DNA of 64,000 nucleotides from Chitinophaga sp. GTDB lineage: Bacteria; Bacteroidota; Bacteroidia; Chitinophagales; Chitinophagaceae. Of the stretch, positions 1 through 64,000 are shown one piece after another. Numbering within the stretch: position 1 is the first letter of the stretch; the number at the start of each line of letters is the position of its first letter. Where the stretch lies: NCBI RefSeq assembly GCF_017745275.1, contig NZ_JAGHZS010000011.1, forward strand, positions 124,001-188,000, written 5' to 3'. The notes below the pieces were generated by a model. That model worked only from the letters and a program-made list of their open reading frames with translations, ran no database searches and was not told where the DNA came from. The position numbers and the translations under genes are program-made.

Positions 1-2
1 GG

Positions 3-3000
3 CACTGGTTTTCAACCAAAACGCTGTTAGTCATGAAACTGACGTTTCTATTACTTACTACCGCACTGTTACAAGTACATGCCGCCGGGTACGGACAACT
101 CCTTACCTGGTCCGGCAAAAATGTACCGGTAGAAAAAATCTTCCCCGTTATCCGGGTACAATCCGGCTACACCGTAGTAGCCAGCAGAGAAGTATTGGAA
201 AAAGCCAATCCTGTTACCATGAAAGTGGAAAACGCTCCTATACAGGCTTTCCTCGACCTCATGCTGAAAGGGCAACCACTGAAATATGAAATCGTGAACA
301 AATCGATTTTCATTTCTCCCAAAACTGCAGGTAACAACAACGACAACATGGTGGCCGCACCACCCATAGATGTGAGAGGAAAAGTCTTGGATGAAGCCGG
401 CGCTCCACTGCCGGGCGTATCGGTAAGAGTAAAAGGTACCTCCCAGGGCGCCAGCACCAGCACTGATGGTACTTACTCCCTGCACATCACCGGCGAAGGC
501 CCGCAGGTACTGGTATTCTCCTACCTCGGCATGACAACGCAGGAAGTCACCGTTACCGGCAGCGCTACTTTCAACGTCGTGATGAAAGCCTCCGTGGAAC
601 AACAAACAGAAGTAGTGGTAGTGGGTTATGGTACGCAGAAAAGAAGTGACGTTACCGGCGCTATCGCCTCCGTACCTAAAGAACGCCTGCAGAACCTTCC
701 TGTTACCAACGTTTTGCAATCGATTCAAGGAACTACTCCGGGCGTTAATATTGTAAGTAACAGTAGTAAGCCAGGCAGCTCTCCCGCCTTTTATTTACGC
801 GGTCTTAAATCCATCAATGCCAGCAATGCACCATTAATTGTATTGGATGGTATCCCTTTCGCCGGTTCGTACAATGATATCAATCCAAATGATATCGCCT
901 CCATCGACCTGCTGAAAGATGTATCTGCTTCCGCCATCTATGGCGCCAGGGGCGCGAATGGCGTGATCATGATCACCACTAAAAAAGGAAAAACAGGTAA
1001 ACCCGTTATCTCCTACAATGGCTACGCCGGACCGGAATACCAGAGCAATACCGTAAAGCAAATGAACGGGGAACAATACCGCACCAAAAATCACTGGTAC
1101 AATATCCAGGCCGGACGCCCCGATGCACCCGATTTACCTTACCTGACTGAACAACAAAATTTTGCCGCCGGAAAACCAGAAGTAGACTGGCTCAAAGAAA
1201 TCGCACAACAGGGATACATTCATAGCCATGAACTCAGCATCTCCGGTGGCACCGACAATGTGAAATACTATCTCTCCGGTACTTATCTGAAAGAAGAAGG
1301 TACTATCAAAGGGTTTCAGTATAACCGCGCCAGCATCCGCGCCAACATTGATGCAAATGTGACACCGTGGATGAAAACAGGCGTGAACATGTTCTTCGTA
1401 AACAACAACCAGGACGGTGGTAAAGCCACCCTGTTTGATGCCAACGCACTAAGTCCTTATGGCAGCCTTTACAATGCGGCGGGCGACTATGAAGTATATC
1501 CCATTGCACCACAAACACTGTATCAGAGTCCACTCATCAACCTGTATAATCCCGGGCTGGATCGTGGTAAAAATATGACCAGCAGCGGTTATGCAGAAAT
1601 AGCGCCGCCCTTCCTGAAAGGACTGAAATACCGGGTGAATGCTTCTTACTCTTTCCGTCCTAACCGCACCAGCGACTACTCCGGTCGTAAAATGGGCGAT
1701 ATGCAGGGAACAGCGAAAGTGTATAACGAAGAAAATAAACAGTGGATTGTAGAAAATCTCCTGACCTATAACCTGCGCGTAAAAAAACACCAGGTAGATT
1801 TCACCGCATTATACAGCGCACAACAAGACGAACAATTCACCTCACAACTGGATGCCAATACTTTTGTGAATGATAACCTCGACTTCAACAACCTGAAAGC
1901 TGCACAGGTGCAGAAAACCACTACGTCTTATACCGGCAGCGCCCTGGTATCACAGATGTTCCGCGCCAATTATAACTACGACAGCCGCTACCTCTTCACC
2001 GCTACCATCCGCCGCGATGGCTACTCCGGGTTTGGCGCCAACAACAAATATGGCGTGTTCCCTTCTGTTGCTGCCGGCTGGAATATCCAACAGGAAAAAT
2101 TTATGGCAGCCATACCTACCATCTCTCAACTGAAACTGAGAGCGTCTTATGGTAAATCCGGCAACCAGGCAGTAGGAGCGTATCGTACGTTAACAAGGCT
2201 CAACACTGCTAATTACGTATATGATGGCGTAACCTCCATAGGCCTTGTTCCCAACACATTAGGCAATCCTAACCTGAAGTGGGAAACTACCGCCGGGTTA
2301 AACGTGGGTATCGACTTCGCCATTCTGCATGATCGTCTCAGTGGTAGTATTGAAGGCTATAGCACCCGCACCAGCGACCTGCTCCTCAGCAGAAAAATTC
2401 CTGCTATCAATGGCTATTCTTCTGTGTATGATAACATCGGGGAAACCGCGAACAAAGGACTGGAAATATTACTGAACAGCCGCAATATCCAGTCAGATAA
2501 TTTCTCCTGGCAAACCTCCTTCAACATCTCCTTTAATAAAAATAAAGTAGTGGCCCTGTATGGTGATAATAAAGACGATATCGGCAACAACCTGTTTATT
2601 GGTAAACCAATGCTCGGTATCTACGATTATACCATGGCCGGTATCTGGCAGGTAGGCGAAGATTCAAAAATAGATCCGGGCGCAAAACCGGGTTACATCA
2701 AGTTTAAAGACCTGGATAACAACGGGAAAATAGATGCGGCCGACCGTTCTTATCTCGGTACACAATTACCAAAATATGTGGCCGGTTTAACGAATACTTT
2801 CCGCTATCAAAACTTTACGTTGAACATCTTTATACAGGATGTACATGGTGCTTTACGTCCAAACAACATCCTCGACAACAGAGACCAGGCCGGCATTATT
2901 AACCTGCCTGCAGAAATTCCTTACTGGACTTCCGACAACAAAATCAACACCAACCCGGCGTTGTTCTATACCAATCCTAAAGGATACAAATATGCACAGG

Positions 3001-3287
3001 ATGCATCTTTCGCACGCCTGAAAGATGTGACACTCAGTTATAATTTTGATAAACACACTTTACAGCGGTATAAAATTTCGAACCTGCAGGTATATATCAG
3101 CGGCCGTAACCTCGCCACCTTTACCAAGTGGCAGGGCTATGATCCGGAAACGGCTCCTTCTACACTGGCGACTTCCGGTACTACCAAAGACCTGCGCCTG
3201 GCGAACGGGCAAGGACCTGACCAGCAGAGTTCCAATTTTTATCCGCTTAACACCACCATTATCCTGGGGGTAAATATCAGTTTATAA
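3..3287 (+). CDS. SusC/RagA-family TonB-linked outer membrane protein with N-terminal STN domain (5' end truncated by the window)
   Basis: STN-like N-terminus (VPVEKIFPVIRVQSGYTVV...), carboxypeptidase-regulatory-like repeat (DVRGKVLDEAGAPLPGVSVRVKGT), plug motif VVVGYGTQKRSDVTGAIASV, C-terminal barrel. The frame stays open upstream of ATG 33 (reads ...HWFSTKTLLVMKLTFLL), so the real start is probably before position 1. Confidence 0.95.
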   Translation, partial: HWFSTKTLLVMKLTFLLLTTALLQVHAAGYGQLLTWSGKNVPVEKIFPVIRVQSGYTVVASREVLEKANPVTMKVENAPIQAFLDLMLKGQPLKYEIVNKSIFISPKTAGNNNDNMVAAPPIDVRGKVLDEAGAPLPGVSVRVKGTSQGASTSTDGTYSLHITGEGPQVLVFSYLGMTTQEVTVTGSATFNVVMKASVEQQTEVVVVGYGTQKRSDVTGAIASVPKERLQNLPVTNVLQSIQGTTPGVNIVSNSSKPGSSPAFYLRGLKSINASNAPLIVLDGIPFAGSYNDINPNDIASIDLLKDVSASAIYGARGANGVIMITTKKGKTGKPVISYNGYAGPEYQSNTVKQMNGEQYRTKNHWYNIQAGRPDAPDLPYLTEQQNFAAGKPEVDWLKEIAQQGYIHSHELSISGGTDNVKYYLSGTYLKEEGTIKGFQYNRASIRANIDANVTPWMKTGVNMFFVNNNQDGGKATLFDANALSPYGSLYNAAGDYEVYPIAPQTLYQSPLINLYNPGLDRGKNMTSSGYAEIAPPFLKGLKYRVNASYSFRPNRTSDYSGRKMGDMQGTAKVYNEENKQWIVENLLTYNLRVKKHQVDFTALYSAQQDEQFTSQLDANTFVNDNLDFNNLKAAQVQKTTTSYTGSALVSQMFRANYNYDSRYLFTATIRRDGYSGFGANNKYGVFPSVAAGWNIQQEKFMAAIPTISQLKLRASYGKSGNQAVGAYRTLTRLNTANYVYDGVTSIGLVPNTLGNPNLKWETTAGLNVGIDFAILHDRLSGSIEGYSTRTSDLLLSRKIPAINGYSSVYDNIGETANKGLEILLNSRNIQSDNFSWQTSFNISFNKNKVVALYGDNKDDIGNNLFIGKPMLGIYDYTMAGIWQVGEDSKIDPGAKPGYIKFKDLDNNGKIDAADRSYLGTQLPKYVAGLTNTFRYQNFTLNIFIQDVHGALRPNNILDNRDQAGIINLPAEIPYWTSDNKINTNPALFYTNPKGYKYAQDASFARLKDVTLSYNFDKHTLQRYKISNLQVYISGRNLATFTKWQGYDPETAPSTLATSGTTKDLRLANGQGPDQQSSNFYPLNTTIILGVNISL

Positions 3288-3298
3288 CCTAAAAAGAT

Positions 3299-4888
3299 AT
3301 GACGATGAAAAAGAGTCTATATATATGCGGAATGCTGGCGGCAGGTGTGTTCATCACTTCGCTGTCATCCTGCAGCAAAAGCTTTCTCAACGAACAACTG
3401 AAGTCGGACTATGCACCGGCCAACACCCTGGTAGATCCACTCGGCTTCGAGGCCGCCAGCACTGGTCTTTTAAGCAATGTACGCAACGACTACGGAGATG
3501 TACAGGGACTACTGGCTACCTTTTACGTTGGCACCGATATGGCCATTACCGGGCAACCCAACACCGTGCAGGCGCCTTACGAAAACTACCAGAACCTCAA
3601 TTCACAAACCGGCTCCTTAGTAAGCATCTGGAACTATGGATATAAGGTGATCAATACCGCCAATGTGATCATCGATGCGGCAAAAAATCCTGCCGCCACG
3701 CTCACACAGGCGCAGCGGGATTTTTATACGGCAGAAGCCTGCTTCTTCCGTGCCTATGCCTATAATCACCTCTCCATCCTGTTTGGTGGCGTACCGTTGA
3801 TTACAGCGCCGGTATCCGTACCACGCACGGATTACACGCGGGCTACAGAAGAAGCAGTAGTCCAGCAGATCATCACTGACCTGACCTTTGCTGAAGCCCA
3901 TCTCCCCGATCCGGCAGGCGTGACCAAACAAGGCCGTATCAATAAATTTGCCGCCACGCAACTGTTGGCCGAAGCTTATCTCCGCGCCAACAAACCAGCG
4001 GATGCAGAAGCTGCTGCCAAACGGGTGATCGACAGTAAATTCTTCACCCTGATCACCAACCGCTATGGCGTAAAGGCCTCCCAGCCCGGCGATCCGTTTG
4101 CCGACATGTTTACCTACGGCAATATGCGCCGCAGCCAGGGTAATACGGAAGCGATCTGGGTGCTGGAACAAAACTACAATGTCACCGGTGGCGGCTCTAC
4201 CTTTGATCAGCGTCGCCGCGAATGGGGACCATTCTATGTAAACGTTTCCGGCATGAAGGTGTGCGACTCCCTCGGCGGCCGTGGCATCGGCAGAATCCGC
4301 CCCACCAACTGGTGGACATATCAACTGTACGAACAAAATGATATGCGTAACTCTTCGTACAATATCCGTCGCAATTACTACTATAATGACCCGGCTTCTC
4401 CTAAATACGGTCAACCGGTAGTGGTAAGCGGCTTTGATACTATACAGAATATTTACGCACACACCACCAAATGGTACGAATTTCAGCCACAGGATATCCA
4501 GGGTGCACAATCGTACAAAGACCGTATACAAATGCGCCTCGGTGAAACCTATCTCCTGATGGCAGAAGCACAGCTTATGCAGGGCCGTCCCGGCGATGCA
4601 GCCACCAGTATCAATGTGATCCGTAGCCGCGCCAAAGCTACTCCTGTACTGGCCGCCGACGTGACCATGGATTATATTCTCGATGAAAGAGCCAGGGAAC
4701 TCACCGCGGAAGAACTGCGCCGCCTCACGTTGATCCGTACACGAAAACTGGTAGAACGCGTGAAAAAATACAACCCGAAAGTAGCGCCTACCATTAGCGA
4801 CTTCAACATACATTTGCCTATTCCTCAATCGGAAATAGATGTGAACAAAGACGCCGTACTGCAACAGAACGACGGATACGGTAAATAA
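3299..4888 (+). CDS. SusD/RagB-family nutrient-binding outer membrane lipoprotein
   Basis: Lipobox LSSCSKSFLN, SusD-type TPR region (AEACFFRAYAYNHLSILFGGVPLIT), C-terminal LPIPQSEIDVNKDAVLQQNDGYGK; directly downstream of susC. Confidence 0.95.
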   Translation: MTMKKSLYICGMLAAGVFITSLSSCSKSFLNEQLKSDYAPANTLVDPLGFEAASTGLLSNVRNDYGDVQGLLATFYVGTDMAITGQPNTVQAPYENYQNLNSQTGSLVSIWNYGYKVINTANVIIDAAKNPAATLTQAQRDFYTAEACFFRAYAYNHLSILFGGVPLITAPVSVPRTDYTRATEEAVVQQIITDLTFAEAHLPDPAGVTKQGRINKFAATQLLAEAYLRANKPADAEAAAKRVIDSKFFTLITNRYGVKASQPGDPFADMFTYGNMRRSQGNTEAIWVLEQNYNVTGGGSTFDQRRREWGPFYVNVSGMKVCDSLGGRGIGRIRPTNWWTYQLYEQNDMRNSSYNIRRNYYYNDPASPKYGQPVVVSGFDTIQNIYAHTTKWYEFQPQDIQGAQSYKDRIQMRLGETYLLMAEAQLMQGRPGDAATSINVIRSRAKATPVLAADVTMDYILDERARELTAEELRRLTLIRTRKLVERVKKYNPKVAPTISDFNIHLPIPQSEIDVNKDAVLQQNDGYGK

Positions 4889-4901
4889 TCAGCGCTGAAC
4901 A

Positions 4902-6950
4902 ATGAATAAATATATCACTCTCACATTCCTTTCTGTACTCCTGTTTTTACAGGGGTACGGACAGGAAGGAAGACAAGTCATCGCCTTCAACGATGGATGG
5001 ACGTTCAGAAAAGGTACGCTCACCGCACCTGCTAATGCCACAGATACGGCCTGGACAAATGTGACAATACCGCATACCTGGAACAACAAAGACATGCAGG
5101 AAGGAAAAAATTTCTATGCCGGCGATGGCTGTTACAAAAAAGTATTTACCGTAGCCACTGCACTGAAAGGAAAGAGATTATTTCTTCGCTTCGATGGCGT
5201 AGGCTCCGTAGCGACCCTCTATGTGAACAATCGCTTAATCGGCGAGCACAAAGGCTCTTATGCCGCCTTCTGCTTTGAAATTACACACTCTGTGAAGTAT
5301 GGGGAAGCCAACACAATTGTGCTCAAAGCCAACAACCAGGCAAGAGAAGATGTGCTGCCCGTCAACAATTTTCTCTTCGGCATTTTCGGCGGTATTTATC
5401 GGCCGGTAAACCTGCTGGTTACAAATGATATCAATATCACCACTACCGACTACGCCTCCCCCGGGCTGGCCATCACCCAGGATAATGTCAGCGACAAAAG
5501 TGCCGATATTCACGTAGTGGCCAAAATTGAAAACAAGCAACCACATCATACTAACGTACAGGTACAAACGGAAATTAAAGACCGGCAAGGAAAGCGTGTA
5601 GCTGTTACCGTTAAAGACGTAACGCTCAGTCCACAAGGTATCAACATCATCCGGCAGGACTTACCGGTAGCCCGCCCACACCGCTGGAACGGCGTAAAGG
5701 ATCCGTATTTGTATTCCCTCACCACAACCGTGATATCCAAAGGACAAACACTGGATGCGGTAACGCAGCCACTGGGCATTCGCCGGTTTGAAGTGATCCC
5801 TGGCAAAGGTTTCTTCCTGAACGGACAACCTTATGCCATGCACGGCGTTACCCGTCACCAGGAATGGCAGGACTGCGGCAATGCGCTCACAAATGAACAA
5901 CACAAAACAGACCTGGACCTGATCCGCGAAATAGGTGCCACCACCATCCGGTTTGCCCACTACCAGCAATCAGCATACCTCTATTCCCAATGTGATACCA
6001 TGGGTTTTGTGATCTGGGCAGAGATACCTTTTGTGAACAACTTCTCCGGAAAAGAAAGTGAAAATGCCCGGCAGCAACTCACAGAGCTGATCCGGCAAAA
6101 CCGCAACCACCCTGCTATTTACGTATGGGGCATGCACAATGAAGTTTATTCCAAAACACCAGACGAACATGTAGCCGTATTAACCCGGCAACTGAATGAC
6201 CTGGCGAAAACAGAAGACCCCGACCGTTATACCGTGGCTGTTAGTGGTTATGGAGAGATGAACCGCCCGGCAAACCTGGCGGCCGATATACAAGGCATGA
6301 ACCGCTACTTCGGCTGGTATGAAGGTAAAATAGATGATATCGAACCCTGGGTAAACGCACTGGAGAGGAACTATCCCGACTATAAACTGATGCTGACCGA
6401 ATACGGTGCAGATGGCAATATCAATCAACATACCGATAGCCTCAGCACCAACTTCGATCCCGTAAGTGGGCAGTTCTTCCCGGAAACCTATCAAACCGCC
6501 ACACACGTGAAACAGTGGTCGGTAATAGAAAAACACCCTTATATTGCCGCTTCCTATTTATGGAATATGTTTGAATTTGCCGTGCCCATGTGGAACCGTG
6601 GTGGCGTTAATGCCCGGAACCTGAAAGGGTTGATCACCTACGACCGCCAGCAAAAAAAGGACGCTTTCTACTGGTATAAAGCCAACTGGAACCCGGCACC
6701 CATGATCTACATTGCGGAACGCCGCAATAATACCCACCGCCCGGCAACTGTAAACGTGGAAGTATTCAGCAACCTGGAGAACATCACGCTGACGGTTAAC
6801 GGCAACAAGCCTGTAACCGGCCACCATGGCGCCAATAAACGGGACTTTATTTTTGACAACATCTCCCTGCAAACAGGTGTTAATACCCTGCAGGCATCGG
6901 GCATTCATAACGGTAAAGCATATACCGACACCATTACCTGGACGCATTAA
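4902..6950 (+). CDS. Glycoside hydrolase family 2 (beta-galactosidase-like), secreted
   Basis: Signal peptide; GH2 sugar-binding/Ig/TIM architecture; acid/base region NHPAIYVWGMHNEV and nucleophile region LMLTEYGADG. Confidence 0.92.
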   Translation: MNKYITLTFLSVLLFLQGYGQEGRQVIAFNDGWTFRKGTLTAPANATDTAWTNVTIPHTWNNKDMQEGKNFYAGDGCYKKVFTVATALKGKRLFLRFDGVGSVATLYVNNRLIGEHKGSYAAFCFEITHSVKYGEANTIVLKANNQAREDVLPVNNFLFGIFGGIYRPVNLLVTNDINITTTDYASPGLAITQDNVSDKSADIHVVAKIENKQPHHTNVQVQTEIKDRQGKRVAVTVKDVTLSPQGINIIRQDLPVARPHRWNGVKDPYLYSLTTTVISKGQTLDAVTQPLGIRRFEVIPGKGFFLNGQPYAMHGVTRHQEWQDCGNALTNEQHKTDLDLIREIGATTIRFAHYQQSAYLYSQCDTMGFVIWAEIPFVNNFSGKESENARQQLTELIRQNRNHPAIYVWGMHNEVYSKTPDEHVAVLTRQLNDLAKTEDPDRYTVAVSGYGEMNRPANLAADIQGMNRYFGWYEGKIDDIEPWVNALERNYPDYKLMLTEYGADGNINQHTDSLSTNFDPVSGQFFPETYQTATHVKQWSVIEKHPYIAASYLWNMFEFAVPMWNRGGVNARNLKGLITYDRQQKKDAFYWYKANWNPAPMIYIAERRNNTHRPATVNVEVFSNLENITLTVNGNKPVTGHHGANKRDFIFDNISLQTGVNTLQASGIHNGKAYTDTITWTH

Positions 6951-6959
6951 CTGATCAAC

Positions 6960-8402
6960 ATGAAGAAACTTTGTATGGCTGCTGCCAGCGCATTGCTGTT
7001 GTTACAATTACAGGGACAGGCACAAACCACTGCTCCCGCAAAAGACACCATTCCATTGGTGCATGGCGCGCATCGCACCGGTAACAGAACAGATCCTGAT
7101 ATGGCGCGCTGGCGGTCGCTCCGCCTCGGGCAGTTTATTCACTGGGGCCTCTACGCTATCCCCGGCGGCGAATGGAATGGAAAAACCTATAACGGCGCAG
7201 CAGAATGGATCCGCTCCTGGAAAGAAATGCCACAAGCGGATTATGATAACCTGTATAAACAGTTTAACCCGGTCAACTACCATCCCGAACAATGGGCGCA
7301 GCAAGCGAAAGACATGGGGGCCGGTTACATGATCATCACCACCAAACATCATGATGGCTTCTGCTTATGGCCCAGTAAGTATACCCGCTACACGGTAGCC
7401 GCATCGCCCTGGAAAAAAGATATCATTGGCCCCATGGTGGATGCGTATAATAAACAGGGCATCGATGTATATCTTTACTTTTCTATCATCGACTGGAATC
7501 ATCCGGACTGGCGTACTTCGCTGAAAACGCCGGCAGACAGCGCAGCTTACAATCGCTTTAAGGTTTTTGTAAAGCACCAGTTACAGGAGTTATTAGTAAG
7601 ATATCCAACAATTAAAGGCTTCTGGTTCGACGGTACCTGGGACAATTCCTGGAAGAACGACGGCGCTTTCTCTGATGAGCTGGAACAATACCTGCAAAAA
7701 ATTCATCCCGGGTTGATTATCGGCAGCCGCTTACGCGCCGATGAAAAAGGTGCACGACACTTTGATAGCAACGGCCGCCTGATGGGTGATTACGAACAGG
7801 GCTGGGAACGCAAACTCCCCACACAGTTCGCAGACATACACGGCAACGATTGGGAAGGCGTAATGACCATCCCCGAAAATCAATGGGGCTATTGCGCCAA
7901 ATGGGCCGGGCATATCAAAACATCGAACGAGTTAATTGAGATGCTGGTGAAGTCCACTTCCCTGGGCGGGAACTTCGTGATCAACTTCGGTCCTAAAAGC
8001 GACGGCACTTTCCGCACAGAAGAAGTACAACGCATGCAGGAAATTGGTCAGTGGATGAAAGTAAATGGAACGGCTATACGCGGCGGCACTTATGCCGGAT
8101 TCGACAAACAGGATTGGGGATACTATATCCGCAAAGCCAATACCGACAGTATTTTCATGGTAGTATGCAATGTACCGGTATCCGGTAGCTTACGGGTAAA
8201 ACTACCTGCCAGCACTACACTCACGCAAGCCAGTTATCTTGAAAATCCGGGTATAACACTTACCCCGGAAATGATCGGCGCACATGAATACTTCCTGCAC
8301 CTGGATCCTCAAAAAAATTATCAGACACCGGTAGTCATCCTGCTAAATACCAGCAATAGTACCGCAGTGGATAATGGTCGTTTCGAAAAAGCGAAAACCT
8401 AG
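6960..8402 (+). CDS. Alpha-L-fucosidase, GH29
   Basis: Signal peptide; RLGQFIHWGLYAIPGGEW, TTKHHDGFCLWPSKYT, nucleophile region IKGFWFDGTWDNSW, all typical of GH29. Confidence 0.94.
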   Translation: MKKLCMAAASALLLLQLQGQAQTTAPAKDTIPLVHGAHRTGNRTDPDMARWRSLRLGQFIHWGLYAIPGGEWNGKTYNGAAEWIRSWKEMPQADYDNLYKQFNPVNYHPEQWAQQAKDMGAGYMIITTKHHDGFCLWPSKYTRYTVAASPWKKDIIGPMVDAYNKQGIDVYLYFSIIDWNHPDWRTSLKTPADSAAYNRFKVFVKHQLQELLVRYPTIKGFWFDGTWDNSWKNDGAFSDELEQYLQKIHPGLIIGSRLRADEKGARHFDSNGRLMGDYEQGWERKLPTQFADIHGNDWEGVMTIPENQWGYCAKWAGHIKTSNELIEMLVKSTSLGGNFVINFGPKSDGTFRTEEVQRMQEIGQWMKVNGTAIRGGTYAGFDKQDWGYYIRKANTDSIFMVVCNVPVSGSLRVKLPASTTLTQASYLENPGITLTPEMIGAHEYFLHLDPQKNYQTPVVILLNTSNSTAVDNGRFEKAKT

Positions 8403-8424
8403 CGATTTGTTGTCTTGTCCGAAA

Positions 8425-8494
8425 TTATACTGATTAACCTGATTCCCTGATCATCTTTTTAATCAAAAAATAACCATCAGTTTAATCAGTATAA
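8425..8494. repeat. Intergenic palindromic element, copy C (short)
   Basis: ttatactgattaacctgat (8425-8443) and atcagtttaatcagtataa (8476-8494) are inverted repeats with 18/19 identity. The preceding gcgatttgttgtcttgtcc resembles gcgattttttgtcttttcc in the large palindrome at 62213-62488. Confidence 0.7.
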
Positions 8495-8513
8495 AACAAA
8501 AAACCAACAATAC

Positions 8514-8542
8514 ACACCGGCAGCCCATGAGGCTGCCGGTGT
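8514..8542. terminator. Strong GC-rich hairpin after the GH29 gene
   Basis: acaccggcagcc-catga-ggctgccggtgt inverted repeat followed by a T-rich stretch. Confidence 0.7.
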
Positions 8543-8601
8543 CATTTTCATCCAATTCCGTTGCTCAACTTTTCCCTACCTTCGAAAAAAAATTCAAGGT
8601 T

Positions 8602-9450
8602 ATGATAGCATTCTTAGGCATGGGCCTTCTGGGATCAAATTTCGTGAGGGCGCTTATCAGCAATGGAGAAACGGTACAAGTATGGAACCGCACCACTTCA
8701 AAAGCCACCGCGCTGGAACAATATGGCGCTAAAGCTTTTAGCGATGTGGCAGCCGCCGTAAAGGGAGCCGATCGCATACACATCACACTCAAAGATGATC
8801 AATCCGTAGATGAAGTACTGGCCGCCGCTGCTGCCGGTCTCACTCCCGGTGCCATCATCATTGATCATACCACTACCTCTGTGGATGGCGCCATTCAACG
8901 TACAAAAGACTGGGGCACCCGCGGATTTACTTATGTACACGCCCCTGTATTCATGGGTCCGCCCAATGCACTGGAAAGTACCGGATACATGCTGGTTTCA
9001 GGCGATCAGGCAGTCATCAGCAGCATCTCACCGGCGCTTGGTAAAATGACCGGTAGACTGATTAACCTGGGTGAGGTAACCGGCAAAGCCGCTGGTATCA
9101 AGTTGGTTGGTAACAGCTTCCTGGTAGGATTAACGGCCAGTTTGTCTGATACCTTGTCACTCGCCAAAGCATTGAATATTCACAACAATGAAGTAGCAGG
9201 CTTACTGGAAATCTGGAACCCCGGTGCGGGCATCAACAACAGGCTGAAGCGCATGACCAGCGGCGATTACAGCAACCCTTCCTGGGAACTGAACATGGCA
9301 CGGAAAGATACCCAGCTGTTTATAGATGCGGTAGACAAAAAAAATGGTCACCTGGCCGTATTACCAGCTATTGCGGAAGAAATGGATCGGTGGATTGCGA
9401 AAGGACATGGTAATGAAGACTGGGTAGTGATTGGGAAAGATGCCATTTGA
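8602..9450 (+). CDS. NAD(P)-binding oxidoreductase, 3-hydroxyisobutyrate dehydrogenase / beta-hydroxyacid dehydrogenase family
   Basis: MIAFLGMGLLGSNFVRALISNGETVQVWNRT Rossmann motif; GKAAGIKLVGNSFL catalytic region. The ORF extends to 8527, but that stretch overlaps the terminator hairpin, so ATG 8602 is preferred. Confidence 0.9.
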   Translation: MIAFLGMGLLGSNFVRALISNGETVQVWNRTTSKATALEQYGAKAFSDVAAAVKGADRIHITLKDDQSVDEVLAAAAAGLTPGAIIIDHTTTSVDGAIQRTKDWGTRGFTYVHAPVFMGPPNALESTGYMLVSGDQAVISSISPALGKMTGRLINLGEVTGKAAGIKLVGNSFLVGLTASLSDTLSLAKALNIHNNEVAGLLEIWNPGAGINNRLKRMTSGDYSNPSWELNMARKDTQLFIDAVDKKNGHLAVLPAIAEEMDRWIAKGHGNEDWVVIGKDAI

Positions 9451-9472
9451 GGAAAATAATGACATAAAAAGT

Positions 9473-9504
9473 AAAGGCTGTCTCCATAGTTTGGGACAGC
9501 CTTT
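9473..9504. terminator. Bidirectional terminator hairpin between convergent genes
   Basis: aaaggctgtc...gacagccttt inverted repeat. Confidence 0.7.
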
Positions 9505-9529
9505 GTAATGATTATTTATTCATCGGTAC

Positions 9530-11038
9530 TTACGTGTTCTTATCCAGCAAGAGGTTAATCATGTCCTGCAACATCAGTTGTGCTTCCGGCGTTTGAATCA
9601 TAAAATTGGAGAAGATAATTCTTCCCTCCTGGTCTATCAGGAAATTGCTTGGCGCTCCTCTTACCGGCAGGTTTGTGCGGGCGGTTTCTTTGTCCCGCAA
9701 CGGGGTAAAGGTATACTTGCTGGATTTTAGAAATGGAATAACATATTCATCCTGCTCTGCCAGGATATTCACTCCTATATAATTGACGTTATCCCGGTTG
9801 AAGTGTTTCAACACTTCTTCGAAGTGTGGGAATTCGCCCCTGCAGGGGCCGCAGCCAGGAAACCAGAAAGTAAGCAGCACTACTTTTCCGCTGTAGTCCT
9901 TCATGGTTTTCTTACCGGGCTCCATATAGGCGTCGAAAGAGAAGATGGCAGGTTTGGAAGTATTAAGTAACCTGGATTTAATATCTTTTTCAATGGCTTC
10001 GTTTGTTTTACCGGCTTGCCGACCGTAGCTGTATAGCGGTTCTTTCATCACACGGGCCGGCTCTTTAAGGTAATACTTCATCAGCGTATCATATCCCTGC
10101 TGCGGGCTTACAGCTGCTGCAGCTCTGGCTTTCGCCAATGCTACAATACCAATGGTGGGCCCCCAGCGCTTGGCTTTCAGGCTGCCAAGCAATGTGATAG
10201 CGGCTGCGGTGTTACCCGCCTTTAGCAATTCATCTGCTTTTATCAACTGTTCCGCCATTAATTTACTTTTAGTAAACTCATCTTTTGTGGAAGCTTCAAT
10301 GCCAGGTGTAGCTGCCAGTTCTCCCGCCAATGCCGCTGCTTTTCCGGGGTTATCGCCTAGCAGTGCATCAAAGTAATCACTCATCCCTGACGTGCCCCAA
10401 TTTGATTTATTGATGGGATAATGCTGCTTCATATCTTCATAAATGGCTACTTTCTCCTTAAAGTCTATAGTGCGCAAAGCTTTCCAGTAAAGCGCCTGGG
10501 CGCCACGGTCACTTTCCGGGAATTTGGTTCTCAACTCCTTCAACAATGCAGCATATTTAACCGGATCTTTGGTTTCAAAATGATACATGTAACTAAACAG
10601 GTAGTCCGGGTTATCAGGGCTTGCCTCATAAGCCTTCCGCTGAAATTCAGACGCCTGATCAAACTCACCCCATCTTTCCGCATCAATAGACAGTTCTGCA
10701 TAAGCGGCTGATAGTTTAGGATTGAGGGCTACCGCCTTCAACAGGTAGGGACGGGCAGCCGGGCTTTCCTGGTTAGTATATAAAGTTCCTATTCCGTAGT
10801 AGATACCAGCGGACCTGGGATACTTTTTCATCCAGGTTTTATAATGATGCAGCCGGAGTGTGGTGTCGCGGTACAGTGATTGATTAAATTCATCAATAGC
10901 AGCAATATTATCAGGTTGCCTGTTAATCACTGCCACCAGGCTATCCACTTTCTTTTGATTGACCTGCTGCGCCGCAGTTATACATGGAATAGCCAGCAAT
11001 GTCATTGCAATCGCCGTATTTCTGGAATAAAGTTTCAT
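9530..11038 (-). CDS. Secreted TlpA/ResA-like thioredoxin protein with TPR-like N-terminal region
   Basis: Signal peptide; C-terminal VVLLTFWFPGCGPCRGEFPHFEEVLKHF (CGPC) and APSNFLIDQEGRIIF; helical repeat region upstream. Confidence 0.88.
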   Translation of the reverse strand: MKLYSRNTAIAMTLLAIPCITAAQQVNQKKVDSLVAVINRQPDNIAAIDEFNQSLYRDTTLRLHHYKTWMKKYPRSAGIYYGIGTLYTNQESPAARPYLLKAVALNPKLSAAYAELSIDAERWGEFDQASEFQRKAYEASPDNPDYLFSYMYHFETKDPVKYAALLKELRTKFPESDRGAQALYWKALRTIDFKEKVAIYEDMKQHYPINKSNWGTSGMSDYFDALLGDNPGKAAALAGELAATPGIEASTKDEFTKSKLMAEQLIKADELLKAGNTAAAITLLGSLKAKRWGPTIGIVALAKARAAAAVSPQQGYDTLMKYYLKEPARVMKEPLYSYGRQAGKTNEAIEKDIKSRLLNTSKPAIFSFDAYMEPGKKTMKDYSGKVVLLTFWFPGCGPCRGEFPHFEEVLKHFNRDNVNYIGVNILAEQDEYVIPFLKSSKYTFTPLRDKETARTNLPVRGAPSNFLIDQEGRIIFSNFMIQTPEAQLMLQDMINLLLDKNT

Positions 11039-11074
11039 GACTGATTATTTAGGATGAATATTTTTTAAGACCAA

Positions 11075-12649
11075 TCACCAGCCCTGGTTTTGTTCAGGCA
11101 CTTTACCAGCCGGGTATTTTTGCAGCTGGGATTGGGGAATCGGGAAATAATACATTTTGTCGCTCCAATAACGCTGTTCCAGCGGAACCGTTTTGTAACT
11201 GCGTATACCATTGGTTTCGCTGATCTGCACGGCCTTAATAGCTGCGCCTATCATAGTGGCGCCGGTACCCCAGCGACGGATATCATTGAACCGTTGTCCT
11301 TCAAAAGCCAGTTCTACGGTGCGTTCACGCACGTAACTATCCCAGGTGAGTTGCCCGGATGGTATCACGGGCATGCCTGCACGCTGACGCAACAGGTTGA
11401 TATACGTACGGGCTTCTTCCGGGTTGCCAAGCTTCAATTGGCATTCGGCGTAGTTGAGATATATTTCCCCTAAACGCAGCATGATACAGTTTTGATAATT
11501 ACTGTTAGTTCCATTGAAGATGTATTTCGGATTAAGGAACTTCCGCAACATGTAACCTGTAATGGCGGTGCTGTAAGTAGCCGGATTATACTTTGATCCG
11601 AGTTTCAGGTCCATGGTTTCATTAATCCAGTTGGTGCCGTCATAAATTATACTGGCATGAAAACGCGGGTCTCTATTGGCATATGGGTGCGCCGGGTCAA
11701 ATTTAGGCGATTGATTCCAGGACAGCCCATCTATCATCAGGTACTGATCTACCATATTCTGGGTCGGACAATCTACCAGGCTACTGAATCCTGTAAAAAA
11801 AGCAGCGTTATCGTATGCATCCAGCGAATGTACCTGGCCACTCAAATCGCCTGCAAACTCTTTATTGAAGATCACTTCCTGGTTGTCGTCGTTTTCAGGA
11901 TAGAACATGGATTCGTAGTCCGGGAACAGGCTATAACCTCCTTTATCTATCACTTCCTTTGCAACAGTTGCAGCTCCCTGGTAGTCCTTCTGGTTCAGTA
12001 GCAGCCTGCATTTCATGCCTAATGCAGCATACCTGGTAGCACGGCCCGCTTCCGTTTTGGGATAAGCAGCAGGTAATAAGGCTGCCGCCTGGTTAAGATC
12101 ATCCAGCATCAGCTTTACGCAATCTTCCGAAGTACCTCTCGGCACAGTAAGGTCATCTGTGAGTGACAATACTTTTGTTATAATTGGGAAGCGACCAAAA
12201 ATGGAGTAGAGATCCATATAATGCAAGGCGCGCAGGAAAAGCATTTCACCTTTTATCTGTTGTTTCCCGGCGTCACTGAGTGGCATATCCGGCAGGTGTT
12301 CCAGCACATTATTACAGTTCCTGACCATGGTATAAGTATTAGTCCATACATCATCATAAATACCGGTAGATGCCGTGTATTGCCCGGTATTGATAAGGTT
12401 GGATGCAAGAAAAGATCTTGCTGACTTACCTTCGTCGGTAATATCCATGGGCATCCAATTGCCGGCATCATCATAAATACTATGAATACCGTCATATGAT
12501 TCCAGCACCACACGGCTGATAAGTGCGCTGTCTTTCCAGATGTTACTATCGCTATAAAGATTCAGTGGACCTTTGTTCAAGGCCTCCTTGTTGCAGGCAA
12601 CCACCCCCATTATAAGTGTTCCCGTTATATAGGCAATCATTTTTTTCAT
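11075..12649 (-). CDS. SusD/RagB-family lipoprotein
   Basis: Lipobox GVVACNKEALNKGPLN; GEMLFLRALHYMDLYSIFGRFPIIT; C-terminal YYFPIPQSQLQKYPAGKVPEQNQGW. Confidence 0.95.
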   Translation of the reverse strand: MKKMIAYITGTLIMGVVACNKEALNKGPLNLYSDSNIWKDSALISRVVLESYDGIHSIYDDAGNWMPMDITDEGKSARSFLASNLINTGQYTASTGIYDDVWTNTYTMVRNCNNVLEHLPDMPLSDAGKQQIKGEMLFLRALHYMDLYSIFGRFPIITKVLSLTDDLTVPRGTSEDCVKLMLDDLNQAAALLPAAYPKTEAGRATRYAALGMKCRLLLNQKDYQGAATVAKEVIDKGGYSLFPDYESMFYPENDDNQEVIFNKEFAGDLSGQVHSLDAYDNAAFFTGFSSLVDCPTQNMVDQYLMIDGLSWNQSPKFDPAHPYANRDPRFHASIIYDGTNWINETMDLKLGSKYNPATYSTAITGYMLRKFLNPKYIFNGTNSNYQNCIMLRLGEIYLNYAECQLKLGNPEEARTYINLLRQRAGMPVIPSGQLTWDSYVRERTVELAFEGQRFNDIRRWGTGATMIGAAIKAVQISETNGIRSYKTVPLEQRYWSDKMYYFPIPQSQLQKYPAGKVPEQNQGW

Positions 12650-12660
12650 GTCAGTTCAGA

Positions 12661-15600
12661 TTAGAATTGCAAAGAAATACCGGCTGTATACGACTTCATC
12701 AACGGGTCACGTACCTCTCCTGCACTTTCCGGGTCAAACAGTTTGAAGTGAGTAAACGTGTATACATTGTTGGCGGTCAGGAAAATTCGCAGGGAATTGG
12801 CGTGAATAGGCTTTAAGATGCTTTGTGGCAAGGCATACACCAACTCAATATTTTTTACACGCAGGTAGGCAGTGTTGCGCAGCCAATAATCGGAATCTTC
12901 CTGGTTGTTCTGGTTATTGTACCACAAGCGAGGCCAGGACGCACCTGGATTTTCAGGGGTCCATCTGTCAAGCTTGGCGGTTGTTGCCGGTAAACTGTTG
13001 TAAGCATAGCCTTTAACATTTCCTGCGCCCTGGAGGAGTATATTTAGTTCCAGCCCATTATATTTTGCGCCGAAACGAACACCATACTGAATTTTTGGAA
13101 AAAGTTCAGCCCCGATCAATACACGGTCTGCCGCCGTAATCTTGCCATCGCCATCTATGTCTTTATAGCGTATGTCGCCTGCCTTTGTATCCGGGTACAG
13201 CGGTGTGGGTCCTTTTGCAACTTCATCGTCCGACTGGTAAAGCCCATCAGAAGCATATCCCAGCCCATGCTGGCCCACAGTGTTATAGAAATAACCGATA
13301 GATTTTCCACTTACTTTTTGCCAGCCAGGAATGCTTTGGGATTCGGGATAATGTATCACTTTGTTTTTTGCAAATGTGATATTCGGTGATACATAGTAAC
13401 TGAATTTGCCAAAACGCATGGTATGTGTCAGGTTGAGTTCTATTCCTCTTGTGTCTACAATACCATCGTTGGTAGGCGGCAGCCCGATACCGATGACGGA
13501 AGGTACCTGTGCTGCAGGCGGAGCCAGGATATCCTGGGTACGTTTATAGAAATAATCCGCTTCTATGGTCAGCAGGTCGCCCTTAACATGCATTTCCAGG
13601 CCTGCATTGGAAATATTGGCACGTTCCCAGGTAAACACCGGGTTGGGTAATACGCTGGGGCTAAGTGTCTGGTAATAGGTGGGCGATGCGCCTCCCAGCG
13701 AATAACCTGGCGTGCTGCCAAGATTATAGGTAGTCAGGAATTGATAAGGATCCACCCGGTCATTACCCAACTGTCCCCAGGAAGCACGTAGTTTAAGGAA
13801 ATCGATCTTATCTGCCACTCCCCGCATGAAAGGTTCATCTGATATTACCCAACCTGCAGAGAAAGAAGGAAAGAATCCAAAGCGATGATCTGGTGGAAAG
13901 ATATCAGATCCATCGTAACGGAAGTTGAACTGGAACAGGTAGCGGGTATCGAAATTATAATTCAGTCGTCCTACCAGGCCTCTCCTGGCGTTCTGCTTAG
14001 CGGAGCCGGTATTAGTAACCCTTGTTGGGTCGCCAAGACTCAGTTCTGACAAACTTGAAGAGACAAATCCATTCCGCTGGGTATTGAAATTATCAGATTT
14101 CCCATTTGTTTGCGTGTACAACAAGGTACCGGATACCCGGTGTTTACCGAAGTCGTTATCGTACTGCAAACCGCCTTCCAGCGTAACGCTCTGCGTTTGT
14201 GTAAAGTATTCCCTCAGGAAGGGTTCCGTTGGATAAGCTGCCACTTTTGTATAACTGCCGGCGGAACTGATGGAGTACATATCGAACGGCGTGGCAAAGC
14301 GTTTACCAAAAGTATAGAGTTTATCGTAGGCTGCATTCCCTTTCAGAGACAGGCCTTTAATAAAAGGCAGATCATACTGCAAGGTAGCTACAGAGTTAAA
14401 GATATTGGTATTGGTAAACCAATAACCGGATTTCCCGATAGACTGCTGGTAAGCATTGCCACGTTGTTCCGGTACATAGGCGTATAACCCGTTGGAGAAC
14501 CTGTTTACACGGGTAGGTGGTGTGCCATAGAGATTCTCGATTACATATTCTGTACTGTAAACTGCTTCCCCGTCTGTATTAGCGAATGAACCGTTGACAT
14601 TCAGGGATACTTTCAGATCACGCGTGATGCTTGCATCCAGGTTGCTACGCAGATTGTATCGTTTGTAGCCTTCAACGTTTACCAGGCCGTTGTTTTTCGT
14701 ATAGCCACCGGAAAGGTAATAGCGTACCTTTTCTGCGCCACCGGAAATAGCCAGGTTGTAGTTCTGCTGCCAGAGAGATTTTGCAAGAATTTCATCCACC
14801 CAGTTTGTATTAGGGTAGTGATCAGGATCAGTACCATCTTTATATTTTTGCAGCATCTCATCAGAGAAGCCCATTCCCTGGCCTGGATTAAAAACATCTT
14901 CATTCTTCAGCGCCTCATTGTACAGCCTGGCGTAGTCATATGAATTCATTTGTTTGTAATACTGGGTGGGGCGCTGGTTAATGGCATTCGCGGTAAATGT
15001 AATAGTGGATTTGCCCAGGCTTCCTTTTTTAGTAGTAATCAATATTACCCCATTTGCCGCACGCGCTCCATATACTGATATGGCAGATGCATCTTTCAAC
15101 ACGGAGATGGTGGCTATGTCGTTCGCATTCAGGTCATCCAATCTTCTGTCTGGTATACCATCGATCACCACCAGCGGAGTAGAGTTGTTAAAGGTGCTGA
15201 GACCGCGTACAAACAGGGTGCTGCCGGCACCGGGTGCGCCACCGGATTTCAGTGTATACAGCCCGGGCAACTGGCCTGAGAGCATGTCTGACACCGCAGC
15301 ACTGGCGTGATTCTGCATCAGCTCTTCTGATTTCAGCGTAGCCATGGATTCTGTTTTAACCCGCTGCGTAGTAGTACCATAACCAACAACAACCGAAGCA
15401 TTCAGCTCCTGGAGTTCAGGTTTCAGGGCTATCCGCAGTGTTACTACACCTCTGTCCACACGCAGGTTTTGCCGGTAACTGCCATATCCAATAAAGCTGA
15501 CGGTAAGCTGGTATTCGCCGGGGGGGAGGTTTTTAAAACTGAATGAACCATCTTCCACGGTAACGGTACCTTTATTGAAAGGCCGGATAGCAACAGTGGC

Positions 15601-16050
15601 ACCAAGAATTGGTTTTCCATGTTCATCCACCACCACCCCATTAATGCCGCCATTTACGATTGGTACAACAAAAACAGTATTGGCAGGCGATTGCCCGATG
15701 GTGACCAATTTGTGTTCCTCATCAATGTACCAGGTAAGTGGTTGTCCTTCCATTATAACCGCCATCGCTTTTTTGAGCGATATTTTCTGCAGACTGGAAG
15801 TTACCGGCAGTGCAGCTTTTAGCTGCTGTGCATCATAAAAGAAATGGTAATTGCTTTGCTTTTTAATGTTGGCGAGCACCTGTTCCAGGGGTGCCTCTTT
15901 AACGGATATGGAAATATCCTGTGACAGACTCTTAGCGCTCACATGCAAACACATTACCAGGATCAGGAAGAAATTGATCTTCATAATGAGCATTGTTTTT
16001 TTTAGTAGGGAACGGGCAAAAAAATGCCGGCAGCAATTTGTTAATTGCAT
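12661..16050 (-). CDS. SusC/RagA-family TonB-linked outer membrane protein with STN domain
   Basis: STN (ISVKEAPLEQVLANIKKQSNYHFFYDAQQLK), carboxypeptidase-regulatory-like domain, VVVGYGTTTQRVKTESMATL, barrel. Exact start among the N-terminal Met codons is uncertain. Confidence 0.95.
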   Translation of the reverse strand: MQLTNCCRHFFARSLLKKTMLIMKINFFLILVMCLHVSAKSLSQDISISVKEAPLEQVLANIKKQSNYHFFYDAQQLKAALPVTSSLQKISLKKAMAVIMEGQPLTWYIDEEHKLVTIGQSPANTVFVVPIVNGGINGVVVDEHGKPILGATVAIRPFNKGTVTVEDGSFSFKNLPPGEYQLTVSFIGYGSYRQNLRVDRGVVTLRIALKPELQELNASVVVGYGTTTQRVKTESMATLKSEELMQNHASAAVSDMLSGQLPGLYTLKSGGAPGAGSTLFVRGLSTFNNSTPLVVIDGIPDRRLDDLNANDIATISVLKDASAISVYGARAANGVILITTKKGSLGKSTITFTANAINQRPTQYYKQMNSYDYARLYNEALKNEDVFNPGQGMGFSDEMLQKYKDGTDPDHYPNTNWVDEILAKSLWQQNYNLAISGGAEKVRYYLSGGYTKNNGLVNVEGYKRYNLRSNLDASITRDLKVSLNVNGSFANTDGEAVYSTEYVIENLYGTPPTRVNRFSNGLYAYVPEQRGNAYQQSIGKSGYWFTNTNIFNSVATLQYDLPFIKGLSLKGNAAYDKLYTFGKRFATPFDMYSISSAGSYTKVAAYPTEPFLREYFTQTQSVTLEGGLQYDNDFGKHRVSGTLLYTQTNGKSDNFNTQRNGFVSSSLSELSLGDPTRVTNTGSAKQNARRGLVGRLNYNFDTRYLFQFNFRYDGSDIFPPDHRFGFFPSFSAGWVISDEPFMRGVADKIDFLKLRASWGQLGNDRVDPYQFLTTYNLGSTPGYSLGGASPTYYQTLSPSVLPNPVFTWERANISNAGLEMHVKGDLLTIEADYFYKRTQDILAPPAAQVPSVIGIGLPPTNDGIVDTRGIELNLTHTMRFGKFSYYVSPNITFAKNKVIHYPESQSIPGWQKVSGKSIGYFYNTVGQHGLGYASDGLYQSDDEVAKGPTPLYPDTKAGDIRYKDIDGDGKITAADRVLIGAELFPKIQYGVRFGAKYNGLELNILLQGAGNVKGYAYNSLPATTAKLDRWTPENPGASWPRLWYNNQNNQEDSDYWLRNTAYLRVKNIELVYALPQSILKPIHANSLRIFLTANNVYTFTHFKLFDPESAGEVRDPLMKSYTAGISLQF

Positions 16051-16294
16051 AAATTTGTGTTGTTTGGGTGAAGAGATAAGCGTTCTTGGTCGGATGACTA
16101 TCGATGAACCCGAATAAATGGACAGAAGCGTTGCAACCGCTTCTGTTTTTGTTTTTTAAGCGTTGCCTGGTTGTTTAGGTGCTGTTTTTTTTCATAATAG
16201 CAAATGGTTGATTTTTGATTGATGTTATTTTGGTTGGTATACGATTTAGCATTGGTTGGCTGTAACAGTATCGCTGTGCGTTGGCAGTGATTTC

Positions 16295-17461
16295 CTAGTC
16301 AGTGATAGTTACTGTTCTCCCTTTGATAGCATAATTAATTCCACTATGTTTTAAAATACTCATGGCTTCTTCCAGTGTTACATTCATGGGTATTTCTCCG
16401 ACGAATTGATGTGATTTGGTTTTAGTTTCAATAACAATATTTATATCATACCATCGTTCGAGCTGCCTCATGACGGCGTCAATATTTGCTTTATTAAAAG
16501 AAAAGTACCCGTTTTTCCAGGCTATAGCCGCATCAGTGTCCGCACTTTGCAATACCTGCCAACTGTTGCTGTTATGCTGCAATTGTTGACCTGGGAGCAG
16601 TACGGCTGATTTACCACCGGCACTTACTTTTACTTTTCCTGTAATCAACGTGGTACTGATCATTGCTTCATCTTCATAACCGCTGACGTTGAAGCTGGTG
16701 CCCAATACCTGCACCCGTTGGTTCCTGGTGTTTACAACAAATGGATGATCGGCCGCAGCTGCTATTTCAAAGTAAGCTTCTCCTGAGAGTGTTACGGTTC
16801 TCTCCCTGCTGTTGAAAGCAGAAGGGAATGTAAGTTCACTCATAGCATTCATCCACACTTTCGTACCATCCGGAAGTATAATACTATATTGTCTGCCCTT
16901 AGGTGTGATCAACGTATTGAGCATTTGCTCACTACTATTGGCGACTCCTTTGAAGGCCAGCAGTTCACTATCCAGTTTCACAATCGTCATACTGCCTTGT
17001 TGAGACACTATGCCATTGCTGGCATCGGACAGCACAATTGTTTTGCCGTTGCTCATCCGCAGAATAGGTTTATTGGCAGCCGGCATAATCGCTGCCACCG
17101 GTTCCTTCACCGTTGATACGGGCTGATGTCTGCTCAGCCAAAAACCTCCCGCCGCCACCATTACAGCAACAGCCGCCGCATATTTCCACCAGTTACCGAA
17201 GCCTCTTTCCGCGGCCTGTTCTATTGGTATTACCCTACCGGTGGCGGATCCATCAGCACTTAATACCCGCTGCAGTACCGGTTCCCACTGTTGCGGATCA
17301 ACGCCTTCCCCGATGAGAGCATCCGTATTTTTTTGCATTTCCAGGTTAAACACTTCACGGTTAGCTTCATTTAAAAAGAACGCATGCAGTTCTTTTTCTT
17401 CTTCCTCCGTGAGCACTGTTTCCTGACTCTTTTTTATCAAAAAGAATATTCGCTCTTGCAT
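16295..17461 (-). CDS. FecR-family anti-sigma factor
   Basis: Single TM segment (WWKYAAAVAVMVAAGGFWL), FecR core (PKGRQYSIILPDGTKVWMNAMSELTFPSAF...RTVTLSGEAYFEIAAAADHPFVV), C-terminal STN-like FecR_C. Confidence 0.95.
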   Translation of the reverse strand: MQERIFFLIKKSQETVLTEEEEKELHAFFLNEANREVFNLEMQKNTDALIGEGVDPQQWEPVLQRVLSADGSATGRVIPIEQAAERGFGNWWKYAAAVAVMVAAGGFWLSRHQPVSTVKEPVAAIMPAANKPILRMSNGKTIVLSDASNGIVSQQGSMTIVKLDSELLAFKGVANSSEQMLNTLITPKGRQYSIILPDGTKVWMNAMSELTFPSAFNSRERTVTLSGEAYFEIAAAADHPFVVNTRNQRVQVLGTSFNVSGYEDEAMISTTLITGKVKVSAGGKSAVLLPGQQLQHNSNSWQVLQSADTDAAIAWKNGYFSFNKANIDAVMRQLERWYDINIVIETKTKSHQFVGEIPMNVTLEEAMSILKHSGINYAIKGRTVTITD

Positions 17462-17634
17462 ATATGGTTTTCAAAACTAATAGATAGAATTACAGGTACG
17501 CTTTACTGCGTTGTATAGGTAAGAATGTAAAAAAGGGAAATGGTACCTATGGGATAAAAAAAAATTTTGAAGAAAATGGAAAAGGAGTTGCTAAAAACAG
17601 GGAAACCAATGAAAGGTTTATGGGGTGAGATCGT

Positions 17635-18207
17635 TTACAGGAAAGGAATTGACTTCCCCGCTGCCTGCAGGAACTGCCTGATATTATTGAGTGCGGCGCT
17701 TAAAGTATTTTTCACGTAACTCTGCGACAACTGTAGTTTATCTGCTATTTCCTGTGTTTTGAGGCCTTGCTCCCTGCTCATCAGGTATATTTTCCGGCGT
17801 TGGGGAGGAAGCAGTGCTATTGCTTCTTTGATGAGATGAAGGGTTTCTCTGCTGGCAACCAGTTCTTCCACCTGGTTAGTTGTTGCTTCCGGCAAAGTAT
17901 CAGGAAGGGCCGTCGTCATACGGGCGGCTGCCTGCTTATGAAACCAGGTAAAGCATTCATTGCTGGCCACGCGCATGATCCATGCCTGGAGATTTTCAAT
18001 GCCGGGTAATTTATCCCGGCTGATCCAGATACGGATAAACGTTTCCTGGACTACCTCTTCCACGCTATCGGGGTCCCTTATAACTTTCTTCACATAGGGA
18101 GTCAGCCATGGAAGCACCGCAAAAAACAATTGCCTGAATGCGTCCCCATCACCTTCCGCTATATTAACAAGTGTTGTTTTATCAATATAAAACCTGGTAC
18201 TATCCAA
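17635..18207 (-). CDS. ECF RNA polymerase sigma-70 factor
   Basis: Sigma2-like VKKVIRDPDSVEEVVQETFIRIW and sigma4 LPPQRRKIYLMSREQGLKTQEIADKLQLSQSYVKNTLSAAL; upstream of fecR. Confidence 0.95.
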   Translation of the reverse strand: MDSTRFYIDKTTLVNIAEGDGDAFRQLFFAVLPWLTPYVKKVIRDPDSVEEVVQETFIRIWISRDKLPGIENLQAWIMRVASNECFTWFHKQAAARMTTALPDTLPEATTNQVEELVASRETLHLIKEAIALLPPQRRKIYLMSREQGLKTQEIADKLQLSQSYVKNTLSAALNNIRQFLQAAGKSIPFL

Positions 18208-18275
18208 TATTCCTCCTTTAGTCTGGTGCTAATTTAATAAAAGAGGGTCGATTTTTCCTTTTATGTCTAATAATA

Positions 18276-18311
18276 AATAGGGCATCTCAAATACTTTTGA
18301 GACGCCCTATT
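18276..18311 (-). terminator. Intrinsic-terminator-like hairpin downstream of the SLH/PrcB-like gene
   Basis: aatagggcatctcaaa...tttgagacgccctatt (one G:U-type mismatch). Confidence 0.65.
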
Positions 18312-18333
18312 GATGTTATACTAACCAAAAAAA

Positions 18334-19182
18334 TTAATCTGCTTTCAGGGTTACCTGGTAATCACTGCCCACAAACGTTTCCGCTTTAGGTTCGGTAATC
18401 ACCTGGATATTCATGCTACCCGGAGCCGGTGAAGTGAGCTTATAATGAATAATCGCCTGGTGATCTGAAGTAAAATCAATACGGGTTACCTGTAACACGT
18501 AACCGCCGGTAGGCTTTTGGCCTGCAGACAATACCACACTGTTTACGTGATCGTTCACAGGGGTAGTGGTAAAGCTCACAGTACCTTCCGGTGCCGGTGT
18601 ATTGCCGGCATTTCCTTTAATGGACTGCACAAAAGCGGCTGCTTTTTTTACCATAGCAGTTGCTTCTGATTTAGTGATATATGCTTTAGGGCGGAAATTA
18701 CCATTTTCCAGCGCCACTACCTTAGATTTAATGAGAGATTGAACCGCATTCAGGCTGTTGCCGGAGAAAGATTTTTCATCTTTCACATTAATCCACATCA
18801 TGTTTTCCGCGTATGGACCGGTATGTTGAATAGCCTCATACAGTGCCAGCGCAAATTGTTCCCGGGTGGCCGGTGCTTCCGGGTTCAGATCACGGCCGGA
18901 TTCAATCCCGTTATTACCGGCAATAATGAGCGACTCCGCATAAGGTGCTTTGTCGTTGGCCTTCTTAAAATAATCGCTGGCCTTAGGCGCTTTGATAAAG
19001 CGGATATTGTCGATGTTCAGGCCCAGGCCTTTTACAATCAGGTCAATACCACTACCAAAAGAAATACGTGTTTGAGGTTTTGGGGCAACAAATTCCGTTA
19101 CAGGCTTGTCTTTGCTGTAAAGGTCCTGGGATGACAGGGTCAGGAGGAATACCGGTAATGCTACGGCCGTGTATAGTTTCAT
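18334..19182 (-). CDS. Secreted protein with S-layer-homology-like repeats and a PrcB-like C-terminal domain
   Basis: Signal peptide; SLH-like NNGIESGRDLNPEAPATREQFALALYEAI and a second repeat LENGNFRPKAYITKSEATAMVKKAA; C-terminal SAGQKPTGGYVLQVTRID...LTSPAPG...ITEP resembles PrcB_C. Confidence 0.72.
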   Translation of the reverse strand: MKLYTAVALPVFLLTLSSQDLYSKDKPVTEFVAPKPQTRISFGSGIDLIVKGLGLNIDNIRFIKAPKASDYFKKANDKAPYAESLIIAGNNGIESGRDLNPEAPATREQFALALYEAIQHTGPYAENMMWINVKDEKSFSGNSLNAVQSLIKSKVVALENGNFRPKAYITKSEATAMVKKAAAFVQSIKGNAGNTPAPEGTVSFTTTPVNDHVNSVVLSAGQKPTGGYVLQVTRIDFTSDHQAIIHYKLTSPAPGSMNIQVITEPKAETFVGSDYQVTLKAD

Positions 19183-19329
19183 AATAAGCAGGTTTTAATC
19201 AATGCACCGAAATTAGGCATTTATGAGAGGTTTTTAAAAAACCTCTGATTAATAAGACAACGTTCATGCCATCATATCCCTCCATTGTTATTAAAAAAAC
19301 TTATATTTAATAATATCCCGTTATCTACT

Positions 19330-19803
19330 ATGACGACTGCCATGAAGAAAAGAACATTATCCACTCCTGCCCCCTTATACGGAGTTGTTATTGCCCTGGC
19401 CATATGGGGATTGAGTTTTACCCCGGCACATGGCTATTCGATAATGCCCACCATAAAGCCGGATACTTTGGTGATAAAAGGCATCGTTCAATACGTAAAC
19501 GACCGTACGAAAACAATGGATGCCCTCCCTGGCACCGCCATCATGATAAAAGGTACGCGCATTGGTGTGGCATCGAATGAAAATGGGAATTTTCAACTTC
19601 GTGATGCCTCTGACCGGGATAGCCTTACATTAGTACTGTCTCATGTCGGATTTTTTATCAAAGAGATTTCCGTCATTAACCGGCACAGCGGAAATGAAGA
19701 GAACCTCGGAAGTATTGTGATGAAAATACAGCCATTGAAGAATGACTGCACTTTACTCATTCATCTCCCCAAAGGAAAAAAAACGGATAAAAAACAACAC
19801 TAA
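19330..19803 (+). CDS. Small secreted protein with a single carboxypeptidase-regulatory-like domain
   Basis: Hydrophobic N-terminal segment; VIKGIVQYVNDRTKTMDALPGTAIMIKGTRIGVASNENGNFQL. Confidence 0.65.
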   Translation: MTTAMKKRTLSTPAPLYGVVIALAIWGLSFTPAHGYSIMPTIKPDTLVIKGIVQYVNDRTKTMDALPGTAIMIKGTRIGVASNENGNFQLRDASDRDSLTLVLSHVGFFIKEISVINRHSGNEENLGSIVMKIQPLKNDCTLLIHLPKGKKTDKKQH

Positions 19804-19806
19804 CCC

Positions 19807-20592
19807 TTACTTCTTCTCCGCATTCAACACCTGTAATGCTTTATACGCCGCATTATGCAAAATAGTGAGGTGGTTTTCTGCGGGCATAGGCAAAAACGTC
19901 ACCGCCGCCTTTGCCGCCTGCAACTTTGTTGCCAGTGCTTTTGCATCGTCCTCCATTTTTTTGCCTTCTGTGCCCACAGCAATAAAAACCTGGGCATTGC
20001 CAAAAGGAGGTTTTACTTTGGTCAGCAACGATTCGTTGTCCCACCATAAACTTGGGCTGATAATCACATACCGGCTGAATAACTGCGGACGTTCAGCCAA
20101 CACCGTAGTCGCCAGCAAACCGCCTAAGGATTGCCCGATCAGCGTAGTGGTATCATTGGTCCGGAAATGTTGCTTTACATAAGGCTGCAGCTCTTTCTCC
20201 AGGAAACGGATAAATGGCGCAGAATGCCCGGTAGTAGGATAGGCTTTCCTATCTGCTTCAATGGTAGTAGGAAAGGTGAAATCACGCTTACGGTCTACGT
20301 TCGCGATCCCCACCACCACGGTAGGCGGCATTTGTTCGATCATGGTTAAAAACTGTACCAGTCCTACCATGTGTAGAAAATCTTCATTGGCCGATCCATC
20401 CAGCAGGTAAATCACCGGGTACTTCTGTTGGGTATTTTGTTGATATCCCTCCGGGAGATAGATATTCAGTGTGCGTGTTTCGTTGAGTTCATTGGACCGG
20501 AGCTGCTGTACCTCTCCAATAGTGAATGGTGTGGTTTGTGCATGTGCGGTGCTGACGAGTAAGATGCCAAACAAGAAGAATAACAGGCGCAT
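19807..20592 (-). CDS. Alpha/beta hydrolase, esterase D / Fes-like family
   Basis: YPVIYLLDGSANEDFLHMVG, nucleophile elbow LIGQSLGGLLA, ISPSLWWDNE; signal peptide. Confidence 0.88.
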   Translation of the reverse strand: MRLLFFLFGILLVSTAHAQTTPFTIGEVQQLRSNELNETRTLNIYLPEGYQQNTQQKYPVIYLLDGSANEDFLHMVGLVQFLTMIEQMPPTVVVGIANVDRKRDFTFPTTIEADRKAYPTTGHSAPFIRFLEKELQPYVKQHFRTNDTTTLIGQSLGGLLATTVLAERPQLFSRYVIISPSLWWDNESLLTKVKPPFGNAQVFIAVGTEGKKMEDDAKALATKLQAAKAAVTFLPMPAENHLTILHNAAYKALQVLNAEKK

Positions 20593-20772
20593 TTTTTTCT
20601 TTCAAACTTACACATAAAAAAAGATAGTCACCATGGCTGACTTAACAATGTCATAATATGTACCTCCTAACCCCAACACCTATACGCGTATTTAACATAT
20701 TTCACCGGCTTTCTCATTTTGATACGTTTTAAAGAAATAATGAGTCATTTGTGATAACAGCCAGTCCGTATT

Positions 20773-20789
20773 CCGGCTAAATTAGCCGG
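20773..20789. promoter_or_regulatory. Candidate operator palindrome upstream of the GH127-like gene
   Basis: ccggctaa-a-ttagccgg, 8-bp perfect arms, ~20 bp before the start codon. Confidence 0.35.
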
Positions 20790-20809
20790 ATAAATTGTGT
20801 TGACTGTTC

Positions 20810-22825
20810 ATGAAATTCGTTGCTATTATTTCCACGCTATGGCTGGGTCTTTCCTTAGCCACCCTGGCACAGGGGAAAAAAAACACCATCCCTGTGCCTT
20901 CTTATCATCCTAACCGCGCACCGCTTGCTCCTAAACCTTACCTGGCGCTTCCGCTGGGCGCTATCACGCCCAAAGGCTGGTTACACCATTTGTTGGTGCA
21001 ACAAAAAAACGGGGCAACCGGTCAACTGGATCAACTGTATCCACAGGTCATGGGACAGCGCAATGGCTGGCTGGGCGGCGACGGCGATCAATGGGAACGT
21101 GGCCCCTACTGGATAGATGGTTTGCTTCCGCTTGCCTATATCCTCAAAGACACTGCACTCATTGCCAAAGTAAAGCCCTGGGTAGAATGGTCGATCAGCA
21201 GCCAGCAGCCGGACGGCTATTTCGGGCCTGCCAAAGACTACCCCGCGGAACCAGGCATTCAACGCGACAATAGCCGCGACTGGTGGCCTAAAATGGTAAT
21301 GCTGAAGGTGCTCAAACAATACTATGATGCCACCGCTGATCCCCGTATTATTCACCTGATGACGAACTATTTCCGTTACCAGCTAAAAGAACTGCCACAG
21401 CATCCGCTGGATCACTGGACCTTCTGGGCACGCTACCGGGCCGGCGATAACCTGATGGTGGTTTACTGGTTATACAATATCACCGGGGATGCCTTCCTGC
21501 TGGATCTTGCCAAACTATTACACCATCAAACGTTTGACTATACAAACGCTTTCCTGCATACTTCCCTTTTATCTACCACCGGTAGTATCCACGGCGTAAA
21601 CCTTGCCCAGGGCATGAAAGAGCCTATGATCTACTACCAGCAACAACCGGATGCCCAATACAAAGCGGCTACCCTCAAAGGCCTGGAAGACCTGCGCCGG
21701 TTCAATGGTACGCCACAGGGACTCTTTGGCGGTGATGAAGCCCTGCATGGCAACAACCCTACCCAGGGCGCAGAGCTCTGTACCGCAGTAGAAATGATGT
21801 TTACATTGGAAAGTATCCTGGAAATAAGCGGGGAAGTAAGCTACGCGGATCAACTGGAAAAAATTGCTTTCAACGCTCTCCCTACGCAGATGTCGGCCGA
21901 CTTCATGACACATCAATACTTCCAGCAGGCCAACCAGGTGATGGCCACCCGTCATATCCGCAACTTTGATGTGAATCATAGCGGCACAGACCTCTGCTAC
22001 GGACTACTGACCGGCTACCCCTGCTGTACTTCCAACATGCACCAGGGCTGGCCCAAATTCACGCAAAACTTATGGTATGCTACCACCGACAGCGGCGTAG
22101 CTGCACTCCTCTATGCACCCAGTGAAGTGAAAGTATACGTAGGGGCGCAAATACCGGTTACTATCAAAGAAGAAACCAACTACCCTTTCGAAGAAAGTAT
22201 CCGGTTCACCCTGAACAGCCCGAAAAAAATATATTTCCCTTTTCACCTGCGCATACCCGCCTGGTGTAAAAACGGCATCATTAAAATAAATGGCCGCGTA
22301 TGGCAGGAGGCCAATGGCAACCAGGTAGTGAAGATAGCCCGCGAATGGGCTCCTGGCGATGTGCTCACACTGGAGCTTCCTATGCATCTCTATCAGCAAA
22401 CCTGGAACGAAAATTCTTTGTCGGTGGAACGCGGTCCGCTCACCTACGCCTTACAAATCGGCGAAACGGAACAACTCATCCACAATACAAAAGATCCGGG
22501 CGACTACGGTCAAACCTATACGGAAATACGCCCTGCCACCCCGTGGAACTATGGCCTCACAAATGGTCCGGAACATGGGCAATATAAAGTGGTGAAGGCC
22601 CCCGTGATTCCCCTTGATCCATGGCACGCCAAACAGGTACCCATCTCCATAAAAACTACTGCCCGAAGAATCCCTTCCTGGCAATTGTATAACGAAATGA
22701 GCGGACCCATTCCTAATATCAGTTATGGTATGGAAAGCGATGATAAAGAAGAAGAAATAACACTCATCCCCTATGGCTGCACCAGGTTGCGGATTTCAGA
22801 ATTTCCGGTGTTGGGAAACCGGTAG
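20810..22825 (+). CDS. GH127-like glycoside hydrolase (beta-L-arabinofuranosidase-like, former DUF1680), secreted
   Basis: Signal peptide; WERGPYWIDGLLPLAYIL, CTAVEMMFTLESILEISGEVSYADQLEKIAFNALP, TGYPCCTSNMHQGWPKF (paired Cys), VERGPLTYALQIGE. Confidence 0.82.
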   Translation: MKFVAIISTLWLGLSLATLAQGKKNTIPVPSYHPNRAPLAPKPYLALPLGAITPKGWLHHLLVQQKNGATGQLDQLYPQVMGQRNGWLGGDGDQWERGPYWIDGLLPLAYILKDTALIAKVKPWVEWSISSQQPDGYFGPAKDYPAEPGIQRDNSRDWWPKMVMLKVLKQYYDATADPRIIHLMTNYFRYQLKELPQHPLDHWTFWARYRAGDNLMVVYWLYNITGDAFLLDLAKLLHHQTFDYTNAFLHTSLLSTTGSIHGVNLAQGMKEPMIYYQQQPDAQYKAATLKGLEDLRRFNGTPQGLFGGDEALHGNNPTQGAELCTAVEMMFTLESILEISGEVSYADQLEKIAFNALPTQMSADFMTHQYFQQANQVMATRHIRNFDVNHSGTDLCYGLLTGYPCCTSNMHQGWPKFTQNLWYATTDSGVAALLYAPSEVKVYVGAQIPVTIKEETNYPFEESIRFTLNSPKKIYFPFHLRIPAWCKNGIIKINGRVWQEANGNQVVKIAREWAPGDVLTLELPMHLYQQTWNENSLSVERGPLTYALQIGETEQLIHNTKDPGDYGQTYTEIRPATPWNYGLTNGPEHGQYKVVKAPVIPLDPWHAKQVPISIKTTARRIPSWQLYNEMSGPIPNISYGMESDDKEEEITLIPYGCTRLRISEFPVLGNR

Positions 22826-22832
22826 ACATAAA

Positions 22833-22860
22833 AGAGGGGACGCCTGACCAGCGCCCCCTA
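22833..22860. terminator. Hairpin between convergent GH127-like and Lrp genes
   Basis: aggggacgc-ctgacca-gcgccccct followed by actttttaaa. Confidence 0.55.
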
Positions 22861-22874
22861 CTTTTTAAATTTAT

Positions 22875-23375
22875 TTATTTTTTATGCTGCAATTTCGTTT
22901 GCATGCCAGTTGTCAAATTCAGATCTACTTCAAACTTCGACTCCGCTAAAACAAACAGGCTACGGATCTTATAGATGTTCTCCAGCTTCGATAACTTACT
23001 GAGATTAAACTGCTCATAGGCTTCCATATCTGCTACCAGTACTTTTAACAGGTAGTCAAACTGTCCGTTCATTTTATAACATTCCATCACTTCCGGAAAA
23101 GTATTGATCTTCTGTTCAAAAGCCAGTAGCCGGTCGTGCCCGTGCTCCTTCAGCGTTACGCTGGTATATGCCACCAGGTTTTTACCCAGTTTATTTCTGT
23201 TGAGTACTGCTATATAACGTAATATATACCCTTCTGCCTCCAGCCGTTTTACCCTTTCAAATATAGAAGTAACTGACTTACCTAACCTGGAAGCAATCTC
23301 TTTATTTGTTGTTCTGGCGTCTTCCTGCAATATGTCCATTATACACATATCAATCTGGTCAGGTATGAAACTCAT
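22875..23375 (-). CDS. Lrp/AsnC-family transcriptional regulator
   Basis: HTH ILQEDARTTNKEIASRLGKSVTSIFERVKRLEAEGYI; RAM domain with MECYKMNGQFDYLLKVLVADMEAYEQF. Confidence 0.93.
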   Translation of the reverse strand: MSFIPDQIDMCIMDILQEDARTTNKEIASRLGKSVTSIFERVKRLEAEGYILRYIAVLNRNKLGKNLVAYTSVTLKEHGHDRLLAFEQKINTFPEVMECYKMNGQFDYLLKVLVADMEAYEQFNLSKLSKLENIYKIRSLFVLAESKFEVDLNLTTGMQTKLQHKK

Positions 23376-23558
23376 GCTCGTATTTTTATCAAAAATAGGG
23401 ATACTGTTACTGATTTAGGAAAAAAAGTCGGCGGCAGGCATTTTTTTTAGTTTTGTTTTCGCTTTTACCCGACTTGTTGTTATTACACCTCCACTTACTA
23501 TAATTTGCTCTTAGTAAAACACAAACCATCAGTTTGCTGTTATAATATATAAACCACG

Positions 23559-23592
23559 TTTGGAAGACGTACATCATCCTTCCATATTTTTT
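23559..23592 (+). promoter_or_regulatory. Candidate Bacteroidota-type promoter for the PEP synthase gene
   Basis: TTTG (23559-23562), 22-nt spacer, TATTTTTT (23585-23592), resembling TTTG/TAnnTTTG; 21 nt upstream of the ATG. Confidence 0.3.
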
Positions 23593-23613
23593 ATTCACTA
23601 AACTCATTTTTAT

Positions 23614-26025
23614 ATGAGAGAAAGTATTGTACTGCCGCTAAAAGCGGTGGGCATGGATGCTATTGCCCTGGTAGGCGGAAAATCAGCCTCGCTGGGAGAA
23701 ATGATTGCCAACCTCGACAAAATGGGCGTAGCCGTGCCCGACGGATTTGCTATCACCACTACCGCTTATTACCAATTTATGAAGCATAGCGGGTTGGAGA
23801 CATTTATCGCAGAACAGGTAGCTACGGTCGACTTTAACGATATCCTTACCCTGCGCAGAGCCGGGCAAAAAATAAGACAAGCCATCAGCAACACCCGGTT
23901 TCCACATGAACTGAGTGAGCAAATCATCGCCGCCTATCATGAGCTGTCACAGGAATACGGACAGGAACAAACAGACGTAGCTGTAAGATCTTCCGCTACC
24001 GCAGAAGACCTCCCCGATGCCTCTTTCGCAGGCCAACAGGAAACCTTCCTCAACGTAAGAGGTCCTGCTGCATTGATAGACGCGGTAAGAAACTGCTTCG
24101 CTTCCCTTTTCACCGACCGCGCCATCAGCTATCGCGCTAACTTCGGCTACGACCATTTTAGTATAGGCTTGTCCGTATGCGTACAAAAAATGGTACGCTC
24201 CGATCTCGGCGCTTCCGGTGTGGCCTTTTCCCTTGATACCGAATCCGGGTTCAAAGATGTAGTAGTGATCAATGGCTCCTTCGGCTTAGGAGAAATGGTG
24301 GTACAGGGTGCGGTATCGCCCGATGAATTCATCGTATTCAAACCCTGCATGCAAGCGGGTTTCACACCTATCATCGAAAAGAAGCTGGGCGTGAAAGATA
24401 AGAAAATGGTGTATGGAGAAAGCAGCGATGAAAGAACGAAAATTATCCCGGTAGAAAAAAAGCAACAGCAACATTTCTGTTTGAGTGATGTACAAATCAT
24501 GCAACTGGCTACCTGGGTGCGCGCCATTGAATCTTACTACTCTGATAAAAAAGGCCGCTGGTGCCCGATGGACATAGAATGGGCGGTAGATGGGCTCACC
24601 AATGAATTATACATTGTACAGGCACGCCCGGAAACCATTCACTCCAGGAAAGATCATAACCTGATCACCTCCTATTCCATTGATCATACCGACACGGCCA
24701 AAAAATTATTAAAAGGCATTGCCGTAGGTGATAAAATTGCTGCCGGCAAAGTGAATATCCTCTTTTCCCTCGATAACCGCTTAATCACCGGCAGTGAATT
24801 CAAACCCGGCGATGTATTGGTAACCGATATGACGGACCCCGATTGGGAACCCATCATGAAAATGGCCTCCGCTATTGTCACCAATAAAGGCGGACGTACC
24901 TGTCATGCGGCCATTGTAGCACGTGAAATGGGCATTCCTGCCATCGTTGGTTGCGGCGATGCCACGGAGAAATTAAATGATGGCCAGGAAATCACCGTCT
25001 GCTGCGCACAAGGCAGCGAAGGCATTGTATACGAAGGTTTATTGCCTTTCCGCGAAGAGCAACTGGACCTCACCAAACTGCCTGCTATACGCACTCCGTT
25101 GATGCTGAATGTAGGCTCCCCTTCCATGGCATTCCAGTTCGCACATCTGCCAAACAAAGGAGTGGGACTCGCCAGGGAAGAATTCATCATCAACAACTAT
25201 ATCAAAGTACACCCGTTGGCGTTATTAAAGCACAAAGAGCTGCAGGATGCTGAGCTCTCCGCTAATATAACACAACTGATACAAGGCCATGATAACGAAA
25301 CCGATTACTTCGTGAACAAACTGGCTTACGGCGTAGGAAAAATTGCCTCCGCATTTTACCCGGAAAAAGTAATTGTGCGCTTCTCTGATTTCAAAAGCAA
25401 CGAATACTTCAACCTCTTAGGTGGTAAATACTTTGAGCCAACAGAAGAAAATCCCATGATCGGCTGGAGAGGGGCATCGCGCTACTATTCTCCGCAATAC
25501 AAAGCCGCCTTTGAACTGGAGTGTAAAGCCCTGCTCAAAGTACGTCAAACCATGGGACTAAAAAATGTAGTGGTAATGATTCCTTTCTGCCGCACCGTAG
25601 AAGAACTTCAACTGGTACTGGCTACTATGGAAGAATTTGGACTACGCCGTGGCGACAACGGACTCGAAGTATACCTGATGGCAGAAATCCCCTCCAATAT
25701 TATGATGGCGGAAGAATTTTCCGCTTTCATTGATGGTTTCTCGATAGGATCAAATGATCTGACGCAGCTCACACTTGGTCTCGACAGGGATTCTTCCCTG
25801 GTGGCCAATCTTTACAATGAACTGAACCCGGCAGTACAGCGGATGATTTCGCACCTGATTAAAGTAGCGAAACAACAAAAAGTGAAAGTAGGTATATGCG
25901 GACAAGGACCATCCGACTTTCCGGAGTTCACAAAGTTCCTGGTACAACAGGGCATTGACAGTATTTCAGTTACACCAGATGCAATCATAAAAACGGTGAG
26001 AGCGATACATGAGGCGGAGAAGTAA
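23614..26025 (+). CDS. ppsA: Phosphoenolpyruvate synthase
   Basis: N-terminal PPDK ATP-binding domain (VGGKSASLGEMIANL, AVRSSATAEDLPDASFAGQQET), phospho-His loop GGRTCHAAIVAREMGIPAIVGC, C-terminal GICGQGPSD. Confidence 0.95.
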   Translation: MRESIVLPLKAVGMDAIALVGGKSASLGEMIANLDKMGVAVPDGFAITTTAYYQFMKHSGLETFIAEQVATVDFNDILTLRRAGQKIRQAISNTRFPHELSEQIIAAYHELSQEYGQEQTDVAVRSSATAEDLPDASFAGQQETFLNVRGPAALIDAVRNCFASLFTDRAISYRANFGYDHFSIGLSVCVQKMVRSDLGASGVAFSLDTESGFKDVVVINGSFGLGEMVVQGAVSPDEFIVFKPCMQAGFTPIIEKKLGVKDKKMVYGESSDERTKIIPVEKKQQQHFCLSDVQIMQLATWVRAIESYYSDKKGRWCPMDIEWAVDGLTNELYIVQARPETIHSRKDHNLITSYSIDHTDTAKKLLKGIAVGDKIAAGKVNILFSLDNRLITGSEFKPGDVLVTDMTDPDWEPIMKMASAIVTNKGGRTCHAAIVAREMGIPAIVGCGDATEKLNDGQEITVCCAQGSEGIVYEGLLPFREEQLDLTKLPAIRTPLMLNVGSPSMAFQFAHLPNKGVGLAREEFIINNYIKVHPLALLKHKELQDAELSANITQLIQGHDNETDYFVNKLAYGVGKIASAFYPEKVIVRFSDFKSNEYFNLLGGKYFEPTEENPMIGWRGASRYYSPQYKAAFELECKALLKVRQTMGLKNVVVMIPFCRTVEELQLVLATMEEFGLRRGDNGLEVYLMAEIPSNIMMAEEFSAFIDGFSIGSNDLTQLTLGLDRDSSLVANLYNELNPAVQRMISHLIKVAKQQKVKVGICGQGPSDFPEFTKFLVQQGIDSISVTPDAIIKTVRAIHEAEK

Positions 26026-26049
26026 GAAAAGTAGGAAAAGTTAGATGCT

Positions 26050-26081
26050 GATAAAACCCTGTGTTAACACAGGGTTTTATC
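26050..26081. terminator. Perfect 16+16 palindrome, bidirectional terminator between ppsA and the next convergent gene
   Basis: gataaaaccctgtgtt / aacacagggttttatc, no mismatches. Confidence 0.75.
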
Positions 26082-26091
26082 ATTTTAAAAA

Positions 26092-26718
26092 CTATTCTTC
26101 CAACTGTATAGAGTGGATGATATCCATTACCTTTTTAACAAACAACGACTCTCCACTTTGTCCTTTCTTCGACAAAAATTTAAATTCAAACAACACACCA
26201 TCGCGTTTTAAAATGGCCAATGCGTCGATATCGTAATACTGTAAACTTCCATCATGGCTTTTTTGAGCAACTCCGACTACAGCAATTAAATGCCTCCCCA
26301 CCTGTTGAATGGTATCTAGTACAAATTGCGCGTGAGCATTTTCTATCAAAAAAGATTTCTTCACATTGCTGCGAAATGACCTGAGCGCCACCAACGTATC
26401 AGTAGTGGTTTGCTTCAACGCTTCTTGTATAACAGTTAACTGCTCCACTGAATCTTTTTGGAAATCTTCATAAAACCATCCGTTTTCCAAGGCAACAGGA
26501 AAGGCTTTGGACTGAAAACGATATTTAATTTTATTGCAAGGTAAGCCACAATCGCCGTAATGTATCCACTGGAATGACGTATCCCAGGCAGTTGGCAGGT
26601 TCATTCTAATAGTGCCCCTGTTATCTTTCAATTTCAAGGTGGTATTACGTGAAGGCCCCTTTGAAGATTGACAGGCTGTAATTAACAGTACAATAATCAG
26701 GTTCAGGATAATACGCAT
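26092..26718 (-). CDS. Hypothetical lipoprotein
   Basis: Lipobox IVLLITACQSS; no family recognised. Confidence 0.65.
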   Translation of the reverse strand: MRIILNLIIVLLITACQSSKGPSRNTTLKLKDNRGTIRMNLPTAWDTSFQWIHYGDCGLPCNKIKYRFQSKAFPVALENGWFYEDFQKDSVEQLTVIQEALKQTTTDTLVALRSFRSNVKKSFLIENAHAQFVLDTIQQVGRHLIAVVGVAQKSHDGSLQYYDIDALAILKRDGVLFEFKFLSKKGQSGESLFVKKVMDIIHSIQLEE

Positions 26719-26911
26719 AGATTAAATGTAAGGGTTTTAAAGTTGAAAACTATTATCCTGTGAACGGCACACTATTAACATCATCCCAAACAATGAAGAC
26801 TATTAACATTATCAATGCACCTTTTAAACAGCATAGCATCAGGAGAAAAAAGTTATCTTGTATCTGATTTTAATGTATCTTAGTAATAGCCGACGATTCG
26901 TATCGTTACGG

Positions 26912-26964
26912 ACCTAAATCGAGCAATGAGAGAGAACATATAGACCCAAATTGAGCAATGAGAG
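26912..26964. repeat. Pair of 21-nt direct repeats upstream of the GH18 gene
   Basis: acctaaatcgagcaatgagag (26912-26932) and acccaaattgagcaatgagag (26944-26964), 19/21 identical, 32-bp period. Confidence 0.6.
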
Positions 26965-27095
26965 CGCGTATTTAACCCAACGCATTATGACGCTTTAACT
27001 ATGTTAGCCCATTATTAAAGCGCATCCTGCACTATATCAGACCATGATCCCATCATTGGCTAAAGGCATCATTTTTCACCATAAAATTCATCCAC

Positions 27096-28391
27096 ATGAA
27101 ACAAAAGTGTTTATTATTCCCGTTATTCTCTGCATTGTTCATTATTTTATTAGGTACTGCTTGTACCAAAAATCTACGATCCGATCAATTATCCGTCAAC
27201 AGTAACGCTTCTTTGGCGGCAGGCGCCAATGCAACAGCACTTAATGGTTCCCTGGATAGTCTGCTGGCATACAAAAGCCGTCCCCATGAAATTTATGCCG
27301 CCTTCTATCGCTTAGAAGGGCCCTGTTACGGACCGGCTCCATTCGGTACCAATTTTTCCCAGGTACCAGACAGCCTGGATGTACTGATTTTGTTTTGTTT
27401 TTCTCCTACATCCCCGGTAGCAAGCCAGGTTCCCGGATGGATCAGCACACTGCATACAAAAGGCACCAAAGTAATCCTGACAGGTGGATTAGACCTCGTT
27501 GCAGGCGCCACTCACGATTCTGCCGGCTATGCACTCACGGCGAAACAAATTATGGATAGTACCATCAATAAATATGGATTCGATGGTTATGATATTGACA
27601 TAGAAAGTAATCCCTCCGGCCAAACCCTGACCGATATGGCCGGTGTATACAAAGCACTTTCCGGTTACCTCGGACCAAAATCCGGTACCGGAAAGCTGCT
27701 CACCTTTGATACCAACCAGGATGGCAACAACAATCTTTTCAAAAAAGTATATACGATGGTAAACTATGTATGGTTACAGGCTTATGGTCGTGGCGCCAGT
27801 ACATTACAATCCACCTGGAATACCTTCTCTCCTTACATCCAATCAACACAATTTGTACCTGGCTTTTCATTCTATGAAGAAAGAGGATATCCTTCCAACG
27901 TTTGGTATGATATTACTTATCCGGTAAACGGTACCGGCCGTGCATATGACTATGCCCGCTGGGAACCTTCTACTGGCAAGAAAGGGGGAGTATTTGGCTA
28001 TGCAGTGGATCGGGATGCACCATTGACTTCTTCAACAGATAACACCGCCTACGCCCCTACTTATATTGTCAGTAAACAACTGATCGCAATAATGAACCCT
28101 GCTGGCGGCAATAACGGCACAACCGGTGTAGTGTTTTATCAGGATGCCAGTTATGGAGGCGCCGCCTCACAAGCCATCCCAAAAGGAAATTATACCTTAT
28201 CTCAATTACAGGCGAAGGGAGTGGTAAATGATTGGGCCTCTTCTGTAAAAATACCTTCCGGCTGGACCGTTATTATTTATGCAGATGATAATTTCTCCGG
28301 CACTTCATGGACACTTACCAGCAACAATAGCTGGCTGGGTGGCCTGAGTCCGAGTGCAAACGATAAAATGAGTTCCGCAAAAATCCAATAA
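27096..28391 (+). CDS. GH18 lipoprotein (endo-beta-N-acetylglucosaminidase/chitinase-like) with C-terminal beta/gamma-crystallin-like domain
   Basis: Lipobox LLGTACTKN; catalytic motif YGFDGYDIDIES (DGxDxDxE); C-terminal TGVVFYQDASYGGAA...NDWASS...YADDNFSGTSW...NDKMSSAKIQ. Confidence 0.85.
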   Translation: MKQKCLLFPLFSALFIILLGTACTKNLRSDQLSVNSNASLAAGANATALNGSLDSLLAYKSRPHEIYAAFYRLEGPCYGPAPFGTNFSQVPDSLDVLILFCFSPTSPVASQVPGWISTLHTKGTKVILTGGLDLVAGATHDSAGYALTAKQIMDSTINKYGFDGYDIDIESNPSGQTLTDMAGVYKALSGYLGPKSGTGKLLTFDTNQDGNNNLFKKVYTMVNYVWLQAYGRGASTLQSTWNTFSPYIQSTQFVPGFSFYEERGYPSNVWYDITYPVNGTGRAYDYARWEPSTGKKGGVFGYAVDRDAPLTSSTDNTAYAPTYIVSKQLIAIMNPAGGNNGTTGVVFYQDASYGGAASQAIPKGNYTLSQLQAKGVVNDWASSVKIPSGWTVIIYADDNFSGTSWTLTSNNSWLGGLSPSANDKMSSAKIQ

Positions 28392-28397
28392 TACATA

Positions 28398-28438
28398 AAT
28401 CAGAAAACCCACGTATTGATAACGTGGGTTTTCTGATT
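28398..28438. terminator. Bidirectional terminator between GH18 and LytTR genes
   Basis: aatcagaaaacccacgt-attgata-acgtgggttttctgatt, perfect 17-nt arms. Confidence 0.8.
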
Positions 28439-28483
28439 ACAAGTAATTTTACCATGGGAAGATAGCTCACGATCAAAAACAAG

Positions 28484-29179
28484 TCATCTCGGCATATTAA
28501 TTACCTCCATAAACTGTTTCATATAGGCATCCCCGATAGGCACGTTATAAGCACCTGTAAAAATGCGTTGTCGTTCTATGCTATCTATTTTATCCAGTGA
28601 GATGATATAGGATTTATGTACCCGGAAGAAACGAAATGGTGCCAGGATCTCTTCAAAGCTACGGAGATTTTGCAGGGTAAGAATTTTTTGTTGGGTAGTT
28701 TGAATCGCTACATAATTCCGCAGTGCTTCCACAAAAAGAATGTCTTTTACATCCACACGGACAATACGTTTATCCGTGCGCACAAAAATATAGTCGGTGC
28801 CGGCAGGTTGCGAAATGGCAGGCGTAATTTTAGCCTGCACCCGTTGTACGGCTCTTGCGAAACGTTCAAAGGACACGGGTTTCAACAGGTAGTCTACTGC
28901 CTCGCGGTCAAAGCTTTCTACGGCATATTCATCGTAAGCAGATACAATAACGATTTGTATACCAGGAGGCGCCAGCTGCATAAACTCGATGCCACTGAGC
29001 TCCTGCATTTGTATATCCAAAAATACGAGATCAATTTTTTCCTGCTTCAGAAAAAGCAATGCCTCCTGTGGATGGAGAAATGTTTTCACCAGCTGCAGGT
29101 CGGGTGTTTTATTGATAAAGGATACCAATACCTGTGCCGCTAACGGCTCATCATCTACTACTATACACTTTACTGCCAT
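28484..29179 (-). CDS. LytTR-family response regulator
   Basis: Receiver domain (KCIVVDDEPLAAQVL, VFLDIQMQELSGIEFMQ, VDYLLKPVSFERF) plus LytTR domain (DYIFVRTDKRIVRVDVKDILFVEALRNYVAI...FFRVHKSYIISLDKI). Confidence 0.95.
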   Translation of the reverse strand: MAVKCIVVDDEPLAAQVLVSFINKTPDLQLVKTFLHPQEALLFLKQEKIDLVFLDIQMQELSGIEFMQLAPPGIQIVIVSAYDEYAVESFDREAVDYLLKPVSFERFARAVQRVQAKITPAISQPAGTDYIFVRTDKRIVRVDVKDILFVEALRNYVAIQTTQQKILTLQNLRSFEEILAPFRFFRVHKSYIISLDKIDSIERQRIFTGAYNVPIGDAYMKQFMEVINMPR

Positions 29180-29183
29180 ATCA

Positions 29184-30245
29184 TTACCAGTTAATCACTA
29201 AGTTACTATAATATTCATCCTTTTGATCCATTACTTCCAATGTATGTTTGCCGGGATAAATCAGCTGTAAACGCTTACGTACATTATCTAATCCGATACC
29301 TCCTGTTTTATCGCGCTGTTGGCCGGATATATAATTATGTACACGGAATATCAATTGTTGTGCATCTCCTATCAGCGTGATGGTAACAGGTTTGTCCGGT
29401 CGATTACTCACGCCATGCTTGAAGGCATTCTCTACAAAAGGTACGAGTAGTAAAGGCGATACAGTTTTATCCGGTAACACTTCCGGAGCATCAAATATGA
29501 CTCCTTCATTACAACCAGTACGTATACGTTGCAACGCAACAAAGTCCTGCAGATAACGTACCTCTTCTTCGATGGGAGCGCGGTAAGCAATATCAGAAGG
29601 CTGGTTCACCATATAAGCCAGGAGATCTGTGAGGGTTTTGTGTGCTGTTACTACTTCCGGTGAATTCACCAGCGCCAGCGAATAAATGCTGTTAAGACTA
29701 TTAATCAGAAAATGTGAATTTAACTGCATCTTCAGAAAACCAGATTCTGCTTGTTGTTGTTGCTGTTGTAAAAGGGCTCTTCGCTTATCTTCCTGTAACC
29801 ATGAAATAAAAAAGCAATAGGCAAATGCGGCAATCAGGATGATCACTCCGCTCCACAATCCATTGATAAAATAAGTTACGAAAGGTTGATATAGCTGCAC
29901 CTTCTCCCGGTTAACATAACGGTAGCCGGTATATAAAATCGTGTCGCGGAAAAAAGTATCTGCTATCAGATACTTCAGCACAATGCTGCCCACCATTATG
30001 GGCAATACGGTGACCAGCAACCGGCCCCAGTTATTACTGTGGAGGAATGGTGGCACTACCCAACGCAGATAAACATAACATAACAGGAAGTTTAATATCC
30101 CAAAAAGCCCATAGTTAATATGAAAACTATGCATCACCTGCGGGGTGCGCTTCACAAGGGTAATAGCATTTAGTCCGTATACCAGTATCATCCATACCAG
30201 CATCAGTGCAAAAAATTCAACGATATGTTTACGGGCATTATTCAT
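29184..30245 (-). CDS. LytS/YehU-type sensor histidine kinase (catalytically complete by motif)
   Basis: Four TM-like segments; His box FLKMQLNSHFLINSLNSIYSLAL; N box LLLVPFVENAFKHGVSN; GIGLDNVRKRLQLIY. Confidence 0.93.
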   Translation of the reverse strand: MNNARKHIVEFFALMLVWMILVYGLNAITLVKRTPQVMHSFHINYGLFGILNFLLCYVYLRWVVPPFLHSNNWGRLLVTVLPIMVGSIVLKYLIADTFFRDTILYTGYRYVNREKVQLYQPFVTYFINGLWSGVIILIAAFAYCFFISWLQEDKRRALLQQQQQQAESGFLKMQLNSHFLINSLNSIYSLALVNSPEVVTAHKTLTDLLAYMVNQPSDIAYRAPIEEEVRYLQDFVALQRIRTGCNEGVIFDAPEVLPDKTVSPLLLVPFVENAFKHGVSNRPDKPVTITLIGDAQQLIFRVHNYISGQQRDKTGGIGLDNVRKRLQLIYPGKHTLEVMDQKDEYYSNLVINW

Positions 30246-31242
30246 TCTCTGACCATATATTTATTTTATCCGGAGTCACCAAACCGGCAGTACTTTCAGC
30301 AGTCACTGACAACCATGCTGCTTCACGCCTGATATCCAGCGTCATCATCCACCTGCCGGAAACGCCCTCCAGCTCCCGCATTCTTTTATCAGCCAATTGC
30401 TGCAGGCGCGATACTTCCACCAGCCCTGCCGGTTCATCGCCGGTTATTTCCAATGTAATGACGGATGTTGTATTGCAAAGATTACGCAACGCTATATAAC
30501 GTTCAAAGTTCAGTAACTCCTTTTTTAAGCTTACTTTATCCTGCTCCATCGCTTTATCATACAACATATATCTGAGTAGGTCTGATAGCAGCAACATCGC
30601 TTTTGTGCCTTCCTTTTCCCGTTTCTCCGGATTCTCTAATAGTGGCGCCAGTTGTTGTAGATTATATAACAACTGCCGGGATCCCTCCTGCATGCGTTCA
30701 TATCGCTGCCTTGCCTGCGCCGCCGTGGTAGCCAGCAATCGGTCGCCCGGAGCAGCATTCCGCCATTCCAGGAAAAGCCGGTAACTGTACGCCAGTAACG
30801 CTACTCCGGTACCTACCTGTATCGTCAGTGGTAAATACTGCATAAAGGTCATAGGCTTGGGTACTGATATCGCCATAGATGCTATGCCTTTTGCCTGCAT
30901 CATCTTTAATGGAATAGCCCTGAATAATACTTCATCCGGAAAAAGAAAATAACCTATCAGGTATTTAATCACAGAAAATCCCAAAACCGCCACCACAGTA
31001 TACAGTACCATCCGGCCGTATTGCCGCTTCTTTACTACATCCGGCAGGAATACAAATACCAGCAGGTAAAATAACTGGAAGTTAATAGCTCCATACACCA
31101 CGTATTTTACAGCGGTCCATTTCAACAGATGCGCATTCGCTAACGCTCCCCTTATCTGCGGATATATATACAGGAGTATGAAGGCCATCCAAACAGCCAG
31201 GTGCGCAAAATACCTATATAGTTTATGGTGTTTCATATACAC
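30238..31242 (-). CDS. Degenerate LytS-like sensor protein (pseudokinase candidate)
   Basis: Same membrane layout and ...LLLSDLLRYMLYDKAMEQDKVSLKKELLNFERYIALRNL signature, but the His-box position reads GSRQLLYNLQQLAPLL with no His, and the N box / G box are absent. Overlaps the downstream kinase gene by 8 nt. Confidence 0.85.
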   Translation of the reverse strand: MYMKHHKLYRYFAHLAVWMAFILLYIYPQIRGALANAHLLKWTAVKYVVYGAINFQLFYLLVFVFLPDVVKKRQYGRMVLYTVVAVLGFSVIKYLIGYFLFPDEVLFRAIPLKMMQAKGIASMAISVPKPMTFMQYLPLTIQVGTGVALLAYSYRLFLEWRNAAPGDRLLATTAAQARQRYERMQEGSRQLLYNLQQLAPLLENPEKREKEGTKAMLLLSDLLRYMLYDKAMEQDKVSLKKELLNFERYIALRNLCNTTSVITLEITGDEPAGLVEVSRLQQLADKRMRELEGVSGRWMMTLDIRREAAWLSVTAESTAGLVTPDKINIWSENE

Positions 31243-31420
31243 TTACAACCCTGAAGATAGTACTTACCTCCACCGTTCCGGCATAAATCTATGCTTATTT
31301 TTTTCGTACCTGTCAAAGCACTGTTCGTCCTCATTAAACCGTTGAAAGTACCTGCTAATGGCTATTTCGTGCTTATACATGTAATTCGGCCTCAAAATTA
31401 TTTCATCCTTGCCAACACCC

Positions 31421-31459
31421 GGAATGTACATTCTCCCGGCGGGTATGTCCATTATCCGG
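31421..31459 (+). promoter_or_regulatory. Candidate LytTR operator: imperfect direct repeat with 21-bp period
   Basis: ggaatgtacattctcccg (31421-) and ggtatgtccattatccgg (31442-) match at 14/18 positions; core TGTaCATTcTCC / TGTcCATTaTCC. In the divergent region between the LytS/LytTR operon and the STN-less susC. Confidence 0.4.
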
Positions 31460-31544
31460 AAAAAGAAATAACAGGATAAGTACTTTGGATTTTCATTCTT
31501 GTTCGGGACCGTTCACATATCGTAAAAAATCAACCAACTATTGT

Positions 31545-34500
31545 ATGAGAAAGTCATTTTTATTTATCCTCCTATGCATGTCCGGTATCTCCGCCTATGC
31601 ACAGCAGATCTTAAAGGGAACCGTGAAGGATGCGGTATCTCACCAACCAGTTCCGGGAGCAACTGTAAAAGTAATTGGCGCCACTAAGGGAGCCACCACC
31701 AACGACAAAGGGGAATTTGAACTGAATGTGCCGGCGAATGCACAATTGCAAATCATCTCTATTGGTTTCGAAAATGTAGTAATAGCCGCCAGCCTGATTA
31801 AGGCGGGGCCTATCATGATGCAGATGAAAGCCATTCATCTTACAGACGCCGTCGTAATAGGGTATGGCGTTCAACAAAAATCAAACCTGACAACCGCCAT
31901 TTCCACCGTAAAAGCCGACGCCTTGTCTTCCGAAAAAAACATTGCCAGTGATTTCGGTAAAGCACTCACAGGCCGGGTAGCCGGCGTATTTGTGGCATCG
32001 AAAGACGGCGCGCCGGGTGGCACGCCTAATATCCTCATCCGCGGCTCACAATCTATCAACGCCACCTACGCCAATCCACTGATCGTAGTGGATGGACTCA
32101 TCCTCGAAGGCAACACTGTTTCTATTAATAATATCAATCCACAGGATATTGAGTCAATAGAAGTGCTGAAAGATGCCGCATCAGCAGCAATATACGGAGC
32201 CAGAGGTTCCACCGGTGTGATTATTGTCACTACTAAAAAAGGAAAGCTCAATAGCAAACCTTCGCTGAATATCAATATGTACACGGGCGTTAATAATGTG
32301 CCTACTTCCCGGCATATGCTCAATACCACTGAATATACTTCGGCTTTTAACGATTCCCGCAACAACCGGATCAGTGATATTGATGCACTGCTGGCTAACC
32401 CGGATGGCCTCCTTCCTGCCAGGATCAGTCAACTGAAAAACGAAAAAAACACACTGCAAAGCCAGCTGAATGGCCTCCATATGGCCAACCGCAGCATCGA
32501 TTGGCTCGATCGTATTAAAAATAAAAATGCGCCTGTCAATAACCTGCAAGCCAGTATGAGCGGTGGCGGTGAAAAGAATAATTATTACATGTCGCTGGGC
32601 CGGTATGCAGAAGCAGCCACTATGGGCACCGGCAATTTCGAAAGATATACCGGCCGCCTGGATCTCACCCAACAGGTGAACAACTGGCTGAAAGTAAACG
32701 GTAATATCAACATTACACAGTCTGTCAGAAAAAATGTCAGTAACCCGGTTGTTACTGCATTCAATGCCCGGCCAGATACCCCGGAAGATCCGGTACTTAA
32801 CCCCGATGGATCACTGGGCTATTATGTGGGCCAGCAACAACATCCACTGGGCGCTATGATGGATAACAATAATAAAGATAAAAACAATGTATACTTTGGT
32901 AGCCTGTCGGCAGATGTAAAACTGATGAGTGGCCTTTCTTTCCGATCGGCTTTCAATGCTACCAAATTTAATGATCTCAATATTGCCTTCTCCCCGGCAA
33001 CTGGCTACCTGGGCTCATTCAACAAGGGTATATTCAAAAATCAGAGCGTAGACAATTTCTCTTATAACTTCGATAACTACTTCACCTATACGAAAAGGAT
33101 CAGGCGCCTGGGAATCAATTCCACACTCGGGTATACGTTCTACAACAACGAACTGAATTACTACGCTTATGATATTTATAGTTTTCCGAAGGTAGATGGT
33201 ATTACCGGCGCAGGGTCCGGCGCTTCTTATGGCAGCCCTTTTAATATTGGCAGTTATAATAACAACTACAAAGAAGTATCTGATGCCTACTTTCTCCGCA
33301 CCGGCTTCGACTGGGACGGTAAATACCTGCTCAACGCCTCTCTCCGCCGCGATGGTTCTTCCAAGCTAAGCGCCCATTCCCGCTATGCCTGGTTTCCTTC
33401 TGTTTCGGGCGGATGGGATATGGCCCGTGAAAATTTCCTCGCCGGCAGTCGCATCATCAACCAACTAAAGATTCGCAGCAGCTATGGCATGAGTGGTAAT
33501 ATCCGCCCACTGAACTATTTTGATGCGCAAAACCTGCTCAATGCTACCTCCTATATGGGCAATTCTGCCCTCATGCTCGGCACTACCATTGGTAACCCGG
33601 GTATACGATGGGAAAGAACCAGGCAGGTAGATGCAGGCGTAGATGTAACCTTACTTAATAACCGGGTTACTTTTACTGCAGACTACTATAACAAAACCAC
33701 CGACGGCTTATTAAGCGCTAATAACATCTCTTATATCTATGGTGCCGCCTCTATCCCAGACAACATCGGCGTTATCCGCAACTATGGTGTAGACCTGGAA
33801 CTGGCTGTCAGCAGCCGCGCCGGCGCAGCCTTCTCCTGGAAAGTGGAAAGTAATATGAACATCAACAGGAATTTACTGGTGTCATTAAAAGATTCCCTTA
33901 TCAGCTACGGCGCCTTTACTTTCGGTGGCCCATACAGCAGAGCTAAAGTTGGACAATCGTTAGGGTCCGTACAGGTATATGAATCCATGGGCGTAGATCC
34001 GCAAACCGGTGATATGCTATATAAAGACCAGAATAAAGACGGTAAATGGGATAGCAATGATATGATTACTGTTCCCGTGGCCCTGCCCAAATTTACCGGA
34101 GGTACCAATATTACCTTGTCTTACAAAAAAATCACTGTATCAGCTTTATTCAACTATGTAGCAGGTAACAAAATATACGACTTCTACGAACAAACACTTC
34201 GTAACTATGATCTTGACTACTACGGCGTAATGCCCAATAAATTTGACATCATCAACAAACGCTGGAAACAAAAAGGAGATATCACCGATGTACCGAGAGC
34301 GGTTACAGGTGTGCACGGCGCCGGACAAACCACCGACTGGAACTCCCGGCCCTCTACCCAGTTCATATATGATGCCTCTTATGTGCGCCTGCGCAATCTT
34401 ACAGTAGCCTATGAGCTGCCGGCAGATTTACTGGCGAAAGCAAAAATTACACGGGCACGCCTATACGCATCTGCGCAGAATGTATTCACCATCACAAAAT

Positions 34501-34601
34501 ACATAGGATTTGACCCGGAAGCCGCTGCCAATACAGGTATTGTAACATCTAACCTGCCAAATCCCCGCTCGGCTGTTATTGGTATAGATCTTTCATTTTA
34601 A
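31545..34601 (+). CDS. SusC/RagA-family TonB-linked outer membrane protein lacking an STN domain
   Basis: Mature protein begins directly with the carboxypeptidase-regulatory-like domain (QQILKGTVKDAVSHQPVPGATVKVIGATKG); VVIGYGVQQKSNLTTAISTV plug. ATG 31545 (MRKSFLFILLCMSGISAYAQ) preferred over ORF start 31485. Confidence 0.94.
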   Translation: MRKSFLFILLCMSGISAYAQQILKGTVKDAVSHQPVPGATVKVIGATKGATTNDKGEFELNVPANAQLQIISIGFENVVIAASLIKAGPIMMQMKAIHLTDAVVIGYGVQQKSNLTTAISTVKADALSSEKNIASDFGKALTGRVAGVFVASKDGAPGGTPNILIRGSQSINATYANPLIVVDGLILEGNTVSINNINPQDIESIEVLKDAASAAIYGARGSTGVIIVTTKKGKLNSKPSLNINMYTGVNNVPTSRHMLNTTEYTSAFNDSRNNRISDIDALLANPDGLLPARISQLKNEKNTLQSQLNGLHMANRSIDWLDRIKNKNAPVNNLQASMSGGGEKNNYYMSLGRYAEAATMGTGNFERYTGRLDLTQQVNNWLKVNGNINITQSVRKNVSNPVVTAFNARPDTPEDPVLNPDGSLGYYVGQQQHPLGAMMDNNNKDKNNVYFGSLSADVKLMSGLSFRSAFNATKFNDLNIAFSPATGYLGSFNKGIFKNQSVDNFSYNFDNYFTYTKRIRRLGINSTLGYTFYNNELNYYAYDIYSFPKVDGITGAGSGASYGSPFNIGSYNNNYKEVSDAYFLRTGFDWDGKYLLNASLRRDGSSKLSAHSRYAWFPSVSGGWDMARENFLAGSRIINQLKIRSSYGMSGNIRPLNYFDAQNLLNATSYMGNSALMLGTTIGNPGIRWERTRQVDAGVDVTLLNNRVTFTADYYNKTTDGLLSANNISYIYGAASIPDNIGVIRNYGVDLELAVSSRAGAAFSWKVESNMNINRNLLVSLKDSLISYGAFTFGGPYSRAKVGQSLGSVQVYESMGVDPQTGDMLYKDQNKDGKWDSNDMITVPVALPKFTGGTNITLSYKKITVSALFNYVAGNKIYDFYEQTLRNYDLDYYGVMPNKFDIINKRWKQKGDITDVPRAVTGVHGAGQTTDWNSRPSTQFIYDASYVRLRNLTVAYELPADLLAKAKITRARLYASAQNVFTITKYIGFDPEAAANTGIVTSNLPNPRSAVIGIDLSF

Positions 34602-34612
34602 TCCGTCACTAC

Positions 34613-35947
34613 ATGAAACAACATACGCTATTACACATCGCAGCTATCGTTACCATCGGCTTATCTGCCTGCAGCAAGCAGTTGGATGACGTAGCCCCTA
34701 ATACCAAAATTGCTTTTTCACAGCTCACCAAAAACAACCTGCCACTGGTGATCAACGGCGCTAAACTGGCGCTCACCAACAATAATGCATTCTATACCTA
34801 CTATGCACTACAGGATGTTATGAGCGATGACTTTCAGTCGCTGGGTTTCACAGCCTACGAAAACAACAACATTCCGTCGAATGACAACACCCTGGTACCG
34901 GCTTACCGACAACCATATCAATGCATCGCCAATGCCAATATGGTCATTCAATATGCCACGCAATTTTCCGGCGACAGCACGGTGAACACTGCCCTTGGTG
35001 AAGCCTTCCTGCTGCGTGGTTTTTCGTATATGTTACTCTCAGAATGTTTCGGTGACGTAGTGATCATTAAAGGGGATGAAAACCCTAAAAGTCGCCCTCC
35101 GCGCAACCCGGCAACAGAAGTAAACCAGTTTATTGAATCGGACCTTAAAAACGCGATCGATCACTTGCCTGCATATACAAATGCTGTCAGCGGCTCCAAA
35201 CAAAGCGCGCAACTATTACTGGCTCGTTTCTACCTGAACCACGGCAGATACGATGAAGCCTTATCAATGGCAAACGCCGTGATCAGCTCTGGTAAATTCA
35301 GCCTGCAATCCAACTTTGGAGATATTTTCAAGTCTTCCGTAAATAGCCCCGAAGCGATATACAAAATCAACGAAACCAGCACCAGTACCTTTTATGGTCT
35401 TCCCAATATATATGGCCAGGGAGGAGGTACCAACTCCGGGCAGGCGGGGTCAGGTAATACCTGGGCCGACAGCAACCTCGTAAAATCATATGAGCCTGCA
35501 GATATCCGCCGCAGCTACTTTGCCCGTACCAAAGGTGGTGCTATCGTTGACACGGTATACTTCATCACTAAATTCCCGCAGGAATTAACGCCTTCGTATG
35601 TAGTATGCCGTTATAGCGAGGCTTTCCTGATTGTTGCCGAAGCCAATGCCCGCAAAGGCACCGTAGATGTGACTACCTACAACCAGTTACGCAGCGCCCG
35701 CAATGCCAGCACTGTTAACAACACCGACTTTGCCACACCCGCCGCCTTCCTCAGCGTCATTGAACAGGAAAGAAGAAGGGAATTTATAGGAGAAAGACTC
35801 AGATGGAGCGATATGCAACGCTTTGGTAAAATGAATACCTGGCTGCAATCGTTCGGACAACCAGTTACCCATGTGCTGATGCCCATTCCATCCAGGGAGT
35901 TTTTCATTAACGACAACCTGGTACAAAACGCCGACTACAGCAGGTAA
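34613..35947 (+). CDS. SusD/RagB-family lipoprotein
   Basis: Lipobox GLSACSKQLDD; LGEAFLLRGFSYMLLSECFGDVVII; C-terminal LMPIPSREFFINDNLVQNADYSR. Confidence 0.93.
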   Translation: MKQHTLLHIAAIVTIGLSACSKQLDDVAPNTKIAFSQLTKNNLPLVINGAKLALTNNNAFYTYYALQDVMSDDFQSLGFTAYENNNIPSNDNTLVPAYRQPYQCIANANMVIQYATQFSGDSTVNTALGEAFLLRGFSYMLLSECFGDVVIIKGDENPKSRPPRNPATEVNQFIESDLKNAIDHLPAYTNAVSGSKQSAQLLLARFYLNHGRYDEALSMANAVISSGKFSLQSNFGDIFKSSVNSPEAIYKINETSTSTFYGLPNIYGQGGGTNSGQAGSGNTWADSNLVKSYEPADIRRSYFARTKGGAIVDTVYFITKFPQELTPSYVVCRYSEAFLIVAEANARKGTVDVTTYNQLRSARNASTVNNTDFATPAAFLSVIEQERRREFIGERLRWSDMQRFGKMNTWLQSFGQPVTHVLMPIPSREFFINDNLVQNADYSR

Positions 35948-35980
35948 AAACGGAAATCAATTATATTTAAACTAATAGAG

Positions 35981-37213
35981 ATGAAAAAAACAATGCTGAA
36001 ATTTTGCGCACCGCTGCTCCTGCTTGCCGCTCCTGCAGCCGTGATCGCACAACAAAACAAAATCGTAAAAGCCATCACTGTAAATGGTAGCGTGGAATTT
36101 ACCGATCCTAGACAGGAGGTTAACAAAGTATATCTGTCCAAAGACAATTTGAAAGGAAAACCTGTGGTGGTAGACTCCTGCGTAGTAAGCAAAGACAATA
36201 CCTTCTCCTTTAAAATCAAACAAGATCACCAGGGCATTTATATCATCAACGCCATGAACTGGGACCGTGCTACCTTCTGGAGCGACGCCGATGTAAAAGT
36301 AGCGATGAGAGGTTATGATACAGCCCGGTACAAAGTAAAAATACCTCACTACAATTACGTGGAAGGATCTTACGATAATAACTTCATCAACCTGTCTACA
36401 CTAAACAACGAATTGGGCTATCGCAGATTGATTGATGAATATAACATGGAGTACTATGCAAAGAAAGCAACAGATACTACCTGGTACGACTATATGAAAA
36501 ATCATAAGAAGTACAACCCAATGCGTGAAGATAATAACATCCGCGAGGAAATACTGGTAAAATGCTACGCAGACCGCCCGGTAATGGTGTATGCCATACG
36601 TGGCATGGCAGGGACAGAAGCTGGCGAAAAATATGATAACGCCATGAAGATGCTCGATAAGCTGATGGCCCGTTACCCGTGGTTAACAGAAGCAAAGGAT
36701 TTAAAACAAACCATCATTACCAACAAAGCACAAGCTATGCGCCTGAAATCAGGCCAGCCTATGCCTGCTGTACAATATCCTGACGCCGACGGGAAACTGG
36801 CCGGACTGGAAAAATACAAAGGCAAATACCTGCTGGTTGACTTCTGGGCAAGCTGGTGCGGACCATGCAGACAAGCGATTCCAAAAGTAAAGGAACTGTA
36901 TAGCAACTACAAAGACAAAGGCTTCGAAGTAGTGAGCATTTCTATTGACACCGATAAAAATGCGTGGAAAAAAGCCATGAAGGAAGAAGCGATGCCATGG
37001 GACCAAATGCTGAGTGACAACAAAGATAAAACCATGGAGCAATTCCAGTTTTCCGGCATTCCTACCATGTACCTGGTAGACCGCGAAGGAAAAATCATAG
37101 AACGCATTACAGGCTATACCGAGGAAGCAGATGCTAAAATAAAGGAAACCTTGAATAAAGGCGCTAAAGCAGCACCAGCTCAAGGCGGTGCTGTAAAAAT
37201 GATGGGATTCTAA
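35981..37213 (+). CDS. Secreted TlpA-like thioredoxin-fold protein (DUF4369-like N-terminal region)
   Basis: Signal peptide; GKYLLVDFWASWCGPCRQAIPKVKELYSNYKDKGFEVVSISIDTD; IPTMYLVDREGKII. Confidence 0.93.
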   Translation: MKKTMLKFCAPLLLLAAPAAVIAQQNKIVKAITVNGSVEFTDPRQEVNKVYLSKDNLKGKPVVVDSCVVSKDNTFSFKIKQDHQGIYIINAMNWDRATFWSDADVKVAMRGYDTARYKVKIPHYNYVEGSYDNNFINLSTLNNELGYRRLIDEYNMEYYAKKATDTTWYDYMKNHKKYNPMREDNNIREEILVKCYADRPVMVYAIRGMAGTEAGEKYDNAMKMLDKLMARYPWLTEAKDLKQTIITNKAQAMRLKSGQPMPAVQYPDADGKLAGLEKYKGKYLLVDFWASWCGPCRQAIPKVKELYSNYKDKGFEVVSISIDTDKNAWKKAMKEEAMPWDQMLSDNKDKTMEQFQFSGIPTMYLVDREGKIIERITGYTEEADAKIKETLNKGAKAAPAQGGAVKMMGF

Positions 37214-37228
37214 AATCATACACCAACC

Positions 37229-38401
37229 ATGAAAAAAAACACCCTCCTAATGGCCGGCAGCTTGCTGCTGGCCTCTTTTCTCCCCGCAGCGGCGCAGAAA
37301 AGCTACAAAGTAACCGCCCGCATTAAAGGACAGGGCGACTATAAACTGAGTTTGTCTTATGTTACCGCAGATGGTCACAAAATAGATACGCCGATCTCTC
37401 ACAACGGCGACGAGTTTGTATTTTCCGGCAATGTAAACGAACCTGTAATAGCCACTTTCTCCAGCCGCCATCCGGCCAGCAAATTTGAATTTGTGAAAGG
37501 CGGTATGTTTATGCCTGCACCTAACCTGGAAATTATCCTGTCGGATAAAACCAATGTGCAGATCACTGGTGATGCGGAAGAGTTGTACAAGGCTACTGTA
37601 AAAGGCGATAAGGCCAATACAGAAATGAATGCTTTCCGGCAAAAAGAAATGCCACTCACATCGAAAGTCTGGGAACTGCGCAAAAAAGGAGCTGGCCTGC
37701 GTAAACCGGAAGATAGCGTGGCTAGAAAAGCGGTTAACGCTGAAATGCTTGCTGCCAATGAAGAACTCATTGCTATGAACAAACAGTTTGTGGCCAGTCA
37801 TCCTAATTCATTTCTCAGCGTGAGCTTACTCACCAGGCTGCAAAGCGATTTTGATCCTGCGGCGTATGAACAGGCTTTCAATAAACTGAGCAACACGTAT
37901 AAAAATACTTATCTCGGTAAATACCTGTCGTCACGCATCACCGGTGCCAAAGCTACCAGCGAAGGCGCCGTGATCAACTTCAACAAAAAAGATAACCAGG
38001 GAAATATCTTTTCACTGTCTTCCCTCCGGGGGAAATACGTATTGCTCGACTTCTGGGGCAGTTGGTGCGGCCCCTGCAGAGCCAGTCATCCTCACCTGAA
38101 AGAAATATACGCAAAGTATAAAGACAAAGGACTCGAAATCGTTGGCATTGCAGATGAAAAATCCGACGACATTAACGACGCAAAAGCGCTATGGTTAAAA
38201 GCGATTAAAGATGATGGTATCAACTGGATACAGGTACTAAATAACTACGACAAAGCCACCAACAACCTGGCCATGTCCTATGGTATTACCGGGTTTCCCA
38301 CCAAAATATTGCTGGATAAAAATGGTAAAGTACTATTCAAACTCGTTGGCAACGGCGGTGATGAACTGGATCAAAAACTAAAAGCCGCTCTCGGCATTTA
38401 A
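37229..38401 (+). CDS. Secreted TlpA-like thioredoxin-fold protein (DUF4369-like N-terminal region)
   Basis: Signal peptide; GKYVLLDFWGSWCGPCRASHPHLKEIYAKYKDKGLEIVGIADE; GFPTKILLDKNGKVLFK. Confidence 0.93.
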   Translation: MKKNTLLMAGSLLLASFLPAAAQKSYKVTARIKGQGDYKLSLSYVTADGHKIDTPISHNGDEFVFSGNVNEPVIATFSSRHPASKFEFVKGGMFMPAPNLEIILSDKTNVQITGDAEELYKATVKGDKANTEMNAFRQKEMPLTSKVWELRKKGAGLRKPEDSVARKAVNAEMLAANEELIAMNKQFVASHPNSFLSVSLLTRLQSDFDPAAYEQAFNKLSNTYKNTYLGKYLSSRITGAKATSEGAVINFNKKDNQGNIFSLSSLRGKYVLLDFWGSWCGPCRASHPHLKEIYAKYKDKGLEIVGIADEKSDDINDAKALWLKAIKDDGINWIQVLNNYDKATNNLAMSYGITGFPTKILLDKNGKVLFKLVGNGGDELDQKLKAALGI

Positions 38402-38405
38402 TAAT

Positions 38406-38438
38406 AAAGGTGTACCGGCATTACCCGGTACACCCTTT
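38406..38438. terminator. Bidirectional terminator between convergent TlpA and GH36-like genes
   Basis: aaaggtgtaccgg-cattac-ccggtacaccctttt. Confidence 0.8.
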
Positions 38439-38470
38439 TATCGTAAGCCCCCTCAGGCATTACCTGCTGA

Positions 38471-40564
38471 TTATTTCACCGGCGTTAGTTCCAACACTTT
38501 CACTTCAAATGGCGCCAGCTCCATTGTAATTTTCTCCTCACTATCCATGTTACCCACACCTGTATTATTGACCACATTAAAGGCCGAAAAACGCGTTCGA
38601 TAGCTCTCCGGCAATTCTAATACTTCCTTTAACCGAAAAGTAATTTTTGTGGTTTGGGCAGATGGATTCCGCCATGTTAACGTTCCCTCCTTTGGGTTCC
38701 ATGCCGCAAAGCCATAAGCTTCTCCCTTACCGGGGTCGCCGCCTACCCAGTGTACATCGGATAATACGTCCCGGTGTTGTGCAGACCACTTCATTCCTTT
38801 CGCCAATACATCCCAGCCACTTTTAGTCATCAGGTGCGGATTAATATACAACTCCTGCATACCGGTACCATTACCGAAAAAAGCCCATACATCTTCCGTC
38901 AGCCCCGCATCATCATTCGTAAACGAAGCTCCCAGGCCATTTTCATTATTCACTACAATGCCATGATACATCAACGCATTGAGTGGATATAGCCGTGACC
39001 GTTGTACTACGTTTTTATATACTTCCGCATCGCGGTAGTTCACCCATTGTTGTCTTTTGGTCCCTGCGCCCAGTAAGCCCATATCCTCTCCTGCCCTCCA
39101 GATGGCATCGCCATAGCTAAGCCAATAGGGAGAAGGCCAGGTACCTACTGTGAGATTAAAATACAGGTCCGGCTTTATTTTGCGCAAACCGGTTATCACC
39201 CGCAGAAAAGATTCCACATCTTTGGCGTACTTCTCTCCTGCTCCTCCTACTCCGTTACCGGCGCCTACTCCATCAAATTTAAAACTCACTACACCCTGGT
39301 GTTGCACAAAGCCCCTGGTGAGTTGCATGAAATAATCAAAGTAATGCGGGTCCGCTAAACTTAAGCCATTATCGTTTGGTGTAAATGGCAAATGCAGCTT
39401 TTCAATACTCGCCAGGCGACTGATCTTTTCCTGGTCGTAACCTCCCCAGGGAGATACCCACACGCCCATAGCTGCATGATACTGCCGGGCTAACGCTTCC
39501 ATCTTCTTAAAACCATTTGGTAACTTGCTACTGAAGTACCAGAGCCGGTTATAATCATCCCAGCCACTATCCCACAAAAAAGCGCTCATCTTCGCTTTAC
39601 GCTTTACCACCAGGCTATCACCAAACAGCCGGATGCGATCCAACGCATTTGCTTCCGTAATTTCGCGGCCATCATATCCTACGTCATACCAGGAGTTATA
39701 ATGTGGAAATACGCGATAAGGTACCGCCCTTATTTTCTCGAGGTAAGTTAGAAAACCCCGGCGAAGTTGCTCCGCAGGCGTTACACCCCAGGCGACACTA
39801 ATGTCGAAACCGTCGCCAGAGCGCAGTGTAGCCGACGCGGCAATGCCAGATTGCGTCATCGCCGCACTCTCCTCCTGGTGTGCCATCGGATGTTCGATTG
39901 CAAAAAACAGGTTGCCTACCAACACCGGCGAACCATCTACCACACCGGAAAGCACCGGCTTTGCCGTTGCAGGAATATTTACCAGCGATAAATCTTTAAG
40001 GCTATGCTGTGGGTCTGTAAAGTGAAAATGTTGCTGAATAAAATTGCAATGGTCATGTAACACAATGCGCCACACTATACTGATGCGATGCGTTTTGTTA
40101 AACAACCCGAACACCAACTCTTTCCCCGGTAAGCGATCTACCCCGCGGATCGCCGCCGGCGCTGCTGTTACGGCTTGTTCCCTGCGACTGACCACCGCAA
40201 AATCCGATGGGTACAAAGTGCTGCCATCATTTAACTTTAAGGCGAACAACTGGTTAGCTGCCAGTTGCACCTGCGTGGATAGTAGCTTATCGCGGAATGT
40301 TACCGGGCCCAATTGCGTTTTTACCTCTCCCAGGTTTACTTCCAGGATATCATTTCCCAACACGTTCCTGCCGGGTACAATTACGGCCTTCGCCGGCGCT
40401 TTGCCGGCATAAAATACCTGCGCCGATACGGGCTGTTGCGTGGCCAGCAGGAACACCAGCGCCAGGCTGCCCATCAAATTATTTTTCATACAGCATCTGT
40501 TGAACAGGATAATGTTAACAGATTTTACCCAAAAATACCGGAACAAACGATTGCGTGAATTCAT
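38471..40564 (-). CDS. GH36/clan-D-like TIM-barrel glycoside hydrolase (type often auto-annotated 'enterotoxin')
   Basis: Secreted; MSAFLWDSGWDDYNRLWYF, MGVWVSPWGGYDQ, GVVSFKFDGVGAGNG (nucleophile-like KFDG), YGDAIWRAGEDMG. The true start is probably an internal Met (MKNNLMGSLALVFLL). Confidence 0.7.
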   Translation of the reverse strand: MNSRNRLFRYFWVKSVNIILFNRCCMKNNLMGSLALVFLLATQQPVSAQVFYAGKAPAKAVIVPGRNVLGNDILEVNLGEVKTQLGPVTFRDKLLSTQVQLAANQLFALKLNDGSTLYPSDFAVVSRREQAVTAAPAAIRGVDRLPGKELVFGLFNKTHRISIVWRIVLHDHCNFIQQHFHFTDPQHSLKDLSLVNIPATAKPVLSGVVDGSPVLVGNLFFAIEHPMAHQEESAAMTQSGIAASATLRSGDGFDISVAWGVTPAEQLRRGFLTYLEKIRAVPYRVFPHYNSWYDVGYDGREITEANALDRIRLFGDSLVVKRKAKMSAFLWDSGWDDYNRLWYFSSKLPNGFKKMEALARQYHAAMGVWVSPWGGYDQEKISRLASIEKLHLPFTPNDNGLSLADPHYFDYFMQLTRGFVQHQGVVSFKFDGVGAGNGVGGAGEKYAKDVESFLRVITGLRKIKPDLYFNLTVGTWPSPYWLSYGDAIWRAGEDMGLLGAGTKRQQWVNYRDAEVYKNVVQRSRLYPLNALMYHGIVVNNENGLGASFTNDDAGLTEDVWAFFGNGTGMQELYINPHLMTKSGWDVLAKGMKWSAQHRDVLSDVHWVGGDPGKGEAYGFAAWNPKEGTLTWRNPSAQTTKITFRLKEVLELPESYRTRFSAFNVVNNTGVGNMDSEEKITMELAPFEVKVLELTPVK

Positions 40565-40655
40565 TGGCCTGATACGCCATTAAAGTTGTCTTGTTCACCC
40601 CGTATATGAACCAACAATACCAGCTACCTTTAGGGAACTACTAAACCATCACATC

Positions 40656-41063
40656 ATGGAAACCATTACCCTGGAACACGACATAGAAGTATTTTATGTG
40701 CAGGCAGATTCCTTTCCAATGGGCATCCAGGCAGCTTTCGAAAAACTAACGGCATTGCCTGGAAATATGACCGGTAGACATTTATATGGGATCTCCCGTC
40801 CTGAAGGCGGGCATGGCATCATTTACAGGGCCGCTGCAGCGGCGAAAACACCCGGGGAAGGCGCCCAGTATGGGCTGCAGAGTTTTACGATCCGGAAAGG
40901 GACTTATATCAGCGAAATACTGCCGCAGTATCAGCAGCACCTGATGGAGGTAACTCCTACTTTTGAACGGTTGTTGGGCACACCTGGTATTGATCCACAG
41001 GGTTATTGCCTGGAAGACTATTTCAACGATACGGATATACGCTGTATGGTACCGCTGAAATAG
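40656..41063 (+). CDS. Small GyrI/effector-binding-like domain protein
   Basis: METITLEHDIEVFYVQADSFPMGIQAAFEKL...; fold assignment by resemblance only. Confidence 0.5.
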   Translation: METITLEHDIEVFYVQADSFPMGIQAAFEKLTALPGNMTGRHLYGISRPEGGHGIIYRAAAAAKTPGEGAQYGLQSFTIRKGTYISEILPQYQQHLMEVTPTFERLLGTPGIDPQGYCLEDYFNDTDIRCMVPLK

Positions 41064-41077
41064 TGACTCTATAACAG

Positions 41078-42325
41078 TTACCAACGCAACACTTTTCCAT
41101 CTTTTATCACTACCGCGGGCGTAAACAGTGCAGATATATTCGTATAAGGGTCTACGTTAGTGATCAGCAAATCAGCGCGTTTACCGGCACGTACCACACC
41201 GCGATCCTGTAACCCTACAACGCCAGCGCTGTTAAGGGTTGCGCACTGAATTACTTCAGCTGTAGTTAATCCACACTTATTCACCAGCAATGCCATTTCC
41301 TGTTCCAAAGGTACTTCTTCATTCTTCTCAGGATATATCCAATCAGTACCGGTAACAATTTTTACGCCCAGTTGATGTGCCATACGCGTAATCGTCAGCG
41401 CATTCCACATTTTATTGTTGGTGGCGTGAAAGATAGTAGGGTCCAGGAAAATATGCCGCTGCTGCATGCCCTGTAACAGTTTACGTTGTACCAACGTATC
41501 CAGTACAAAGTGCTTGTAGATCTGTTCCCATGATTTACTGACGTTCAAGGTATCTCCTTTAAGCTGCTGAAAACAAAGATCAGCGGCATGGGATAAGCTA
41601 TTCACACCTGCCGCCACACCATCAGCAGGTTTGGCAGGGAACACCGCACCATGACTCCATACCTGTATCCCTTGCGCATGCGCTGCTTCGGTAATAGCCG
41701 CTATTTGTTTCCTGGTAAGATCTGCATATACTTTAATCCCTGTAACGCCCGCACCTTTGGCTTCAGCAACAGCTAACCGCAAATCCGTTCCCGGTGTAAC
41801 AGCGCGATACCAGGGAGTAGTACCGAGGTCTTTATCTCCACGGGAGCCTCCTTTGACCATCTCAAAATAACCAGGCCCGGCAAACTGCGCCGCATAAAAG
41901 ATATCGGGTCCTGCCAGTTGCCCCGTGACCGTTTTTCTTTTGTACTCAGCCAGGAAAATAGCATCACCGGCCATATCCCGCACCGTGGTAATACCATGGC
42001 GGATCATGTTTTCCAGGATACTGTCTGTTTTTAGATGCATACCCTTCTGATCATTCATATCTACGGTAGCCAGGTGTACGTGGGCATCCATCAGGCCCGG
42101 TGTAATAAACTGACCTGTACAATCTATCACCGTTAATTGCTCATCAGGTACAGCACCATCTTCAATAATTTTTTCGATCATTCCATGGCGCACAAGGATA
42201 GACCCTTTACGGGGCTTTACCGCTGCATCCCCATCAATGATGGTGGCATTTTTCAGTAACAACTGCGCACGGGTGTATGGCGCGAAGCCCAACACCGCGA
42301 GCAATAACAATACACATGTTTTCAT
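41078..42325 (-). CDS. Secreted amidohydrolase (imidazolonepropionase/dipeptidase-like metal-dependent hydrolase)
   Basis: Signal peptide; FITPGLMDAHVHLATVD (HxH), GITTVRDMAGD, TGIKVYADLT (carbamylated Lys candidate), VWSHGAVF, SLSHAADL, IVTGTDWIY, GKRADLLITNVDPYTNI. Confidence 0.9.
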   Translation of the reverse strand: MKTCVLLLLAVLGFAPYTRAQLLLKNATIIDGDAAVKPRKGSILVRHGMIEKIIEDGAVPDEQLTVIDCTGQFITPGLMDAHVHLATVDMNDQKGMHLKTDSILENMIRHGITTVRDMAGDAIFLAEYKRKTVTGQLAGPDIFYAAQFAGPGYFEMVKGGSRGDKDLGTTPWYRAVTPGTDLRLAVAEAKGAGVTGIKVYADLTRKQIAAITEAAHAQGIQVWSHGAVFPAKPADGVAAGVNSLSHAADLCFQQLKGDTLNVSKSWEQIYKHFVLDTLVQRKLLQGMQQRHIFLDPTIFHATNNKMWNALTITRMAHQLGVKIVTGTDWIYPEKNEEVPLEQEMALLVNKCGLTTAEVIQCATLNSAGVVGLQDRGVVRAGKRADLLITNVDPYTNISALFTPAVVIKDGKVLRW

Positions 42326-42334
42326 AAAAAGTAT

Positions 42335-43390
42335 TTATAATTTTTCCAGGTCAGCCACTTCAATATGTTGCTGAATAATGGTGCCGTTTTTATCAACCAG
42401 GAAAGTAGCGGGCAACGATTGTACTTTGTATTGTTTCACAAAATCGCTGTTCATACCATGAGGACTTAACAACTGTGTCCATGGAATATTATCTGCTGCC
42501 ACCGCTTTCTCCCACAGCTCTTTTTTCTCATCTACAGAAACAGATACGAAGCCAATTCCTTTTTTATGAAACTTGTCGTACAAGGGAGCCAGTTTGCGGT
42601 TGGTAGCACGGCAAGGCGTACACCACGAGGCCCATACATCCAGTAATACATATTGATGCTGTTTAAACAAGCTATCTAACGACACATGGCTACCATTCAT
42701 AGCCGGCAGCGAAAATACAGGCGCTTTTTTTCCGGTCATATTAAAGGCAGCAGCGGCCTTTTGTTTCTCTGCCAACAACTGGTAAGTGCTTTGAGCAGCG
42801 GCTTGCCGCTGAAATGCCGGCACCAGCTTTTCGAGGTTATCCGGCGACCACGCAAAGGCATAGTAATAGCCCATCCAGGCACCGGCTAAATTACCGGCAT
42901 TGCTCAACACAAAAGCCAGTCTCTTTTGGTTTACTTTTTCTGCATACCGGTTACTTGCTGCATTGGCTTTTAACTTTTCATCGAGATTAGATGCGGTTTC
43001 GTGTTTATGTCCCCATTCATTCCAGGCTTTCTCATCCGGTTTAATGGACTTTTCAAAATCACTCCATTTCTTTTGCAGCGCACCACCGTTAACTAACACC
43101 GCAGTATCTTTGGTTACGTTAATAGTTACCTTCTCTCCTTCTTCCAACCAAACAGCATCCACAAAAGGCTTACGCAAACGAACGGAGTATACACCTGCAC
43201 CGGTGGGTAGTGTATAAGTAACAGTACCACCGGAAAGCCGCAGCGTGTCTATCAACTGCCGCGTGGGCCACTCCCGGTAAATGGTTACTTTTTCATTTTC
43301 TGCATGCAGGGCAGTGGTAAAAGTCAACTGCTGTGCGTGGGCGGTAGCGCTGAGCAACAACCCCACGGAAAGAACGCTTAATAATTTCAT
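42335..43390 (-). CDS. Secreted TlpA-like thioredoxin-fold protein
   Basis: Signal peptide; QYVLLDVWASWCTPCRATNRKLAPLYDKFHKKGIGFVSVSVDEK; LPATFLVDKNGTIIQQH. Confidence 0.92.
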   Translation of the reverse strand: MKLLSVLSVGLLLSATAHAQQLTFTTALHAENEKVTIYREWPTRQLIDTLRLSGGTVTYTLPTGAGVYSVRLRKPFVDAVWLEEGEKVTINVTKDTAVLVNGGALQKKWSDFEKSIKPDEKAWNEWGHKHETASNLDEKLKANAASNRYAEKVNQKRLAFVLSNAGNLAGAWMGYYYAFAWSPDNLEKLVPAFQRQAAAQSTYQLLAEKQKAAAAFNMTGKKAPVFSLPAMNGSHVSLDSLFKQHQYVLLDVWASWCTPCRATNRKLAPLYDKFHKKGIGFVSVSVDEKKELWEKAVAADNIPWTQLLSPHGMNSDFVKQYKVQSLPATFLVDKNGTIIQQHIEVADLEKL

Positions 43391-43405
43391 ATCCGGTTTT
43401 TAAAA

Positions 43406-43437
43406 AAGGCTGACTAAAAAAGGTTTTAGTCAGCCTT
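43406..43437 (-). terminator. Hairpin between susD and the downstream TlpA gene (possible attenuator)
   Basis: aaggctgactaaaa-aagg-ttttagtcagcctt, perfect 14-nt arms, in an intra-operon gap; T-rich on the minus strand after the hairpin. Confidence 0.6.
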
Positions 43438-43449
43438 GTGATCAGGTGA

Positions 43450-44835
43450 TTACCTGGGATTTTGTATAATGGCTGGATTTATGGTAATAATTTTCGGTGC
43501 AATCTGCAGCAGGTAGCAGGAACTATTCGCCGCAAGGGTATAAGTCGTTCCTTTATAACTGCGGGTCAGGTCCTTTTTGAAGCGGGAATCCCGGTTTAAT
43601 CTCTTCAGGTCAAACCAACGCACGCCGTGATACATCAGTTCTCTTCTTCTTTCCTGCAGCACCTGCACCAGGGCTTCGTCCGCTGTAGCAGCCGTCAGCG
43701 CAGTATACTCAGCAGGCTTAAATCTTTTTTGACGAAGGGTATTCAGCAGATCGATCGCTTCGTCTTTACTATTGTTACGCGCCAGGCATTCTGCCTTTAT
43801 CAGCATCATTTCCGGTACGCCTATGCTGTAATTGATATAGTTACCAAAATAATCAGGATAAGGGTTAACAGGAGAAGAGGCACTTCTCAGAATTCTGGTA
43901 AAGGAATATACGTAACGCAGGTCCTTCTCTCCCAAAATCCCCAGTAAATCCGGGCTGATCATAAAGCGGGTGATAATGCCACTCAGACTGGTGGTCCTGG
44001 ACAAAATATTCTCCGGATTAGCGTCTACTGTAGGAAGTCCCTTTAAACCGCTATAGGGTTTTGCCGGGTTGATAAAGCTGATAGTATTGTAATCCAGCAG
44101 GGTATTTTTCAATGCCAGCGCGGCTGAAGAAGCCTTTAATGCCTGCTCATAGTTACCCATGAACAGGTATACTCTCGCCTGCAGGGCATAGGCCCCTGCC
44201 TTACCCGGGTGCACATAATTCCTACCCATATCAGGTAACCCACTTTCAGCCAGTGCTTCAGATAAATCTTTGACCACCTGGTTGAGCACTTCCTGCACGG
44301 TAGCCCGTTGGGTTTTAGCTTCCAGATCGGGTTTCAGCAACAGCGGCACTGCCAGGTCAGTATTGGCCGTGGCAGCCTGGTAATCGTTGCCGAATAAGTT
44401 GGCCAGGTGGAAATAACAAAAAGCACGGTGAATTTTCGCCTCTGCGGTAATGCGGCTTACACTTTCCGGAGTACCATCCTTTGCTGTTCCTATTTCCTGT
44501 AACACCAGGTTACAGTTATAGATATTACGATACAAGCCGTTCCACTCCCCATCATCTTCTGTTGCCCGGAACAGGTCCTTCGCCCAAAGATAGCTCCTGG
44601 AGCTACGTCCGTCTCCCAGCAAACCCATTCCCTCATCGGTATAGGCTACATCATCCGTCATCATTTCTTCATATCCATAACAGGCATCCGCTATCAGCGG
44701 ATCATTCATAAACAGTTCATATTCTGCTACTGTTTTAGGTAAGAACTTTCCTTTAGGGGTAACGTCCAGGAATTTTTTACAGCCGCTGGAAAACAGCACC
44801 AGCATCGTTATCGAATATATTGCTAACTTTTTCAT
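43450..44835 (-). CDS. SusD/RagB-family lipoprotein
   Basis: Lipobox LFSSGCKKFLDVTPKG; EAKIHRAFCYFHLANLFGNDY; ELMYHGVRWFDLKRLNRD. Confidence 0.94.
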   Translation of the reverse strand: MKKLAIYSITMLVLFSSGCKKFLDVTPKGKFLPKTVAEYELFMNDPLIADACYGYEEMMTDDVAYTDEGMGLLGDGRSSRSYLWAKDLFRATEDDGEWNGLYRNIYNCNLVLQEIGTAKDGTPESVSRITAEAKIHRAFCYFHLANLFGNDYQAATANTDLAVPLLLKPDLEAKTQRATVQEVLNQVVKDLSEALAESGLPDMGRNYVHPGKAGAYALQARVYLFMGNYEQALKASSAALALKNTLLDYNTISFINPAKPYSGLKGLPTVDANPENILSRTTSLSGIITRFMISPDLLGILGEKDLRYVYSFTRILRSASSPVNPYPDYFGNYINYSIGVPEMMLIKAECLARNNSKDEAIDLLNTLRQKRFKPAEYTALTAATADEALVQVLQERRRELMYHGVRWFDLKRLNRDSRFKKDLTRSYKGTTYTLAANSSCYLLQIAPKIITINPAIIQNPR

Positions 44836-44846
44836 GATCTCTTTTT

Positions 44847-47800
44847 TTACAGTTCAACACGAATTGTAATCGTTGTTACCTTAGGTTCAGGTAAGTAATA
44901 TCCGCCATTCATCGGATCGATGGCTTCCGGATCTATACCGTATTTATTCTTCTTCCATAAGGCCACATTATTCATCTGCGCAATCAGGTGTACGCCCCTC
45001 AGCACAGTACCTTTCAGCAAAGAAGCCGGTAAATTATAGCCTAACTGTATTTCACGTAAACGAATATAATCACCCGGAATCACGCTGTTGGAAGAATACT
45101 GCATGACACGTTCTCTTCCATCATAGAAATCAGCCGGATCGAATGACGGGGTGATAGCAGCAATATCTGTTTTGGCTTCATCACCTGGTTTACGCCAGCG
45201 GTCTTTGACCTGGTAATTCAGGGAATTGGAGAAAGCATAACCATACATATCAGGCATTTCACGGCGAAGCACATTACCAAAATTGAACGTAGTAAGCGCG
45301 CTCGCAAAAAATCCGCGATAAGTAAATACGTTGGTAAAACCTCCTGAGAAAGGTGCACGATAAGTACCACTATGCACCAGCGAAGAAAACTGGGCTACTT
45401 TTACCTTCTCCCCTTTATCGCCATATACCTGCGGGTTACCATGATCGTCCAGTCCGGCCCATTGGTAACTCCACAGCGATTCCCGTGCATATCCTTCTAC
45501 ATACTGTGAGGTGCCGGACACCCGGTTCAATTCAGGATTACCATCCGGTATTTTGTTATCGAGGATCACATTCCTGTTATAGGCAGCATTCAAACGGCTG
45601 TTCCATTTAAACTGCCTGGTTTCAATGATATTGCCCTGTACAGCCAGTTCAATACCTTTATTCCTCATTTTGGCTGCATTAATTCTCATATTGGTAAAGC
45701 CCACGGTTGGATCCAGGGTATACGTTCCCAACAAGTCATAGCCATACTTATTATACAGGTCAACGCTTACCTGTAAACGACCATCATACATTGCAAGATC
45801 TGCTCCCAGGTTGACAGTACGGGTTCTTTCCCAACGCAGCTTGGGATTGTAACTGTTTACCCTCGCATAAAATTCATTGAGTTTGGCAGAAAAAAAGCGG
45901 TTAGCTACCAGCAAAGGAGTGGTGGTACGGTCAAAGTTCCCGGTTAGACCAACAGAACCACGCAACTTCAACATGCTGACATTAGGTACATGGAAAAAGG
46001 ATGCTCTTGCCATATCCCAGGCGCCACCTAATGACCATAACGGCGTACGGCGATATTTAGGGTCCGCACCAAACAGGTTGGACTGGTCTACCCGATAACT
46101 ACCGGTAATGGTATAACGATCATTGTAAGTATAGGCACCGGTTCCATAGTAAGATCTTTGTCTTTCGTCATTATAGGAAAACAGGTCATTCCTCGTGGCA
46201 TCATATACCGGGATAGAACGGCCGTTCCACCATTTCAGCGTATTACTCAGCAACATTTTCTGGTCAACCGGCTGCCAGCTCTGTAAGTCATCATTATAGC
46301 CAAATTTAGTGGCAGTAAATCCTTCGTTGATGTAACGTTTCACCTCTGTACCCACCACAAAATTCACAAAATGCTTACCCCGGAACAGGTTGGTGTATTG
46401 CAGCTGGGAACGGAAAGCCCAGTTGTTATTGGTATATTCCGACTGGTTCAAACGATCTCCCTGTGGCAGGTTGTAAACTGCTTTGTTATTGGCATCCAGG
46501 GTGGTAAATTGGTTGATATAGTTGCGGTTATCATAGGAGTCCTTCGACACCAGGTCCCTACCACTCTGCTTCATCCGGTCGTACAGGAATCCGGCATTCA
46601 GTGTCAGCCCTTTGATAATTTTCCATTCACCGCCGATATTAGTTCTTAACCCGAAGTTCTTACTCCGGTTATTGGATAACCTCGCGTCCTGCAATAAATT
46701 CCGGCCATTTTCCAAATATCCCAGTGGTTTCAGCTCATCGTTCGCTGCTTTATTAAAAGACGTATAGTCGTACAGGTAATTACCGCTGGCATCCACCAGC
46801 AATTGATAAGGCGCCAGCTGTTGTATATTTCCACTGATATTCGGCGCTGTTCGCAGATCCTGGAATACGCCATTGATATCTACATTGAAACGCAGGTTGG
46901 GATTCAGTTCAAAATCGCCACGGGTATTCAGCTGCATAGACTCGGTTTTATCTGTGATATACACAGACTTTCCTTTATCATAAGAACCGGATACCATAAA
47001 GCGATATCCTTTACCACCGCCGGAAAGAGACAGGTAATGATTTTGACGAACGCCGGTACGAAGTAACAAATCACTCACCTGTGAGCGGTTAGAGATGCTA
47101 CCCAGTGAATCCCTTTTACGATTGTATTCTGCGTCGGTAATCAGGCCTTTATCCAATTGGAAAAGGAGATCAAAAGAAGGAGAATACCCGGTAGATGATC
47201 CTTCGAAGATCTCCGGCATAATAAATCCTTTGTCGTACAATTCTTTATCATAATCCACGAGGTCTGCACTGTTAGCACGCTTCAACGTGGAATAATCCGG
47301 GCGTTGCGTGAAGTACATATTGGTAGCGTAGTTCACTTTCAGCTTTCCTTCCTTACCTCTTTTTGTGGTTACCACAATTACGCCATTGGATGCCTGCGCC
47401 CCCCAGATAGCCGCTGCAGCAGCATCTTTCAGCACATCCACTTTTTCCACATCATTCATATTATCGGGTAACTGGTTCACCGGGAAACCGTCTACGATAA
47501 TCAACGGTGCGCTACGTTCTGTTTGAATAGCACTACCACCACGCACCTGGATGTTAATACCATTCTGGTGACGGTCTTTACTACTGCCGGTATAACCCGT
47601 GGCCAGTGTTAATCCTGAAATGCTTCCTTCCAGTAAACTGGTGAGCGACTGGCTGCCCCGGCGTTGTATTTCTGCGCTGCCAATCTGGGAATAGGCGCCG
47701 GTAGTGTTTTTCCGTGCCAGCGATTGATACCCCGTAGAGATCACTACTTCCGGGATATTGCGTAAAGATTGACGCAACGTAACATTGATCATGCTTCTGT

Positions 47801-48371
47801 CGCCTGCTTCCAGTTCACTGGTTTCATAGCCTACACAACTGATGCTCAGTTGTGCCTCGTTTGTTTTGAGCTTCATGGAAAAATATCCTTTCCCATCCGT
47901 GATAGCAGCGTTGGTGCTGCCGGCTTCCCGGATGGTCACCCCTGCATTATACACAATGGCATCTCCTTCATAAAGGCCGATACGGCCACGGATAATACGT
48001 TCGGTCAATGCGGGTGTGGCAGTAGTCACGCGGCTCACACTGATCATATTATCATTCCGGCGAAACGCATAACGATAATTAATGGTCAGGTACTGTAATA
48101 CTTCTTCCAGCGATTTTTCACCGGCAGGAATGCTAATGGTTTCATTGGCATGAATAGCAGAACCGGCGTAAAAAAAACGGACTTTATACAAGGCCGACAG
48201 GCTGCGAAACGCCTTCTCAGCAGGAACCTTTTCCAAAGCCACCTGCTTTTTTTCCTGCGCCTGCGCGGGCAACAACGCCAGCGTAAATGCTAACACCATC
48301 ATCATCGCAAACAAGGCATGGGAATGTCTACTCGTTATCCTCGCGGATAACCGGCAAAAACGTAAATACAT
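44847..48371 (-). CDS. SusC/RagA-family TonB-linked outer membrane protein with STN domain
   Basis: STN (VALEKVPAEKAFRSLSALYKVRFFYAGSAI...), carboxypeptidase-regulatory-like domain, VVISTGYQSLARKNTTGAYSQI plug; barrel. Confidence 0.95.
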   Translation of the reverse strand: MYLRFCRLSARITSRHSHALFAMMMVLAFTLALLPAQAQEKKQVALEKVPAEKAFRSLSALYKVRFFYAGSAIHANETISIPAGEKSLEEVLQYLTINYRYAFRRNDNMISVSRVTTATPALTERIIRGRIGLYEGDAIVYNAGVTIREAGSTNAAITDGKGYFSMKLKTNEAQLSISCVGYETSELEAGDRSMINVTLRQSLRNIPEVVISTGYQSLARKNTTGAYSQIGSAEIQRRGSQSLTSLLEGSISGLTLATGYTGSSKDRHQNGINIQVRGGSAIQTERSAPLIIVDGFPVNQLPDNMNDVEKVDVLKDAAAAAIWGAQASNGVIVVTTKRGKEGKLKVNYATNMYFTQRPDYSTLKRANSADLVDYDKELYDKGFIMPEIFEGSSTGYSPSFDLLFQLDKGLITDAEYNRKRDSLGSISNRSQVSDLLLRTGVRQNHYLSLSGGGKGYRFMVSGSYDKGKSVYITDKTESMQLNTRGDFELNPNLRFNVDINGVFQDLRTAPNISGNIQQLAPYQLLVDASGNYLYDYTSFNKAANDELKPLGYLENGRNLLQDARLSNNRSKNFGLRTNIGGEWKIIKGLTLNAGFLYDRMKQSGRDLVSKDSYDNRNYINQFTTLDANNKAVYNLPQGDRLNQSEYTNNNWAFRSQLQYTNLFRGKHFVNFVVGTEVKRYINEGFTATKFGYNDDLQSWQPVDQKMLLSNTLKWWNGRSIPVYDATRNDLFSYNDERQRSYYGTGAYTYNDRYTITGSYRVDQSNLFGADPKYRRTPLWSLGGAWDMARASFFHVPNVSMLKLRGSVGLTGNFDRTTTPLLVANRFFSAKLNEFYARVNSYNPKLRWERTRTVNLGADLAMYDGRLQVSVDLYNKYGYDLLGTYTLDPTVGFTNMRINAAKMRNKGIELAVQGNIIETRQFKWNSRLNAAYNRNVILDNKIPDGNPELNRVSGTSQYVEGYARESLWSYQWAGLDDHGNPQVYGDKGEKVKVAQFSSLVHSGTYRAPFSGGFTNVFTYRGFFASALTTFNFGNVLRREMPDMYGYAFSNSLNYQVKDRWRKPGDEAKTDIAAITPSFDPADFYDGRERVMQYSSNSVIPGDYIRLREIQLGYNLPASLLKGTVLRGVHLIAQMNNVALWKKNKYGIDPEAIDPMNGGYYLPEPKVTTITIRVEL

Positions 48372-48395
48372 AATACTACGAATGGTTTTGGTTGA

Positions 48396-49409
48396 TTATT
48401 GAATTATTACATTGGTCGAATCAATGAATTGATATTGCTTGTTTAAAGTAAAACACAGTACATCCAATACTGCTGATAATGCGTCATTCTTAAACCGTCC
48501 TGAAAAAACTTCTTTTTGCAGCGTGCTATCTTTTATTTGAATCTGAATATTATAACTGGCTTCTAGTTGCAGTAACACCTCGCTTACGGGGGTGTGGTCA
48601 AATACCATTTCCTGTGCCTTCCAGGCATTCAGGGTGGCTGCTGTAAAGGTGTGTTGCTGTTGTTTGTTTTGGTGAGACGGATCTATCAGCAGGCTTTCCG
48701 TGGGTTGCAAATAAGCCACCAGCCTGCGTATCCCGTTTTGACTGTTTTCTACCATCACCTTTCCTGTTTCCAGCAATACTTGTAATTTCCCCTGGGTGGC
48801 CGTCATGCGAAAAGCGGTGCCCAACGCAGTTACCATGTAACTACCTCCGGTTACCTGGAAGCGATGCAACGGATCAGGGGATACTTTGAAATAGGCCGTT
48901 CCGTTCAGGGCCATACTGCGGGTGCTTCTGCCGAAGGCGCTATCCAGTTGTAAACTTGTGCCATTTTCCAGCAGTACATAACTGCTATCCGGTAACACAA
49001 ATCCCTGCATAGCACCACTGGTGTTGTGGTAATATAATTTGGCCGGAGCCGCTACAACAGGCAGGTTCGGCTGCTTCTGAACCGGCGAGGGGCGGAAATA
49101 CCAGACCGCCGCCAGCAATAGCACCGCGGCAGCCGCCGCCGGATAATACCAGCGCATACGACGTACCGGCGCCGACGTTTCCAACAACCAGGCATCCATT
49201 TTTGCCATGGCTGCAGGCTTTTCCTTTTCTGCCACCAGCAGCCAGCCGGCAGCTTTCACCATGTCAGTGGCCTCTTCAACAATAGCAGCATACTCCGGAT
49301 GCGCCGCCACCCAGTTAGTCCAATAGTTCACATCATCTTCATTCGCATGAAAACAATAATTAATAAATGACGGCTGTCCTATTAACTGGTCTACTGAAAT
49401 ATTGGCCAT
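48396..49409 (-). CDS. FecR-family anti-sigma factor
   Basis: TM WYYPAAAAAVLLLAAVWYF; VLPDSSYVLLENGTSLQLDSAFGRSTRSMALNGTAYFKVSPDPLHRFQV; C-terminal STN-like region. Confidence 0.94.
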   Translation of the reverse strand: MANISVDQLIGQPSFINYCFHANEDDVNYWTNWVAAHPEYAAIVEEATDMVKAAGWLLVAEKEKPAAMAKMDAWLLETSAPVRRMRWYYPAAAAAVLLLAAVWYFRPSPVQKQPNLPVVAAPAKLYYHNTSGAMQGFVLPDSSYVLLENGTSLQLDSAFGRSTRSMALNGTAYFKVSPDPLHRFQVTGGSYMVTALGTAFRMTATQGKLQVLLETGKVMVENSQNGIRRLVAYLQPTESLLIDPSHQNKQQQHTFTAATLNAWKAQEMVFDHTPVSEVLLQLEASYNIQIQIKDSTLQKEVFSGRFKNDALSAVLDVLCFTLNKQYQFIDSTNVIIQ

Positions 49410-49451
49410 TCCCGGGTGCTTTTTCTATACAGAGGGAAAAGCGGGATGGAT

Positions 49452-49997
49452 TTACCACAGAAAAAAAATATTTTTTTTACCCACTTCCTGACGAAGCTGT
49501 ATAATGGCCCTGTGGGTAAGGTTATAGACCGTACGGAGACTGGTATTTTTGGCATCTGCAATTTGCTGGAGCGACATATTTTGGAGAAACCGGAGCTCAA
49601 TCACTTCTCTTTGGGCCGGGGTTAATGTTTGTAAAGCCTGTTGTATACGGTTAAACTGTGCAGTAAAAATATCCGCGTCTTCCCGGGTGTCCGCGGAAAG
49701 GTTAATGAGGCTGCTCACATCGGTGAGCTTCTTTTCCCGCCCCCATTGTTCAATTAAACGCCGTTTAAAGGCGGTAAGCAGGTAAGCTGATACGTTGATA
49801 TCGGACGACAAATTGGCCCGCTTCTCCCAGATATAAATAAAAAAATCATGTAAATGATCCTTTACAAAAGCCGTGTCGCCATCCAGCCACTTACAGCCCC
49901 AAACAAACATGCGTGAATAATATGTATCATATAATTCACGGAATGCAGCTTGTTCACCAGCACAAAATTTCATCCAGATATCGCGTTCATCAGGCAT
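49452..49997 (-). CDS. ECF RNA polymerase sigma-70 factor
   Basis: KDHLHDFFIYIWEKRANL; sigma4 LTPAQREVIELRFLQNMSLQQIADAKNTSLRTVYNLTHRAIIQLRQ. ORF extension to 50069 runs into the palindromic repeat; ATG at 49997 (MPDERDIWMKFC) preferred. Confidence 0.92.
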   Translation of the reverse strand: MPDERDIWMKFCAGEQAAFRELYDTYYSRMFVWGCKWLDGDTAFVKDHLHDFFIYIWEKRANLSSDINVSAYLLTAFKRRLIEQWGREKKLTDVSSLINLSADTREDADIFTAQFNRIQQALQTLTPAQREVIELRFLQNMSLQQIADAKNTSLRTVYNLTHRAIIQLRQEVGKKNIFFLW

Positions 49998-50057
49998 ACC
50001 ACATCGCCAGGCAGGCGTTTCTCTCGTATTTTGGTTGAGGCCAAAGATATATAAAAG

Positions 50058-50227
50058 AGCAGAAAGCATAAAGCAGAAAGCAAAAAGCTATTTTAGCGGA
50101 TGATCAGAATAATCCTGCCCACAGACAAAATCCGCTCTGATCATCCGCTAAAATAGCTTTTTGCTTTCTGCTTTATGCTTTTTGCTTTCTCTTTATGCTT
50201 TTTGCTTTCCGCTTTATACTTTCTGCT
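50058..50227. repeat. Intergenic palindromic element, copy A, with heptad GCTTTNT tandem flank
   Basis: 46-nt perfect inverted arms 50063-50108 / 50136-50181 (right arm tctgatcatccgctaaaatagctttttgctttctgctttatgcttt), 27-nt loop; heptad tract ~50156-50227. Confidence 0.9.
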
Positions 50228-50230
50228 CTC

Positions 50231-51364
50231 CTACAATTTTTCTTTCTTTCTTATTTCTGCAAACAAAGCCTTAAAAGTGTTTACGTTGGCCATAGTGCCG
50301 GGGCGTACGCCTTTCCGGCCATAATATCCATCAATAAACTCTTTCGTATTTACCCACATGGTTTCAAATATGCCCGGCATACGTTCCGCCAGTGTGCGGG
50401 AGAAGTCGGCCTGCAACGCATTTTTGCGGGCTGCATATACCTGCTCCAGTTGCGCCATCGCCGAAGATTCCTTTCCACACGAAGACGGCAATACCTGGAA
50501 TCCTTTCACCGCAAAGTAGGCAGGCGTTGGAGGCGCATCTTCATACTTCCAGTCGCAGATCATAATATCCTTAGGTATCATATCTATTGCACGCGCCGTA
50601 TTGTTCATACTGGCCTGCCAGGCCAGCAGGTTGGTTTCCTTACCATCTATCAGGCGATCACTCCACATCCACATCTGGCATTTTTTTTCTTTGAGATGCT
50701 GATGCAGGGCGGTCACATAAGCCCCGAACAGTTCCGCCGGATCTTTACCACCACATCGCGGACATTTATTATACCCAATGATCCAGGCCTCATCCAGGCC
50801 CACGTGAAAAGCATCTGCGCCGGTTACTTCAATCAGCTCATCTACCAACGGGAAAATGATTTTGAACAAATCAGGATGCTGCGTACACAAGCACTTGCTG
50901 TAGAAGTCGAACATGCCACCATCCTTCCAGGGCACCGGTGGATTGTAATCAGGCGACTCATCCAACTGCGGATACTTCTTCAGCAGCGGCCCTATCTCCG
51001 TTTGCTCCGACTGATGTGCCAGCAGGTTCACTGTCGGGATAAAGCGGATCTTCGCTTCTTTACAGGCCTGTACAATCTGTTTCAAATCTTCTTCCGTGAT
51101 ACCATTCCATTCCGCTACTTCCGGGTCAGATTTAAACTTGTAGGCCAGCTCAATTCTTAGTGCCAGCGTATTCACACCTTCCGCTACCAATGCTTTCTTT
51201 ATAAAATCACAGAGCAGCGGCACATCCTGCCGTTGCGGCACACTCAACAACAATCCTTTTACGGGCAGCACGTTCCATTTAAAAGGAGCTGGCTGTTGTG
51301 CGCGCACCTGGATAAACAATAACATCAAACATCCTGCTAATACAATTTGCTTTAACCTGGTCAT
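50231..51364 (-). CDS. GH20-like (beta-N-acetylhexosaminidase-like) secreted glycosidase
   Basis: Signal peptide; GADAFHVGLDEAWIIGYNKCPRCGG (H-x-G-x-D-E as in GH20), RFIPTVNLLAHQSE, MWMWSDRLIDG. Confidence 0.75.
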   Translation of the reverse strand: MTRLKQIVLAGCLMLLFIQVRAQQPAPFKWNVLPVKGLLLSVPQRQDVPLLCDFIKKALVAEGVNTLALRIELAYKFKSDPEVAEWNGITEEDLKQIVQACKEAKIRFIPTVNLLAHQSEQTEIGPLLKKYPQLDESPDYNPPVPWKDGGMFDFYSKCLCTQHPDLFKIIFPLVDELIEVTGADAFHVGLDEAWIIGYNKCPRCGGKDPAELFGAYVTALHQHLKEKKCQMWMWSDRLIDGKETNLLAWQASMNNTARAIDMIPKDIMICDWKYEDAPPTPAYFAVKGFQVLPSSCGKESSAMAQLEQVYAARKNALQADFSRTLAERMPGIFETMWVNTKEFIDGYYGRKGVRPGTMANVNTFKALFAEIRKKEKL

Positions 51365-51366
51365 AT

Positions 51367-52647
51367 TTATTCCGCTATTACTTTTCTTATCCTGTTATTA
51401 TTTCTATCCAGCACATACACTACGCCGTTTTTACCTACCGCTACACCGGTAGGTGCATTAAACAGGGCCGCAGAGCCGGCGCCATCTGCAAATCCAGCGG
51501 TGCTGCCACCGATGTACGTAGTTACATCCCAGGTGTTGGCTGTGATTTTACGAATACATTGGTTGGTGTTGTTAGAAGAACCATCGCCGGTACCATTACC
51601 TGCCACAAACAAGTTGTTGTTCGCATCCAGTGCAACAGCCCACGGATAGTCGAAACGGGCATCAGCGCCTTTTCCATTTACCAACCCGGTTTGGTATGCA
51701 GCACCTGCTATCACGGTTTGTTCCCAGGTATCTGCCGCAAACTTTTTAATCATAGAGGTACCGTTTTCAGACACATACAGGTTGCCTTTATCATCTACGG
51801 CTACATCTACCGGGTAAACGAGATTTTTGATGATCTCTGTGGCGGTACCGGAAGGTGTTACCTGGAAAATACTGCCGGAGCCACGGGCGTTGGCATAATA
51901 GATATTACCATTGCGCTTGTCGATGCCTATTCCCCATGCTTCTCCCCAGGCGATGAGGGAAGTAGTGCCGTCGGCAGTAACCCTGCGGATAGTCCAATCC
52001 GCCGGATCTGCGACGATTACCGTTCCATCTTTATCAACCGCTACATCCAGCGGCAGTGAGAACTGCGCTGTTTCACCTTTTCCCTCCATATAGCCCCAGT
52101 TGCCGTTACCAGCCAGGCTGGTCACCGTACCATCCGGCGCAATTTTACGCACACGAAAGTTACCGGCGTCTGCTACATAAACATTACCTGCATCGTCCAC
52201 ATCCAGTCCGCATCTTCTGTTAAAATTGAAGGAGGAGAAAATACCTTTTCCATCTGAAAAGCCTGCGGCGCCATTGCCAGCCAGCGTACTTACTTTATAG
52301 GAAGTGATATACCCGAAGTCTTTTGCAGTGGTAGTTGTTTTTCCGTTAATAGTAACGGTGATTTTGCCGCTACCTGCTTTTTCCGGTATCACTACCAGGA
52401 TATGATCGCCGATAACACCTTCTACCAGGGCTTTTACACCATTTACGGTTACGCTTACAGCGGCAGTATCTGTGGTGAAGTTGCTGCCATAAATAAGCAC
52501 TTCTGTGCCTGCAGGTCCCGATTCAGGCGTAAATTTATCCACGATAACCGGGGCATTGTTGTCGTGCTCAAAGCCCTTGTCTTTTTTACAGGCAGCTGCC
52601 ACTACTATCAGCAACAGTATCTGCAAACGATATAATATAGTTTTCAT
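51367..52647 (-). CDS. IPT/TIG-domain plus NHL-repeat lipoprotein (candidate surface glycan-binding protein)
   Basis: Lipobox VVAAACKKDKG; IPT/TIG (PVIVDKFTPESGPAGTEVLIYGSNF); repeated NHL-like units (GLDVDDAGNVYVADAGNFRVRKIAPDG, DVAVDKDGTVIVADPADWTIRRVT, GVAVGKNGVVYVLDRNNNRIRKV). Confidence 0.9.
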   Translation of the reverse strand: MKTILYRLQILLLIVVAAACKKDKGFEHDNNAPVIVDKFTPESGPAGTEVLIYGSNFTTDTAAVSVTVNGVKALVEGVIGDHILVVIPEKAGSGKITVTINGKTTTTAKDFGYITSYKVSTLAGNGAAGFSDGKGIFSSFNFNRRCGLDVDDAGNVYVADAGNFRVRKIAPDGTVTSLAGNGNWGYMEGKGETAQFSLPLDVAVDKDGTVIVADPADWTIRRVTADGTTSLIAWGEAWGIGIDKRNGNIYYANARGSGSIFQVTPSGTATEIIKNLVYPVDVAVDDKGNLYVSENGTSMIKKFAADTWEQTVIAGAAYQTGLVNGKGADARFDYPWAVALDANNNLFVAGNGTGDGSSNNTNQCIRKITANTWDVTTYIGGSTAGFADGAGSAALFNAPTGVAVGKNGVVYVLDRNNNRIRKVIAE

Positions 52648-52676
52648 TCGTTCTTGTTTAAGTGAAACAGTGACAA

Positions 52677-54329
52677 TTACCAACCCGGATTTTGTGTGAA
52701 GCCTGTATTGTGGCCACTCACCTTGTCTATCTCGCTTTGCGGAACAGGCAACCAGTAATTTTTATTGGCATCAAATACTCTCTTCTCTATCACAGGATAG
52801 GTGTAGGTAACATTTCCATTACCGGAAACAGCTACGCCATGTACATCTTTATTATCCACCTGCGCTGCAATCATCCAGCGACGTACATCCCAGAAGCGAT
52901 GATCTTCCAGGGCCAGCTCTATCCTTCTTTCATGGCGGATTTTAGCACGTAAGGATGCTTTGTCGCCGCCGCTGTAAGCAGGCATTCCCGACCGGGCACG
53001 CACCGCATTCAGTGCATTGTATACATCTGCCTCCGGACCCGTAGCTTCATTCTGCGCCTCTGCATAGTTGAGATACAATTCTGCCGTTCTGATAAGTACC
53101 CATTTACGATCGCTTCCGCCGGTACCGGAAAACAGGTCTACGGAAGGCAACAGGTATTTACGCTGCCAGTAGTTGGTAGAAATTTGTCCGGAACGGGGTG
53201 CATCAGCACCATTGGGATCCAGTACCTTTCCTTTCCAGGTAGCTCCTGGATACAGGATGGTAGCATAAAAGCGGGGATCTCTTCCATCGTAAGGCCTTTG
53301 TGCCACATAACCGGAATTCGGCTCGGTAATAGGTAAACCGGTAGCTTTCATTTCATAATCATCTACCAGCTCCTGTAAAGGTGTAACGTTACCATAACCG
53401 TTGGCACTGCGGGGATTCATTTCGCGGTCAATACCACCATCACCGAAAGCACCGGGCGCAGGGCGGCTCCAGATCACTTCCCGGTTGAAATACTGCGTAA
53501 AAATATCACTATAGTTATCGTTCAGCGTATAGCCGTTGGTGATAGCCGTGTCTAATGCAGCACGACAAGCTACTGCGGCTTGCTGCCAGCGGGCTGCATC
53601 ATTGCCGGGGTTATACAGCGGGCTCGCATAAAACAGGCGTACCCGTCCCTCCAGCGCCATGGCAATCATTTTGCTGGCACGTCCCCAGTTAGATGGACGG
53701 TCGGCATAAGTAACCGGTAACAAGGTGCCGGCTTCCTGCAGGTCTTTTATAATGCTGGCTGTGACTTCATCAATACTGTTACGTTTGTAGTAAAGACTGG
53801 CCGGGTCATCGAACGGGCTCTTTTCTGTTAACAGCAAAGGCAGTCCGCCCCAGGTGCGCATCAGCTCAAAGTAATAATAGCCACGCAACAAAAGCACTTC
53901 GCCCTTCAGCCGTCCGCGACGTTCCGGATAGTTGGGATCTGTAGGCACCAGGTCGTAGTTAGCCAGGAACTTGTTACAGGCGCGGATTTTTCCATAATAG
54001 CTGCTCCACAGATCAGACATCGGGAAATTCGACGGACTCATTGACCCGGTATTAAAGTTACCTGCATCCGGATAGGAAGCAGAGTTATCAATACTCTGGT
54101 TGGTTTCATCCGTAGCACTGTTTAAACCCCAGGCGGATCCTGGTTTAAACATATTCGGTAAGCTCTGGTAAATAGTGTTGACAAAGCCTTCTGTATTTTC
54201 AATATTGGAAAATACTTCCTTTTCTGTGATCAGGTCACTGGGTTTTCTGTCGAGATAATTTTTACTGCAGGCAGTTGCACACAGCAGCACGGCAGCAATC
54301 CCTGTTTTTATGAATACCTTTTTCATCAT
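52677..54329 (-). CDS. SusD/RagB-family lipoprotein
   Basis: Lipobox LLCATACSKNYLDRKPSD; GEVLLLRGYYYFELMRTWGGLPLL; YWLPVPQSEIDKVSGHNTGFTQNPGW. Confidence 0.95.
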   Translation of the reverse strand: MMKKVFIKTGIAAVLLCATACSKNYLDRKPSDLITEKEVFSNIENTEGFVNTIYQSLPNMFKPGSAWGLNSATDETNQSIDNSASYPDAGNFNTGSMSPSNFPMSDLWSSYYGKIRACNKFLANYDLVPTDPNYPERRGRLKGEVLLLRGYYYFELMRTWGGLPLLLTEKSPFDDPASLYYKRNSIDEVTASIIKDLQEAGTLLPVTYADRPSNWGRASKMIAMALEGRVRLFYASPLYNPGNDAARWQQAAVACRAALDTAITNGYTLNDNYSDIFTQYFNREVIWSRPAPGAFGDGGIDREMNPRSANGYGNVTPLQELVDDYEMKATGLPITEPNSGYVAQRPYDGRDPRFYATILYPGATWKGKVLDPNGADAPRSGQISTNYWQRKYLLPSVDLFSGTGGSDRKWVLIRTAELYLNYAEAQNEATGPEADVYNALNAVRARSGMPAYSGGDKASLRAKIRHERRIELALEDHRFWDVRRWMIAAQVDNKDVHGVAVSGNGNVTYTYPVIEKRVFDANKNYWLPVPQSEIDKVSGHNTGFTQNPGW

Positions 54330-54348
54330 TATAATTTATCTACCGTGA

Positions 54349-57300
54349 TTAAAGATTGATGGTAATACCTGCGTTATATATGCGCATAATCGGGTAAGGT
54401 TGCCAGCCCCAGCGTCCGCCGGTGTTGGATTCCGGATCTATGCCCAGGTCTTTTACATTATCCCAGCTAATCAGGTTCATGCCATTCACATAAATGCGCG
54501 CGCTCTTTATTTTCACTCTCTTCAGCAAATGAGCGGGTAAGCGATAGCCGATTTCTGCATTCTTTAACTTCACATAATCTGTTTTCCTGATCCAGTAGGT
54601 AGAGCTCACGAAGTTGTTCGCCATATTGCTCTCTGAAAGGTGCAGCGCCGGAAACGTAGCGTTGGCAGCATTTTCCGGAGTCCATCTGCCTTCATGAATT
54701 GGGCGGTAGCTTTCGCGATAGTTGGCGGTAAGCTGCGAAGAATAGATCTGGCGGCCGCCGGTAGCTCCCTGGAACAATACACTTACATCTATTCCTTTAT
54801 AATCGATGCCGAACGTGGCGCCGAAATAGCCGGTTGGCACATTCAACATGGGCAACATCGTTCTGTCTGCCTCGTCAATTTTACCATCACCATTAATATC
54901 CTTGTATTTGATATCACCGGGAATCAGTGGAGCAAAAGTTTGTTTCGGGCTTTTATTGATTTCATCCTGGCTCTGGAAAAGTCCTTCTGCAATGTATCCC
55001 AGATCGTAACCAATAGGTAATCCTACCTGGCTTTGGTAGGGATAGGCCAGCTTAGGTTCATCCAGTTCCAGGATTTTATTTTTCACAAACTGGTAATTCA
55101 ATTTTGTAAACACGCCTACCTTTCCTACGTTGGTGTTGAGATTCAATTCTGCTTCTATCCCCCTGTTCTGTATACGTCCCATATTTCTGTTCAGATCCGC
55201 CGTGATACCCATATAGCCGGGAATAGTACGAGCCGCTACGAGGATATCTTTACGCAGTTCACTGAAGAAGTCCACAGAAAATTTCAGCTGATCTTTTAGG
55301 AAACCGGTCTCTATACCAAGGTCTGTTTTGGCCGCTTTCTCCCAGGTAATAGCCGTATTCCCGATCCTGTTTTCATAATAGCCGCCTACGCCGGAAGCTA
55401 CGCTACCAAAGGTGAATCCGCCGCCACGGGAGTAGTCAGACAAGTACAACCAACGGCCGCCGTTCACCTGGTCGTTACCCACGTATCCATGAGAGAAGCG
55501 CATTTTCAGGAAACTGAATGCATGCTGATCTTTCATAAAGTTCTCCTGGCTCACTATCCACGCAGCAGAAATAGCGGGGAAAAATCCATACCGTTTGCCG
55601 GGAGGGAAGTTTTCCGATCCATTATAACCGGCGTTGAATTCCAGGTAATATTTAGTTGCATAGTTATAGGCAATTCTTCCAACATATCCTTCGTATACCC
55701 GTGGCAGGTTGCCCGACTGGGAACGGTAGTTACGGTTGAAGAGGAACAAACCACTCACGGCATGTTTGCCGAAATCGCGGTCGTACATGAGCTTCAGATC
55801 ATAGTAGTAATATCTTTCTCCGCTGGAGTAGCCGGAGCGTTGCAGGCTGGTAGCTTTGCGATGTTGGGTATAGGTACCTTCTCTGCCGGGATTGGATTTA
55901 TAGCGATAGGAATCAAATTCCTGGTCCAGTGCAAAGTTAATATCACCGTAGTTTTCAAATGTAAAGAGTCCTTTTACTTTCAGGCCGGGCGTAATAAAAT
56001 CCAGCTTGCGGGTGAGTGCCACGCTACCATTGGTGCTATGCCAATAGGCATCGAGGTAGCCATTGCGGGTGATCAGTCCATAAGGATTATAAAAATCCTC
56101 CCGCATGGTACCGGAGGCAATACTCCCGTTGGGATTGAGCCGGGGCGTAAGGCGATTGGTCATCTGTGATAATACCACCCAAAAAAATTCGTTGTTGCCA
56201 CGGTCGGCGGAAGGGCTGGTCCTGTTTTCCAATCGCGATGCCAGGTCCACCTGCAGGTCCGTATTTTTATCCAGCGTAATATCTACGTTAGAGCGGAAGT
56301 TGAAACGATCGTATTTATACTTGACGCCATAGATATTCTCATTGGCGCGGTTGTAGATTGGCTCCTGGCGCAGGTATGATCCGGAAACAAAATACTTTAC
56401 ATACTTCGATCCACCACCGATATTAATATTCAATGTTTTCTGCGGTGAATTTTTCCGGATCATTTCGCTGTACCAGTCGGTATTGGGGTAATCATATGGT
56501 TTCAGACCGGTTTTATAATATTCCAGTTCCTGGTCAGTAAATACAGCAGGCATGCCATCATTTTTAGCGGCTTCATTTTCCAGTACACCAGACTCGTAAG
56601 AGCTGAGGAAGCGGGGGAAATTAGTGGGCTGCTGTAATGCATATTGCATGTTTACCTGGATATTGGGAGGTCCATCCTTTCCGCGTTTGGTAGTCACGAG
56701 TACGATCCCGTTCGCACCTTGTATCCCATACAATGCAGTAGAGGAGGCATCTTTCAGGATAGAAACGGATTCTATTTCGTTGGGATCCAACTGGCCAATG
56801 TTGGCATCCCCCCTGGGTAAGCCATCTATAACCACCAGTGGGTTGGTAGCGCCGGTAGTACTGATACCACGGATAAACAGTTGTGCATCATCATTACCCG
56901 GGCGACCCGAATGCTGTGCGGTGATCAACCCCGGGAGCCTCCCTGCCAGGGCATTGGATAAGTTAGCCACAGGACTTTGTTTCAGCTCTTTGGTTTGTAT
57001 ACTGGATACAGCGCCGGTAATACTTTGTTTGGTTTGTTTTTGGCCGTAACCCAGTACCACAACCTCGTTGAGACCTGATTCCGCTGCTTTCAGTTTAATC
57101 ACTAACTGGGTATTACCTCTTACAGGTACTTCTTTGGTTTCATACCCGAGATAGGAAATCACCAGGATACCATTTTCCGGTACCGTCATTTTAAAATTAC
57201 CATCTACATCGGTAGCAGTTCCTTTACTGGTACCTTTCAACTGCACACTTACGCCGGGCAACTCCTGGCCACTTTCCGCCGTTACCTTACCCGATACCGT

Positions 57301-57705
57301 TATGTCTACTGTACTTTCAGAAATAGCTACCAGTCCACCTTCCAGCATTTTGTAGCGGAAGTTTTTAGCCAGTACCTGGTCGAGGATTTCAGGCAATGTA
57401 GCTTCCTTCACATTCACATCTACCTTTTCATCTTTCGGAAAAGTTTTGTAGTTGTACAGGAAACGGTAATCGCTCCTGGTTTCCACCCACTCCAGCAGCT
57501 TATGCAACGCCATTTGCTTGCTGTTAAGCGTAAACCGGCTCTGCGAGTGCACATCGGCACGCGCCTGCAGGATGAAAGCCGTAATGAGGATGAGGCAAAG
57601 CTTCATACACAAGAATGTTTTTCTCACTAAATAGTTGGAAAGGGCTGTTTTTAAACACAGCGTTTTTTTCATACATTTGAATTGAATGTTAGACATTTGA
57701 AACAA
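54349..57705 (-). CDS. SusC/RagA-family TonB-linked outer membrane protein with STN domain
   Basis: STN (FTLNSKQMALHKLLEWVETRSDYRFLYN...), carboxypeptidase-regulatory-like domain, VVVLGYGQKQTKQSITGAVSSI plug; exact start uncertain. Confidence 0.95.
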   Translation of the reverse strand: MFQMSNIQFKCMKKTLCLKTALSNYLVRKTFLCMKLCLILITAFILQARADVHSQSRFTLNSKQMALHKLLEWVETRSDYRFLYNYKTFPKDEKVDVNVKEATLPEILDQVLAKNFRYKMLEGGLVAISESTVDITVSGKVTAESGQELPGVSVQLKGTSKGTATDVDGNFKMTVPENGILVISYLGYETKEVPVRGNTQLVIKLKAAESGLNEVVVLGYGQKQTKQSITGAVSSIQTKELKQSPVANLSNALAGRLPGLITAQHSGRPGNDDAQLFIRGISTTGATNPLVVIDGLPRGDANIGQLDPNEIESVSILKDASSTALYGIQGANGIVLVTTKRGKDGPPNIQVNMQYALQQPTNFPRFLSSYESGVLENEAAKNDGMPAVFTDQELEYYKTGLKPYDYPNTDWYSEMIRKNSPQKTLNINIGGGSKYVKYFVSGSYLRQEPIYNRANENIYGVKYKYDRFNFRSNVDITLDKNTDLQVDLASRLENRTSPSADRGNNEFFWVVLSQMTNRLTPRLNPNGSIASGTMREDFYNPYGLITRNGYLDAYWHSTNGSVALTRKLDFITPGLKVKGLFTFENYGDINFALDQEFDSYRYKSNPGREGTYTQHRKATSLQRSGYSSGERYYYYDLKLMYDRDFGKHAVSGLFLFNRNYRSQSGNLPRVYEGYVGRIAYNYATKYYLEFNAGYNGSENFPPGKRYGFFPAISAAWIVSQENFMKDQHAFSFLKMRFSHGYVGNDQVNGGRWLYLSDYSRGGGFTFGSVASGVGGYYENRIGNTAITWEKAAKTDLGIETGFLKDQLKFSVDFFSELRKDILVAARTIPGYMGITADLNRNMGRIQNRGIEAELNLNTNVGKVGVFTKLNYQFVKNKILELDEPKLAYPYQSQVGLPIGYDLGYIAEGLFQSQDEINKSPKQTFAPLIPGDIKYKDINGDGKIDEADRTMLPMLNVPTGYFGATFGIDYKGIDVSVLFQGATGGRQIYSSQLTANYRESYRPIHEGRWTPENAANATFPALHLSESNMANNFVSSTYWIRKTDYVKLKNAEIGYRLPAHLLKRVKIKSARIYVNGMNLISWDNVKDLGIDPESNTGGRWGWQPYPIMRIYNAGITINL

Positions 57706-57755
57706 TAAAAATCCCGCACGGACTACTTGTTTCGTTCCATGTTTAGCTTTTAAAA

Positions 57756-57778
57756 GGGAGGTGTGGCGACACTTCCCT
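57756..57778. terminator. Hairpin between fecR and susC
   Basis: gggaggtgt-ggcga-cacttccc type inverted repeat flanked by CTTTTTTT on one side and TTTTAAAA on the other. Confidence 0.55.
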
Positions 57779-57867
57779 CTTTTTTTGGCGGAAAGAGTGT
57801 GTTATACAGGTTCTGGTGGAATCAGTGTACTGTTTTTCATCGTGTTACTGTTTTGTGATCTGGTTGA

Positions 57868-58890
57868 TTAATGATGTATGTAAATAGTATCTCCTTTTAT
57901 GGTGTAATTAAAATCGGCTGTTATCTGTAATGCTTTCAGCACGTCGGTGACAGTTTCTTGTTTAAAAGTGCCCTTGAATTTATAATCTGCCGGGAATGTA
58001 TCTGTTAAGATGATTTTACGGTTATACCAGCGGCTCATCAGCCGGGCCAGTTCCGGGAATGTTTTATCCTTAAACTCAAGACGGTTATCCATCCATACCA
58101 ATTCGCTCACCTGTTGATTATTTGCTTCCGGCGTTACTTTTTCCACGATGAGTAATACATCGCCCCAATCAACGATACGGCTGTTTGCTCCCTTCTCATT
58201 GTTCCCCGGAGTTTTCTTTTTCAGGATGGCTTTTTCGCCGGGTTCCAGCACCAGGCTGTTGCCATTGCGGCTCACCGCCACACGGCCCTCTACCAGTGTG
58301 GTTTCAATGCTGCCCTCTCCATCATATGCTTTTACATTAAAACGGGTACCCAGTACCTGCACATTCAGGTTGGCAGTGTGAATGATAAAAGGATGCGCCG
58401 CCTGTTGGGCTACCTCGAAAAAAGCTTCTCCCCGAAGGTATACTTCCCGGTTGCTGCTGCTGATATTGGCGGGATAAGTAAGATGACTGCCCACATTGAG
58501 CCATACCTGGGTACCGTCTTCCAGCGAAACCTTTTTCCGGACGCCTTCGGCCGTATCCAATGCCAGCTGGCGGTTGGCCCGGGGCGACCATATCCATACG
58601 GCAGCACCTGCCACCAACAGCAATACCGCCGCGGCAGCAGCCATTTTTCTCCATTTGAACGAAACACTACGCACAACCGCTACCGGGACTTCCTGCCATT
58701 CCCCTTCCTGCTTTAAACGATCCGTCATATCGGTATACATGCGCAGCAAATCCGGCTGCGCATCTTCCCTGTCGGGCATTTGAGCAGTTCTGTAGTTTTC
58801 ATACCAGGATTCCAGCGCCGCCTGTTCATCTGCTGTACACTGGCCCTGCAGGTATTTTTCCAATAATCCAATCAGTTGTTGATCACTCAT
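57868..58890 (-). CDS. FecR-family anti-sigma factor
   Basis: TM KMAAAAAVLLLVAGAAVWIW; GVRKKVSLEDGTQVWLNVGSHLTYPANISSSNREVYLRGEAFFEVAQQAAHPFIIHT; ATG 58890 (MSDQQLIGLLEK) preferred. Confidence 0.95.
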   Translation of the reverse strand: MSDQQLIGLLEKYLQGQCTADEQAALESWYENYRTAQMPDREDAQPDLLRMYTDMTDRLKQEGEWQEVPVAVVRSVSFKWRKMAAAAAVLLLVAGAAVWIWSPRANRQLALDTAEGVRKKVSLEDGTQVWLNVGSHLTYPANISSSNREVYLRGEAFFEVAQQAAHPFIIHTANLNVQVLGTRFNVKAYDGEGSIETTLVEGRVAVSRNGNSLVLEPGEKAILKKKTPGNNEKGANSRIVDWGDVLLIVEKVTPEANNQQVSELVWMDNRLEFKDKTFPELARLMSRWYNRKIILTDTFPADYKFKGTFKQETVTDVLKALQITADFNYTIKGDTIYIHH

Positions 58891-59051
58891 TATTTTGGTT
58901 GTCTGTTGGTATAGACACGGCACTTATTACCTACCCTACCCCCTTCTCCAAATTAATTTTGGGCTTTTATTACCGGTAACCATCCATTTTTTATATCTTT
59001 TGCCCTTTATGGCGGCCGGATACCAAAACTATACCGGCATAAGTGGTACGC

Positions 59052-59633
59052 ATGAGGGAGTATATTGCATTACAGGATGACGAATTATTAACTTTACTGG
59101 CAAATAACGATAACAAGGCCTTCGAAACCTTGTACCAGCGTTATGCAGCTATGCTATACAATCACGCCTACAAAAAATTTCCCGTACCACACCTGCTGGA
59201 AGACATGCTGCAGGATATTTTTACCACCCTCTATAAAAAACGCGCGACGCTAACTGGCATACAAAATCTCAGTGCCTATCTTCACAGCGCCCTGCGCAAC
59301 CGTATCTTCAATGAATTACGTAATTCACTCCTGCATCAGCAACATCATCAACATCTTCCTGTTATCAAAACAGCAGAAAATGAGCATGCCTATGACTACA
59401 AGCTGCTGGAAAAAAGATTTGCACAAGCACTGGATCAATTAACAGAACGCAGCCGTGAAGTATTCCTTCTCAGTCGCCGCGACCACCTCTCTAACAAAGA
59501 AATTGCACAGCGTTTAGGCATTTCCGTGAAAGCCGTGGAAAAGCATATGGGGAAATCACTGCAGGTGATGCGGGAGGAATTCAGGGATTACGGATTATTG
59601 CTGGTGGCAATCTCCACAGTGTTTTATCGCTAA
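59052..59633 (+). CDS. ECF RNA polymerase sigma-70 factor
   Basis: ALQDDELLTLLANNDNKAFETLYQRYAAMLYNHAYK; DMLQDIFTTLYKKR; sigma4 LTERSREVFLLSRRDHLSNKEIAQRLGISVKAVEKHMGKSLQVMR. Confidence 0.94.
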   Translation: MREYIALQDDELLTLLANNDNKAFETLYQRYAAMLYNHAYKKFPVPHLLEDMLQDIFTTLYKKRATLTGIQNLSAYLHSALRNRIFNELRNSLLHQQHHQHLPVIKTAENEHAYDYKLLEKRFAQALDQLTERSREVFLLSRRDHLSNKEIAQRLGISVKAVEKHMGKSLQVMREEFRDYGLLLVAISTVFYR

Positions 59634-59636
59634 AAA

Positions 59637-59668
59637 GCAGTCTGAAAACAATATTGTTTTCAGACTGC
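59637..59668. terminator. Perfect palindrome terminator between convergent sigma and EamA genes
   Basis: gcagtctgaaaacaat / attgttttcagactgc. Confidence 0.75.
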
Positions 59669-59678
59669 CAGCCATTTA

Positions 59679-60551
59679 CTATCGCCTGAAATAAGGCATA
59701 TTTAATAATACCATAGACAACAGCATCAACGCCACCCCGGCCCATTGCCAGCCATTTACCGGCTCATGCAATATCAGGTGTGAACATACAATTGCCACCG
59801 GCAGCTCTGCCGTCATAATCACGGCGCTGATACCCGCACCTATTTTAGGAATGCCTTTCGCAAACAACAACGGCGGAATGATGGTGCCAAACAACGCCAG
59901 GAATAAGGCCCATTTCAATAGTCCCGCGTCAAAATGTGTGCTGGCCAATAATGGCGTCGCATTCACCAACAAAACACCGATACTGGAACCAGTCATGATC
60001 ACCGCGCTTTTCTGCAGCGGCTCCAACTGTTTTCCTACCCGGCTGTTGGCAATGATATACACTGCATACAAAAATGCCGACGCCCCGGCATAGAGTAATC
60101 CTTTAACAGACAACGACAGCGACCCACCGGTGGCTAATCCGCTGCCCAGCCAGGTACCAATAAGAATTAACGCAGTAGTAATTAACTGCAGCCGGGATGG
60201 CCGCTTTCTGAATAACAACCATTCGAGCAGTAATCCTATCCAGGTAAACTGCATCAGTATCACAATGGCCACAGAAGCGGGGATATAAGCCACAGAAACA
60301 TAGTACACGAAGCTGGTGAATCCAATACTGGCACCGGTTAGCAGTAAGCCGCTCCATTCCCGCGCAGTCATGGAGGTTTTACTTTTTCGGTATAGCCGCC
60401 ATAGTATCCATAATACGATCATGCCTGTAAAGGCTTGTGTAGCCGATATTTCAGCGGGCGTATACCCTTCGCGGTAAGCTAATTTTACAAATGTAGAGAG
60501 TATGCCAAAGCTGCACGCCCCGGCGAAAACCATTAATATATACCTGGTCAT
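59679..60551 (-). CDS. EamA/DMT-family transporter
   Basis: About ten hydrophobic segments in two EamA-like halves (AGACSFGILSTFVKLAYREGYTPAEISATQAF; LYAGASAFLYAVYIIANSRVGK). Confidence 0.9.
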   Translation of the reverse strand: MTRYILMVFAGACSFGILSTFVKLAYREGYTPAEISATQAFTGMIVLWILWRLYRKSKTSMTAREWSGLLLTGASIGFTSFVYYVSVAYIPASVAIVILMQFTWIGLLLEWLLFRKRPSRLQLITTALILIGTWLGSGLATGGSLSLSVKGLLYAGASAFLYAVYIIANSRVGKQLEPLQKSAVIMTGSSIGVLLVNATPLLASTHFDAGLLKWALFLALFGTIIPPLLFAKGIPKIGAGISAVIMTAELPVAIVCSHLILHEPVNGWQWAGVALMLLSMVLLNMPYFRR

Positions 60552-60807
60552 TATTTTCGATTAAAAAGAAAAAAGGAGGATAAAGGGCACGAAAAAATAA
60601 CCAGGTCCAAAAGACTTAGACAGATATAACAAACCTACTGCTTCCGTTATGCGGAACAGTGGCTAAGTAGAAGAGATGCTGGTTATTTTCCTAGAAAACA
60701 ACAACAGCAGGAGGAGGTGTGCTGGAATAAATACGTTGCATTGAATTAGTATTATTATCAGGGCAAGATAGAAAAAAAATTTATTTTCTCCTATGCTGTA
60801 ATAAAAA

Positions 60808-60832
60808 CGCCACCGTTGTGACAACGGCGGCG
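60808..60832 (-). terminator. Hairpin downstream of the lipoprotein gene
   Basis: cgccaccgttgt-g-acaacggcggcg-type inverted repeat, followed by a T-rich stretch in minus-strand orientation. Confidence 0.55.
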
Positions 60833-60849
60833 CCACTCTTATCTTAAAA

Positions 60850-61680
60850 TTACTGCACCCGTGGCAGTTTTGCATTCATCAAAATACCTTCCCGGATCAC
60901 CAGCGTATCTGGTTCTTTCCTGGACCATACCTTACCGGAAAAGATGGCATCAAAACTTTTATCGCCTACACGCGTAATGGTAAATACTACGGTAGAACCG
61001 GAACCTTCTGCAATCTGCTCCATGTTATTCAGTTCAGTGCCATGATCTCCCTTGTAATAATATCTGCAATAAGGCATCTTTATTTGCAGCCCTACATATA
61101 AAGCGGGTTGCCCGGTTTCAGAAATTACCCGCAACTCTTTATTCGTCGAAAAGGCGTAGGACTTATTTGACTGAAGATAATCCATACCGGTAAAATCGCT
61201 GAAACCCTGGTAATGTATGGTATCACCATTCGATTTAAAATCGGTGACGGTAATAAAATCCAGGTGATTCACCGGATCAGGATCCGTGGAAAAAGAAAAT
61301 TGTTTGTCTTCACACTCAATCGACAATATTTTTAATCCCTCTTTATATCCTTCTCCAATATATTTTTCAAACAAATTCATAATACCTTGTTCGGAAGGGT
61401 CGCTATGTACCAGGTTTTTATGACCTGCCGGAATGGTAGCAGTAATCACGGTATCCGGCTTTCCATCTGTACGGGAAAGCTGCACTTTAAAAGTAACCGG
61501 CGCCGCAATAACACGGTTGTACAAAGCACCCAGGTAAACGCCTTTGTCACCATAGTTTCTATAGTTATGATTAATATGTATTTCTACCTGTATTTTTTTT
61601 TCTGGAGCTGTATTGTCCTTTTTATTGCCGCATCCGGCGCTTAATAACAACAGGAAAAACAAAGCAAAAAGAATCCGCAT
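60850..61680 (-). CDS. Hypothetical lipoprotein
   Basis: Lipobox LLLLSAGCGNKKDN; ATG 61680 (MRILFALFFLLLL) preferred; no family recognised. Confidence 0.65.
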   Translation of the reverse strand: MRILFALFFLLLLSAGCGNKKDNTAPEKKIQVEIHINHNYRNYGDKGVYLGALYNRVIAAPVTFKVQLSRTDGKPDTVITATIPAGHKNLVHSDPSEQGIMNLFEKYIGEGYKEGLKILSIECEDKQFSFSTDPDPVNHLDFITVTDFKSNGDTIHYQGFSDFTGMDYLQSNKSYAFSTNKELRVISETGQPALYVGLQIKMPYCRYYYKGDHGTELNNMEQIAEGSGSTVVFTITRVGDKSFDAIFSGKVWSRKEPDTLVIREGILMNAKLPRVQ

Positions 61681-61737
61681 GGCAGTATCGATATAGGTAA
61701 ACAACAGTATGCATATAAGCGGAAGGAAGTTAATATT

Positions 61738-61773
61738 TTATCGGGATGTTTTCTTTTAAAAAAACACCCCGAT
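61738..61773 (-). terminator. Hairpin downstream of the SnoaL-like gene
   Basis: tatcggga tgtttt...aaaaca ccccgata. Confidence 0.55.
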
Positions 61774-61808
61774 AATCTTAAAAGCACAACAAATCGCTAT
61801 TTAGCGGA

Positions 61809-62156
61809 TTACAGGAAAGGCCGGGGATCAAAAATCACTTTCAGTGAACTTACCTTGCCACCATCCAGGTGGTACCAGGCGCAGCCAAAAACGTTTTTAC
61901 CAGACATGGTAAGATCATAAAACAGGCATACGTCTTCCTGGTCTGCAAATACTTTCTGCACATCATATTTCAGTTTCATTTTTCGCATATCATCAAAATA
62001 AGCGGCAGCGCCTTCCCGCTTACCCAGCACGCCTTCAAAGGTCATGTTGTCGTTGGCCAAACGTTGGGCGGCATCAAAATCTTCCTCGTTAATGGCTTGT
62101 ATCAGGGAAAGCACTACTTTCGCATTATCTGATACCGGGTTGATCTTTTCCATCAT
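61809..62156 (-). CDS. SnoaL/NTF2-like small protein
   Basis: VLSLIQAINEEDFDAAQRLANDNMTFEGVLGKREGAAAYFDDMRKMKLKYDVQKVFADQEDVCLFYDL. Confidence 0.8.
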   Translation of the reverse strand: MMEKINPVSDNAKVVLSLIQAINEEDFDAAQRLANDNMTFEGVLGKREGAAAYFDDMRKMKLKYDVQKVFADQEDVCLFYDLTMSGKNVFGCAWYHLDGGKVSSLKVIFDPRPFL

Positions 62157-62212
62157 ACACTCATTTTATTTATGAATTGCCGCGAAAAAATCGTACCATT
62201 TATTGTGAAGCT

Positions 62213-62488
62213 GAAAGCAAAAAGCCGAAAGCAAAAAGCTATTGAAGCGAAGGATCAGAGCGATTTTTTGTCTTTTCCAGGATTAAACTGATTATACTGA
62301 TTTTATTTTTTTGATTTAGAAAAAAATAGAGAGAAGAAAGTTAGCATATCTACCTTTTTCTTCCTATATCTTTTAAATCTTACAAAATCATCAAAACAAA
62401 TCTGTATAATCAGTTTAATCCTGGAAAAGACAAAAAATCGCTCTGATCCTTCGCTTCAATAGCTTTTTGCTTTCGGCTTTTTGCTTTC
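62213..62488. repeat. Large intergenic palindromic element, copy B
   Basis: 85-nt perfect inverted arms 62213-62297 / 62404-62488 separated by 106 nt that is itself partly self-complementary; flanked by GCTTTNT heptads. Confidence 0.95.
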
Positions 62489-62645
62489 TGCTTTTTCCAA
62501 ATGTTCATAACCCAATCAAAAATGTGCGTTTCTTGTGAAAATCTTCCGTGGATAACTTTAAACTTCTCGTAAAACATCTATGTTGTTAACAAAGAATTTA
62601 CACTTGATAATCTGCATTCTTCTACCTTGAATGCAAACAGCAAAT

Positions 62646-64000
62646 ATGATCGGCAACCCCTTTTCTATTCGAAAAACCTGGAAAACTATGAAAATGACGA
62701 CTACATTACCCAGGACCACCAGTCAAAGTGCTGAAGCAGCGGAAACAACGGAAAGGATTATAAAGATTGTCAATTCATTAGCCATTGGCGCCAGCATGCT
62801 CGCGCTGGTATTAGGCTGCTTATTATATTATATGACCGGGTATAAGAGCATTCTGTACCCGGCCCTTGTGGAAAGCGCCTGCTTTCTATCTATCCTGCTG
62901 GTCACGCGGTACAGCCGGCCGGAATACGGGCAGCAAATCATGTTCCTGCTACATAGCGTGTCTATCTGGTATTTCGGTACCCTACTGGGGCCTGCTTCGC
63001 AGATCTACCTGTTTGCCCCCTTCCTGGCATTTTGTGTATTCCTTGTATTTCACCGGCCACTGGCCCAGGCCATCGTTTTAACGACCAGCGCAGGCATGAT
63101 GCTGCTCATTGAATTAAATTACCGCCGCGGTATTATCCCCTCCCTGACATTAACAAAAGATACCGAGGCAGCGCTGCACTGGCTCGTAATAACAGCGGCC
63201 ACCTTCCTGAATGGAACTGCCTTATATTACTTCACCCGCGAAAGCCGCTTCCAGAACAGGCAGCTGCAATTGCTGGTGAACCAGTTGGATAAAACCAACC
63301 AGGCCATGCGTATCTACGTACGGGAAACCACCCATGAAATCAGGTCCCCGCTGAACGTAGTGAACAGTATCCTGCAGAACTATATTGAAACAGCCGACAG
63401 GGGTAAACGGACCGTCCAGGTAGGCATCGCCCACCTGGAAGCCGTTCATTTCGCCTGCCAGGATATGCAGCTCGTGATGAGCAACGCCCTTGGCTGGTCC
63501 AAGATTGAAGCAGGGAAAGATGAAATCAATAAAAGCCCCTTCCTGTTCACCGATTGGATACAACAACTCTGTGATACCTATGAGTACCTCGCCAAAAGAA
63601 GATCGGTACATATTAATATTGCCTTCAGCGATCACCTGCCGGAATATATCCTGGCAGATAAATCAAAACTTCGCACCATCATCGTAAACCTGCTCAGTAA
63701 TGCGATTAAGTTTACCACCTTCCGCTCTATTATTACGGTAAAAGCCACCACAAAAAATAACCTACTCCTACTCTCGGTAACCGACCAGGGTGCAGGTATT
63801 TCGGCAGATAAAAAGGAACACATTTTTGATCCGTATGTGAGCGAACAGGGGCAACAAACAGAATCCAGCGGACTGGGACTCCCCATCGCACGCCATATGG
63901 CCCGCATGATGGGCGGCGACTTAACCGTGACCGATAACCCTGATGGCGGCGGCAGCGTATTTACCCTGCAACTGCCCGTAGAAAGCATTGCTCCGCCGCC
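62646..64000 (+). CDS. Membrane sensor histidine kinase (truncated by the window end)
   Basis: Translated by hand: several TM segments, His box RETTHEIRSPLNVVNSIL, N box LRTIIVNLLSNAIKFTT, VTDQGAGISADKKEHIFDPYV, SSGLGLPIARHMARMMGGDL; no stop before 64000. Start codon uncertain. Confidence 0.88.
   Translation, partial: MIGNPFSIRKTWKTMKMTTTLPRTTSQSAEAAETTERIIKIVNSLAIGASMLALVLGCLLYYMTGYKSILYPALVESACFLSILLVTRYSRPEYGQQIMFLLHSVSIWYFGTLLGPASQIYLFAPFLAFCVFLVFHRPLAQAIVLTTSAGMMLLIELNYRRGIIPSLTLTKDTEAALHWLVITAATFLNGTALYYFTRESRFQNRQLQLLVNQLDKTNQAMRIYVRETTHEIRSPLNVVNSILQNYIETADRGKRTVQVGIAHLEAVHFACQDMQLVMSNALGWSKIEAGKDEINKSPFLFTDWIQQLCDTYEYLAKRRSVHINIAFSDHLPEYILADKSKLRTIIVNLLSNAIKFTTFRSIITVKATTKNNLLLLSVTDQGAGISADKKEHIFDPYVSEQGQQTESSGLGLPIARHMARMMGGDLTVTDNPDGGGSVFTLQLPVESIAPP

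Follow-up and report, generated by a model that had tools for sequence, protein, structure and literature searches.

The long palindrome near the right end of the window, a 64,000-nt stretch of Chitinophaga DNA, belongs to the dispersed bacterial palindromes. It is one of a large, non-coding family carried by a group of Chitinophaga species. The reading we prefer, and to which we give slightly better than an even chance, is that of a dispersed, non-autonomous palindrome family whose arms are homogenised at the DNA level and whose members serve mostly as bidirectional terminator hairpins at the 3' ends of genes. The element probably helps to end transcription. If this is right, a dispersed repeat turns over as the 3'-end or terminator module of many genes, and species exchange conventional terminators for the element at corresponding junctions. 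The copy in the window is an atypical member, being long, nested and placed between divergent genes. The relevant features of the window are the following.

62208–62308, no strand: left arm of the window palindrome, 101 nt, perfect over 85 nt (62213–62297)
62393–62493, no strand: right arm of the window palindrome, 101 nt, perfect over 85 nt (62404–62488)
62208–62262, no strand: outer module, left, with 7-nt repeats (NNAAAGC) and core TATTGAAGCGAAGGATCAGAGCG, as in the short members of ~127 nt
62439–62493, no strand: outer module, right, mirroring 62208–62262
62263–62308, no strand: middle module, left (ATTTTTTGTCTTTTCCAGGATTAAACTGATTATACTGATTT...), known from long members and from stand-alone copies
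62393–62438, no strand: middle module, right
62309–62392, no strand: inner module, a degenerate hairpin, kin to the stand-alone family "GATTTAAAAAGATnnGGGAGAT..."
61809–62156, minus strand: SnoaL-like gene flanking the palindrome
62500–62630, plus strand: leader/promoter region of the histidine kinase gene
62631–63998, plus strand: sensor histidine kinase gene, continuing beyond the end of the window
50058–50186, no strand: second family member in the window, short, with arms 50058–50108 and 50136–50186 (51 nt, 98%)

The initial annotation had described an ORF-free palindrome with perfect arms of 85 nt and a loosely self-complementary interior, situated between divergent genes, and this description held throughout. 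Over all of their 85 nt, 62213–62297 and 62404–62488 match each other exactly as reverse complements, the interior at 62309–62392 forms a further, degenerate hairpin, the palindrome holds no ORF of at least 60 aa, and the neighbours are the SnoaL-like gene on the minus strand and the histidine kinase gene, from 62631, on the plus strand. With four mismatches included (62212, 62298, 62304, 62305), the arms extend to 101 nt at 96% identity. The predicted fold of the palindrome strand has an energy of -172 kcal/mol (z = -23.6), and none of 100 dinucleotide shuffles came near this value. The short member is located between the start of one minus-strand gene (49452–50069) and the 3' end of another (50231–51364), and extra heptads beyond it reach to about 50229.

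The annotation had also named a single genomic copy as a finding that would refute it, but the element proved to be multi-copy. With the palindrome DNA from the window as query, 133 matching pieces were found in the same genome (7.94 Mb, 23 contigs). A 16-nt core pattern gave 129 sites, while the reversed control pattern gave none. A covariance model (R2) built on the outer module, with counts taken as strand-matches among the matches listed, gave at least 150 strand-matches at about 95 places in this 7.9-Mb genome. By the same model, with counts as lower bounds, the family is abundant in C. hostae 2R12 (G034), C. eiseniae Ak56 (G018) and C. polysaccharea 1209 (G019), and a further genome, G053, is nearly equal to these three among the matches listed; G027 and G057 had 45–47 matches each. 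Matches occurred in 25 of the 60 congeners sampled and were absent from 35. Among 200 genomes sampled from the taxonomic family, just two genera had matches, and the element is almost lacking elsewhere in that family. Its distribution is lineage-restricted and patchy. Nothing similar to it was found in phages or plasmids, and an origin from either was rejected.

The standard short member is about 127 nt long and consists of two halves mirrored about a loop of approximately 20 nt. Each side has four 7-nt repeats (AGC AGAAAGC NNAAAGC NNAAAGC AAAAAGC) and a core (TATTGAAGCGAATGATCAGAGCG), in the order four repeats, then AAAGCTATTGAAGCGAATGATCAGAGCG, then the loop; exactly four heptads on both sides were counted in 60 of 127 scored copies. 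The arms measure about 38–106 nt in most members. Long members, of about 250–310 nt, are nested: within the outer module lie a middle module (...GTCTGTnnACAGGATTAAACTGATTATACTGATT...) and, at the centre, the inner hairpin, and these two were found alone as well. The ends of the unit are symmetric (AGC...GCT) and are flanked by purine/pyrimidine. GC content of the covariance-model matches was 0.28–0.46, and either strand reads as an A-rich 5' arm, a long stem and a U-rich 3' arm.

All over the genome the copies occur as complete, sharply bounded units whose flanks are unrelated, and near-identical copies share the entire unit. Alignments of the 14 most similar copy pairs, flanks included, revealed no target-site duplication to the eye, and two neighbouring element pairs, 0.6–0.75 kb apart, enclose DNA of ordinary look. 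The element appears to spread as a unit, and it seems to enter the loops of other hairpins too, which would give rise to nested copies like that in the window. At L031 and L052 the flanks form an older inverted repeat, and the element lies within it. Insertion into older hairpins as a general rule was rejected, since outward complementarity of the flanks was just slightly above control overall and clear in these two cases. Local hopping was rejected as well, since copy similarity was independent of distance overall, despite the near-identity of the members of the two neighbouring pairs.

At the window site, DNA upstream of the SnoaL-like gene could be aligned with C. hostae as far as 62204, and conservation of the histidine kinase leader, seen in at least seven congeners, begins at about 62500, the right edge of the element. 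Both edges of the palindrome are therefore limits of conservation. None of the congeners inspected has a palindrome at this site. C. hostae has a PepSY-type gene between the SnoaL-like and the kinase genes, and the 3' end of this gene has a conventional terminator-like hairpin; a PepSY gene was found upstream of the kinase in two further relatives. The window palindrome has probably either arrived recently or remained as the 3' end of a PepSY-type gene, since lost, such as the one present there in C. hostae; the second possibility, a guess, would account for the rare divergent setting. The palindrome lies between two divergent promoters, where termination of neither neighbour is at issue. Five of 12 long members, the class of the window copy, are divergent, so long members may just be less constrained. 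The kinase leader itself, 62500–62630, is unusually well conserved in Chitinophaga (ATGTGCGTT..., ...TTGTTAACAAAGAATTTACA..) and is perhaps a regulatory site.

Positions of 136 model-found members were determined from codon-scored gene calls. Convergent gaps held 65 of them, tandem gaps 66 and divergent gaps 4, with one unassigned, and the numbers rose to 83, 79 and 6, respectively, when more loci were added; as the loci were fetched for carrying the element, these counts describe the element and not gene gaps generally. None of the 136 members, and none of 217 long palindromes, was found inside an ORF. Stop codons were within -20 to +30 nt of an arm in 177 of 197 cases, at a median of 3 nt, while start codons were at a median of 63 nt. 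The earlier remark that the element is not a simple terminator was fair for the divergent copy in the window, but this copy is unrepresentative, as most members are found exactly at gene 3' ends. In 53 of the 65 convergent cases the element leaves no space for another terminator. Of 32 convergent gaps free of the element, 22 had another significant hairpin, which was either a conventional terminator or another long palindrome family, and within the window the convergent gaps without the element have textbook A-stem-T terminators. A classic terminator was adjacent at 8 of 184 gene ends with the element, versus 41 of 276 other ends from which the next gene was over 60 nt away.

Fifteen junctions, found via the element in one species and via position in the other, were compared. 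The second species had the same family at four of them, another palindrome at four, a short hairpin at three and none by the strict rule at four. A conventional hairpin in one species versus the element in the other was seen at four junctions: L179/L139, with AAAAGAGCCCCCCGCTttatAGCGGGGGGCTCTTTT in the window's own genome and the element in C. hostae; L172/L164, with AAAAAACCTCACTGGATATTTCCAGTGAGGTTTTTT versus the element; L178/L134, with a hairpin of 24 nt at L178 (also recorded as L112) versus the element; and L170/L163, with the element versus another short hairpin. At least two of these four involve textbook intrinsic terminators. The pair L173/L165 represents a clean empty site. The sequence of A-rich 5' arm, stem and U-rich 3' arm on both strands, together with the replacement of terminators at convergent junctions, suggests that the element acts as a bidirectional 3'-end or terminator hairpin. 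Against termination stand the AT-rich stem and the T tract, which is interrupted by GC every 7 nt. Some members (L109, L215 and others) adjoin an intact classic terminator, so the element is not always needed as one.

The annotation had proposed to look for covariation of the arms with a covariance model, and covariation was found: in an alignment of 17 short copies, double changes affected 14 of the 37 stem pairs, compared to 6.4 ± 1.5 in shuffles. The same copies had 36 double-changed cells and few G-U cells, and pairing dropped from 95% to 40–50% in slid controls. Over 136 copies the two arms were 96.8% identical within a copy versus 83–86% between copies. At 11 junctions occupied both in the window's own genome and in C. 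hostae, 280 stem pairs were unchanged, 37 had double Watson-Crick changes and 20 were one-sided or imperfect. By hand count, 22 of the 37 mirrored changes were transition-type and 15 transversion-type; the latter cannot pass through G-U, which points to copying at the DNA level. Watson-Crick swaps, A-T to T-A included, far exceeded G-U intermediates. Perfect arms had been said to imply recent origin, homogenisation or selection. Homogenisation between arms agrees with the 97% within copies versus 83–86% between them, while recent origin is not a necessary implication, because arms at shared orthologous junctions have diverged between species yet stayed paired.

Identity of the arms may be maintained in the DNA itself, either because the polymerase switches templates (quasipalindrome correction) or because another copy replaces or converts the sequence. 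Template switching is established as a mechanism acting between the arms of inverted repeats (PMC8794818, PMC8604942). Eight cases could be tested for the alternative, and in every one the copy was closest to another copy of its own genome and not to that at the orthologous site; whole-copy replacement is thus a real possibility. Mirrored differences at shared sites can also be explained by replacement from another copy, and template switching is not isolated as their cause. With a hundred or more long palindromes per genome, the family would be a natural system in which to measure homogenisation of the arms, as named congeners offer orthologous copies for comparison. Covariation, however strong, does not prove that an alignment represents an RNA, and the Watson-Crick swaps seen here may have originated at the DNA level.

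Several other explanations were weighed against these data. The element could be a purely selfish, non-autonomous mobile palindrome, moved by an enzyme in trans, without any function for the cell and tolerated at 3' ends since insertions elsewhere were purged. We lean against this possibility but take it seriously, as it agrees with the sharp-ended whole units in unrelated flanks, the species-specific copies at shared sites, the patchy and lineage-restricted distribution, the empty site at L173 versus L165, the nested forms, the frequent divergent placement of long members and the members beside an intact terminator. Purging alone, however, leaves unexplained why arms start at a median distance of 3 nt from the stop codon, and do so on either side at most convergent junctions, and why a conventional hairpin is usually absent where the element is present; the lack of target-site duplications, of a Y1 transposase and of any phage or plasmid likeness also counts against it. 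Selection at the RNA level, with 3'-UTR hairpins that stabilise mRNA or act as small-RNA precursors and with compensatory mutations that restore pairing, would fit the very stable fold, the 3'-UTR position and the covariation of stem pairs. We nevertheless regard it as decidedly improbable. The slight excess of G-U over A-C mismatches on the sense strand at tandem sites (55 versus 38) was not significant (p = 0.10) and had weakened from a smaller earlier count of 41 versus 24 once more copies were added, and the preponderance of Watson-Crick swaps, those from A-T to T-A among them, over G-U intermediates also counts against it. The orientation of the loop relative to transcription is random (7 sense, 14 antisense), and the region 61700–63000 matched no Rfam family at gathering score; sub-threshold matches were almost all to microRNA-precursor models scoring a long hairpin.

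Spread by a RAYT (Y1) transposase, as in REP/REPIN families, is hardly credible for this element, even though many copies, a palindromic form, intergenic location and frequent occurrence at gene 3' ends are shared. The transposase domain PF01797 was absent from the window's own genome (G000) and from all other element-rich genomes searched (G034, G018, G019, G053, G027 and G057), while it was present in 13 of the 60 congeners, none of them element-rich and all with few or no copies. No enzyme for the movement was found. Least weight of all, next to none, is given to an assembly or inversion artefact, which had been named as a possible outcome against the palindrome. Three contigs of the assembly, C3, C11 and C19 (L219, L221 and L220, respectively), do begin exactly at the centre or inner edge of such a palindrome, and the repeats thus disturb assembly. 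However, the genome has about 95 related palindromes, dozens of them with differing flanks, and there are many more in independently assembled congeners, among which C. hostae has palindromes with a different arm sequence at shared junctions.

Returning to the family of homogenised terminator-like palindromes, we compared it with known systems. REP/REPIN elements are defined by a short stem of 5–13 bp that has a GTAG or CGTC tag next to one of its ends (PMC3733652). The element resembles them as a high-copy intergenic palindrome with lineage-specific families, clusters and mutual insertions (PMC3116915, PMC3733652), but it has no such tag, its stems are far longer, and RAYT is missing from the element-rich genomes; a classic RAYT-dependent REP was rejected on these grounds. 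The annotation had proposed a non-autonomous element of MITE or REP type. Its behaviour as a non-coding dispersed repeat is confirmed, whereas neither the REP nor the MITE part was upheld. Like a MITE, the element is a short, non-coding, dispersed inverted repeat with unrelated flanks, but target-site duplications were not seen in the 14 copy pairs, nor a parent insertion sequence in the DNA enclosed by the two neighbouring pairs. Integron attC sites were rejected by eye: the ends are AGC...GCT, GTTRRRY / RYYYAAC boxes are absent, and the members are dispersed and form no cassette array.

The likeness to bidirectional intrinsic (Rho-independent) terminators consists in the position directly after both stop codons, in the A-rich 5' and U-rich 3' arms on both strands and in the presence of conventional terminators in place of the element at orthologous junctions. 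The element differs from them in its much longer, AT-rich stem, in the 7-nt period of its T tract and in being a dispersed family and not a set of unrelated local hairpins; a GC-rich stem with an uninterrupted T tract was not seen (GC 0.28–0.46; T tract GCTTTTTGCTTTCTGCTTT). Quasipalindrome correction, or template switching, would explain the jointly changing arms, including transversion-type swaps that skip G-U (PMC8794818, PMC8604942), but it is a mutation process and not an element, and the two papers deal with RNA genes and yeast inverted repeats and not with a dispersed bacterial family. Judged by description, the nearest known analogue would be found in filamentous cyanobacteria, in their small dispersed repeats (SDR) and heptameric repeats. 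Both SDR and the heptameric STRR repeats were reportedly described from Nostoc and other filamentous cyanobacteria by Elhai and co-workers in 2008; SDRs are 21–27 nt long. By that description they too are small, non-coding, dispersed and clade-restricted, with compensatory hairpin changes, 7-nt tandem repeats, nested insertions and no dedicated transposase, whereas the elements described here are about 127 to 300 nt long, are near-perfect palindromes, have their heptads within the arms and are found at stop codons. The SDR of cyanobacteria are named in PMC3116915.

A broader and rather unlikely proposal is that of a class of hairpin-homing palindromes, in which unrelated families with a shared architecture (arms of 7-nt repeats and a core) would colonise gene 3' ends, insert into terminator loops and into one another's loops, take over from these hairpins as working bidirectional terminators and be kept perfect by arm-to-arm copying, all without a transposase of their own.

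Other palindromes were observed in the course of the analysis. A separate intergenic family of like architecture has heptads (AATTACG)n and GATTTGTGGGNAGAT (L162:12625-12733, L161:16525-16615, L035:2635-2749, L102:464-562, L028:672-771). A third family has heptads TTAGCNN and core AAATGCAGCGGAGAT (L218:2919-3021, L170:10417-10506, L104:667-726, L163:14967-15046, L142:12763-12851) and replaces the element described here at several orthologous junctions. Palindromes of CGCAAAG-like repeats represent a further family of like kind (L045:52-124, L223:800-862). Inner hairpins resembling the stand-alone form (GATTTTAAAAGAT..GGGAGAT..) were found at convergent junctions (L165:11770-11843, L124:3478-3551, L166:17961-18030), the first of them in a long nested element. 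Finally, a one-sided heptad tract (GCTAACC/GCTAAAA; L173:16626-16800 versus L165:15918-16171) is expanded in C. hostae relative to the window's own genome, and its second arm is absent.
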